42,813 nt of DNA, taken from contig JACQKT010000021.1 of the NCBI GenBank assembly GCA_016204355.1, positions 1 to 42,813 on the forward strand, read 5' to 3'. The notes beneath the pieces are model-generated. The model was given only the letters and a program-made list of their open reading frames with translations, made no database searches and had not been told where the DNA came from. The stretch is from Candidatus Liptonbacteria bacterium (GTDB lineage Bacteria > Patescibacteriota > Minisyncoccia > UBA6257 > 2-01-FULL-56-20). Shown in pieces: positions 1 to 42,813 of the stretch (position 1 is its first letter; each line of letters opens with the position of its first letter). The position numbers were made by a program, and so were the translations under genes.

Positions 1-68
1 CGGTAGCTCAGTGGTAGAGCGCTACCCTGAAGAGGTAGGCGTCGGGTGTTCGATTCACCCCCGCGGCA
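1..68 (+). tRNA. tRNA-Phe(GAA), 5' end truncated by the window edge
   Basis: Anticodon stem CTACC / loop CTGAAGA / GGTAG; T-arm GGGTGTTCGATTCACCC; 3' acceptor CCGCGGC pairs with the partial 5' ...CGG. Confidence 0.9.
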
Positions 69-190
69 CAAATATGCCCTCGTTGTTCCCTCCTTCGCTC
101 AAATTATATTTGAGCTTCGGAAGGGCAAGTGTATAATTTTCATTACAGCTTGCGCTTCGAAGCTCCGATATAAAATCGGAGCGAAGTAGC

Positions 191-262
191 GCCCTCGTAG
201 TTCAATGGATAGAACAAATCCGTCCTAAGGATAAAATGGGAGTTCGATTCTTCCCGAGGGCA
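191..262 (+). tRNA. tRNA-Arg(CCU)
   Basis: Acceptor GCCCTCG/CGAGGGC, D-arm GTTC-AGAAC, anticodon loop GTCCTAA, T-loop GTTCGATTC. Confidence 0.88.
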
Positions 263-354
263 CACTAGATTTTCTTAGCGCTGAAAGCGGTTAGAAAATC
301 TTGTGCCCCGCTCGCCTCGCCGAAGCTCTGGCGAAGCGGGCAGAATGCGTGGCG

Positions 355-374
355 CCTGCCTGCCGGCAGGCAGG
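355..374. repeat. 20-nt perfect palindrome CCTGCCTGCCGGCAGGCAGG ('LPAGRQA'-type dispersed palindrome)
   Basis: Sequence equals its own reverse complement; one frame reads LPAGRQA. Confidence 0.85.
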
Positions 375-417
375 TAACGAATTGCAAACTCACGATTACA
401 TTCGTACAATTCTAACG

Positions 418-438
418 TGTCCCGCCGATGGCGGGACA
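418..438. repeat. Hairpin TGTCCCGCC-GAT-GGCGGGACA
   Basis: 9-bp perfect stem, 3-nt loop; similar to the CCCGCC-TTG-GGCGGG element inside tatD. Confidence 0.75.
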
Positions 439-478
439 TAAGGAACTGTAATCTCGTTAAACTCGAACAGTTCCTAAT

Positions 479-565
479 GGAGGCGTGGCAGAGTGGTCTA
501 ACGCGCCGCACTCGAAATGCGGTTGGGGAGAAATCCCCTCAGAGGTTCGAATCCTCTCGCCTCCG
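479..565 (+). tRNA. tRNA-Ser(CGA), type II with variable arm
   Basis: Acceptor GGAGGCG/CGCCTCC, anticodon arm CCGCA-CTCGAAA-TGCGG, long variable arm, T-arm AGAGGTTCGAATCCTCT. Confidence 0.92.
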
Positions 566-700
566 CCCTGGACGAAAGGGAAATCCTGTTGTGAGTTCTC
601 CGCCTTTATCCACCCGTGGCGCGGACTACGGCGGACAGGGAATCTCACCTCCTCCGCACTGGATAGAAATATAAATTAACAAATAAATCCTCTACCCTCC

Positions 701-747
701 GCACTTAGAAAATCTTAACGAAGAATGAGTTTAGATTTTCTAAGTGC
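701..747. repeat. Inverted repeat GCACTTAGAAAATCT ... AGATTTTCTAAGTGC
   Basis: 15-bp perfect arms (701-715, 733-747), 17-nt loop; related arms AGATTTTCTTA/TTAGAAAATCT near 268-300. Confidence 0.8.
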
Positions 748-792
748 CTCATCGAGCCTGAAGACTCTTCAGAGCCTGAACGGCCCGAGCGA

Positions 793-807
793 GTCCGCTG
801 GGCGGAC
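793..807. repeat. Short palindromic repeat GTCCGC-TGG-GCGGAC
   Basis: 6-bp stem, 3-nt loop. Confidence 0.6.
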
Positions 808-865
808 GACGAGGGACAAACAATACTTTTTATCGGGTGACCCGAGTACTTCAATAAGATAGAAA

Positions 866-1423
866 TTATACCTTCTCCAAATAAATCTTTTCGGACGAAG
901 CGCGAAGTTTAAGTTTTTGCGAAAAAGCCAGAGCAAGCTCGTAAGCTCCGAAAAGAATTGCGGAATAAACAACATCTCCTATGAGCATATTCTTGAAGAA
1001 CGGCAAAGCCATGGCAAAAGATTCAAGTAATCCGGCAGCCGAACGTTCGTACATCGTTCCGAATTGCCAAACCGCCCAGTTGGTAAGAACAAAGAAAAAC
1101 GCCGATGAAGACGCCGCTCCGAGCAGAACGCTTACTGCAGTCTTATGTTTGCGGACGAGAAGCCCGATAAGGCTGGCAACGGCGAATCCGGCATAAACCG
1201 AAAGCATTATCCGCAAATCGTAAAAGCCGATGAATAAATCGGATATCAGCATTGTAGCGCCGACGGTGAAAAGCGAATATCTGATGCCGAAATAAACCGA
1301 GGCGAAAAGAGATATTGCCACTATCGGGGTCATATTCCAGGCATGAGGCATGAAACGGCTGGCAACTCCGGCGGCGATCAGCAAGAAAATTATCAGAAAC
1401 GAGAATTTTTTGGACATTTTCAT
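866..1423 (-). CDS. DUF6580-like / ECF-transporter S-component-like membrane protein
   Basis: 185 aa, several predicted TM helices, RFMPHAWNMTPIVAISLFA...FGIRYS motif typical of this family; start overlaps the stop of the upstream gene. Confidence 0.7.
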   Translation of the reverse strand: MKMSKKFSFLIIFLLIAAGVASRFMPHAWNMTPIVAISLFASVYFGIRYSLFTVGATMLISDLFIGFYDLRIMLSVYAGFAVASLIGLLVRKHKTAVSVLLGAASSSAFFFVLTNWAVWQFGTMYERSAAGLLESFAMALPFFKNMLIGDVVYSAILFGAYELALAFSQKLKLRASSEKIYLEKV

Positions 1424-3609
1424 ATAACCGATAGGACTATGGAAACTAGTTTCGACACAAATGAACTAAATGCATTCGCCGTAAAACTTATTAGATTATA
1501 ACCGAAAGAAATGATGTTTGCTAAGCTGGATTTCTCCCGTTTATCCGGCTGAGTTGAAGATTCCAAAACCAGAATCGGTCGGGTGTCGGCTTGCTCCTCT
1601 GCAAAATCGCTCTTCGGCGCCGGCTGGGCGGGGCTGGATTTAATTTCCGCAACGTTTGATTTTGGAACAATGCTCTCCAGTTGAGGCGTTGATGTTGCCG
1701 TTATAGAGGAAACAACGTTTTCAATTATTTCAGCCGACGAAGTAGAACTTTCTGTCGGAATCGTTGTTGAGGCGGAAACGGCCACGGAAGAAGTTCCGTT
1801 TTGATTTTGCGAACCTCCTCCGGAAGAGCCCGGAACGGAAACAACTGGAGACGTCGCCGGGGCCGGTTTCGCGAAAGAATGAAGCAAATCCCACCAGGTT
1901 TTATTGAGTGCCGCGGGAATCGCATAAGATGTCGCCCATATTCTTGAATTCAAATCCGTTGACGTGCTTTCAATCCCCCCGTCGGCGGCTTGCAAAGAAT
2001 AAAGATAATCGTAAGGAGTGCTGTAATTTTTCGTCCAGTTCAACTCCGGTTCGCGAAGCGCCGTTATCGCCTGTGCTGCCCAGCTTGTCGAATAGCTTGT
2101 TCCGAATCCCCCGTCGGAATTCTGATGTGCGGCCAAATATGCCCGCGCCCTCGATATTGCACCGGGAACATCCGCGCCCGACGTGTTTTGCGAAAGCACC
2201 TGAATGGCGGCGGCCGTTAAATCCACGCTGTCTTCCCACGAACCGTTTATTAGCTGCTTACTTAAAACAAACGAATTAATTTTTTGGATAATCTCGTCCC
2301 CACCATAAGAATAGCCTGCCCTTACAAGCGGAAATAGTGCGAATATGTCGTCATTGACAAGCCCCGCGTCGCCGACCTGTGTTCCGTCGAACTTGTCGAT
2401 TATTTTTTGAATGTAATCCGCCGATGCGCCGCTGTACGGATTTATTCCCAAAGCCATAAGCGCCATGGCGTGTCTTTCGTAATCCGTCACGGCCGACATT
2501 CCACTGTTTGCCGATTTCAAATATTCCGCCAAATTAGCAATCGAGCCTCCGGAGCCACCGGCAAGCGCGATTGCCACCCAGTCGGTGTAAAGAAGCGGAC
2601 CGAAAGAGCCGTTTTCCAGCTGATGCGAAAAAAGGAACTGCTGGGCTTTGTTTACGTCGACATTGTGATGAACGACGACCCCGCCCTCGCCCCCGCCACC
2701 CGCAGAAACCGCCGGCGCGATTTGATGGGCTTCCACAACAAGCAAGTCCGTTGTCGGAAAATAAAAATCTTCCTGAAGGCCGACTTGGTACGTTCCGGTT
2801 GCGTTCAAAGTAAAAGCAGCCTGGCCGTTTTTGTCTGCCGTAGACGTGGCTATCTCTATCGGAGCAAACGGATTGTCCGGATTCTGCTGCACAACGCCGA
2901 TTGTAAGGCCGGGAGTGGGATTATAAGAGTCGCTTGAAGGAACGTAGATTTCGGCCGTCGCGGTAACCGGCGAACCTACATTTATGGTTGAAGACGAAAG
3001 AGAAACGCGCCTGGGATAGCCGTAAAAGAAAAATATGTTTTCGCCTCCCGCCAAAAGATACGAGTCCGCTCCGAATCCCGGAACATTGCCATTAACTGCA
3101 TATTGCCAGTTGTCGCAAGCTTCATCGGTTGCCGTAATGCACTTTACATAAAACGCGCTGAAAGAAGCGAAGTATTGGAGATTCGATATCGAAAATTCCG
3201 GTTGCGCCGCATCTGCCGAAACAAGCGCCGCCAGTATGCTTGCCGCCTTGATTTCCACAGATGTTCCGTCCGTGGCGATGACTGTCGTCGTCGCCGTATC
3301 GGAATCGGGAACGGCTACCTCTCCGCTCCAGATTACCGAAGCTCCGTTTCTGATGTTGAACGTTGCCGAGCGAACGGTGGTCGTTGCGTCCGATATTGTT
3401 GACGTAGAGTCAATCGGGTCGGTCGACGTGGCCGTCGAAGTCGTGTTGTCCAACAATATCGGGGTTGATGTTGAATTGTTCGTCTGGTCGGTGGAACTTG
3501 AAGTCGAAGTGGAATCATCGGCAAAAACCGGAGAATAAAACAAAGCAAAGACGGCAAACGAAATCAAACAAACGCCGCGCAATTTGAAGTTTTTTGTGGA
3601 TATTTTCAT
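1420..3609 (-). CDS. Secreted/anchored DUF4430 + prenyltransferase-like alpha/alpha-toroid protein (transcobalamin-like architecture)
   Basis: Signal peptide; Ser/Thr-rich linker; DUF4430-like segment (WQYAVNGNVPGFGADSYLLAGGENIFFFYG); toroid repeats (QLENGSFG, QLINGSWE, QNSDGGFG, QAADGGIE); C-terminal hydrophobic segment. Confidence 0.75.
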   Translation of the reverse strand: MKISTKNFKLRGVCLISFAVFALFYSPVFADDSTSTSSSTDQTNNSTSTPILLDNTTSTATSTDPIDSTSTISDATTTVRSATFNIRNGASVIWSGEVAVPDSDTATTTVIATDGTSVEIKAASILAALVSADAAQPEFSISNLQYFASFSAFYVKCITATDEACDNWQYAVNGNVPGFGADSYLLAGGENIFFFYGYPRRVSLSSSTINVGSPVTATAEIYVPSSDSYNPTPGLTIGVVQQNPDNPFAPIEIATSTADKNGQAAFTLNATGTYQVGLQEDFYFPTTDLLVVEAHQIAPAVSAGGGGEGGVVVHHNVDVNKAQQFLFSHQLENGSFGPLLYTDWVAIALAGGSGGSIANLAEYLKSANSGMSAVTDYERHAMALMALGINPYSGASADYIQKIIDKFDGTQVGDAGLVNDDIFALFPLVRAGYSYGGDEIIQKINSFVLSKQLINGSWEDSVDLTAAAIQVLSQNTSGADVPGAISRARAYLAAHQNSDGGFGTSYSTSWAAQAITALREPELNWTKNYSTPYDYLYSLQAADGGIESTSTDLNSRIWATSYAIPAALNKTWWDLLHSFAKPAPATSPVVSVPGSSGGGSQNQNGTSSVAVSASTTIPTESSTSSAEIIENVVSSITATSTPQLESIVPKSNVAEIKSSPAQPAPKSDFAEEQADTRPILVLESSTQPDKREKSSLANIISFGYNLISFTANAFSSFVSKLVSIVLSVI

Positions 3610-3616
3610 GGTTTAA

Positions 3617-4159
3617 TTACAATTTTTCATATTTCCATTCGACCGAATCGCCAGACTGGAGTTCGTATTGTGAAGCACCGACGTTCGAATATTTTCCGTT
3701 GACATAGAGCGTCCAATACTTGCCTCCGGAATTCGGGACGTTGTTTATTTCCCGGACGAAATATCCGATACCGGAATAATATTGGCTTTTGAAAGTGAAA
3801 TCGGTTGTGGACGCCAACTTTTCCATCAAATCATAAACGGTTGAACTCGCGGACATTTCTCCCGAGTAAGAAAACTTTTCCGCAACGAACGAAACTTGTA
3901 TTTTTTTGGCATCCGAATTAACGGCGTTATAATTTTCCGATTCAACCGCGGCGGGCGCCGAAACATTTCCGGCAATTTCGGATGTTTCGGGCTTTGCCGA
4001 ACCGACAACCTGCGGAAAATTTTCTACGGCGCTCGCTATTTCGCTTTGCCGTTGCATCGCGGTAATCGCGCCCGAATAATACTTCGTTCCGAAAAAAATC
4101 AGAAAGACAGCCGAAATCGCGCATACGGAAACGAGAATTATGAATAATTTTTTCTTCAT
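3617..4159 (-). CDS. DUF4430 domain protein, N-terminally anchored
   Basis: MKKKLFIILVSV TM/signal; C-terminal GGKYWTLYVNGKYSNVGASQYELQSGDSVEWKYEKL; start trimmed from the track's 4192 because the longer ORF reads through a terminator hairpin. Confidence 0.75.
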   Translation of the reverse strand: MKKKLFIILVSVCAISAVFLIFFGTKYYSGAITAMQRQSEIASAVENFPQVVGSAKPETSEIAGNVSAPAAVESENYNAVNSDAKKIQVSFVAEKFSYSGEMSASSTVYDLMEKLASTTDFTFKSQYYSGIGYFVREINNVPNSGGKYWTLYVNGKYSNVGASQYELQSGDSVEWKYEKL

Positions 4160-4164
4160 GAAAC

Positions 4165-4185
4165 AAAAAATCCGCCCCGGGCGGA
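4165..4185 (-). terminator. Intrinsic terminator (riboswitch expression platform)
   Basis: Minus strand TCCGCC-CGG-GGCGGA followed by TTTTTT, directly upstream of ATG at 4159. Confidence 0.8.
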
Positions 4186-4245
4186 AGTTCAATATCGTCG
4201 ATATTGGATAAGCCGAAAAGGCCTACTTCCTGCTCGGGAAACTAT

Positions 4246-4378
4246 GCTATTTGATGACCGGGCTTGTTCCTTATCCTTCGATAAACTCAGGATCTGGACT
4301 TTACCGTTGCGGCACAGCGGAGGAATCTAACCTCGCTTCCTGTCCTTTTTGGACTCGAGCCTTTGCTCGACAAATAAC
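4246..4378 (-). promoter_or_regulatory. Cobalamin riboswitch aptamer
   Basis: Minus strand GGAAGCGAGGTTAGATTCCTCCGCTGTGCCGCAACGGTAAA matches the cobalamin core (GGAA..GGTG..GAATCC..GCTG..CCGCAACTGTAA); closing P1 GTTATTTG/CAAATAGC; AAGCCCGGTCATC in the 3' junction. Confidence 0.8.
4273..4293. repeat. Palindromic dispersed repeat ATCCTTCGATAAACTCAGGAT inside the riboswitch
   Basis: Terminal inverted ATCCT/AGGAT; same family as repeats at 6563, 26474, 35622. Confidence 0.65.
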
Positions 4379-4400
4379 ACTAAGGGGATTTTATGCGGAC

Positions 4401-4427
4401 AAAAAGCCCGGCGTCAATTGCCGGGCT
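4401..4427 (-). terminator. Intrinsic terminator
   Basis: Minus strand AGCCCGGC-AATTGAC-GCCGGGCT then TTTTTG. Confidence 0.75.
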
Positions 4428-4731
4428 GTGGATAAATTCGGGCTTGTACCTTTACGTCTTTATTCCCCAGTCAGCAATTCGCCCGAAAACACGCTATCAA
4501 ATTCCCCGGCGAGGAATTTGCGCTCGCTCTCGACCTCGCTCGCGCCGCTCGTGTTTTTTGAGGAAGCTCTCGGAGGTGAAAAAGCTTGGTATCCGCAAGG
4601 ATTTTTTCGCCGAGAGGCAGCGGGTGTACGCCGCAGGAGTGTACGAACCGCGATTCCGAAAAAAGCACGAGGCGGCGCACCATGCCCGCTCGGCCTGCGA
4701 GACGATTTTTGCGCGAATTGCTGGGGGTATA
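4428..4731 (-). ncRNA. Candidate structured non-coding RNA (family unknown)
   Basis: Nested complementary segments: outer 4713-4727 / 4465-4482, long inner stem 4659-4678 / 4542-4559, inner CTCTCGG/CCGAGAG, extra hairpin AAATTCC/GGAATTT; TATATA just upstream, terminator just downstream. Confidence 0.45.
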
Positions 4732-4766
4732 TAAAAACAAAGCTAAGATTTTTATAAGTAATCAGA

Positions 4767-5210
4767 TTAAGGATTACCCATTTTCCTGAACCACTTGCCG
4801 CGTTCGGTCTTTGCCGAATAATAAAGCGCGGTCAGAAAAAGAAATGCCAGAAGTTGGTTTGTCCAAAAGTACCATATTTGCTGTTCGTAAAAACCGAAAG
4901 CCGAGATCGCTTCCAGTTCGAAAAATAATATTCCATAAATTGATATGACAACGTTCAGAAGTGCCACCCAGCGGTGTTCGGGATTTGTAAACCCAGCTAC
5001 CAATCCGAGGAAAATCATCGCCACTATGTAATTTGAGACAGGGGTACGAATGAAATCTTTGAAAAACGGAAGAGTAATAAGTGTTATTACGGCAATCGCA
5101 AAAAAAATTTTTCTGACATTGTCCCCGTAATAGTGCAAAAGATGGTGGGGCCGTTTCCATACTCCCGCCTCGCGCCCTGTATCCGAAGAACTGCTTTCGA
5201 AATTGTTCAT
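4767..5210 (-). CDS. Hypothetical membrane protein (about 4 TM)
   Basis: 147 aa hydrophobic ORF. Confidence 0.6.
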   Translation of the reverse strand: MNNFESSSSDTGREAGVWKRPHHLLHYYGDNVRKIFFAIAVITLITLPFFKDFIRTPVSNYIVAMIFLGLVAGFTNPEHRWVALLNVVISIYGILFFELEAISAFGFYEQQIWYFWTNQLLAFLFLTALYYSAKTERGKWFRKMGNP

Positions 5211-5230
5211 TGGTTTTATTATAAACCCTT

Positions 5231-5992
5231 TTAATCCGATAGCCAGCCGCCATCGACGTAAATTGTGGAGCCGGTTATATAACTTGCTTCTTCCGAAGAA
5301 AGAAAAACTACGACTGACGCAATTTCTTCCGCTTTACCCATTCTCTTCAAAGGAATTTTATTCAGAAAATAATCCATCGCCTCTTTCGCCATGTTCGCTG
5401 AACTGGCCATTGGTGTATCAATCGCGCCCGGGGCTATCGCGTTAACGTTTATTCCGAGCGGCGCAAACTCATCTGCAAGGGTTTCCGTCATTCCGAGAAC
5501 TCCCCCTTTCGATGCGGTATAGTGGACTCCTCCGGAAATTCCTATTCCCACCTGTCCCGATGCTATCGATGCGATATTTATAATCCTTCCCCATTTGTTT
5601 TTCGCCATTTCCCTGGCAGCGCGCTGGGCGCACAAAAATTGTCCTTTCAGATTTATGTGTATGGTTCTTTCCCATTCTTCTTCCGTCAAATCAAGTGCGG
5701 GTTTCGGTTCGTAAATTCCCGCATTATTCACAAGGATATCCAAACGCCCGAAACATTTTATCGCTTCGTCGAAAACGGAGTTGACCTCCGCTACGTTGGA
5801 AACATCCATTTTGAAAGCGACGGCTTGCCCTCCTTTGGCTGTTATTTCATTTACAACGGCCTGGCATTCTCCCAGATTTATGTCGGTAACAGCCACGGCA
5901 GCTCCTTGCGAAGAAAGCGCCAGGGAATCGGCTTTCCCCATTCCTCTTCTGGCTCCTGTCACCAATGCAACTTTACCGGACAAGTCAAACAT
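5231..5992 (-). CDS. SDR family oxidoreductase
   Basis: TGARRGMGKA Rossmann motif, NNAGIYEP, YTASKGG catalytic motif, C-terminal YITGSTIYVDGGW. Confidence 0.93.
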   Translation of the reverse strand: MFDLSGKVALVTGARRGMGKADSLALSSQGAAVAVTDINLGECQAVVNEITAKGGQAVAFKMDVSNVAEVNSVFDEAIKCFGRLDILVNNAGIYEPKPALDLTEEEWERTIHINLKGQFLCAQRAAREMAKNKWGRIINIASIASGQVGIGISGGVHYTASKGGVLGMTETLADEFAPLGINVNAIAPGAIDTPMASSANMAKEAMDYFLNKIPLKRMGKAEEIASVVVFLSSEEASYITGSTIYVDGGWLSD

Positions 5993-6032
5993 GCCGGTAT
6001 TATAACATTTTCTGCTTTAGTTATTTCCTAGC

Positions 6033-6539
6033 CTATTGAGATTCAACTTTCAGAAGCTCCACGGTAAAGTACAATGTCGCGTTCGGAGGGATAATCTGCT
6101 CGCCATACTCCGGAGGTGGATATCCGTTGGGACCGTAGCCGAGTTCCGGCGGGATAGTGAGCTCTCTTTTCCCGCCGACCTTCATCCCGGCAAGTCCCAA
6201 ATCCCATCCTCTTATCACATCTCCTTGCCCAAGAGTAAAAGAAAACGGTTCTCTTCTGTCGTAGGAACTGTCGAACTTTTTGCCGTTATCCAGTGTGCCT
6301 GTGTAATTGACCGTTATTTTATATCCCGCTTTCGTTTCCGCTCCCGTTCCGACAACAATGTCTTTTATTTTGAAATTTTCCATAATTTTTGCCAGTTCCT
6401 GTTCCGCTTCTTCGGCAAGTTTTTTCTGGGCATCGACCGAATCGTTTGATATCTTGCCGCTGTACCATGAACCGCCCCACAAAATCGCCGCGGCAATGAG
6501 TACGAAAACTATAATGGCGGGCAGTGATAATTTTTCCAT
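6033..6539 (-). CDS. FKBP-type peptidyl-prolyl cis-trans isomerase, membrane anchored
   Basis: VNYTGTLDNGKKFDSSYDR...GWDLGLAGMKVGGKRELTIPPELGYG...PNATLYFTVELLKV. Confidence 0.93.
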   Translation of the reverse strand: MEKLSLPAIIVFVLIAAAILWGGSWYSGKISNDSVDAQKKLAEEAEQELAKIMENFKIKDIVVGTGAETKAGYKITVNYTGTLDNGKKFDSSYDRREPFSFTLGQGDVIRGWDLGLAGMKVGGKRELTIPPELGYGPNGYPPPEYGEQIIPPNATLYFTVELLKVESQ

Positions 6540-6562
6540 AATTTTAGTATGCGAATGCCTTT

Positions 6563-6592
6563 GCGACCCATTCGACTAACGCTCAGGGTCGC
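6563..6592. repeat. Palindromic dispersed repeat GCGACCCATTCGACTAACGCTCAGGGTCGC
   Basis: Terminal inverted GCGACCC/GGGTCGC; intergenic. Confidence 0.7.
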
Positions 6593-6609
6593 CCTGGGTG
6601 AAATTGAAG

Positions 6610-6629
6610 GCGAATGGGCACATGCGAAT
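6610..6629. repeat. Dispersed repeat GCGAATGGGCACATGCGAAT
   Basis: Near-exact reverse complement of ATTCGCATGTGCCTATTCGC at 19727-19746. Confidence 0.65.
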
Positions 6630-6639
6630 TATTTTTGCA

Positions 6640-7557
6640 TCAATATGCGTATTCTGACACAAGAAGGCCCTGTTTGTCGAAAAGAAGCAGGCGGTCGTGC
6701 TGGAAATCGAGGAAATTGCTCCCGCTCCATGCAACCCATTGATTGCTCAAGAAATCATAATCGTTGCTGTATTTCGCAAAGCATCCTCCATAATTCAGAT
6801 TGTTGATATAGGCCTGGCAGGAATAGTCGTTCTGTGGAATCGGCGGGTTTGCCGCAGGCAGCTGGCAATTGCCCAACGACATCAGATAGTTCTGGCACTG
6901 TCCGCTGAAATTTATTATGTCGGAACGACTTATGTAAGGACAACTCAGATAAAGAGGCGGGTTGAATTTGTTGGCATTGGCAACGTATCCTATGCATTTA
7001 TTAAGCCTCACGTTTACTCCTATCGCACTTTGCGTGGAATAAATCGCTACTCTGTCGCCGTTTTTCACATAGATGTCGCTTTGCGGCGCAAGTCCTGACG
7101 GCTGATAAACATTCACTGCTTGCGGTACATATTGGCTGCCCCTGTTCCCCTTCATCAGCCATCCGGTTATGTTTATTTTCCCGGCAGATGAAGGGAGATA
7201 GCTGTAAATCGTTATCTGGCTATAAGAACCGGAATATCCCGGCGAAGCTGAAATAGTTATCTTGCCGAAGCAAGGAGATAAATCGTTTATGGAAAATCCC
7301 TGCGGCATCTGATACTGACTGACGTTCAACTGGCCGCATGTGGATGGCGGCGGCGTCGAAGGCGCTCCAGCTGTCCCGCCGTACGATTGTGCGCCCCCCG
7401 AAGTTCCTCCCGGCGCGTATGTTGTTCCTTGCGAACCAGAATTTTGCGTATTCTGGACGGGCGATTTACTGACCGGAGGCAATCCATACATATAAACTCC
7501 GTAGGCGATAAGAACTATCACCAATATTACGAAAAAGACGAAGCCGAAGTGATTCAT
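6640..7557 (-). CDS. Secreted/anchored protein with lamin-tail-like C-terminal domain
   Basis: N-terminal TM, Pro/Ser/Gly linker, ITGWLMKGNRG...LFDKQGLLVSEYAY pattern reminiscent of LTD domains; Cys-rich insert. Confidence 0.5.
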   Translation of the reverse strand: MNHFGFVFFVILVIVLIAYGVYMYGLPPVSKSPVQNTQNSGSQGTTYAPGGTSGGAQSYGGTAGAPSTPPPSTCGQLNVSQYQMPQGFSINDLSPCFGKITISASPGYSGSYSQITIYSYLPSSAGKINITGWLMKGNRGSQYVPQAVNVYQPSGLAPQSDIYVKNGDRVAIYSTQSAIGVNVRLNKCIGYVANANKFNPPLYLSCPYISRSDIINFSGQCQNYLMSLGNCQLPAANPPIPQNDYSCQAYINNLNYGGCFAKYSNDYDFLSNQWVAWSGSNFLDFQHDRLLLFDKQGLLVSEYAY

Positions 7558-10500
7558 ATGACTATGTTTATAAGTCTCCCGGGAACGTAAATTATTTTCT
7601 TTATTTTACCCGATTCAACGATATTTTTAATCTTTTCGCCGCCCATGGCAAGTTTTTCGGCTTCTTCTTTGCCGATACCGGTCGGCGCTTCCATTGTATC
7701 ACGTACTTTGCCGTTTATCTGAATAACCAATGTGAAAGTTTCGGCTTTGAGCATTTTAGGGTTGTATTTCGGCCACTGCTCAAGATGAATCGAGGTTCTA
7801 TGTCCGAGAACGTTCCGCCATATTTCTTCGGAGAGGTGCGGCGCGAACGGAGCGAGGAGTTTTAAAAAGACCGACAAATGACTAATGACTAATGACTTTT
7901 GACTTTTTTCCATTTCGTTCAAAAGAATCATCAGTGCGGAAATAGCGGTGTTATAACTCAGACCTTCTATGTCTCCAGTGACTTTTTTAATGGTTTGATG
8001 CAGTAATCTATCCAATTCCTTCGCATCATTCGCATATTGTTTCGCATCATTCGCATTATGATAGAATCTCCAAACCCTGTCCAAAAATCTTTTCACCCCG
8101 ACTATTCCCGCGTCCCGGAAATCACCCCCTTGTTCGAACGGCGCGAGAAACATCAGATACATCCTCAGGGTATCGGCGCCGAAATTCTTTACGTATTCGT
8201 CGGGATTGACGACATTGCCTTTCGACTTCGACATCTTCGCGCCTTCTTTTATCAAAAGCCCGTGAGCCCGGAATTTCGAGAACGGTTCATCAAAGTCGAC
8301 AAGTTCAACGTCCTTGAAAAACATCGTCAAAAACCTCGAATAAAGAAGATGAAGAACGGAATGTTCCGCTCCGCCGATATACATATCGACCGGCAGCCAT
8401 CGCCGTGTAATCTCGCGATTCCATGGAATTTCCGATTTTGTTCCGGAATTTGGAATTTTAACGCTGGGGTAGCGGAGGAAATACCACGCCGAATCCAAAA
8501 ACGTGTCGGAAACGTCGGTTTCCCTTCGAGCTTTCGCTCCGCATTTCGGACACTTGGTTTCATAAAAAGATTTAACGGTCGCGAGCGGCGATTTGCCCGT
8601 CCCCCGCGGACGAAAATCTTTGACGAACGGCAATTTTACCGGCAATTTGTTTTCCGGCACCGCAATCCAACCAGGGTTACCTAATTCACCTTTGCTAAAC
8701 GCAGACTTACGCTGACTTAACGCTGACTTACGCGGAAATTTGTCCGCGTTGGTCTGCGTGCGGTCCGCGTAGTTCTGCGCTTGTTTTTTGCATTCCTCGC
8801 AATATATCATCGGTATCGGCGGCCCCCAGTATCTTTGCCTCGAAATCAGCCAGTCGCGCAAGCGGTATTGCGTTTTTCTTTTTCCGCCGACGAATTTCGT
8901 TATTTCCCATTTGGCCTTTTCGGAATCTAGTCCGTCGAATTTGCCTGAATTTACAATAACTCCATTGCCGACAAAACATTCTTTGCCGCTTTCCAAAACT
9001 TCCCACATATATTTGAAATTGCCCAAGTTCAACCAATCTTTCATTTTATCGGCTTCTATCCAAACGGGTTTGTGATTTTTCATATCATCCGGGGATACGG
9101 CTTCTTTTTTATTTCCGGTAATTTCAAAAAGCATACCCCGTCCGACCGCATATCTATTCACGTCCTTGTGCGCGGCAAAAAAATGATTGTGTACTTCTTT
9201 GCCGAGATATTTGACGAATTTTATATTTGAATAACCCGTTTCTTCGATTATTTCTCGTTTGGCGGCTTTTACATAATCTTCGTTTTCTTCAACGCCACCT
9301 ATGATTCCCGAGTGCCAGCCGAATTTTTCCCAATCAAGACACAAATAACGGCTGCTTTCCCTGTCCCAAAGAAAAGAGTATGCAGTTTTTCTCCTGATTG
9401 TTTTTTTGTCTTTTCTAATTGCATCTTTGCCTTTGTCTGCGAAAAAATAAGGCGCGACAACTTGCGTTATCGGCAATTTATACTTTTTCGCGAACTCGAA
9501 GTCCCGTTCGTCGTGCGCAGGAACGGCCATAATTGCCCCCGTGCCGTATCCTGTTAAAACATAATCGGCAATCCATACAGGAAGTTCTTTTCCGTTGGCG
9601 GGATTAACGGCTTTTATTCCTTTAAGTTTTACTCCTGTTTTTTCTTTTCCCTCCGCGATTCTGTCTTCGTCCGATTTCTTTTTGGCTTTTCTAATATATT
9701 TCTTTACTTCTGCTAAATTCTGGATTCTAGATTCTAAATTCTCAATCAATGGATGCTCCGGCGCCAAGACCATATAAGTCGCGCCGAAAAGTGTGTCGGG
9801 GCGGGTCGTGAAAACGGCAATTTTATCAAGCGCGCATTCTAATATTGAGGGTTCTTCGGATGCGTTGAAATGCGTTCTATTCGCGCTGACTTCGATAAGT
9901 TCCCCATCCAAAGCATCTGAAAGTTTAACCGCTTGGTCACGGGGAATTATAGAATCATTACTATCATGCAAAATAATAATTTTCCCGGCATTGGTTTTAA
10001 TTTTATTGTAATTAAATTTCCAACCGAACGTTTTCGAAAATGGCCTTTCGTGGTCTTTGAATTTCGGCTCCAAAGATCCTCCGACAAGAACCAGTTTGCG
10101 AATAGGATATTTCAATTTTTCTAACGCTTTAAGCGCGACTACGGAACCTAAACTATGAGCAACAATTGTTGTATTTTTATCAAACTTAACTTTCTTCCAT
10201 AAAAACTCCATGTCTTCTTTTTCACTTGCCCTAGACTTATCGGAGTGCGGCAAAAGCGGCAGCTGGACTTTATATCCGTGCTTTTCTATCTCCTTTTTCA
10301 GCCAAGGAAAGAAATCTCCGGATGGCGAACCGCCATAACCATGCAATAAAGCGAAATTGGGCTCTTCTTTCGTCTTAACTTCGAAATCTATTTCTGCTCC
10401 TTCGCTTTTTCCTATCCAATTCCGTTGGGCGATTTTCACTTTATCCGACCAGTCGAGCCCTCCGCTGGCTGGCGGATTTATGTTCTTTAAAAGTTTTTCG

Positions 10501-11132
10501 GCGTAATTAGTGATTTTGAAAAACCACTGCTCGAGTTCCTTTTTGATTACTTTTGCATCGCATCTTTCGCATACTCCACCCGTTGCCACTTGCCCTTTGC
10601 TGTTTGCTCTTTGCCGCTGTAAAACCTGTTCGTCGGCGAGAACGGTCTTACACGACGGGCACCAGTTAACCGGCTGTTTTTTTCTGTAAGCGAGACCACG
10701 CCTGAAAAGCTGTATGAAAATCCACTGCGTCCATTTATAGTAGGCGGGGTCGTAGGTTTCTAGTTTCTCGTTCCAGGAAAATCCGTTGCCGATGGATTCG
10801 AGTTGTTTATAAAATCTTTTTTGCGAAATCTGTGCCTGCTCGGCGGGATGCGCGCCGATTTTTATGGCGTAGTTTTCCGAGTGTATGCCGAAGCCGTCCA
10901 ACCCTATCGGTTCAAAAACGCCGTTGCCTTTCATCCTCTGAAAGCGCCCGTAAATGTCGCTTCCGATGAAAGCGTAAGCGTTCCCGACGTGCAGTCCCTC
11001 CGCCGACGGATATGGAAACATCATCAGGTTATAAAAAGGTTTTTTGGCCTTTTTTATATCGGGTTCGTAAACTTTCTCCTTTTGCCAAACTTTTTGCCAT
11101 TTGGCTTCGATCTTTTTAAAATCGTACTTCAT
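7554..11132 (-). CDS. leuS: Leucyl-tRNA synthetase with inserted alpha/beta hydrolase and NUDIX domains
   Basis: PYPSAEGLHVGNAYAF (HIGH), editing FTTRPDTLFGATYMVLAPEHPL and MAVPAHDERDFEFA, RYWGPPIPMI, KMSKSKGNVVNPDEYV; start trimmed to MKYDFKKIEAKWQ. Confidence 0.95.
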   Translation of the reverse strand: MKYDFKKIEAKWQKVWQKEKVYEPDIKKAKKPFYNLMMFPYPSAEGLHVGNAYAFIGSDIYGRFQRMKGNGVFEPIGLDGFGIHSENYAIKIGAHPAEQAQISQKRFYKQLESIGNGFSWNEKLETYDPAYYKWTQWIFIQLFRRGLAYRKKQPVNWCPSCKTVLADEQVLQRQRANSKGQVATGGVCERCDAKVIKKELEQWFFKITNYAEKLLKNINPPASGGLDWSDKVKIAQRNWIGKSEGAEIDFEVKTKEEPNFALLHGYGGSPSGDFFPWLKKEIEKHGYKVQLPLLPHSDKSRASEKEDMEFLWKKVKFDKNTTIVAHSLGSVVALKALEKLKYPIRKLVLVGGSLEPKFKDHERPFSKTFGWKFNYNKIKTNAGKIIILHDSNDSIIPRDQAVKLSDALDGELIEVSANRTHFNASEEPSILECALDKIAVFTTRPDTLFGATYMVLAPEHPLIENLESRIQNLAEVKKYIRKAKKKSDEDRIAEGKEKTGVKLKGIKAVNPANGKELPVWIADYVLTGYGTGAIMAVPAHDERDFEFAKKYKLPITQVVAPYFFADKGKDAIRKDKKTIRRKTAYSFLWDRESSRYLCLDWEKFGWHSGIIGGVEENEDYVKAAKREIIEETGYSNIKFVKYLGKEVHNHFFAAHKDVNRYAVGRGMLFEITGNKKEAVSPDDMKNHKPVWIEADKMKDWLNLGNFKYMWEVLESGKECFVGNGVIVNSGKFDGLDSEKAKWEITKFVGGKRKTQYRLRDWLISRQRYWGPPIPMIYCEECKKQAQNYADRTQTNADKFPRKSALSQRKSAFSKGELGNPGWIAVPENKLPVKLPFVKDFRPRGTGKSPLATVKSFYETKCPKCGAKARRETDVSDTFLDSAWYFLRYPSVKIPNSGTKSEIPWNREITRRWLPVDMYIGGAEHSVLHLLYSRFLTMFFKDVELVDFDEPFSKFRAHGLLIKEGAKMSKSKGNVVNPDEYVKNFGADTLRMYLMFLAPFEQGGDFRDAGIVGVKRFLDRVWRFYHNANDAKQYANDAKELDRLLHQTIKKVTGDIEGLSYNTAISALMILLNEMEKSQKSLVISHLSVFLKLLAPFAPHLSEEIWRNVLGHRTSIHLEQWPKYNPKMLKAETFTLVIQINGKVRDTMEAPTGIGKEEAEKLAMGGEKIKNIVESGKIKKIIYVPGRLINIVI
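8961..9449 (-). other. NUDIX hydrolase domain inserted in LeuRS (approximate bounds)
   Basis: Exact NUDIX box GGVEENEDYVKAAKREIIEETGY (GX5EX7REUXEEXGU), between QVVAP and GVIVNSGKFDGLD of LeuRS. Confidence 0.9.
9825..10367 (-). other. RBBP9/YdeN-like alpha/beta hydrolase domain inserted in LeuRS CP1 (approximate bounds)
   Basis: FALLHGYGGSPSGDFFPWLKKEIEKHGYKVQLPLLPHSD, nucleophile elbow VAHSLGS, HDSNDSIIP, NRTHFN; located between SEGAEIDFEVK and IAVFTTRPDT of LeuRS. Confidence 0.88.
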
Positions 11133-11145
11133 GGGATAATTCAGA

Positions 11146-12006
11146 TTATATCGGAATAAATATCCTTTTGGAATTTTCAAAAACTTTATCCGCCATTTCA
11201 TCATTCGAAATTCCTTTTATCTCCGCGAGCTTTTTAACGACTTCGACGACGTAAGCCGGTTCGTTCCGCTTTCCGCGATAAGGCACCGGCGCGACGTACG
11301 GAGCGTCCGTTTCGCTCAAAATTCTGTCTATCGGGATCATTTTAATAACTTCGTTGTAGTTGGGGGTATCAGCCCGAGGCTGACCCGCCTTGGGCGGGAA
11401 TGTGACGACTCCGCCGAAAGTGAAAGAAAAACCCAATTCCATGAGTTTTTTCGCGTCATCCGCGGTGCCGGTGAAAAAGTGAACAACTCCCGGATTTTGG
11501 AGCTTGGAACTCGGGGACTGAAGAGTTTCGATAAGGTCGGCGAAGGCGTTGCGGCAATGTATCATCAGCGGCTTTTTGACGTCTTTTGCAAGCTCAATCT
11601 GCCGAACTAAGGCTTCTTTTTGCTTTTCTTTCGTTTCTTCCGATAACCGATAATAATCCAGGCCGCACTCTCCTATCGCAACCGTTTTCGGGTCGAGTGC
11701 GAGTTTTTTGTAATAATCGTAATCGAAATCTTCCCCGACGCTTGTAAACGACTTTGCCGCTTCTCCGCCTCCCAGTTCTTTTTCGTCATGATACGACTTT
11801 TCCGTATGTATCGGGTGCAGGCCTATGCTCGCATACAATCTTTCGGCATATTCGTTCGCCAATTTTACCGCACTCGCGGAAGTGTTTCGCTGCGTGCCGA
11901 CGTTTATCATAAAAACGTCGCTCTCCAGCGCGCGTTTTATGACTTCTTTCCTGTCCGCGTCGTAAGCCGCGAACTGAACGTGCGTATGGGCATCGAAAAA
12001 TTTCAT
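11146..12006 (-). CDS. tatD: TatD family metal-dependent hydrolase
   Basis: DAHTHVQF, IGECGLDYYR, MIHCRNA, SETDAPYVAPVPYRGKRNEPAYV. Confidence 0.93.
   Translation of the reverse strand: MKFFDAHTHVQFAAYDADRKEVIKRALESDVFMINVGTQRNTSASAVKLANEYAERLYASIGLHPIHTEKSYHDEKELGGGEAAKSFTSVGEDFDYDYYKKLALDPKTVAIGECGLDYYRLSEETKEKQKEALVRQIELAKDVKKPLMIHCRNAFADLIETLQSPSSKLQNPGVVHFFTGTADDAKKLMELGFSFTFGGVVTFPPKAGQPRADTPNYNEVIKMIPIDRILSETDAPYVAPVPYRGKRNEPAYVVEVVKKLAEIKGISNDEMADKVFENSKRIFIPI
11369..11398. repeat. Tandem hairpins TCAGCC-CGA-GGCTGA and CCCGCC-TTG-GGCGGG inside tatD
   Basis: Two adjacent perfect stem-loops read in frame within PPKAGQPRADTP. Confidence 0.75.
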
Positions 12007-13439
12007 TATTTGCGTGGGAAAAGATTTTCTGTTTTTTTGATATGAAAAACTTTATTTGTTCTATCGTAAGAAATCTGATCTTTAATTTTTTGAGCGGTCT
12101 CGGGAAGAAACGGCTCTAAAAGATCGGTGATAATTACCAATTCAATGCAACGGGACAATATTTTTTCAGCCCGCTCGCTTCCTTCTTTATACCAAGGTTG
12201 GTCTACGCTAAGGGCAGCATCGCTCTGTGCTATTCGTTTCCAACCGATTTCAAGAGCCTCGTCGAACCTGAATGTACTTATTTTATAATCATATTCTTCA
12301 TGTGCCTCTTTCAGTAATTTATGGAGAGGATGAGTGTAGTTATATTTAATGGGGCTCACCTTTTCTCCTAGTGTGGCAACGCGCGCGACCAAATTGCCTA
12401 GTCCGTTCGCCAAATCTGCGTTGTATCTTTCCTTCAGTTTCACTTCCGAAAAATCGCCGTCTTCGCCGTAAGGAATCTCTCTTAAAAGAAAATACCGCAG
12501 CGCGTCAACGCCGTACTTTTTTGCCAAATCAAGCGGATCAATCGCGTTGCCGAGAGATTTGGATATTTTAACCCCGTCAATCGTAAAAAAGCCGTTTGTT
12601 ACTATTCTTTTCGGCAAAGGTAGCTTTGCCGACATAAGCATTGCCGGCCAAATAACCGCATGGAAGCGAATAATATCCTTGCCTATCGCATGCACATCGG
12701 CTGGATGCTTCTGCCATCCGTCGATTCCAATCGCGGAGATATAATTTATCAGCGCATCGAACCAGACATATATAACGTGCTTATTGTCATTTGGAACAGG
12801 AATTCCCCACTCCTGTTTCTCCCTCGAAATGCTTATATCTTCCAAGCCACGTTCAACGAAACTTTTTACCTCGTGAAATCTGCCTTCGGGCGTAACGAAA
12901 TTCGGATTATCGCCGTAGAGCTTCAAAAGGTCTTTTTCGTACTTTTTCAGTTTGAAAAAATAATTATCCTCGGCTATCCATTCCGGTTTGGTTTTGTGGT
13001 CTGAACAAACGCCGTCAACCAAATCGACTTCTTTCATGAAGGCTTCGTGTCCTTTGCAATAAAGCCCTTCGTATTTCCCTTTGTAGATGTCGCCGTTATC
13101 CCAAATTCTTTTCCAGATTTCCTGGACGGTTTTGACGTGTCTTTCCTCGGTTGTCCTGATGAAGTCGGTATTACCGATGTTCAACGCTTCCCACGTTGAT
13201 TTCCATATGGCAGCCAGGCGGTCAGCATAAGTTTTTACATCTTCGCCGCTTTTTTTTGCCCCTTCAACGGTTTTTTGAGAGTTCTCATCCGTGCCTGTCA
13301 AAAAAATAACGTCTTCGCCTTTGGTGCGGTGATAGCGCGCCGAAACATCCGCAGCTATTGTCGTATATGCATGCCCGATATGTGGCCGATCATTAACATA
13401 GTAAATCGGCGTCGTAATATAAAACTTATTTTTCATCAC
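12006..13439 (-). CDS. metG: Methionyl-tRNA synthetase
   Basis: ITTPIYYVNDRPHIGHAYTTIAADV, FLTGTDENSQKT, KISKSLGNAIDP. Confidence 0.96.
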   Translation of the reverse strand: MMKNKFYITTPIYYVNDRPHIGHAYTTIAADVSARYHRTKGEDVIFLTGTDENSQKTVEGAKKSGEDVKTYADRLAAIWKSTWEALNIGNTDFIRTTEERHVKTVQEIWKRIWDNGDIYKGKYEGLYCKGHEAFMKEVDLVDGVCSDHKTKPEWIAEDNYFFKLKKYEKDLLKLYGDNPNFVTPEGRFHEVKSFVERGLEDISISREKQEWGIPVPNDNKHVIYVWFDALINYISAIGIDGWQKHPADVHAIGKDIIRFHAVIWPAMLMSAKLPLPKRIVTNGFFTIDGVKISKSLGNAIDPLDLAKKYGVDALRYFLLREIPYGEDGDFSEVKLKERYNADLANGLGNLVARVATLGEKVSPIKYNYTHPLHKLLKEAHEEYDYKISTFRFDEALEIGWKRIAQSDAALSVDQPWYKEGSERAEKILSRCIELVIITDLLEPFLPETAQKIKDQISYDRTNKVFHIKKTENLFPRK

Positions 13440-14455
13440 TGAGCGGCTGCTTTTAGCGCTTTTCTCCTGTCGCGGTCTTCAACTATTTCCTCGAAAATTG
13501 CCGCAGCCGGAACTGCGACTATCGCGCCCAAAAATCCTCCGACTTCTATTCCTACAAGAAGTGAGACTATGACAAGTACCGGATGCAACCCGGCCGTGCG
13601 CTTCATCAAAAGCGGCACCAGAATATTGGACTCGACCTGCTGCAAAACCAGGAAAGCTATCAAAGTATAAACGGCGAGAGAAAAAGAGTCTGAAGCGGCA
13701 ACCAAGACGGAAATTGCTCCGGCCAATATCGGTCCGACAAAAGGAACTAATTCCATTATGCCGGCAATTGCGCCCAGCATAGGCGCGTATTTTACACCCA
13801 GCAAAGAAAGAGCCAGCCATACCAGCAGCCCCATCATGAGGCTCAATATGAACTGTGCCTTGAACCAAAGAGCTATTCTTTTCCTTGAGCGGTCGAATAT
13901 TCTCAGAGCGTTTTCTTCGTAATCGACGGGTGAAATTATTTTTATGAAACGTTCCACGCCGTTTTTATTTACGCTCAGATAAAAAGAGATTATAAAAACG
14001 GATATTGCCAAGGTAAGCCCGCCGAAAATATGCGAAAGCGTTTCGAGTGGAGAAGTGCCGGTCGATATGAAGTTATCGACTATGCGGCTCATAAAATCGT
14101 TGATCGAGCGGGAAGTTTTGATGTTGAAAAAGGACTGCCACCATGTTCCGTGCGATGCTTTTTGAATGCTGAAAATCGCCTCATTTATGTTCACTATTAC
14201 GAGAGGAACGACAGCGTACAAGAACATTGCTATTATTCCCATCAGAATAAGAAAAATAAGTATCGCACCAATGGTTCTCGGCAGCCTTCTTTTTTCCATC
14301 GCGTCTATCGGTATTTCGAGTCCAGCGGACAAAACTATGGCCAAAAATAGACCCATGATTATATCTTTGGCAAAAAACATCAAACTTGCCAGCATGAGGA
14401 AAAACAAAACTTTCCATAAGCTGGTCCAAGATATTTCCAAAACCGTTTTTCCCAT
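13436..14455 (-). CDS. AI-2E/PerM family transporter-like membrane protein
   Basis: Multi-TM; GIMELVPFVGPILAGA and VGGFLGAIVAVPAAA signatures. Confidence 0.88.
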   Translation of the reverse strand: MGKTVLEISWTSLWKVLFFLMLASLMFFAKDIIMGLFLAIVLSAGLEIPIDAMEKRRLPRTIGAILIFLILMGIIAMFLYAVVPLVIVNINEAIFSIQKASHGTWWQSFFNIKTSRSINDFMSRIVDNFISTGTSPLETLSHIFGGLTLAISVFIISFYLSVNKNGVERFIKIISPVDYEENALRIFDRSRKRIALWFKAQFILSLMMGLLVWLALSLLGVKYAPMLGAIAGIMELVPFVGPILAGAISVLVAASDSFSLAVYTLIAFLVLQQVESNILVPLLMKRTAGLHPVLVIVSLLVGIEVGGFLGAIVAVPAAAIFEEIVEDRDRRKALKAAAQ

Positions 14456-14478
14456 TATTTTGGCGCCTTGTTCCTCTA

Positions 14479-15750
14479 TTACTTAAAACGTAGGATTTTT
14501 TTAAAAGTTTCCGTCTTTTTGTAAGGCCCTATCAGAGCCATATTCAGTTTTTCGTTTCTGAAGATTTGGCTGGCAACAGCCCTTACGTCGTCGGAGCTTA
14601 CTTTCTGAATCTTATCCATTATATCTTTCGGTTTCAACATCTTCTCCGAAAGGACCTCCTGCCCGCCGTAAAACCCTGCCAATTGGTCGGATGTCTCGAG
14701 CCCCAGAATAAAGTTCCCGACGATATGATCCTTGGATTTTTTAAGCTCGTTCGAACTTACCGGCTCCCTTGAAAGCCGCCTTAATTCTTCCAAAATCGCG
14801 CCGATGACTATTTCGAGCTTCTTGTGGTCCACGCCCGCAGAGACGGAAAAATAGCCGTGGTCCAAGAAAAGATCGCTCCCGGCACGGATGTAATATGCCG
14901 CCCCAAGCTCTTCCCTTATGCGGTGGAAAAGTCTTGAACTCATTCCTCCCCCGACCATATCGGCAAGAACCTGGAGTGCATAACGGCGCTTGTCGAAAAT
15001 ATCGAATGCCCTTGTTCCGATTACAAGATGCGTCTGATCGGACTCTTTGAATTTCGAAATTATACCCGGCCTGGACTGCCTTTCTTTTGTTTTTGTTTTT
15101 ATCACTTTCCGCCCCCGTTTCAATCTTGAGAAAAGTTCGCGTATGGAATCAAGGACCCTTTTTTGGTCGAATTCGCCGGCAATGACAACCACCGTGGCCC
15201 CTGCCACATAATGTTTGTCGCGATAAGCCACCAATTCTTCCCGCGTCAATCTACGTATCACTTCCTTGCGGCCCCCTATGTCCCACCCCGCGGGCTGGTT
15301 GCAGTAAAGAAGATGCGCAAAAATTTCCTGAACCCGGCGCATTGGGGTATCCTCATACATATTGATTTCTTCGATAACGACTCCACGTTCCTTGTCCATT
15401 TCTTCCGGATTGAAAGTCGGGTTCAGATATAAATCTGAAACTATCTCCAATATTTTCAGCAATTTTTCGCTCTGAGCTTTTGCCCAATATCCGGTGTATT
15501 CCTGTCCAGTGAAAGCGTTGTATTCCGCTCCAAGCGCGTCGAGTTCTTCGGCTATCGTTCCCGGCCTGGGCCTTTTTTCGGTGCCTTTAAACATAAGGTG
15601 CTCCAAAAAATGTGAAAGTCCGTTTATTTTTCTCGTTTCGTATTCCGAGCCGGCTTCCACTAAAACCAAAGCTGTGGACGCAAATCCTTTTTGCGGGGCA
15701 AGAATAACTCTCAATCCGTTTTTCAGGATTATTTTTTTGAATTCTTCCAT
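14479..15750 (-). CDS. M16 family (insulinase-like) zinc peptidase
   Basis: HFLEHLMFKGTEKRP (HxxEH), EYTGYWAKA, MVGGGMSSRLFHRIREELGAAYYI. Confidence 0.94.
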   Translation of the reverse strand: MEEFKKIILKNGLRVILAPQKGFASTALVLVEAGSEYETRKINGLSHFLEHLMFKGTEKRPRPGTIAEELDALGAEYNAFTGQEYTGYWAKAQSEKLLKILEIVSDLYLNPTFNPEEMDKERGVVIEEINMYEDTPMRRVQEIFAHLLYCNQPAGWDIGGRKEVIRRLTREELVAYRDKHYVAGATVVVIAGEFDQKRVLDSIRELFSRLKRGRKVIKTKTKERQSRPGIISKFKESDQTHLVIGTRAFDIFDKRRYALQVLADMVGGGMSSRLFHRIREELGAAYYIRAGSDLFLDHGYFSVSAGVDHKKLEIVIGAILEELRRLSREPVSSNELKKSKDHIVGNFILGLETSDQLAGFYGGQEVLSEKMLKPKDIMDKIQKVSSDDVRAVASQIFRNEKLNMALIGPYKKTETFKKILRFK

Positions 15751-15762
15751 CGTGCTTGTCTT

Positions 15763-17223
15763 CTATCCGGTTATTGTGTCGATGTCCTGCTGGAACTTCT
15801 CCGCCAGATTGACGACGGCCTGCCCGTAAGTCCAAAGATATCTGCTCCAATTTCCGCCGGCATAATATCTCGCCGCAGCTATTCTTTCCTGCGAAATGGA
15901 CGGATCTCCGGCTGCTCCAGCATCCCGCAAATAAAGAGCGGTGGCCACGAAAGCATCGGCGTTATTCCACGGGTTTGCGGGTGATCTTCCCGTTATGCTT
16001 GAAATTTTGCCCGTGTAAATCTTCCACGTCGAAGGAATGAACTGCGCCGGACCCATCGCGCCTCCGTAGGCGCCATCGCGGTTGGCGCAGGAAACGGTAA
16101 TCGACCCGGGATCAATATTCAATGCTTTGGTTATTTCAAGAAATATAGGTATGTCTCTTGTGGGATGCATCGCCGTCCTGCCTGACTGTGCGCTTACCTG
16201 GTTATATGTGCATCTTCCGACGTTCTGTCCCAATGCGGATTCGCGGTCCAATACCGCCAAAATCATCGCTGGCCTTACACCGGTGGCATCGCCCGCTAGT
16301 TTCGCGTAACTATATGCTTCCTCAAAGGAAAGCTGGCCTCCTCCGAGAAGCTGGAAGATTCTACTTCTTATTTGCGCAGCTGTTTCTTTGGTCTGCTTCA
16401 GAAGCGCCTGATATTTTGATTCCTGGCCTTTTGTAACGGCCAAAAGATTGTTTTTATGGTTTTTAATTTCCTCCGATTCGTTCTTTTTTGCCACCTGGTA
16501 CTCCCTGACGGAAGCGGCATCGGCGCGGGCTAGAGCGAGCTGACTTTTCTGTTCTCCCAATTGTTCGCGCAATTCCGTTATCCTGACTATCGCCAAACGG
16601 AGGTTATTCTGCAGATTATCCATACTGTTGACGTCGTTGAAGAAATCGGACAGCTTCGGATGTTTCAAAAAGATTTCCAAAAGATTTGCCTGCTCGCTCA
16701 CATAAAGCTGCCGGAGAAGAACGCTCAAGGTATCTTTATTGCTGCTTATGGTGTTTTCTGTAACCGAAATCTGGTTGGTGGTTTCGTTGATATTCTTGTC
16801 AATTTGACTGAGCGTCAGGTTTATAGCTTTTATCTGAACGCTTACCTGAGAAATTTTGCTGTTAAGCTGGTTTATTTCCCCTTTAAGGGAGTTTCCTTGT
16901 TTTTGGTATCCTTTGATTTGAGTTTGGTACGTGTCCATTTGGGCTTCAAGCTCTTTAAGCTGAACTTCCAAGGCCTGGCGCTCTTGTTCGGCGGGCGGCT
17001 GCGACACGGTCTGCGCCAAAGTCTGATTGCTTATTGGCGCCGAAGCGGAACCCATAAAAAGAAACACCAGCGCGCCGACTATTGCGGAATATTTCAGAAT
17101 AAAAGAGACGCGTATCTTATTTTCCGGATGATAGCTCAAATTAACGCGCCATTCTAATTTCCTGAATACGCTTTTTGACGGCAGCTGAATGTCTTCTAAA
17201 ACTTTGGGCTTGAGAAGTTTCAT
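15763..17223 (-). CDS. Coiled-coil (CwlO/PcsB-like) protein fused to a lytic transglycosylase-like domain
   Basis: Heptad-rich N-terminal half; C-terminal AMILAVLDRESALGQNVG...GAYGGAMGPAQFIPSTWKIY...NPWNNADAFVATALYLRDAGA. Confidence 0.82.
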   Translation of the reverse strand: MKLLKPKVLEDIQLPSKSVFRKLEWRVNLSYHPENKIRVSFILKYSAIVGALVFLFMGSASAPISNQTLAQTVSQPPAEQERQALEVQLKELEAQMDTYQTQIKGYQKQGNSLKGEINQLNSKISQVSVQIKAINLTLSQIDKNINETTNQISVTENTISSNKDTLSVLLRQLYVSEQANLLEIFLKHPKLSDFFNDVNSMDNLQNNLRLAIVRITELREQLGEQKSQLALARADAASVREYQVAKKNESEEIKNHKNNLLAVTKGQESKYQALLKQTKETAAQIRSRIFQLLGGGQLSFEEAYSYAKLAGDATGVRPAMILAVLDRESALGQNVGRCTYNQVSAQSGRTAMHPTRDIPIFLEITKALNIDPGSITVSCANRDGAYGGAMGPAQFIPSTWKIYTGKISSITGRSPANPWNNADAFVATALYLRDAGAAGDPSISQERIAAARYYAGGNWSRYLWTYGQAVVNLAEKFQQDIDTITG

Positions 17224-17249
17224 GTAGTTCGCCTCCGCCCGTGCAAGGA

Positions 17250-17918
17250 TTATTTCTTTTCTTCTCCTCCCTCGGAACTTTCTTTCTCCTTTGCACGTTC
17301 GGCTGCTTTTTCTTCTGCTTCAACTTTCACTGCAGTTACATCAACCGGCACGGCTTCTTCCACCTTTTCTTCCTCAACAGGCGGCGTTACGGTGGCTATA
17401 ACGGTTTTTGGATCGACTAAAATTTCCACACCTGCGGGAACCTTTAAATCCCCGACATAAAAACTTTGATTGAGTTCTTTAAGGCCGGATACGTCCACTT
17501 CAAACTGCCTAGGAAGGTCGGCCGGCAGGGCCTCAACTTCCACCTCGGAAATGGTTTTATTCAAAACGCCTCCGAATTCTTTCACCGCCGGAGCATCGCC
17601 TGTGAATTCGATAGGAACATGTGTTTTTATCTTCTCGTCCATCCTGACCTGATAAAAATCAATGTGTATTATTTCGTTGGTCAAAAAATCTTTCTGGATG
17701 TCGTGCACCAAAGCAGGACGTTTCTCTTCGCCTATCAAAAGATTTATAACGGTGCTTTCTCCCGCCTCGCCGAAAACTTTTTCGAAATCCTTTCGCGACA
17801 CACTGAGGTGAATGTTTTTAAGCCCGTGCCCATAAAGCTCGGCCGGGATAAATCCTTCTCGGCGCAAAGATACGATTCCCTTGCCGAATTTTTCCCTTTC
17901 TTTAACTGTTAAATCCAT
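17250..17918 (-). CDS. rplY: 50S ribosomal protein bL25 (CTC/TL5 form)
   Basis: GFIPAELYGHGLKNIHLSVSRKDFEKVF, HDIQKDFLTNEIIHIDFYQV, charged Lys/Glu tail. Confidence 0.92.
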   Translation of the reverse strand: MDLTVKEREKFGKGIVSLRREGFIPAELYGHGLKNIHLSVSRKDFEKVFGEAGESTVINLLIGEEKRPALVHDIQKDFLTNEIIHIDFYQVRMDEKIKTHVPIEFTGDAPAVKEFGGVLNKTISEVEVEALPADLPRQFEVDVSGLKELNQSFYVGDLKVPAGVEILVDPKTVIATVTPPVEEEKVEEAVPVDVTAVKVEAEEKAAERAKEKESSEGGEEKK

Positions 17919-18049
17919 AATCAGGTAGCAGATATTCGACTAATTAATTTATTTTGTAATCCTTTAATTAAAAACGTTTCTTGTCCGGATAATGTTTCTC
18001 CCGAACTAAACAAAACAGTCGGACTTTCACCATCCGGCATGTTAATAAA

Positions 18050-18076
18050 ATAACAAAATTGCCTCAAAATGGCAAT
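18050..18076 (-). terminator. Possible intrinsic terminator downstream of dcd
   Basis: Minus strand ATTGCC-ATTTTGA-GGCAAT followed by TTTGTTATTTT. Confidence 0.5.
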
Positions 18077-18110
18077 ATTTACCGCCCGAAACAACCGGCT
18101 GGTATTTGCT

Positions 18111-18782
18111 TTAGTTCAATGCAACCTCTTTATCGAGATGCATTCTCGGAAGCATCATTTCCGGGTGCCACGCTTTTTTGAGTTCGCCGAGCTCGCCAGA
18201 AACCTGATATTTGCCTTTTTCTTCAACGTAATCGCCTTCGAGAGGTTCAACTTCGTAAAAAACCATCTGAGCAATTCTCCGCCCGACAACGAGGGGTATC
18301 GAAAAATTTTTCGAATTATTGGTGACTTCCATAGTCCAGCGGTTGAAATACCCGATATCGCCCCACCCGGCGTCTTTACAGACTTCTATGAAATTTCTTC
18401 CCAAAGAAGAACGCGCGTACATTTTCGCCACACAAACTTTTCTGCCGCCGATGAATTCGTTTGTGTGGGCAAGAATTGTTTCGCCGGGGCCGAGCAATAT
18501 CACTTTTGCTCCGTCTGGAATATTTTCCAAAGAAACCCCTGTCCTTTCACGGATATCACTCGCGAGTTCAGCACGGCAAGGTCCTTCCCAGACTTTATCA
18601 GTGGATTTTTTATCGTACATGTTGTGAATGGTGTGTCTGCCGCTCGGATTTCTTTCTTTCCAATACCATTCCCCCAGCGTCACGTCATAACTGGTTGTCT
18701 TAAGATTCGCTTCTTCGAAGGGGTCTATTACTATGGTTCCCTCTCCGATGTGGCGAAGAATGCCGGTTCTGGATAAAAGCAT
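18111..18782 (-). CDS. dcd: dCTP deaminase / dUTPase-superfamily protein
   Basis: TSYDVTLGEWYW, MYARSSLGRNFIEVCKDAGWGDIGYFNRWTMEVTN, GRRIAQMVF. Confidence 0.85.
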   Translation of the reverse strand: MLLSRTGILRHIGEGTIVIDPFEEANLKTTSYDVTLGEWYWKERNPSGRHTIHNMYDKKSTDKVWEGPCRAELASDIRERTGVSLENIPDGAKVILLGPGETILAHTNEFIGGRKVCVAKMYARSSLGRNFIEVCKDAGWGDIGYFNRWTMEVTNNSKNFSIPLVVGRRIAQMVFYEVEPLEGDYVEEKGKYQVSGELGELKKAWHPEMMLPRMHLDKEVALN

Positions 18783-18827
18783 TGTTATTGTTAAAGATTC
18801 TATACCCCCGAATCCTGTTTTGCAAAT

Positions 18828-19697
18828 TCAGAGGTTTGAAAAAACCCTGAGTCTGCCGATGATTACTTTCTTCATTTCTTCTATGGCGGGCGGATAAATT
18901 TTGTAAGGCGCTATTTCCTCCGGATTGTTCTTCAGTCCGGCCTCGAGGCCAATTCTCCATGCCTGCCTTATTTCCGTACTTATGTGAACGATATTAATGC
19001 CTGCCTTGATCGCCTTGCGGAAATCTTCGCTGTCCAAACCGGAGCCGCCGTGTAAAACCAGGGAAATGCCGGATGCTCCCTTGATGGATTTTATGCGCTC
19101 GATGTCGAGTCTTTCCGTAAATCCCGCCTGGACAATAATCCCGTGTATGTTGCCGACCGCCGGAGCCAGAAAGTCAACGCCCGTTTCTTCGATAAATTCT
19201 TTGGCTTGCTGGGGCGAAGTCAGTTCCTCGGGGTTAAGCGCAGCTCCTGCAGGTATTTTTTTTTGAACTTCTGAGGATGAACCTATGTAGCCTATTTCTC
19301 CTTCTATTAACGCGCTGGGATTGACGGATTTGGCTATTTCCACGGCGGCTTTCGTTTGTCTGACATTTTCTTCGAACGGGAGTTTTCCTCCGTCAAAAAG
19401 AATCGCGTCATAGCCGGCTTCCGCCGCTTCCCTTACTTTTTCGAGGGAATGAGTATGGTCCGCGTTCAAAAAAATTGGATAATCGTACTCCTCGCGGATG
19501 CTTTTTACCAAAGATACCGCCTGTTTTAGGCCGATAAATTTTCTTTCGCCCTCGGAAGTCCCTATTATAACCGGGAGATTCAGTTCGCGCGCCGATTCGA
19601 AGATGGCCTTAAGAGCCGTCAGCTCCGAAATATTGAAATGTCCTACTGCTGTTTCCTTTATCGCAGACTCGGCGATTATTTCCTTTAAGCTCTTCAT
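18828..19697 (-). CDS. fba: Class II fructose-bisphosphate aldolase family
   Basis: VGHFNISELT, FLNADHTHSLEKV, EGEIGYIG, APAVGNIHG, LVLHGGSGL, GINIVHISTEIR. Confidence 0.9.
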   Translation of the reverse strand: MKSLKEIIAESAIKETAVGHFNISELTALKAIFESARELNLPVIIGTSEGERKFIGLKQAVSLVKSIREEYDYPIFLNADHTHSLEKVREAAEAGYDAILFDGGKLPFEENVRQTKAAVEIAKSVNPSALIEGEIGYIGSSSEVQKKIPAGAALNPEELTSPQQAKEFIEETGVDFLAPAVGNIHGIIVQAGFTERLDIERIKSIKGASGISLVLHGGSGLDSEDFRKAIKAGINIVHISTEIRQAWRIGLEAGLKNNPEEIAPYKIYPPAIEEMKKVIIGRLRVFSNL

Positions 19698-19725
19698 ATT
19701 CTCAAGAGTATTGGCTTTATTTTTT

Positions 19726-19762
19726 TATTCGCATGTGCCTATTCGCTAAGGCTATTCGCATA
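19726..19762. repeat. Dispersed repeat TATTCGCATGTGCCTATTCGCTAAGGCTATTCGCATA
   Basis: Three internal TATTCGC copies; reverse-complement relative at 6610-6629. Confidence 0.65.
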
Positions 19763-21004
19763 CTATACTTCAAAGTATCCCTGCAACAAATGATCTCTCG
19801 AAAAATTCTCTACGCTTCCTTCTCCCATATATTCGGAGAAAATTTTGTTCCAAAGCGCTTCCTGATGATGATAAAGATATTTTACCATTTCTTTTTCTTT
19901 CACCAGCGACATGACCGTATCAACCAAGTTAAAGCTTGCAAGAACATCTACCCCGCTTTCATCCTTGAAATAATCGCCGACCCAGTTCAACCCGTTCCAG
20001 AAAGAAAGTTCTTTGGAAAAATTATCGGCTTCTCCGCCCAACTTCGGCAGGTCTCTCTCGGCTTTTTCCCAATGCACTGCCTCCGGATTGACGTGGGGCG
20101 CGAAAAGCCGCCAGTCGTTTTCGTCTTCTTTTGAAAGATAGCGCTGAATCACCAGCCAGATTGCCTTATCGCTTTCCAGAACACTTTTTCCAACGACGTC
20201 GCCGCGAAGAAGAGAAACGTATTTCGCCGCGAAATTTTCTTCTTTTGAAATTCTCCTCGCAATATCGGAATAAAAAGGAATTTCATGGAGATAATGCATT
20301 ATCAGCGCAATCATTCTCAGGATTTCCCCGGAAATTCCGAGCATCGCCGGTATGATAAAAACCACGCCGAGTTCTTTCAGGTGGCTTATATTGTGTTTTT
20401 TCTTGACTACGAATTGCCCGGCCGCCTTGCTCCATTTTTCGTCCAGAGTCCGAACGACCACTTCGCGTTCCTCAAAATCCTCCGGCTTTAACAATTCATA
20501 CTGCTTGAAAAAATATCCGTTCAGCCATTCACTGCCTTCTATAAACCGCAAACTGCTGTAGACCTGCAGCAAATCCTCTGCTGCCAGCATTTTTTCCACG
20601 GAACCGTATCCCAAAAACCGCATTGTTTCCTGTGGAGGCTCTTTTATCAAAAATTCCCTTGCTCTGTCGGGTTTGATGAAAAATCCTTTTGGCCTTCCCG
20701 CCACCTTCAACGCCGCTTCGGCTATTCCCTGGCAGTCTTCCGGATTTTTGCACTTCGGCTCGTTCAGAATCTGGAAGAGGCGGTGGTCGTCGGAATCTAT
20801 TTTGGAAATAAGGGCGTCGTATATGTCTTTCGCGCTCGCGTCCCGTGGAACGCCGAGCGTGAGAAGCCGGTCATGGACCAACTCCTGGTTTTCCTGGTCT
20901 ACCTTTTCAAAAACATGCTTCTTGCCAGTTATCTCGGACATTCTTTTTTCGAGAGTTATCAAACGATGCTTATCTGCACGCAGGATTTTAGCGATTTTCT
21001 CCAT
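19763..21004 (-). CDS. Conserved-looking hypothetical protein (413 aa)
   Basis: Long ORF abutting pfkB-type kinase; no family recognised. Confidence 0.75.
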   Translation of the reverse strand: MEKIAKILRADKHRLITLEKRMSEITGKKHVFEKVDQENQELVHDRLLTLGVPRDASAKDIYDALISKIDSDDHRLFQILNEPKCKNPEDCQGIAEAALKVAGRPKGFFIKPDRAREFLIKEPPQETMRFLGYGSVEKMLAAEDLLQVYSSLRFIEGSEWLNGYFFKQYELLKPEDFEEREVVVRTLDEKWSKAAGQFVVKKKHNISHLKELGVVFIIPAMLGISGEILRMIALIMHYLHEIPFYSDIARRISKEENFAAKYVSLLRGDVVGKSVLESDKAIWLVIQRYLSKEDENDWRLFAPHVNPEAVHWEKAERDLPKLGGEADNFSKELSFWNGLNWVGDYFKDESGVDVLASFNLVDTVMSLVKEKEMVKYLYHHQEALWNKIFSEYMGEGSVENFSRDHLLQGYFEV

Positions 21005-22027
21005 TTATATTTTATGAACGGTTATTTTCAAACTTTTCCATCGCCCGTTCTTTTCGAATTCTTTTTTACGGATGACTCCTTCAGTAGCTCCTATTTTTTC
21101 AACGACGGAAGTGGCGTTTGCGGTCGCCAACCGAATTGCATAACAGACGTCATCCGGCTTTACGGAAGCGATATTTTGGGGATTTGCTCCCTTGTTGATA
21201 AGTCCGGCAACAAAACCGGAGCCGAAAGCATCTCCCGCACCTGTCCGGTCAATCAATTTTTTTTCTTTGAATACGCCTGCTCTGTAAATAAGCCTCCCGT
21301 CGGAAACCGTCACTCCGTTTTTACCGTCAGTCACCGCCAAAATTCCTGGTGTCAGACGATCGAGTTTTTTGAAAACGGCTTTCTCGTTTTTAAAAGAAAT
21401 TCCGGTCAAAAGCGCCGCTTCCTCCTCATTCAAAACCATAAAAGATAATTTACTGATGTTTGCTAAAATTTCTTTTTTCCCATTCTTTATGTGATAGCCG
21501 CTCGGATTAAAAGCGATTGCTATTTTGTTTCTCCTGCCGAAATCGGCTATGTTTCCGAACATTTTGTGCGACTCTCCCGGAAGGGAAATATACCACCATT
21601 TTGCACGCACTTTTTTCATATCGATGTCTTTCAAAGAAAAAGAATTCGCTACTGCGCGATATTCCAAAATAGTTCTCTCCCCATTTTCGAGCAGAAGCGT
21701 GGAATAAGAAGTTCTCTGATTTTTCGCCGAAACGATGAATTTGTTCTCAACTCCTTCGTTTTTAAGCCGCTCCTTTATCTCTTTGCCTAAAAAGTCATCG
21801 CCTACTTTCGCTACGCAGGCGGTTCTCAGCCCGTTCCGCGCAAACGTCACCGAAGCGTTAACCGCGTTGCCTCCGACAGTAAAATAGGCCCTTTTTACTG
21901 CGAGTTTTTCTCCCAGAGGAAAAAGATATGCTTTCCCGGATTCGACCTTCTTCCATGGAACAAGAATGAAATCGCCTTCCAAAAAGGTATCGTGCGTAGT
22001 CGAACCTATGGTTACCGCATTGAACAT
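21005..22027 (-). CDS. PfkB family carbohydrate kinase
   Basis: GGNAVNASVTFARNGL, IDRTGAGDAFGSGFVAGL; start trimmed to MFNAVTIGSTTHD. Confidence 0.92.
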   Translation of the reverse strand: MFNAVTIGSTTHDTFLEGDFILVPWKKVESGKAYLFPLGEKLAVKRAYFTVGGNAVNASVTFARNGLRTACVAKVGDDFLGKEIKERLKNEGVENKFIVSAKNQRTSYSTLLLENGERTILEYRAVANSFSLKDIDMKKVRAKWWYISLPGESHKMFGNIADFGRRNKIAIAFNPSGYHIKNGKKEILANISKLSFMVLNEEEAALLTGISFKNEKAVFKKLDRLTPGILAVTDGKNGVTVSDGRLIYRAGVFKEKKLIDRTGAGDAFGSGFVAGLINKGANPQNIASVKPDDVCYAIRLATANATSVVEKIGATEGVIRKKEFEKNGRWKSLKITVHKI

Positions 22028-22142
22028 TTCTAAATTATAATCGGCAGCGAGGAAGATGTAAAAGCGACCTGTTTTTATTTCAGCCGAGCGAACCGAGTAT
22101 ATGAGATACCGGCACCGCCGACATCTCATAATATACCGTAAA

Positions 22143-23831
22143 TCAATAAACGGGAACGAAATTTATTCCCGAATGAGCGCTTATAAAATCGATGGCGTAG
22201 TTCCTGATCGCGGACGATTGGGGAAATCTCTCCAAAAGAGATTGTATTTCCGCGGCCGCCTGTTTGGCGTCCTTTTCCGGTATTGAGGCCGGATTCAGAA
22301 AAGGATGAATGTGCCGCAATCCGTACTTATTTATTACCTCCCGATTTTGATGAACGTCCCGGACCAGAAGAATGGTAAGGTCATCCCAGTAAACCAATAC
22401 AAATCCTTTTTTCAAAAGTGCTTTTGTCAGAGGTTCCGTGAATTTTTTGACTCCGGCATGAGAGTAGCTGTCCATAAAGAAATAATTTATGTCGTATTTT
22501 TCATCAACCAAAGATTCCCATCCCGGGTGCACTCCAAAGACTGTGAAAAATTCGATTATCGGCCTGTCTTTGTAAACTTCGGACCTGCCGTCTATGAAAA
22601 CTTTGTTTTCCGGCCACATCCTGAAAATAAGATATCCTCCTTCGTTGTAAAGATTAAAAAGGGGTCCTTTTATCGCGTTTTCTTTTATGAAATCGGCGGC
22701 CTCGACGGGGATAATGCTCTTGTCTATCAAAGTCTTCGGAATCCAAATAATGCGGTTTGAAAGAAAGATCAATCCCACGACAAGAAGCGATGCCGGCAAA
22801 ATTTTATCAGAAAATCTGTTTATGAAGTTCTTCAATATCAGGCTTAAAGAAACTGTTGCGGGAATAAAAAGAGCTATAGGCCAGAATCCCACGTGTCTTA
22901 TCGAAATGAACGGGAGAAGGGAAATTCCTATCGCAAGGCCAAGTAGCGTGAGGTCGCGCGATTCTTTCCTTATCCAGAACCACCATGCCAAAAACGCGTC
23001 TATAAGAAAAAGAATGATTATGAAAAACTTCGCCTGGAACTGGTACAAAAAATAAGTTATCGGCCTCCACTCGAGAACGTTCAGATATCCTGCGACCTGC
23101 TGGACATAAATACTGTAGAGAAAACCGTGATATCCGGACGGGGTCAGAAAAGAAATAAAGAAAGAAGCGGCTGCCGCAAAACCGAGATTCTTGGCCGCAC
23201 CGAAAGAAATTCTTCCGACAGACCATTCACTCCAACGACTCCCGATAATTTCCGACAAAAAATAAAACCCGATGACAACAATTCCGAGAATAAAACTTGC
23301 GTTGGTATTTGCCCAAAACCATATCGTCAACACGGAAAATATAAGATATTTATTTTTAGGTGCCCTGCGGTAGCTTTCCAGCAAATAAATAAGAACTGCG
23401 AAAGAAAAATAGGCGAAAATCTGAGGACGCGGTACCCACAATTCCAGCGTAAGATAGCCGAGAAGGAACATCAGAAGAGTTCCCAAGTAAAAGTCCGCGC
23501 CCTTTCTGAGAGACAGATTCCACAAAATAAAATAGGTCAGCGCCGACAGCAGGGCAGAAAAAATAATCAGTCCCGAAAATCCCCCGGCGGCGTAGATAAA
23601 ATAAAAAATTATCTGCGCAAGCCACTCGTGCGGAACCCACATCGCTCCGTAGGCAGGCAAAGAAAAAATATCCTGTGTGGGAATTTTTAGATTCTCTACG
23701 ATGTACTGACCCGTTTTAACGTCGTAGAAAGTATCGGCGTTGTTTACTTGATTGAACGAATACAAAAAAACAAGGCCGATGAAAACGGCCAATAAAATTT
23801 TCTTGAAGAGAGGCAGGGATCTTATATCCAT
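22143..23831 (-). CDS. Polytopic membrane protein, GT-C glycosyltransferase-like
   Basis: 562 aa, about 11 TM, NADTFYDVKTGQYIVENLKIPTQDIFSLPAYGAMWVPHEWLAQI pattern. Confidence 0.65.
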   Translation of the reverse strand: MDIRSLPLFKKILLAVFIGLVFLYSFNQVNNADTFYDVKTGQYIVENLKIPTQDIFSLPAYGAMWVPHEWLAQIIFYFIYAAGGFSGLIIFSALLSALTYFILWNLSLRKGADFYLGTLLMFLLGYLTLELWVPRPQIFAYFSFAVLIYLLESYRRAPKNKYLIFSVLTIWFWANTNASFILGIVVIGFYFLSEIIGSRWSEWSVGRISFGAAKNLGFAAAASFFISFLTPSGYHGFLYSIYVQQVAGYLNVLEWRPITYFLYQFQAKFFIIILFLIDAFLAWWFWIRKESRDLTLLGLAIGISLLPFISIRHVGFWPIALFIPATVSLSLILKNFINRFSDKILPASLLVVGLIFLSNRIIWIPKTLIDKSIIPVEAADFIKENAIKGPLFNLYNEGGYLIFRMWPENKVFIDGRSEVYKDRPIIEFFTVFGVHPGWESLVDEKYDINYFFMDSYSHAGVKKFTEPLTKALLKKGFVLVYWDDLTILLVRDVHQNREVINKYGLRHIHPFLNPASIPEKDAKQAAAEIQSLLERFPQSSAIRNYAIDFISAHSGINFVPVY

Positions 23832-23864
23832 ATTTGAGCGGATTTCCCGGTTCCGATTTCTATA

Positions 23865-23957
23865 TTAGTTAGTGGACTTTTTTACCGCTTTTTTTACCGC
23901 CGCTTTTATGTCCTTGAGCGCCATCCCGTATTTGACCAGAAGCTCGCTTGGCTTACC
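23865..23957 (-). pseudogene. Remnant C-terminal tail of a second transketolase C-subunit
   Basis: Minus strand reads GKPSELLVKYGMALKDIKAAVKKAVKKSTN*, aligning with GLPSQLLEKYGMSMPHIKTAVKKVLKRKR* of the intact gene. Confidence 0.85.
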
Positions 23958-24067
23958 CTCTCAACTTTTAGAAATACTCATCGTTTTCTTTTTAAAACCT
24001 TCTTAACGGCCGTTTTAATATGCGGCATACTCATTCCATATTTTTCTAAAAGTTGAGAGGGTAAACC
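23950..24067. repeat. Inverted repeat spanning the 3' end of the transketolase C-subunit gene
   Basis: Arms 23950-23974 and 24043-24067; 24/25 complementary, with a 22-bp perfect core TTACCCTCTCAACTTTTAGAAA. Confidence 0.9.
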
Positions 24068-24970
24068 GGATTCGCCGAAAACATTTTGGAGGCCTATGAA
24101 CTCCATGGGTACAGGAGCGCGGCGGGAAAGCACTTCGGCAACGGCTCCTCCCAATCCTCCGTTTACTTGATGCTCTTCAACTGTCACAACCGAACCGCAT
24201 TTTTTCGCCAAAGAAACTATTTTTTCTTCGTCAAGCGGCTTAACGGTATGCACATTGAGAACAATCGACTCTATTTTTTCTTTCTCGAGCTCTTTCGCCG
24301 CAACCAGCGCCGTCCGCAAAATCGGACCGCATCCGATTATGAGAACTTTCGGCCGCTTGGATTCCCAAAATGTTTCCGCCTTTCCCGGCGCGAAAGGCGT
24401 TTGCTCCGTTGTGAACACAGGTGTTTTATCCCTCTGGAACCTCAGATAAACCGGTCCCCATATTTTTGCGGATGCAACCGTCGCTTTTTTTGCCTCCACC
24501 GCGTCGCAGGGCACGATTACCCTCATGTTGGGCATCGCGCGCATTATGGCTATATCTTCGGTTGCCTGATGAGTTGCTCCGTCCGGGCCGGTCGAAATTC
24601 CGGTGTGATGTCCCGCTATTTTAACGTTGGAATCGTTGTAAGCTATAGTCGTCCTTATCTGCTCCCAATTTCTTCCGGGAGAAAAAGTCGCGTAAGAAGA
24701 AATGAAAGGAATTTTCCCCGAAACTCCGAGTCCTGCGGCAGTCGCTGCCATATTCTGTTCGGCCACTCCGCACTCGAAGAAACGTTCCGGAAATTTTTGC
24801 GCAAAAGCTTCCGAGCGCGTTGATTCAGTAAGGTCCGCAGACAAAACAACTACGTTCCTGTCTTTTTCTCCCGAAATTATCAGGCCTTCCCCATAGCCGT
24901 TCCGCGTGGGTGCCTGCGGTCCGTCGTCGGAAAATACGAAAAAATTTAGTTTTGCGTCCGGATTTAGCAT
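23978..24970 (-). CDS. Transketolase C-terminal subunit
   Basis: FFECGVAEQNMAATAAGLGVSGKIPFISSYATFSPGRNWEQIR, HHTGISTGPDGATHQATEDIAIMR, HQVNGGLGGAVAE. Confidence 0.94.
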   Translation of the reverse strand: MLNPDAKLNFFVFSDDGPQAPTRNGYGEGLIISGEKDRNVVVLSADLTESTRSEAFAQKFPERFFECGVAEQNMAATAAGLGVSGKIPFISSYATFSPGRNWEQIRTTIAYNDSNVKIAGHHTGISTGPDGATHQATEDIAIMRAMPNMRVIVPCDAVEAKKATVASAKIWGPVYLRFQRDKTPVFTTEQTPFAPGKAETFWESKRPKVLIIGCGPILRTALVAAKELEKEKIESIVLNVHTVKPLDEEKIVSLAKKCGSVVTVEEHQVNGGLGGAVAEVLSRRAPVPMEFIGLQNVFGESGLPSQLLEKYGMSMPHIKTAVKKVLKRKR

Positions 24971-24971
24971 T

Positions 24972-25919
24972 CTACTGGATCAGGGGCTTTGTCGGCGCGT
25001 TATTCTTGTAAAGCTCGGGGTCAATTGTCCTGATAAAACAGACTTGTCCCGCAGCATGTTCCCAGTTTTCTCCGAAACCGCCGAGAGGGGCGAATCTTGG
25101 ACCATACGCCGATGATTCGCCTTGCGAAGGGAGTGAAAAATCCGCGCAGAGCTCAAATGATAAATTGCCTGTAGTTCTGTACTCATAAGATTTGTCAGTT
25201 TCGGGATCCATCGGAGGCGTAAATCCAGAAATGCTGTCTTTAAGGTCGTCCAAAGACTGGGGTAGTTTATTTTTTTGCTGCCAGTAATAAACGGTCTGGC
25301 TTTGTATGGCTTGCAGGTCGTAAATGCGCTGGTTGTCGAACCTAACCATGCGCTGTTTAAACGGAGACCCCGCCAGATAAAATCCGTAAACAATGACGGC
25401 AACGGTAACTATCATCGACGTCCAGATTATGGTTCGCGCTTTCGGAGAAAATTCGCCGGGACTTTTTTTCAGGTCATAAAGATAATACCAGAAGACAACT
25501 CCTCCAACCGCAAAGACAGAAATAACTTTCAGAATGAACGGCATTGTCAGGTCTCCATTCAAAAAATTGTAAATCAGGGCGACCAAATCGCCGATTAAAA
25601 GAAGCGCAGCGAGAAATATCGTCAGATAGATAAGCCATCGCCGGATTTTAAGGTCGTTCTTCACGGGATTGCCGACGAGGTCTCTTTCGATGAATCTCGA
25701 CGTCCATACAAAAACTCCGAAAATGATTATGAAAAGCGAAAGCGTCCAGCGTATCGAAGCGCCTGGCGAATAATAGGGATTGAGCTTGTCTGGAAACAAG
25801 GCATTTATGTAGTCGAAAACCAAGCTTAAAAAACTGCCTGCGCTTATATAAAGAGTGATTGTATTCAGAAGATGCATGAATACGTCCCTCGGATATGTTT
25901 TTTGGATCTGGTTGTCCAT
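24972..25919 (-). CDS. DUF5671-like membrane protein with pilin-like C-terminal domain
   Basis: N-terminal TM bundle; C-terminal DLQAIQSQTVYYWQQKNKLPQSLDDLKD...PMDPETDKSYEYRTTGNLSFELCADF. Confidence 0.7.
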   Translation of the reverse strand: MDNQIQKTYPRDVFMHLLNTITLYISAGSFLSLVFDYINALFPDKLNPYYSPGASIRWTLSLFIIIFGVFVWTSRFIERDLVGNPVKNDLKIRRWLIYLTIFLAALLLIGDLVALIYNFLNGDLTMPFILKVISVFAVGGVVFWYYLYDLKKSPGEFSPKARTIIWTSMIVTVAVIVYGFYLAGSPFKQRMVRFDNQRIYDLQAIQSQTVYYWQQKNKLPQSLDDLKDSISGFTPPMDPETDKSYEYRTTGNLSFELCADFSLPSQGESSAYGPRFAPLGGFGENWEHAAGQVCFIRTIDPELYKNNAPTKPLIQ

Positions 25920-26032
25920 AAATTTGATTTAAATTCGACTTAAATTTTTACCTTTAGCAAATCAATCGTTAGAAATTAATGAAATTTGAGTTTTTTAATA
26001 TTAACATTTTCCGATGCCCTGCGGAATTGCTT

Positions 26033-26926
26033 TTATTGGTGCTCGGATTCTATTTTACCCCTTAGCGTTCTCAATTCCTTTATTGCCTTCTCCGCTTCGC
26101 CGGACTTGAACGGCTTGGAGTGCCAAAGATAATCGTGTTCCATGAAGTCGACCCCTTTGCCCGGTATTGTATGCGCGATTATTACGGTCGGCTTTTCATA
26201 AATCGCTCTTGCTTCCGCGACGGCATCGACAATTTGTTCCATATTGTGTCCGTCTATTTCAAGCACGTGCCAATTGAAAGATTCGTACTTGGCGCGTAGC
26301 GGTTCGAGCGGCATTATATTTTCCGTGAATCCGTCTATTTGGATGTTGTTTCTATCCACGATAACCGTCAAATTGTTCAGTTTATTTTTCCCCGCGAACA
26401 TTATTGCCTCCCAAGTATTTCCCTCCTGGTGCTCGCCGTCCGATGTGACGCAATAAACACGGTATTTTCCATGCCCTGAGCCGGTCGAATGGGTCGAAGG
26501 GTTCCCGTCCAATTTCCCGGCAAGGGCCATGCCTATCGACTGCGAAATCCCCGAGCCGAGGGGCCCGGAGGTCGTCTCGATACCGGGTAAAACGGTTCTA
26601 TGCGGATGTCCCTGCAGGCGCGAATTGATACGACGCAATGTTTTCAATTCTTCTATTGGGAAATACCCTGAGCGGGCAAGTGCCGCATAAAAAACGGGGC
26701 AGGTATGTCCGTTCGAAACAACGAATCTGTCGCGGTCCGGCCATTTCGGGTTTTTGGGCCTGTGGTTGAGGATATGAAAATAAAAAACTGCCGCTATTTC
26801 GGCCAAGCCGAGAGGCCCGGCAACGTGTCCCGAACCGGCGCGGGAAACCATTTCGATAACGTCCTGCCTCAGACGACTTGCCACATCCTCCAAATATTTT
26901 AGCTTCTTTTCATGTAGTATCTCCAT
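26033..26926 (-). CDS. Transketolase N-terminal subunit
   Basis: SRAGSGHVAGPLGLAEIAAVFYF, GPLGSGISQSIGMALAGKL, TSDGEHQEGNTWEA, VDRNNIQIDG, IAHTIPGKGVDFME. Confidence 0.94.
   Translation of the reverse strand: MEILHEKKLKYLEDVASRLRQDVIEMVSRAGSGHVAGPLGLAEIAAVFYFHILNHRPKNPKWPDRDRFVVSNGHTCPVFYAALARSGYFPIEELKTLRRINSRLQGHPHRTVLPGIETTSGPLGSGISQSIGMALAGKLDGNPSTHSTGSGHGKYRVYCVTSDGEHQEGNTWEAIMFAGKNKLNNLTVIVDRNNIQIDGFTENIMPLEPLRAKYESFNWHVLEIDGHNMEQIVDAVAEARAIYEKPTVIIAHTIPGKGVDFMEHDYLWHSKPFKSGEAEKAIKELRTLRGKIESEHQ
26474..26501. repeat. Palindromic repeat CCCTGAGCCGGTCGAATGGGTCGAAGGG inside the transketolase N-subunit
   Basis: Family member with terminal CCCT/AGGG; encodes the insert NPSTHSTGSG in frame. 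Confidence 0.75.
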
Positions 26927-27007
26927 TTTTAGATGCTGTTTTAATTTTCTTGCCCCGTATTAAAACTTGTTTTTATGGGGGGTTTTCATGCAATACTTCC
27001 ATCTTTA

Positions 27008-27637
27008 TTAAATGGAGTTAAGTCTGTTATAGGCGGCTTCGGGGTCGGGACTGTCGAAAATATACGAACCGGAAACCGCTCTTTGTGCGCCAGCGTCCCT
27101 GGCGAGCTTCGCCGTTTCTTCGTTTATTCCGCCGTCAACCTCAATTGTAGCATCGGGCATTTCTCTCCGCAAAAATTTAACCTTATCCAAAACCAAAGTT
27201 TGAAATTTCTGTCCTGATGGTCCAGGATAAACCGCCAAAATCTGGAAAGACGAAAAAATTCTGAAATACGGCTTAAAATTTTCTGCGGGCGTTTCCGGAT
27301 TCGCAGCAAGCATTATCTTGACATCGGTTCCAATAATATCCTTTATTTTCGAGAGCGATTTTCCGTCTATAGTTTCGAGGTGGATGATTATCCGTTCGGC
27401 TCCCGCTTTTAACCAGCTGCCTACATATTCTTCTGGTTTTTCGACCATTAAATGAACTTCTGTTTTGAGTCCGCCTTTCATTTTCGCCCACGCCGAAGCG
27501 TCACCCCAACTTTTGTTGAAGGTGAATATTCCGTCCGATACGTCGATATGTACCCAATCCGTGAATTTGCTCGCCTCTTTTGCGTGTACTTCGGCGTCCT
27601 CCGCAGTGTGGCAATTTATTGCGGGTATAATCTTCAT
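27008..27637 (-). CDS. rpe: Ribulose-phosphate 3-epimerase-like protein
   Basis: WVHIDVSDGIFTFN, HLMVEKPEEYV, AVYPGPSGQKF, IEVDGGINEETA. Confidence 0.82.
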   Translation of the reverse strand: MKIIPAINCHTAEDAEVHAKEASKFTDWVHIDVSDGIFTFNKSWGDASAWAKMKGGLKTEVHLMVEKPEEYVGSWLKAGAERIIIHLETIDGKSLSKIKDIIGTDVKIMLAANPETPAENFKPYFRIFSSFQILAVYPGPSGQKFQTLVLDKVKFLRREMPDATIEVDGGINEETAKLARDAGAQRAVSGSYIFDSPDPEAAYNRLNSI

Positions 27638-28092
27638 TTCAGAATTCCTCCTTCAAGCCGAGTTATTTTGTCCAGGCGGCGTTGGTATCGTTCTCCCCCG
27701 CGAAATTGGGTCTGCAGAAAAACTTGGACTATTTTCCGGACACTTTCTTCTTCCGTAAAATCCGCGGCTATACTCAATACATTCACGTTGTCATCGTACC
27801 TTGCTTCATAAATCTGGTCGGTAGAAATTCCCAGGCCGCAACGAACTCCTTTGAACTTGTTCGCCGCTATGTCCATTCCGACCCCGGAGCCGCAGATGAG
27901 AATCCCCCGCGAATTCTCCGGCTCAAGGCTTATTTTCGCGCCGACTTTTTCGGCGAAATCGACGTAGTCGTCGTTTTCTTCGTAATTTTCATCTCCCATA
28001 TCAACAACTTCATACCCTTCGTTTTTCAAAAAATCGAAAATCGATTTTTTGAGATTGAATCCGCGGTGGTCCGCGCCGAGATAGATAACCAT
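27634..28092 (-). CDS. rpiB: Ribose 5-phosphate isomerase B
   Basis: YLGADHRGFNLKKSI, GILICGSGVGMDIAANKFKGVRCGLG. Confidence 0.93.
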   Translation of the reverse strand: MVIYLGADHRGFNLKKSIFDFLKNEGYEVVDMGDENYEENDDYVDFAEKVGAKISLEPENSRGILICGSGVGMDIAANKFKGVRCGLGISTDQIYEARYDDNVNVLSIAADFTEEESVRKIVQVFLQTQFRGGERYQRRLDKITRLEGGILK

Positions 28093-28150
28093 ATAATTTT
28101 GGGATTAACCGCTAATGTTGCCTGGCGCCCGCATCTTTGTTTTTAGAGTT

Positions 28151-29203
28151 TTAGAGCGTCTTTGTTGCTTTCTGAACATGCTTAACGAGCGTGGAAACGT
28201 ATCCGTATTCATTGTCATACCACGAAAATACCTTAACGAGATTTCCGTCCACGACTTTTGTGAACTTAAGGTCAACTATCGCGCCGTACGGTTCGCCGAT
28301 GATATCGGACGATACGATTTGGTCTTCGGTAACTTTCAAAATTCCCTGCCACCTCGGTTCTGCCGCGGCTTTTTTGAATATGTCGTTTATTTCCTCGACA
28401 GTAACATTTCTTTTTGCCACAAAAGTTATGTCCGCTATCGAGCCGCTCGGGACCGGTACTCTCATGGCAATGCCGTCGAATTTTCCTTCAAGCTCCTTTA
28501 CCGCACGGGTAACGGCAACGGCGGCACCAGTGGTCGATGGTACGATATTTTGAGCCGCTGCGCGGCCGCGGCGGTAATCTGTTCCCTTTGTTGGCCCGTC
28601 AACGATATTCTGCGTCGCCGTATATCCGTGAACCGTGTTCAAAATCGCCTTTTCGATTCCGGGATTCTCCGACATTATCTGAATAACTGGCGAGGCGGCA
28701 TTCGTCGTGCACGAGCCGTTCGATGTAAGAAAGGCTGTCTTTAATTCCCCGTCATTAACGCCCATCAATATCGTTTTGCCCTCGGTTCCGCCTGTGGTGA
28801 GCGCAGTCGAATCATCGGGGTCCTTCGCCGGCGCTGTTATAACAACTCTCTTAGCTCCGGAGGCAAAATGAATTTTCGCTTTTTCATATGATTCGAAAAT
28901 TCCCGTCGCTTCGATAACTACATCTACTCCCATGTCTTTCCACGGCAATTGCGCAGGGTCTTTAATTTGCAGAACTTTCACCGGCTGGCCGTCGATAATC
29001 AAAGCTCCTTGTTCTTTATCTGCCGTTACCTGCTTTTGATATCTGCCGTAAACCGTGTCGTACTTCAAAAGGTAAGCAAGGTTATCGACGTCGCCGAGAT
29101 CATTTATTGCGACTATATCGAACTCCGGCATTCCGAATGCCTGCCGGAAAAATAATCTGCCGATTCTTCCAAAACCGTTTATAGCTATTTTTGCTTTAGT
29201 CAT
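28151..29203 (-). CDS. gap: Glyceraldehyde-3-phosphate dehydrogenase
   Basis: INGFGRIGRLFFRQAF, SNGSCTTNAASPVI (catalytic Cys), WYDNEYGYVSTLVKHV. Confidence 0.97.
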   Translation of the reverse strand: MTKAKIAINGFGRIGRLFFRQAFGMPEFDIVAINDLGDVDNLAYLLKYDTVYGRYQKQVTADKEQGALIIDGQPVKVLQIKDPAQLPWKDMGVDVVIEATGIFESYEKAKIHFASGAKRVVITAPAKDPDDSTALTTGGTEGKTILMGVNDGELKTAFLTSNGSCTTNAASPVIQIMSENPGIEKAILNTVHGYTATQNIVDGPTKGTDYRRGRAAAQNIVPSTTGAAVAVTRAVKELEGKFDGIAMRVPVPSGSIADITFVAKRNVTVEEINDIFKKAAAEPRWQGILKVTEDQIVSSDIIGEPYGAIVDLKFTKVVDGNLVKVFSWYDNEYGYVSTLVKHVQKATKTL

Positions 29204-29211
29204 TGCTTCAA

Positions 29212-29631
29212 TTATACAACAAGTAAGTTTAAACCGGTGTCTTTATCCTTCGAGCGCCTTAACGAAGGCGTCACGATAAGAAAAATCTCGAGCGTTCCGG
29301 CTATTTTCATGCTCATGAGATGCCCTCCGATAGCCGAAAAATTTTCCCTGCCCAAAGATATATGCTGATGAATTACCGTTTCTTTCCCTGATTTTGCGAC
29401 ATTTCCGGCTACATTCAAAACTTCCATATCGCCCTTAAAACGCTTGGAAACGTACTTTTTCTTTTTTAGGTCGTAAAAGGATATTTCCGGGTCGGAACAG
29501 GCACCAAGTCCCACAAAAAATCCGCCGCTGATTTTTTCTTTTTCCAAAAATTTGACGAATGCGTTCGGATAATGCTCTCCTTTTTCGAATTTCAAGATAT
29601 ATCTTCGTCCGTCGCGCGAAATAGTTTTCAT
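29212..29631 (-). CDS. PPC/DUF296-domain protein
   Basis: YILKFEKGEHYPNAFVKFLEKEKISGGFFVGLGACSDPEISFYD, HQHISLGRENFSAIGGHLMSMKIAGTLEIFL; start trimmed to MKTISRDG. Confidence 0.85.
   Translation of the reverse strand: MKTISRDGRRYILKFEKGEHYPNAFVKFLEKEKISGGFFVGLGACSDPEISFYDLKKKKYVSKRFKGDMEVLNVAGNVAKSGKETVIHQHISLGRENFSAIGGHLMSMKIAGTLEIFLIVTPSLRRSKDKDTGLNLLVV
29242..29280. repeat. Palindromic repeat TTTATCCTTCGAGCGCCTTAACGAAGGCGTCACGATAAG inside the PPC gene
   Basis: CCTTCG/CGAAGG and outer TTATC/GATAA complementarity; encodes IVTPSLRRSKDK. Confidence 0.65.
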
Positions 29632-29645
29632 ATAAAAAATTATAA

Positions 29646-29670
29646 GCTTTGCCATAACGGATGGCAAAGC
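29646..29670. repeat. Hairpin GCTTTGCCAT-AACGG-ATGGCAAAGC
   Basis: 10-bp perfect stem, 5-nt loop, upstream of the PPC gene. Confidence 0.65.
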
Positions 29671-29673
29671 TCC

Positions 29674-29705
29674 AAAAAAATCCCGCGCGGTGCTTCCTGC
29701 GCGGG
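29674..29705 (-). terminator. Intrinsic terminator downstream of the cation-efflux gene
   Basis: Minus strand CCCGCGC-AGGAAGCACC-GCGCGGGA then TTTTTTT. Confidence 0.8.
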
Positions 29706-29709
29706 CCCA

Positions 29710-30402
29710 TCAATGCCGATGGCTATGGTGTTCGCCGGCTATCGCTTTCTCGGCTTTGTGTTTAGTCTCGTTGGCTCTTTCCATTATCCATATACAGATG
29801 ACAATGGATACCCATGAGTCAATGTCATAGCTGGCAATCCACGGCCAGAGCTTCATGGTCCCCGCCGTCGCAACCACGACAAACGAAATGCCGAGGTCGT
29901 TCAGCGTGTGGAGAATTGTCGTCCTATGGAGATGGTCGTGACCCCCGTGCTCATCTTCTATTTCGAACAACTTAAGAGCAACATACATCAGGCCATTAAG
30001 CAGCAATCCGATCACCGATATTAGAAGCATTGTGCCAGCTTCTACGTCGGCAGGATGAGAAATTCTCCAGGCCGCCCAGCCAATTGTCGAGAAAGCGACA
30101 ACGATAAGGATGTTGGCGTTTACCACTGCCAACTTTTCCTTAACCGTTCTTGCTCTGTTCTTGTCTCCCGCCTTTGCGGCGATAATGCCCGCCACAATAG
30201 CTACAAGGTAAACCAGAACGTCCGACGAGACGTGGATGGCATCCCCAAAAAGCGACAAGCTGTGCGACGCTCCGCTTCCCCAAAATTCAATGCCGGCGGT
30301 AATAAGCGCAAGCACCATCGCGAATGCATAGCCCGTCGGCTTGCACCGGCAGGGCTCTTCCAGCGTAGGACACCACGGAAGGTGCCCGTTTTCGATGAAC
30401 AT
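29710..30402 (-). CDS. Cation diffusion facilitator family protein
   Basis: LSLFGDAIHVSSDVLVYLVA and HTLNDLGISFVV metal-site patterns, His-rich termini, N-terminal WCPTLEEPCRC. Confidence 0.82.
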   Translation of the reverse strand: MFIENGHLPWCPTLEEPCRCKPTGYAFAMVLALITAGIEFWGSGASHSLSLFGDAIHVSSDVLVYLVAIVAGIIAAKAGDKNRARTVKEKLAVVNANILIVVAFSTIGWAAWRISHPADVEAGTMLLISVIGLLLNGLMYVALKLFEIEDEHGGHDHLHRTTILHTLNDLGISFVVVATAGTMKLWPWIASYDIDSWVSIVICIWIMERANETKHKAEKAIAGEHHSHRH

Positions 30403-30498
30403 AAGGCACCTCCGTAGAAAAATATGAAAATATCAATCTGCTATGCCCGAAGTTTTACATAAAACAGCGCAAAAAAGCAAACAGAAAATTCAATCTTG

Positions 30499-30966
30499 TT
30501 AATTTTGAAGATTGACGGCGTCCCCTATTTTCAAATCGTATTTTGCAACGGCACCGGCGTTTATTTCCAAAACCTGGTCAACGCTCCCCGGAGGATAATA
30601 TACCGAGAGAGCAAAGACGCTCTTGTTCGGCTCGGGTTGAAGATTCTCCGAAAATCCGATTACTTTGCTGTTGTTTATCCAAACTATGTCGATGGGAAAA
30701 TTCATGTCTTTCATCCAGAATCCGTAATTCCCCGGCGAAGGAAAAACGAACAGAAGTCCTTCTTTCTCACCAAGAGAATTTTTTCCCGACAGCCCCTGCA
30801 TCCTGCTTGAAGTGCTGTCGGCTATTTCCACATCGAAAGTCTGGCTACCCACCGATAAAACTGTTTTGGACTTTCCTGTTTCAAACGGTTTCATGTAAAT
30901 GGCGGCAATCGAAAGAATTGCAACAAAACCAATTAATGCCAGAATAATTGTCACGCCTTTATTCAT
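30499..30966 (-). CDS. DUF192 family protein
   Basis: MQGLSGKNSLGEKEGLLFVFPSPGNYGFWMKDMNFPIDIVWIN. Confidence 0.93.
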   Translation of the reverse strand: MNKGVTIILALIGFVAILSIAAIYMKPFETGKSKTVLSVGSQTFDVEIADSTSSRMQGLSGKNSLGEKEGLLFVFPSPGNYGFWMKDMNFPIDIVWINNSKVIGFSENLQPEPNKSVFALSVYYPPGSVDQVLEINAGAVAKYDLKIGDAVNLQN

Positions 30967-31019
30967 TCAATATATATTCAAATTATAAACAAAATGAAAG
31001 TGTTGCCAAATTTGCGGTT

Positions 31020-31553
31020 TCATTTTTTCTTTTTCACCGTCATTATGGACGACAAATGATATGCAACTATTCCGAAAGCAACGGAGACATTAAGAGATTC
31101 TTTGTTTCCCATCATTGGTATTTCAAGAATTTCGTCTGATAGTTTCAAAACGGAAAGAGGCAATCCTTTTACTTCATTCCCGACAACCAGACACAATTTC
31201 GAACCGCAAATAACGGACTTTGATGTTTTGTAAAAAAGAACCGAGTTTTTCGCCCGTTCGACAGCCAAAATTTTATAGCCGTCTTTTTTCAATCTTTTTA
31301 TAAGCCGGGCTGTCGAAGAAGCTTTTTCCCATTCAACCGATTTTTCGGCGCCGAGAGAAACTTTGGCGAATTGCGGTCTTTGCCTGCCGAAATTATCAAC
31401 CGGCGCGGGAGTAATGCCGCAGAGATAAATTTTTTTAATGCCGGCTCCGTCGGCCGTTCTGAAAATGGAGCCGACGTTATGCAGGCTGCGAACATTATGC
31501 AGAGCAGCTACAAACCTGTCCGCAAAATCAGGTTTTTTATTTTTTGCGGACAT
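31020..31553 (-). CDS. TrmH/SpoU family RNA methyltransferase
   Basis: LHNVRSLHNVGSIFRTADGAGI, LVVGNEVKGLP, IPMMGNKESLNVSVAFGI. Confidence 0.94.
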   Translation of the reverse strand: MSAKNKKPDFADRFVAALHNVRSLHNVGSIFRTADGAGIKKIYLCGITPAPVDNFGRQRPQFAKVSLGAEKSVEWEKASSTARLIKRLKKDGYKILAVERAKNSVLFYKTSKSVICGSKLCLVVGNEVKGLPLSVLKLSDEILEIPMMGNKESLNVSVAFGIVAYHLSSIMTVKKKK

Positions 31554-31559
31554 CGCTTA

Positions 31560-32813
31560 TTATTTTTTCTTCCTTCTTAAAAAAGTGGGGATTTCCCAAA
31601 TCTCGCTTTCCTTATCCGGCCTTATGCTTTCGTTCTTAATCGCCTTTTTTTTCTGTTCAAGATTATCCTGCCTCAACGGCTGAACCTGAACTTCTTTGTC
31701 ATTTGATTCTTTGGTGAAAGGCGGGAATTGCTGTTCTTCTTCTTTCTCTCCTATACCTATTTTCCTTGCTTCTTCACCCAATCCCCGTTTTGCGTAAGAA
31801 CCGAAAAGTGAATTAGCTGCGGATACTCCGTTGATTCCTGTAGCAATCAGCGTGATTTTTAATTGGTTTTGCTTGAGCTTTTTGTCGCGATACGCTCCAA
31901 AAATTATTTTTGCTCCCGGGTCTACGGCCTGCGCTATCAGTCTTGCGGCTTCGTTTATTTCGTTCATTTTCATATCGTTACCTCCGGAAATGCCCAAGAG
32001 AACACCCTTGGCGCCTTCCGCGCTCATCTCAAGCAGCGGAGAATTTATGGCTTGTCTGACAGCTTCGGCGGCCCTTTCCTGGCCGCTCGCTATGCCGAGT
32101 CCGACGACCGCCGTACCGGCGCTTTCCATAATGGACCTCATATCCGCGAAATCCAGATTTATTATTCCTGGAGAAACTATGACTTCCACTATGCCCTCCA
32201 GCGCGTTTTTCAAAACATCATCTATGGCAGCAAAGGCTTTAAGAAGCGGCGTGTCTTTTGAGATTACGCTGAATATTCTGTCGTTCGGAACAATCATCAA
32301 CGCATCCACTTTGTCGCGAAGTTTAGCTATGCCTTCCTGCGCTATTCTTTCGCGCTGGCTTCCCTCGAACGCAAAAGGTCTTGTTACAAAAGCTATCGTC
32401 AAAGCCCCGGACTGCTTAGCGATCTCGGCAACAACGGGAGCCGCTCCCGTTCCGGTTCCACCTCCGAGCCCGGCTGCCAGAAAAATCAGGTCTGCTCCGC
32501 TCAGAACTTCCGCTATCTCGGAACGGTTTTCCTCGGCGGCCTGTCTTCCGATTTCCGGATTCATTCCCGTACCCAGCCCGCGTGTAAGATTCCGGCCGAC
32601 ATATATCTTCCTCTTAACCAGACAGTGATCGAGGTCCTGGTGGTCGGTATTTATCGCGATAAACTCGACCCCTCTCATGAAGTTGCGGTTCATTCTTGAT
32701 ACCGCGTTTCCGCCTCCGCCGCCTATTCCCACGACTTTTATCGAAATATCGGAATTACTTCCGCCTTTTTCGCTTTTTTGTTTCGGCCTCCTGGCCCTGG
32801 ATCTTTTTTTCAT
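31560..32813 (-). CDS. ftsZ: Cell division protein FtsZ
   Basis: VVGIGGGGGNAVSRM, GLGGGTGTGAAPV, NLDFADMRSIM; start trimmed to MKKRSRARR after the ftsA stop. Confidence 0.97.
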   Translation of the reverse strand: MKKRSRARRPKQKSEKGGSNSDISIKVVGIGGGGGNAVSRMNRNFMRGVEFIAINTDHQDLDHCLVKRKIYVGRNLTRGLGTGMNPEIGRQAAEENRSEIAEVLSGADLIFLAAGLGGGTGTGAAPVVAEIAKQSGALTIAFVTRPFAFEGSQRERIAQEGIAKLRDKVDALMIVPNDRIFSVISKDTPLLKAFAAIDDVLKNALEGIVEVIVSPGIINLDFADMRSIMESAGTAVVGLGIASGQERAAEAVRQAINSPLLEMSAEGAKGVLLGISGGNDMKMNEINEAARLIAQAVDPGAKIIFGAYRDKKLKQNQLKITLIATGINGVSAANSLFGSYAKRGLGEEARKIGIGEKEEEQQFPPFTKESNDKEVQVQPLRQDNLEQKKKAIKNESIRPDKESEIWEIPTFLRRKKK

Positions 32814-32815
32814 TT

Positions 32816-34042
32816 CTACGGAATGAAATATTTCAATAAATTCTTGAACCTGAGATCGGGTATCGATGAAAATCCGCGGTCGCGCACCCCGTCGCAGGCC
32901 CAAAGTATCAGGCCCAGCGCGTTAACGAATTCAGGGTCTTCGAAAACATCCGAAAAATCGTTGCCTTCATTCCCCCATTCTCCCCGCACAGTCAAGCCTA
33001 TCTGGCTTGCCAATTTGAGTTCCTGCCTGACAAGTTCAGTGAGGCCGGGCATTTTTGCGCCCCCGCCCACTAAAACCGCACCTCCAGCAAGCTTTCCGGC
33101 TTTCCCGATGCTTCGGAGTTCATTATCGACGAATTCCAAAATTTCGGCAAGGCGGGATTCGATTATTTCCGCGACGAACCTTCTGGATACGGAGCCTCTT
33201 TCCTCCGAAGAAAACTTTTTCAGTTCTATGCTGTCTTTGGAGCTCACTTCTTTTGCCAAAGCATAACCGTAATGCAGTTTCAGATTTTCCGCCGCCGCCA
33301 CGGGAATTTTCAGCCCGACGGCGATGTCGTTGGTTATGTTCCCCGCTCCGAGCGGTATCAGGCCCGTGCATATCAATTTGTTTTCCTCGAAAAGAGCATA
33401 GCCCGTCGTGCCGAAGCCGATATCTATAAGTATGACTCCCAGATTTTTTTGGGTTTTAGTCAGAGCGGCTCGGCTCGCTATCAGCGGATTGAAAACTATG
33501 CCGCTTATTTTCCCTCCAGCTATTTCAACTGCCCTCGTCACTCCTTTAACGTGCGGCGAAAAAGCGTCTATTATAAGCGAACTGACCTCGAGCCGGCTTC
33601 CGCTAAGCCCTACCGGCTCTGTTATGTCCCCGACTCCGTCGACTATAAATTCCTTGGTTACGTTATGAATGATAAGCCTGTTTGTGGACAAGTTTACCGC
33701 CTGGCTTGAGTTTATTACTTTCTCAACGTCTTCCTGATAAATTTCACTGTCCGCGCGCGATATCGGAACTATTCCACGGGAACTTTGCACTCTTATCTGA
33801 GGAGTTCCGACATTAACATAAACCGACCTGAGGCCGTTCTTATAATCTTTTTTCACTTCGCTGAAAAGCCTGCCTATTGCGGGAGAAACTTCGCCCATTT
33901 CTATGACAACCCCTTTGCGCAGACCGACCGACGGTTCTTTAAAAACTGCCCTTAGAATCGGCTTTTCTCCGCGCAATTCCGCTACCGCCGCTTTTAAAAC
34001 AGATGTCCCTATATCTAAACCGATAATAAAATTAGAACTCAT
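32816..34042 (-). CDS. ftsA: Cell division protein FtsA
   Basis: IIGLDIGTSVLKAAVAEL, VILIDIGFGTTGYALF, GGAVLVGGGAKMPGL. Confidence 0.95.
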   Translation of the reverse strand: MSSNFIIGLDIGTSVLKAAVAELRGEKPILRAVFKEPSVGLRKGVVIEMGEVSPAIGRLFSEVKKDYKNGLRSVYVNVGTPQIRVQSSRGIVPISRADSEIYQEDVEKVINSSQAVNLSTNRLIIHNVTKEFIVDGVGDITEPVGLSGSRLEVSSLIIDAFSPHVKGVTRAVEIAGGKISGIVFNPLIASRAALTKTQKNLGVILIDIGFGTTGYALFEENKLICTGLIPLGAGNITNDIAVGLKIPVAAAENLKLHYGYALAKEVSSKDSIELKKFSSEERGSVSRRFVAEIIESRLAEILEFVDNELRSIGKAGKLAGGAVLVGGGAKMPGLTELVRQELKLASQIGLTVRGEWGNEGNDFSDVFEDPEFVNALGLILWACDGVRDRGFSSIPDLRFKNLLKYFIP

Positions 34043-34047
34043 GAAAA

Positions 34048-34464
34048 TTAAATTCGCAATTTCTCCGAAATCCTCTTCTCCAGCTTTTCCATCTTTATCC
34101 TATCACCTTTTTTCTTGTGGTCATAGCCCAAAAGATGGACAATCCCGTGCAAAAGGAGCGGAGCAAGAATTTTCTCTTTGCCGCGGGCGAGGTCGAGGTT
34201 AAGGTAAATTTCTCCTAAAATCTTCCTTCCTTTTTCCGGGTACGGCCATCGAACCGGCTCTTCGAAAGAAAGTATATTGGCTGGACCTTTTTCATGCGGA
34301 AGAAATTTTTTCTTGAGGCGCTTCATCTCCGCGTCCCCGAGCAGAAAAATCTCTGTTTTAAAGCCGTCTGCCGATTTTCCTTTTGCCGTAGGCGTCGTTT
34401 TTAGGATTTTTGCGGAAAGCCGCTCCAGCTTTTTTTGCAGAATTTTTCCTTTCAAACGCCTCAT
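34048..34464 (-). CDS. ybeY: rRNA maturation endoribonuclease YbeY
   Basis: ANILSFEEP, GEIYLNLDLA, LLLHGIVHLLGYDH (HxxxHxxGxxH). Confidence 0.92.
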   Translation of the reverse strand: MRRLKGKILQKKLERLSAKILKTTPTAKGKSADGFKTEIFLLGDAEMKRLKKKFLPHEKGPANILSFEEPVRWPYPEKGRKILGEIYLNLDLARGKEKILAPLLLHGIVHLLGYDHKKKGDRIKMEKLEKRISEKLRI

Positions 34465-34481
34465 TTTCAGTCGGCAATCGC

Positions 34482-34934
34482 TTATTTGAGGCCTTCTCTG
34501 ACAATCTCGCTCACCAATTTCCCGTCGGCGTGCCCCTTTGTCGTTTTTGTGATTTCTTTCATCATAGAATTGAAATCGGAGATTCCCCTTTTTTTCAATT
34601 CTTCGACAAGCGTACTTATCTCCTCTTTGCTCATTTGCGGAGGAAGATATTCTGTTATAAAAACCAATTCTTTCGTTTCTTTTTCCGCGAGTTCCGGTCT
34701 TCCTCCCTTTTTGAAAAGTTCGATTGCTTCCTTCCTTTTTTTTACTTCCTTTTGGAGTATCTCTATTGCCTCTTCATCGGTGAGAATTGGCGCCTGCCCG
34801 GTTCCCTTTTTTTCTATTTCCCTATTGTGCAGCAAAGAGAGCAAAAAGCGGATAACTCCTGCTTTTTCGAAATCTTTGTTAAGAAGAGAATTTTTGAGGT
34901 CAGAACTCAGTTTTTCCTTGAAACCGTTTCCCAT
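34482..34934 (-). CDS. GatB/YqeY domain protein
   Basis: MGNGFKEKLSSDLKNSLL, EEAIEILQKEVKKRKEAIELFKKGGRPELAEKE, EYLPPQMSKEEI. Confidence 0.92.
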   Translation of the reverse strand: MGNGFKEKLSSDLKNSLLNKDFEKAGVIRFLLSLLHNREIEKKGTGQAPILTDEEAIEILQKEVKKRKEAIELFKKGGRPELAEKETKELVFITEYLPPQMSKEEISTLVEELKKRGISDFNSMMKEITKTTKGHADGKLVSEIVREGLK

Positions 34935-34956
34935 GTATGAGCCGAAGTGAATTTTT

Positions 34957-35175
34957 TTAGATGAGTCCCAGCTTTTTCATCCTTTTTATTTCGGTCTTCT
35001 TCTTTTCGCGATGCAATGCGGAAAGACGCCTTTGACGCTTGCCATGCGTTCTCCCGTGGAATTTCCGTTTTCTGAATTCCTTAACAACTCCGCTTTGCCT
35101 TACTTTTTTGGAAAAACGGTATAGCAGCGCGCTGGTTGATTCTCCTCCTCTTTTTTTAACTTCTACTGCAGGCAT
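34957..35175 (-). CDS. rpsU: 30S ribosomal protein bS21
   Basis: VEVKKRGGESTSALLYRFSKKVRQSGVVKEFRKRKFH. Confidence 0.92.
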   Translation of the reverse strand: MPAVEVKKRGGESTSALLYRFSKKVRQSGVVKEFRKRKFHGRTHGKRQRRLSALHREKKKTEIKRMKKLGLI

Positions 35176-35182
35176 TTTTGTT

Positions 35183-35602
35183 TTATTTGTTTATTGCTTT
35201 TTTAATTTTGGAAGCCGTTTCCTGGATGGTTTCTGAGGGCTTATTATCGGCGACCGATTGAATCGACCTGCCGCCGTCGCCCGTGAATCTGGGGATAATA
35301 TGTATGTGCAGATGGTCTATTTCCTGCCCGGCGAATTTACCGTGATTTATGCCGATTGTAAAGCCGTCGGGGCTGATAGATTCGGAGATGCCGGAAACAA
35401 CTTTCTTGACCGCCGAAAAAATCGGTCCGAGCTCTTCGTTTTGTGCTTCAAGTATGTTTTCTCGGTGGGTCTTGGGCACGACTATTGCATGCCCTTGCGC
35501 CCTCGGATGTATATCCAAAAATGCTATTGTTTCGTTGTCTTCGTAAATGACTTCCGCGGCAATTTCCTTTTTGGCTATCTTGCAAAAAACGCAGTTGGCC
35601 AT
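35183..35602 (-). CDS. HIT family hydrolase
   Basis: MANCVFCKIAKKEI start; HIPKTHRENIL-like segment, HLHIHIIPRF HIT motif; upstream repeat-coded extension excluded. Confidence 0.93.
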   Translation of the reverse strand: MANCVFCKIAKKEIAAEVIYEDNETIAFLDIHPRAQGHAIVVPKTHRENILEAQNEELGPIFSAVKKVVSGISESISPDGFTIGINHGKFAGQEIDHLHIHIIPRFTGDGGRSIQSVADNKPSETIQETASKIKKAINK

Positions 35603-35621
35603 TTCATAATGAACCTGCCTG

Positions 35622-35648
35622 CCCTGAGCTGGTCGAACGGGTCGAATC
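35622..35648. repeat. Palindromic repeat CCCTGAGCTGGTCGAACGGGTCGAATC at the hisS/HIT junction
   Basis: Same family as 26474-26501; encodes the RPVRPAQGRQV extension in the longest HIT ORF. Confidence 0.7.
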
Positions 35649-36981
35649 ATTGCTTCTTTCTTACCAGGCGCTTTTTGACTTCTTCGACGATTGTATCCAT
35701 AGGAACGCTTTCCTGCAAGTGGTTTTCCAGGTCTCTTATGATTATGCTTTTCTCGAAAATTTCCTTCTGCCCGAAGATAAGCGCAAGCTTGACCCCCTCT
35801 TTGTCGGCGAGCCTCAGCTGAACCTTTAGAGAGTCTCGTCCAAGCGCCTCCGTGGCGGATATGCCTGCCGAACGCAACTTTTCTATCAAATTCAAAGATT
35901 TTTTCTTCGCCAGTTCGCCGACGTGGATAACGAAAACTTTTTTCGGCTGTTTTTTGGGAGCTTCCAGTTCCTGCGCTTTCATAACGGTTATCAGGCGCTC
36001 TATTCCAACGGCCCCGCCCACAGCGGGAGTCATTCTGCCTCCGAGCATCTCCAGTAAATAGTCGTAACGCCCCCCTCCCGACAAGGCGCCGATTTCCGAT
36101 CCAGCCCCCTCGACGAAAAATTCGAAGACCGTTTTGCTGTAATAATCAAGACCGCGAACGAGCGTGTGGTCTATGCTGTAAGAAATTTTTAATTCGTCCA
36201 GATATTCGAAAACTTCTTTCAGGTGCGACGAACAATTCGAGCAAAGTTTATCGAAAAAACTCGGGGCTGATTCTTTAAAGCCGACGCACGATTCATTTTT
36301 GCAGTCGAGCAATCTCATCGGATTGATCTTCAGGCGCCGCTGGCAATCCGCGCAAATTTTTTTTTCTTTGTCCTTGTAATAGGATTGCAGCTGTTTTTTG
36401 TAAAGCGGTCTGCATACGCGGCATCCTATCGAGTTTATTTTCAAAACGATGTTTTTTATTTTCAACTTTTCGAGAAGGCGCTGGAAAATAAGAATTATTT
36501 CTGCATCGTAAATCGGGTCGTTGTTTCCTCCGATTACTTCAAATCCTCCGTGTTCGAATTGCCTGAAACGTCCCGCCTGAGGTCTCTCGTGACGAAACAT
36601 CGCGCCCCGGTAAAAAAGTTTTTGGAGAGAAGCCGAGCGCCCAAGGTGGTGCTCCAGATAAGCTCTGGCGATGGGGGCGGTTCCTTCCGGCCGCATCACC
36701 AAACTGTCTTCTCCTTTGCTTCTCACGAAATACATTTCCTTGTTGACTATATCTGTATCGCTGCCGACTCCTCTTTCAAAAACCGTCGCATATTCCAAAA
36801 TCGGCGTGTCAATGCGATTGAAGTTGTAAAAATCCGCCAATTCGCTTATGACGGAATAAATTTTTTCGCGCCAAAGCCATTCGGAGGGCAATATATCGTG
36901 CATTCCCTTTGGGGTGCGCAGTTCTCCCGCAGAGGATTCTTTCTTGTTATTTTTTTGTTTTTCCCCTTTTTTCGGTGCCAT
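35647..36981 (-). CDS. hisS: Histidyl-tRNA synthetase
   Basis: GMHDILPSEWLWREKI, RPEGTAPIARAYLEH, FRHERPQAGRFRQFEHGGFEVIG, LVRGLDYYSKTVFEF. Confidence 0.97.
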   Translation of the reverse strand: MAPKKGEKQKNNKKESSAGELRTPKGMHDILPSEWLWREKIYSVISELADFYNFNRIDTPILEYATVFERGVGSDTDIVNKEMYFVRSKGEDSLVMRPEGTAPIARAYLEHHLGRSASLQKLFYRGAMFRHERPQAGRFRQFEHGGFEVIGGNNDPIYDAEIILIFQRLLEKLKIKNIVLKINSIGCRVCRPLYKKQLQSYYKDKEKKICADCQRRLKINPMRLLDCKNESCVGFKESAPSFFDKLCSNCSSHLKEVFEYLDELKISYSIDHTLVRGLDYYSKTVFEFFVEGAGSEIGALSGGGRYDYLLEMLGGRMTPAVGGAVGIERLITVMKAQELEAPKKQPKKVFVIHVGELAKKKSLNLIEKLRSAGISATEALGRDSLKVQLRLADKEGVKLALIFGQKEIFEKSIIIRDLENHLQESVPMDTIVEEVKKRLVRKKQ

Positions 36982-36985
36982 TTTC

Positions 36986-37537
36986 CTATTTGTAAGACGG
37001 AGCTGCAAAAACTTTCAGGTCTCCGGGAGGCCAGAGACGGAACTGGACCAGTCCGACTATGTCCGATTTAGGAAGCACGCCCCAATTTCTCGAATCGTAA
37101 CTATAAGCCCTGTTGTCCCCCAAAACGAAATAGCTGTCTTCTGGAACTTTAAATTCGCCGTCTCCGGGAATCGCGGAATTCTCGGAAAGGTATTTTTCAT
37201 CCAACACAATGCCATTCCTATTTTCCTCGTTAAATACTGTGATTTGACTCTTGTTTATCTGCACTTTTTCGCCTGGCAGGCCTATTACTCTTTTTATGAA
37301 ATATACGGATTCGTTTTTGGGATAACGAAAGACAACAACTTCCCCGCGCTCGGGCGCGCGAAAACGGTAGGTAAGCTCGTCAATAAGCAAATAATCGCCG
37401 TCGGAAAAAGTCGGTACCATACTGGAACCGCTCACAAGGAACGGCTGGACGATATAGCTTCTTATCAAAAAAACCGCCGCGAAAGCCACGGCGGTAACTT
37501 CAATTATCTCAAGAACGGAAGAGAAAAATTGTTTCAT
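36986..37537 (-). CDS. lepB: Signal peptidase I
   Basis: SGSSMVPTFSDGDYLLIDE (Ser), PKNESVYFIKRVIGLPGEKV (Lys), YFVLGDNRAYSYDSRNWG; start trimmed to MKQFFSSV. Confidence 0.95.
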   Translation of the reverse strand: MKQFFSSVLEIIEVTAVAFAAVFLIRSYIVQPFLVSGSSMVPTFSDGDYLLIDELTYRFRAPERGEVVVFRYPKNESVYFIKRVIGLPGEKVQINKSQITVFNEENRNGIVLDEKYLSENSAIPGDGEFKVPEDSYFVLGDNRAYSYDSRNWGVLPKSDIVGLVQFRLWPPGDLKVFAAPSYK

Positions 37538-37547
37538 GACAACAGCT

Positions 37548-37576
37548 ATTGTATAGTAGTAAGCGAAATTGTTCAA
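37548..37576 (-). promoter_or_regulatory. Sigma70-like promoter for lepB
   Basis: Minus strand TTGAAC - 17 nt - TACAAT, a few nt upstream of ATG at 37537. Confidence 0.6.
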
Positions 37577-37604
37577 GATTTCATAAACACTCATAATTGA
37601 ATCA

Positions 37605-38180
37605 ATGACGAGCAAGCAATCAAAAATAATCATAATTGGGCTCGGCAACGCCGGCACCGCTTATGAAAACACATATCACAACGCCGGGAAGCTGATGGTC
37701 AATCGTCTTTCAAAGATTTTGGGCGGAGGCACCGCGTTCCGCAAAAAAGGATTCTCCGGAGAATCGATAAGCGGCGCGTCCGCTGATTTGATTTCCGTAA
37801 ATCTTGCCGGATACATGAATGAAAGCGGAAAACACGCAAAGCTCGCCATGAAATCTTTCGGCACAAAGCCCGGCTCGCTGATTGTAGTTCACGATGACGG
37901 CGACCTGGAAATAGGGAAATGGAAAATTTCTTTCGGCCGCGGTTCGGCAGGACACAACGGCGTTCAGTCGGTGATCGACGCGCTAGGAACAAAAAATTTT
38001 TGGAGACTGAGAATCGGAATAAGACCAAAAGCAGGTTTGTTTGCGGGAGCGCCGAGAAAGAAAGCGGGAGAGTTTGTCCTCAAAAAAATAAGCCAATCCG
38101 ACAAACATATGATGGAATCCGCTTTCGAAAAAGCAATAAATCGGATTCTTGCGGGGAACTTCAGCCTTATTTCGTCTTGA
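37605..38180 (+). CDS. pth: Peptidyl-tRNA hydrolase
   Basis: IIGLGNAGTAYENTYHNAG, VVHDDGDLEIGKWKISFGRGSAGHNGVQSVIDALGTKNFWRLRIGI. Confidence 0.92.
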   Translation: MTSKQSKIIIIGLGNAGTAYENTYHNAGKLMVNRLSKILGGGTAFRKKGFSGESISGASADLISVNLAGYMNESGKHAKLAMKSFGTKPGSLIVVHDDGDLEIGKWKISFGRGSAGHNGVQSVIDALGTKNFWRLRIGIRPKAGLFAGAPRKKAGEFVLKKISQSDKHMMESAFEKAINRILAGNFSLISS

Positions 38181-39675
38181 AACTGATGATAAAAGAAAGA
38201 CGGCCGTTTTCTTGCGCTTTTATATCTGGCAAGCTTAGATTTACCGAAGAGAAATAATTGCCTTCGGACAGGGAATTTTTGAAACTCAAGATTTTGTCCT
38301 GTGAGTCGGTTTCTCCGCTGAGAACAGCCGGCAACCCCCCGCTCTGAGAATAAAGCCTGTCTATTACTATCCCGTTCAAATTAAGCAAAGGATTAAGTTC
38401 CACCAGCATCGAAGTTTTCGGTTTTGTGGAGCTTTTCAGTTCCGAAAGCATTTTTACCGAGCTGTTGAAATCGTCAATCTGCGCTTCCAGCGCATTTATT
38501 TCCTGCATTTGCTGATTGCTGATCGTGAACGGCGAATTTGCTTGTATCGATTTTCCCAGATTCATCAAAAACAGATAGGAAATAAGCATGAATACAATCA
38601 TTATGGACAAGGAAGACGACATGAGAATCTCCCAAAATCTTAAAAAGTCCAATATTTGACGTTTGCGAAAATCTTCCTGCACGGTCATTCCGAAAAGATT
38701 GACATCCTTGTCTTCCGCTCTGGGCGTGTCTCCGCGTATCGCGCTGCCTGCGACTTCATACCATTCGCGCCTGAAAGATTCCTGGAATTTCAACTTCAAT
38801 TCCCTGGCGTTTATCGAGAAATTTTCCCTTATGGTCTTTGATATCTCTTCCACAAGACTGTTTGATGCGATAAGAACGTCGTCCAGGGGCTCTTCCCAGT
38901 GCCCCCTGTAAAAATTAATGACCTGATTGAGATTTCTTTTAATAGCGTCTTCAAAATTCGGCCAGGAAATATTTTTTGCGTCTCCCTGAATGTCTTTCCA
39001 TGATTGGAAATATTCGAAATGAAGCTGCCCCATCCTGAGTATAAGGAATCTGACCCCTTTATCGTCGACGCTCAGTATCAAAAAAGGTTTTTCCGGCTGA
39101 AAATCGACTGCTTCCTCCCTGACAAGCCTTGCCAAAGAAAGAGCACCCGACTCCACTGCCAAAGGGAAAAATCCTGCCTCCGTCATCGCTTCACGCAATT
39201 GGTCGATGAATCCTTTTTGCGCAAAAGCGCTTAAAATTTCCATTTTCAATTCATTTTTATTCTCCGTAATAAGCTGCCACCCCGCATATGCCTGTGAAAT
39301 GTCGAAGGGCGAAACCATGCGTATATTGAGCTGGACGGCTTCTTTGAGATTTTCGTCTTCTATAAGCGGAAGGCTGAACACATGAGTATAAATATGGATT
39401 GAATTAAGGGTAACTATCGCATTGACGAGCTTTTTCTTGCCGAAATCCTCGGGTATCAAATCGCGCAGTTCCTTAAGCGCATCTACCAAAGTGTCGTAAT
39501 TTTTTATTTCGCCGTTTTCGATTATGCCCGGCGGAAGACGCAACGCGGCCGTTTTCAATGCGCCCCCGTTGAAATAAGCGAATCTCAGATCCATGTCCGA
39601 AATTTCCAATCCCCCTATTTTGGTTTTAGCCCCTAAAAAAGAGAGCGTCTTCGATAAAATCTTGTCTGCGTTCAT
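38167..39675 (-). CDS. PilM-like + PilN-like fusion protein (type IV pilus assembly)
   Basis: N-terminal actin-fold-like PilM region, central TM (SLSIMIVFMLISYLFLM), C-terminal PilN-like coiled segment. Confidence 0.7.
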   Translation of the reverse strand: MNADKILSKTLSFLGAKTKIGGLEISDMDLRFAYFNGGALKTAALRLPPGIIENGEIKNYDTLVDALKELRDLIPEDFGKKKLVNAIVTLNSIHIYTHVFSLPLIEDENLKEAVQLNIRMVSPFDISQAYAGWQLITENKNELKMEILSAFAQKGFIDQLREAMTEAGFFPLAVESGALSLARLVREEAVDFQPEKPFLILSVDDKGVRFLILRMGQLHFEYFQSWKDIQGDAKNISWPNFEDAIKRNLNQVINFYRGHWEEPLDDVLIASNSLVEEISKTIRENFSINARELKLKFQESFRREWYEVAGSAIRGDTPRAEDKDVNLFGMTVQEDFRKRQILDFLRFWEILMSSSLSIMIVFMLISYLFLMNLGKSIQANSPFTISNQQMQEINALEAQIDDFNSSVKMLSELKSSTKPKTSMLVELNPLLNLNGIVIDRLYSQSGGLPAVLSGETDSQDKILSFKNSLSEGNYFSSVNLSLPDIKAQENGRLSFIISFKTK

Positions 39676-39715
39676 TTCTTTTTTTATTTTTCCGCGGGTT
39701 GAAGCATGTTTGATT

Positions 39716-40132
39716 TTAAAAAGTGAGAAATTGCCATGAAATAACGTTTATCTCGCTTGTCGTACTGTTCACGGAAACTATTGTTTGCACTTTTCTCTGC
39801 CAAAAAGAATATGAAGCAGTAGAAACGATGGTAGCCTTCCCGGATGTCGGCGAATTTTGCGTTACGGTCACGCTTGCCGATTCGCTTCCTACAGGAACAG
39901 AATAAGCCGAAGGAGATGAAAAGTCCTTGTTTCTTGCCAATTTCATGAGCGCGTCCTCTGCTCCCGCGTAAGCCAAAGCAATGGCGTGGTTTGCCGCCTG
40001 AAAACCGTAGCCGGAATTTATAAATCCTGATGAGAGCAGGGCTATGGTAACGCCCATGGAAAGAGTTATCAGGCCTACGAGAATAACAAAAGAGAGCGCG
40101 GACTGTCCTTTTCGAGAAAATGAAAAATTCAT
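39716..40132 (-). CDS. Pilus-associated (PilX/pseudopilin-like) protein
   Basis: RKGQSALSFVILVGLITLSMGVTIALL N-terminal segment, small secreted body. Confidence 0.6.
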   Translation of the reverse strand: MNFSFSRKGQSALSFVILVGLITLSMGVTIALLSSGFINSGYGFQAANHAIALAYAGAEDALMKLARNKDFSSPSAYSVPVGSESASVTVTQNSPTSGKATIVSTASYSFWQRKVQTIVSVNSTTSEINVISWQFLTF

Positions 40133-40234
40133 GTGCTTACCAGCTTTTTTAATTATACAACAATAAAAATGCTTTCTTGATTTTATTGTCCTCTTTCTAT
40201 TTTCTATTTGATTTGTAGTTTACTATTTTATAAA

Positions 40235-41122
40235 TCACGGGCTCCAATTTATGAGAACTTCGTTGACGGTCGGGCTCAAGCTCTGGGCCGCATCAGAAAC
40301 GAGGAATATTTTGTACCGGAAATACCTAGCGTTGTTGAAGAGAGAATAATCGAGTTTCAGGGAAACATCCTGGCCGGTATTATAGTACGTATTGCTTGTG
40401 CCATCCGTACCCATGAAACTCCATGGCCCGCTGGAAGAATTGCTTGTCGCGAACTGGAAACGGACTGCTGTTCCGGCCGGCAGCGTGCCGTGCCACATTA
40501 CGGAATTCAATTGAGCACCACTCGAAACCCCCGTGTCGTAAGTCGTAGAATCGAGGGTCGCTATGGCAGAAGTTGCAGTCCACGATGTCAAAACCTTGTA
40601 GTTCGATGAACCGCATCCGCCATAATTATCGCAATTGAAACTTATCCAGCCGACAGTGTCGTTCCATGCGTAATTGTGGAAATTTCCATTCGCATCTATG
40701 TAAACCCTGTAGTTGGAGCTGCCGCAACCGCCGTTGTTGTTGCAGTCGAAACTTATCCAGCCGTAAGTGTCGTTCCAGCCCCAGTTGGAGAGATTGCCGC
40801 TTCCATCGTTCGTGACCTGATAATTGCTCTGGGAGCAAATATCCCCGCTTCTCGTCGTATGGCAGTCAAGAGATATGTCGCCGACCGACGAGCTGGCGTA
40901 GCCGATAAGATTCTGCGAACTTACCGTTATGGTATCGGTGTTGTAAAAGTCCATCCATCCGACAACGTCATTCCAGGCCCAGTGTGCCGTGGTCGAGGCG
41001 CTTATGTTTGTTGCCGCTTCCGCCATGTTTACAAAAAGCGTGATATTAAACGAAGAGAGCACGAGGAAAAAAACTATTCCGAAAAAATTTTTTAAAAATT
41101 TTTTATTGGGCATTAAAGTCAA
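40235..41122 (-). CDS. Secreted protein with WNDxxGW(I/M)(S/D)F repeats
   Basis: Signal peptide; WAWNDVVGWMDF, WGWNDTYGWISFDCNNNGGCGSSNYRV, YAWNDTVGWISFNCDNYGGCGSSNYKV. Confidence 0.75.
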   Translation of the reverse strand: MTLMPNKKFLKNFFGIVFFLVLSSFNITLFVNMAEAATNISASTTAHWAWNDVVGWMDFYNTDTITVSSQNLIGYASSSVGDISLDCHTTRSGDICSQSNYQVTNDGSGNLSNWGWNDTYGWISFDCNNNGGCGSSNYRVYIDANGNFHNYAWNDTVGWISFNCDNYGGCGSSNYKVLTSWTATSAIATLDSTTYDTGVSSGAQLNSVMWHGTLPAGTAVRFQFATSNSSSGPWSFMGTDGTSNTYYNTGQDVSLKLDYSLFNNARYFRYKIFLVSDAAQSLSPTVNEVLINWSP

Positions 41123-41132
41123 GGCGATTTTA

Positions 41133-41753
41133 TCAGAACTGTATGCTTATAGACCCCGTGCTGCTTGAATAATTTATCTGAGTCGATGTCGAAAACATAT
41201 TGTTCGTGGTTGTTGCCGGCCCTTCTTGTCCGGGCCCGCCGGACCAGTCGGTTTGGTCGAAAACTTTGTTGCTGTGCCGTGTGAGATACGTTGGAAAAGA
41301 ACTTGTAACGCCGTTTGTCCATCCGTAAACAACGGTTACCTTTTCGGTCGAAGGGTCATTCGTGCCTCCGCTCGATAAAATGTTTCCGCTCCCGTCGCGC
41401 CCGACACTGTCCAAATAGAAATAGCGGATGTAGGTGGTAGTCGCAAAAACAACGCTTTCCGTTCCGGTTACGGCCGTAAACGGCGAAGTGCTTGTCGTCA
41501 AATAATATTTGTTTGCGGAGCTCGTCGCAAGATTATAAATATTATGCCAGTCACTCTCGCTGAAAACGCGCACGTTGTCCAAAAGCCCCCTTCCCAAAGC
41601 CGACGACACTTGAACTTTGTTCGCCTGGGCGCTGCTTCGCAGCGAAGGCGTTATTATAGTCGCGGCGCCGATTATAAAAATCGAGCCAACCGTAAGCGCT
41701 ATGAGAATCTCTATTATGGATTGACCGGAATTATTTGAAAATTTTTCAGGCAT
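41133..41753 (-). CDS. Prepilin-type N-terminal methylation domain protein
   Basis: NNSGQSIIEILIALTVGSIFIIGAATIITPSL; start trimmed to MPEKFS. Confidence 0.8.
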   Translation of the reverse strand: MPEKFSNNSGQSIIEILIALTVGSIFIIGAATIITPSLRSSAQANKVQVSSALGRGLLDNVRVFSESDWHNIYNLATSSANKYYLTTSTSPFTAVTGTESVVFATTTYIRYFYLDSVGRDGSGNILSSGGTNDPSTEKVTVVYGWTNGVTSSFPTYLTRHSNKVFDQTDWSGGPGQEGPATTTNNMFSTSTQINYSSSTGSISIQF

Positions 41754-41791
41754 TTTGGCCGAAAACCCGCCGCCGGCAAACGCCCGAGACC

Positions 41792-42214
41792 TCACTTTAC
41801 GGAAAAATTCAGGCTGAAAGTTTCGCCGGCGCCGACATACATTATTCTGGGAAGCTGAGGACTCGAACCTCCCTGAAAGATGCTCATTTTATACTCGCCC
41901 GGGTTTACGGTGAATTTGTACGAGCCGTCCGCCGACAGGTTTGTTTTATATTTTTGCGCGTCGGTTTTTGAATCCGACAAAATTACCGTTACGGATTCGA
42001 ATTTCGGCGTGGCACCGGAGGCGGCTCTCGCTGTTCCGCTTATGACACCATAGCTGACTTTTTGTCCTGCTGCCCCGCTGCCGTCAGGAGCATTCCCGGA
42101 ATTGGAACCTGTGCCGCTATCGGATGGATTCAATCCCGGCACGAAGTAGAATGCCGCACCCGCGATGATAGCTGCAGCCGCTATTACTATTACTACAATG
42201 TTTTGTTTTTTCAT
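41792..42214 (-). CDS. Membrane-anchored protein with carboxypeptidase-regulatory-like domain
   Basis: N-terminal TM; ISGTARAASG...VTVILSDSKTDAQKYKTNLSADGSYKFTVNPGEYKMSIF. Confidence 0.65.
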   Translation of the reverse strand: MKKQNIVVIVIAAAAIIAGAAFYFVPGLNPSDSGTGSNSGNAPDGSGAAGQKVSYGVISGTARAASGATPKFESVTVILSDSKTDAQKYKTNLSADGSYKFTVNPGEYKMSIFQGGSSPQLPRIMYVGAGETFSLNFSVK

Positions 42215-42283
42215 GGCTTTTTGTTTTTCATTATACCATAATTGATTTCTTCCCCCCCAAAAAAACGAAAGGGCTATAAGCGC

Positions 42284-42813
42284 TTATGGCGCCTCTGTCC
42301 TGAGCGCAAAGAAGACGGAAGCCATATCCCTATTGTCCCAACCGGGGTTGCTTGTTTCTCCAGTTGCCGTAACTATCCTGAATTCCCCGCCGGCCCTTAT
42401 TCCGCCTATGCCGTTTGTAGCGCTCTCGGCTTGGGTTAATGCCGTATATGAAGCAGTAGGTGTAAATGCGGACGACCCCCCGGACTCTCTTCCTATCCCG
42501 CGAACAAATAGATATTCTCCACTGGTAAGTCCGGAAATCGTCATGCTGCCCGGCTGCGTGCCGTCCACCGCGAGGGTCTGGAGCGTGCCGGCGACGACGG
42601 ATATCGTATTCCCGGCGTCGATGTCGAACTCCCAGGCAGTCATTGCTTTAGCAACAACGGCGCTTCCGAGGGTGGCGGTAATTGTGCCTCCGCTTGGGAT
42701 TGTATTGGTGATGACGCTGTACCACACCGAAACGGTGGCACCTGCCGCCGCGCCGCCCTGCCCATTGGTATATTCTCCGCCTTTCGTCCATGTGTTTCCG
42801 CCGGCTGAGTCAG
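42284..42813 (-). CDS. Secreted/surface beta-rich protein, 5' end beyond the window
   Basis: Frame stays open to the edge: DSAGGNTWTKGGEYTNGQGGAAAGATVSVWYSVITNTIPSGGTITATLGSA... Confidence 0.65.
   Translation of the reverse strand, partial: DSAGGNTWTKGGEYTNGQGGAAAGATVSVWYSVITNTIPSGGTITATLGSAVVAKAMTAWEFDIDAGNTISVVAGTLQTLAVDGTQPGSMTISGLTSGEYLFVRGIGRESGGSSAFTPTASYTALTQAESATNGIGGIRAGGEFRIVTATGETSNPGWDNRDMASVFFALRTEAP

Follow-up and report, generated by a model that had tools for sequence, protein, structure and literature searches.

Organisation of the locus

The operon considered here is found in Candidatus Liptonbacteria bacterium (GTDB lineage Bacteria; Patescibacteriota; Minisyncoccia; UBA6257; 2-01-FULL-56-20), on contig JACQKT010000021.1 of assembly GCA_016204355.1. 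The DNA analysed, referred to below as the window, covers positions 1-42,813 of this contig. Three genes follow a riboswitch-like leader, all on the minus strand (Table 1). The first is separated from the second by 7 nt, whilst the second and third overlap by 4 nt (1420-1423, ATGA). This tight packing had been noted in an earlier, sequence-only reading of the locus, and the identities proposed there, a DUF4430 protein, a DUF4430 and toroid protein and an S-component-like membrane protein of the DUF6580 family, are confirmed by Pfam matches and structural models. The genus is represented among the sampled genomes by one further member, the sister genome G148, in which the gene order is identical and the orthologue of the two-domain protein, 54-55% identical in sequence, resides in the same operon. 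A TTG codon at 4192, considered as a start for the DUF4430 gene, precedes the terminator and was for that reason judged an unlikely choice.

Table 1. Coordinates of the operon genes and leader elements in the window
Feature	Position	Strand	Match or score
Candidate promoter of sigma-70 type, TTGACG-18-TAAAAT, immediately 5' of the aptamer	4388..4417	-	10/12 matches
Cobalamin riboswitch aptamer (RF00174-like)	4203..4379	-	22.4 bits; Rfam gathering 31.5
Putative antiterminator pair, GGAAGT 4230-4225 (aptamer 3' end) with ACTTCC 4188-4183 (terminator 5' arm)	4183..4230	-	
Intrinsic terminator, TCCGCCCGGGGCGGA-TTTTTTG, after the aptamer and ahead of the first start codon	4171..4185	-	
DUF4430 (transcobalamin C-terminal-like) protein, N-terminal membrane anchor, 180 aa	3617..4159	-	PF14478, E 2.6e-16
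Two-domain protein, 729 aa: signal peptide, DUF4430-like beta domain, Ig-like domain, alpha/alpha toroid, C-terminal hydrophobic tail	1420..3609	-	
DUF6580 six-helix membrane protein, S-component fold, 185 aa	866..1423	-	PF20221, E 3.1e-42

The leader RNA

The aptamer scores below the Rfam gathering cut-off for RF00174, with an E-value of 0.0015 over 0.7 kb and of 3.5e-4 genome-wide, and is the only match to this family found in its own genome. The leader in G148 carries the same element at the same position, where it scores 28.6 bits, and in an alignment of the two leaders the aptamer core sequences GGACAGGAAGnGAGGTTAnATTCCTCCnCTGTGCCGCAACGGTAAAGTCC and TTCCCGAGCAGGAAGT are conserved. The terminator likewise has a counterpart in the same place (CCGCTCGCGGCGGGATTTTTTG): downstream of the aptamer and before the start codon, each leader has a GC hairpin and then a run of T. 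Because the element is in place in the sister genome, with core and terminator conserved, the match in the window is more than chance and is treated here as a divergent cobalamin-riboswitch-like element. Thus the riboswitch originally placed before the operon is upheld in its position and core, albeit with a score under the Rfam threshold.

The complementarity between the end of the aptamer and the terminator arm (GGAAGT with ACTTCC) is seen in both the window and G148. An OFF switch acting by transcription termination would be expected to have this arrangement, and OFF is the direction of switching that the complementarity suggests. The upstream promoter is a candidate, 0.6 such matches being expected by chance in the region.

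DUF4430 domains and the toroid

In animals, intrinsic factor and the transcobalamins consist of an alpha6-alpha6 barrel and a DUF4430-type beta domain, with B12 sandwiched between the two. A profile (A3) built only from 45 patescibacterial DUF4430 proteins was searched against all PDB chains and gave intrinsic factor (E 5e-8), transcobalamin-1 (3e-7) and transcobalamin-2 (1e-5) as its best matches. All of the top eight are intrinsic factor, transcobalamin-1 (haptocorrin) or transcobalamin-2 (E 5e-8 to 9e-5). These matches indicate homology to the cobalamin-capping beta domain, and the alignment spans its YW...G..Y region. The 180-residue protein has a transmembrane segment at residues 5-23, forming an N-terminal membrane helix. 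The DUF4430 copy within the two-domain protein scores 18.7 bits in the window, under the Pfam cut-off of 23.8, and 27.0 bits in G148. A search of plasmids for DUF4430 returned matches in Collinsella and Burkholderia only, the Collinsella neighbourhood being without B12 context. In the open-access literature searched, one of the papers that mention both DUF4430 and cobalamin concerns the animal binders.

The 729-residue protein begins with a signal-peptide-like segment and ends in a hydrophobic tail. Its AlphaFold model (mean pLDDT 86.4) comprises a beta domain, an Ig-like domain and an alpha/alpha toroid encoded at about 1885-2673, in an arrangement that a pTM of 0.60 renders uncertain. Comparison of this model with intrinsic factor had been proposed as a check; the top 50 Foldseek matches are generic toroids, the best being class II terpene cyclases and complement TED rather than intrinsic factor. 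A profile of the toroid sequence searched against the PDB likewise favours terpene cyclases and TED over intrinsic factor. By sequence and fold, then, this is a generic alpha/alpha toroid. The specific link to intrinsic factor is the DUF4430 domain together with one Pfam match, PF01122 (Cobalamin_bind), which the toroid reaches at 26.5 bits in the G148 protein and at 16.7 bits in the window (cut-off 25). As Foldseek and the profile give no specific match to intrinsic factor, the toroid is assigned to corrinoids by way of its DUF4430 fusion and its regulation.

The domain order of the window protein, beta-Ig-alpha, is the reverse of that in intrinsic factor. The animal order, toroid before DUF4430, is found in patescibacterial relatives (L014, L016-L019 and L126). 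Six distant relatives from the same order were inspected (L014-L019), and four of these (L014, L016, L018 and L019) have riboswitch matches above cut-off, spanning the three Rfam classes AdoCbl-II, AdoCbl and Cobalamin; BtuR and NrdJ lie alongside at the L018 locus. The resemblance of the two-domain protein to intrinsic factor stands for its beta domain, through the PDB matches of profile A3, is ambiguous for its toroid, and does not extend to the domain order. The suggestion that it is a surface corrinoid binder draws support from those PDB matches and from the riboswitch regulon described below.

The DUF6580 membrane protein

The DUF6580 protein is predicted with high confidence scores (pLDDT 94.3, pTM 0.87) as a bundle of six helices. 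Every confident Foldseek match of the model is an ECF S-component: BtuM with hydroxycobalamin comes first (E 0.03, probability 1.00, TM 0.56), followed by 4huq_S, TmRibU, ThiT and a pantothenate S-component. Over these S-components the probabilities are 0.96-1.00 and the TM-scores 0.53-0.64, with modest E-values of 0.03-0.7, and the predicted fold is that of an S-component. Because the E-values are modest and the TM-score of 4huq_S exceeds that of BtuM, these matches speak for the fold and not for the ligand.

A DUF6580 profile searched against the whole PDB has a single sequence match, 6fnp_A (E 1.2e-4), and none to BtuM. The entry 6FNP is the cobalamin transporter ECF-CbrT (PMC5997447), and chain A, a 182-residue membrane protein, is presumably CbrT, judging by its size. 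Among 130 distinct DUF6580 sequences, residues N30, D62, F110, N115, Y125 and F142 are invariant, R23 and H27 are nearly so, and there is no conserved cysteine column to compare with Cys80 of BtuM. One may guess at H27 as a ligand to cobalt. The description of this protein as S-component-like is supported both by the fold matches, led by BtuM, and by the CbrT chain as its only PDB sequence match.

Genomic context and the cobalamin regulon

DUF6580 (PF20221) occurs in 105 of 380 sampled patescibacterial genomes, about a quarter. In a first set of 60 DUF6580 loci, taken to at most 6 kb on each side and in several cases ending at a contig end, the neighbours include DUF4430 (46 loci), BtuR or PduO (39; 33 BtuR, 6 PduO), NrdJ (37), thioredoxin (20) and a toroid (9). 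A second, partially overlapping set consists of 61 named loci treated as patescibacterial, a few of them titled only 'bacterium'; here DUF4430 is present in 49 and a toroid in 24, mostly in the order DUF4430-toroid-DUF6580 seen in the window. About 20-25% of DUF6580 loci have no DUF4430 neighbour. The co-occurrence of NrdJ and DUF6580 over the 380 genomes was set aside, since TIGR02504 matches enzymes of class I as well, and NrdJ is much more widespread than DUF6580.

Riboswitches (RF00174 and RF01689) were surveyed genome-wide in 62 DUF6580 genomes, blind to the genes, and 40 distinct sites were found in 37 of them. Some score under the Rfam cut-offs, so that single sites may be wrong, although the pattern is independent of any one. 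Of the 40, 35 are followed within less than 700 bp, in the same orientation, by a gene for a DUF4430 or toroid protein, and many of them are not near DUF6580. One further site precedes NrdJ; the last four have no such gene, one of these lying between PduO/NrdJ and an unassigned ORF. As a genome of this size has few DUF4430 or toroid genes, the association is far beyond chance. At many unlinked sites a toroid gene comes immediately after a cobalamin riboswitch, and the synteny of riboswitch, DUF4430 and DUF6580 that the sequence-only reading had marked for a survey is a repeated pattern, with DUF4430 in 46 of the 60 loci.

Outside the Patescibacteria, DUF6580 keeps different company. In Ignavibacteria and Bacteroidetes it adjoins TonB-dependent receptors, for which TonB-B12 is the best-scoring NCBIfam model (277.6 and 176.9 bits, under the equivalog cut-off of 599.7), or, at L169, a periplasmic binding protein with partial similarity to BtuF. 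Other loci in these phyla adjoin DUF5074 propeller proteins, the kind to which BtuG belongs. Cobalamin riboswitches are present in 10 of 13 such loci, all above cut-off (35-88 bits), and at L202 and L183 directly precede DUF6580. The same membrane protein thus has BtuB-like receptors as partners where an outer membrane is present, and DUF4430 and toroid proteins in Patescibacteria.

B12 use and the energising module

The genome to which the window belongs encodes NrdJ (641 bits, C24) and BtuR (172 bits, C20). Neither EcfT (PF02361) nor the FecCD/BtuC permease (PF01032) was found in this genome, the assembly of which is about 90% complete, or in G148. Since NrdJ and BtuR are present while FecCD and EcfT were not found, the operon is the best candidate for the entry of B12, and no BtuCDF system with a FecCD-type permease is apparent. 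Over the 62 DUF6580 genomes EcfT was above cut-off in none, although the same search recovered it in 10 of 14 control genomes, and FecCD was above cut-off in only 4. Judged on the T subunit, no complete ECF transporter is thus detected in the own and sister genomes or in the 62. The DUF6580 S-component is therefore probably solitary, as BtuM is, rather than one subunit of a standard ECF transporter. The minimal uptake system once proposed for this cell keeps its S-component and probably lacks an ECF energising module.

BtuM has been shown to transport B12 without an ECF module. CbrT without its ECF module, on the other hand, gave no growth of an E. coli test strain (PMC5997447), so an S-component deprived of its motor is not automatically a transporter.

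A proposed mechanism and its alternatives

Taken together, these independent computations strongly support the overall reading of a corrinoid binder and an S-component-like protein under B12 control. We propose that the locus is a corrinoid-repressed operon for surface capture and import, with DUF6580 as a solitary B12 S-component, and assign this a probability of roughly 0.85; ligand, binding geometry, transport, energy source and direction of switching are all inferred. At low intracellular cobalamin the leader RNA would let transcription past the terminator, whilst at high cobalamin the aptamer would fold, free the terminator hairpin and turn the operon off. The two DUF4430-bearing proteins would be located on the outside of the cell, one held by its N-terminal helix and the other by its C-terminal hydrophobic tail. 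Cobalamin or other corrinoids would be bound there, probably in the manner of intrinsic factor with the ligand between the toroid and a DUF4430 beta domain, and handed to DUF6580 for passage across the membrane with no recognisable ECF motor, as for BtuM. NrdJ, a class II ribonucleotide reductase, would then be supplied with adenosylcobalamin by BtuR, and the uptake would thereby support the synthesis of DNA precursors.

The most serious alternative is that DUF6580 supplies the substrate subunit to a conventional ECF transporter, with T subunit and ATPases encoded elsewhere and either so divergent that PF02361 fails to match or absent from the assembly. Its S-component fold and its resemblance to CbrT, which needs an ECF module, are compatible with this, and with the assembly at about 90% completeness a motor could have escaped it. 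The failure of EcfT to exceed its cut-off in any of the 62 genomes, set against its recovery from the controls, nevertheless makes such a transporter unlikely, and BtuM provides a precedent for solitary B12 S-components. The nature of the ligand may also be questioned, since S-components are diverse, those for riboflavin and thiamin score comparably against DUF6580 in Foldseek, and CbrT also takes cobinamide (PMC5997447). That the operon serves cobalt, a cobinamide precursor only, or another vitamin rather than complete cobamides is, however, quite improbable: the enzymes encoded nearby, NrdJ and BtuR or PduO, use finished cobamides, and diderm loci pair DUF6580 with BtuB-like receptors.

It is also conceivable that the two-domain protein merely shares the operon, being a toroid enzyme akin to the terpene cyclases or a surface protein of the TED/alpha-2-macroglobulin kind. 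Both profile and model of the toroid match terpene cyclases and complement TED best. This reading appears very improbable, however, for a signal peptide and membrane tail are ill suited to a cytosolic-type isoprenoid enzyme, the fusion to DUF4430 recurs in both orders, PF01122 exceeds its cut-off in the G148 protein, and toroid genes follow cobalamin riboswitches at so many unlinked sites.

Implications

The capture-and-import operon proposed here provides a candidate function for DUF6580 in Patescibacteria and in Bacteroidetes/Ignavibacteria, and for the bacterial DUF4430 and toroid proteins. We consider the chances about even that DUF6580 proteins are widespread ECF-independent cobamide importers, fed in Patescibacteria by homologues of intrinsic factor and transcobalamin, that this shared ancestry of capture predates animals, and that cobalamin riboswitches in these bacteria control almost nothing else. 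The patescibacterial proteins may thereby be a prokaryotic counterpart of the animal intrinsic factor/transcobalamin fold. Reduced and probably host-dependent cells, often with an adenosylcobalamin-dependent ribonucleotide reductase, are suggested to depend on scavenged B12 for DNA synthesis, a concrete form of host or community dependence. With DUF6580, the solitary B12 S-components would also gain a second candidate family, which sharpens the question of transport without an ATPase. The open-access literature searched contains no mention of DUF6580, and no description was found there of its role, of the pairing of an S-component with extracellular binders or of the patescibacterial regulon, most subscription papers lying outside this scope. 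Import by S-components is known already, as are extracellular B12 binders; their pairing is, provisionally, new.

Parallels with known systems

A number of parallels can be drawn with characterised B12 systems. In animal intrinsic factor, haptocorrin and transcobalamin, too, a single secreted protein carries both an alpha/alpha barrel and a DUF4430 beta domain, and the distant relatives L014 and L016-L019 share their alpha-then-beta order. The window protein differs in its beta-Ig-alpha order, in the membrane anchors and the additional single-domain DUF4430 protein of its operon, and in a toroid that is not specifically close to the alpha domain of intrinsic factor. In Bacteroides, BtuB and BtuG also perform capture at the surface and outer membrane, followed by import, under cobalamin riboswitches, whereas Patescibacteria use DUF4430 and toroid proteins and no TonB receptor. 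BtuM of Thiobacillus denitrificans resembles DUF6580 as its first Foldseek match, in B12 uptake without an ECF module and in the BtuB context found in diderms, but DUF6580 lacks the conserved cobalt-ligating cysteine that would place it in the BtuM family. CbrT of Lactobacillus delbrueckii is likewise an S-component and the sole PDB sequence match of the DUF6580 profile, though it works with an ECF module while DUF6580 genomes have no detectable EcfT. Finally, the gene order NrdJ-DUF4430-DUF6580-PduO at L141 and L146 parallels the published Lactobacillus cluster nrdJ-cbrS-cbrT-pduO, from which one might guess that cbrS is a DUF4430 gene.

Additional genes at the putative B12 loci

Further genes found beside cobalamin riboswitches or genes for DUF6580, the proposed solitary S-component, are listed in the table. 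In the Ignavibacteria/Bacteroidetes loci, DUF5074 beta-propeller genes adjoin DUF6580 and BtuB-like receptors, which suggests that the propellers are surface B12 binders. In the locus L116, a 443-aa ORF comes directly after a PduO/NrdJ pair and the top-scoring RF00174 site, which reaches 54.9 bits; the ORF is a B12 regulon member without an assignment.

In relatives with the order toroid-DUF4430, the next gene, standing where DUF6580 would, encodes a secreted Ig-like protein that may be the partner of this subtype. One patescibacterial toroid-DUF4430 protein scores 77.8 bits (E 7.5e-22), short of the cut-off of 300, against NCBIfam NF053823, the family of Streptomyces SCO2321; this similarity hints that the actinobacterial family may also bind corrinoids. 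The locus L133, from a record titled Actinomycetes bacterium, has the patescibacterial order DUF4430-toroid-DUF6580, which probably reflects either mis-binning of the contig or a transfer.

A membrane protein gene is conserved between the window and the sister genome (L013), in both cases upstream of the riboswitch; in the window a terminator-like hairpin stands between this gene and the B12 operon.

Coordinates of the genes and hairpin discussed
Feature	Locus and position	Strand	Remark
DUF5074 beta-propeller proteins	L177 2760-3815; L204 5105-6424; L202 9664-10776
Secreted Ig-like protein	L014 6066-6650; L018 8870-9463; L019 9422-9949; and similar		about 175-200 aa; C-terminal membrane helix
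Toroid-DUF4430 protein	L014 6604-8472
Membrane protein	window 4767-5210	minus	147 aa; no Pfam assignment
Its counterpart	L013 8770-9201
Terminator-like hairpin	window 4427-4405
443-aa ORF	L116 4590-5921	minus	no Pfam match
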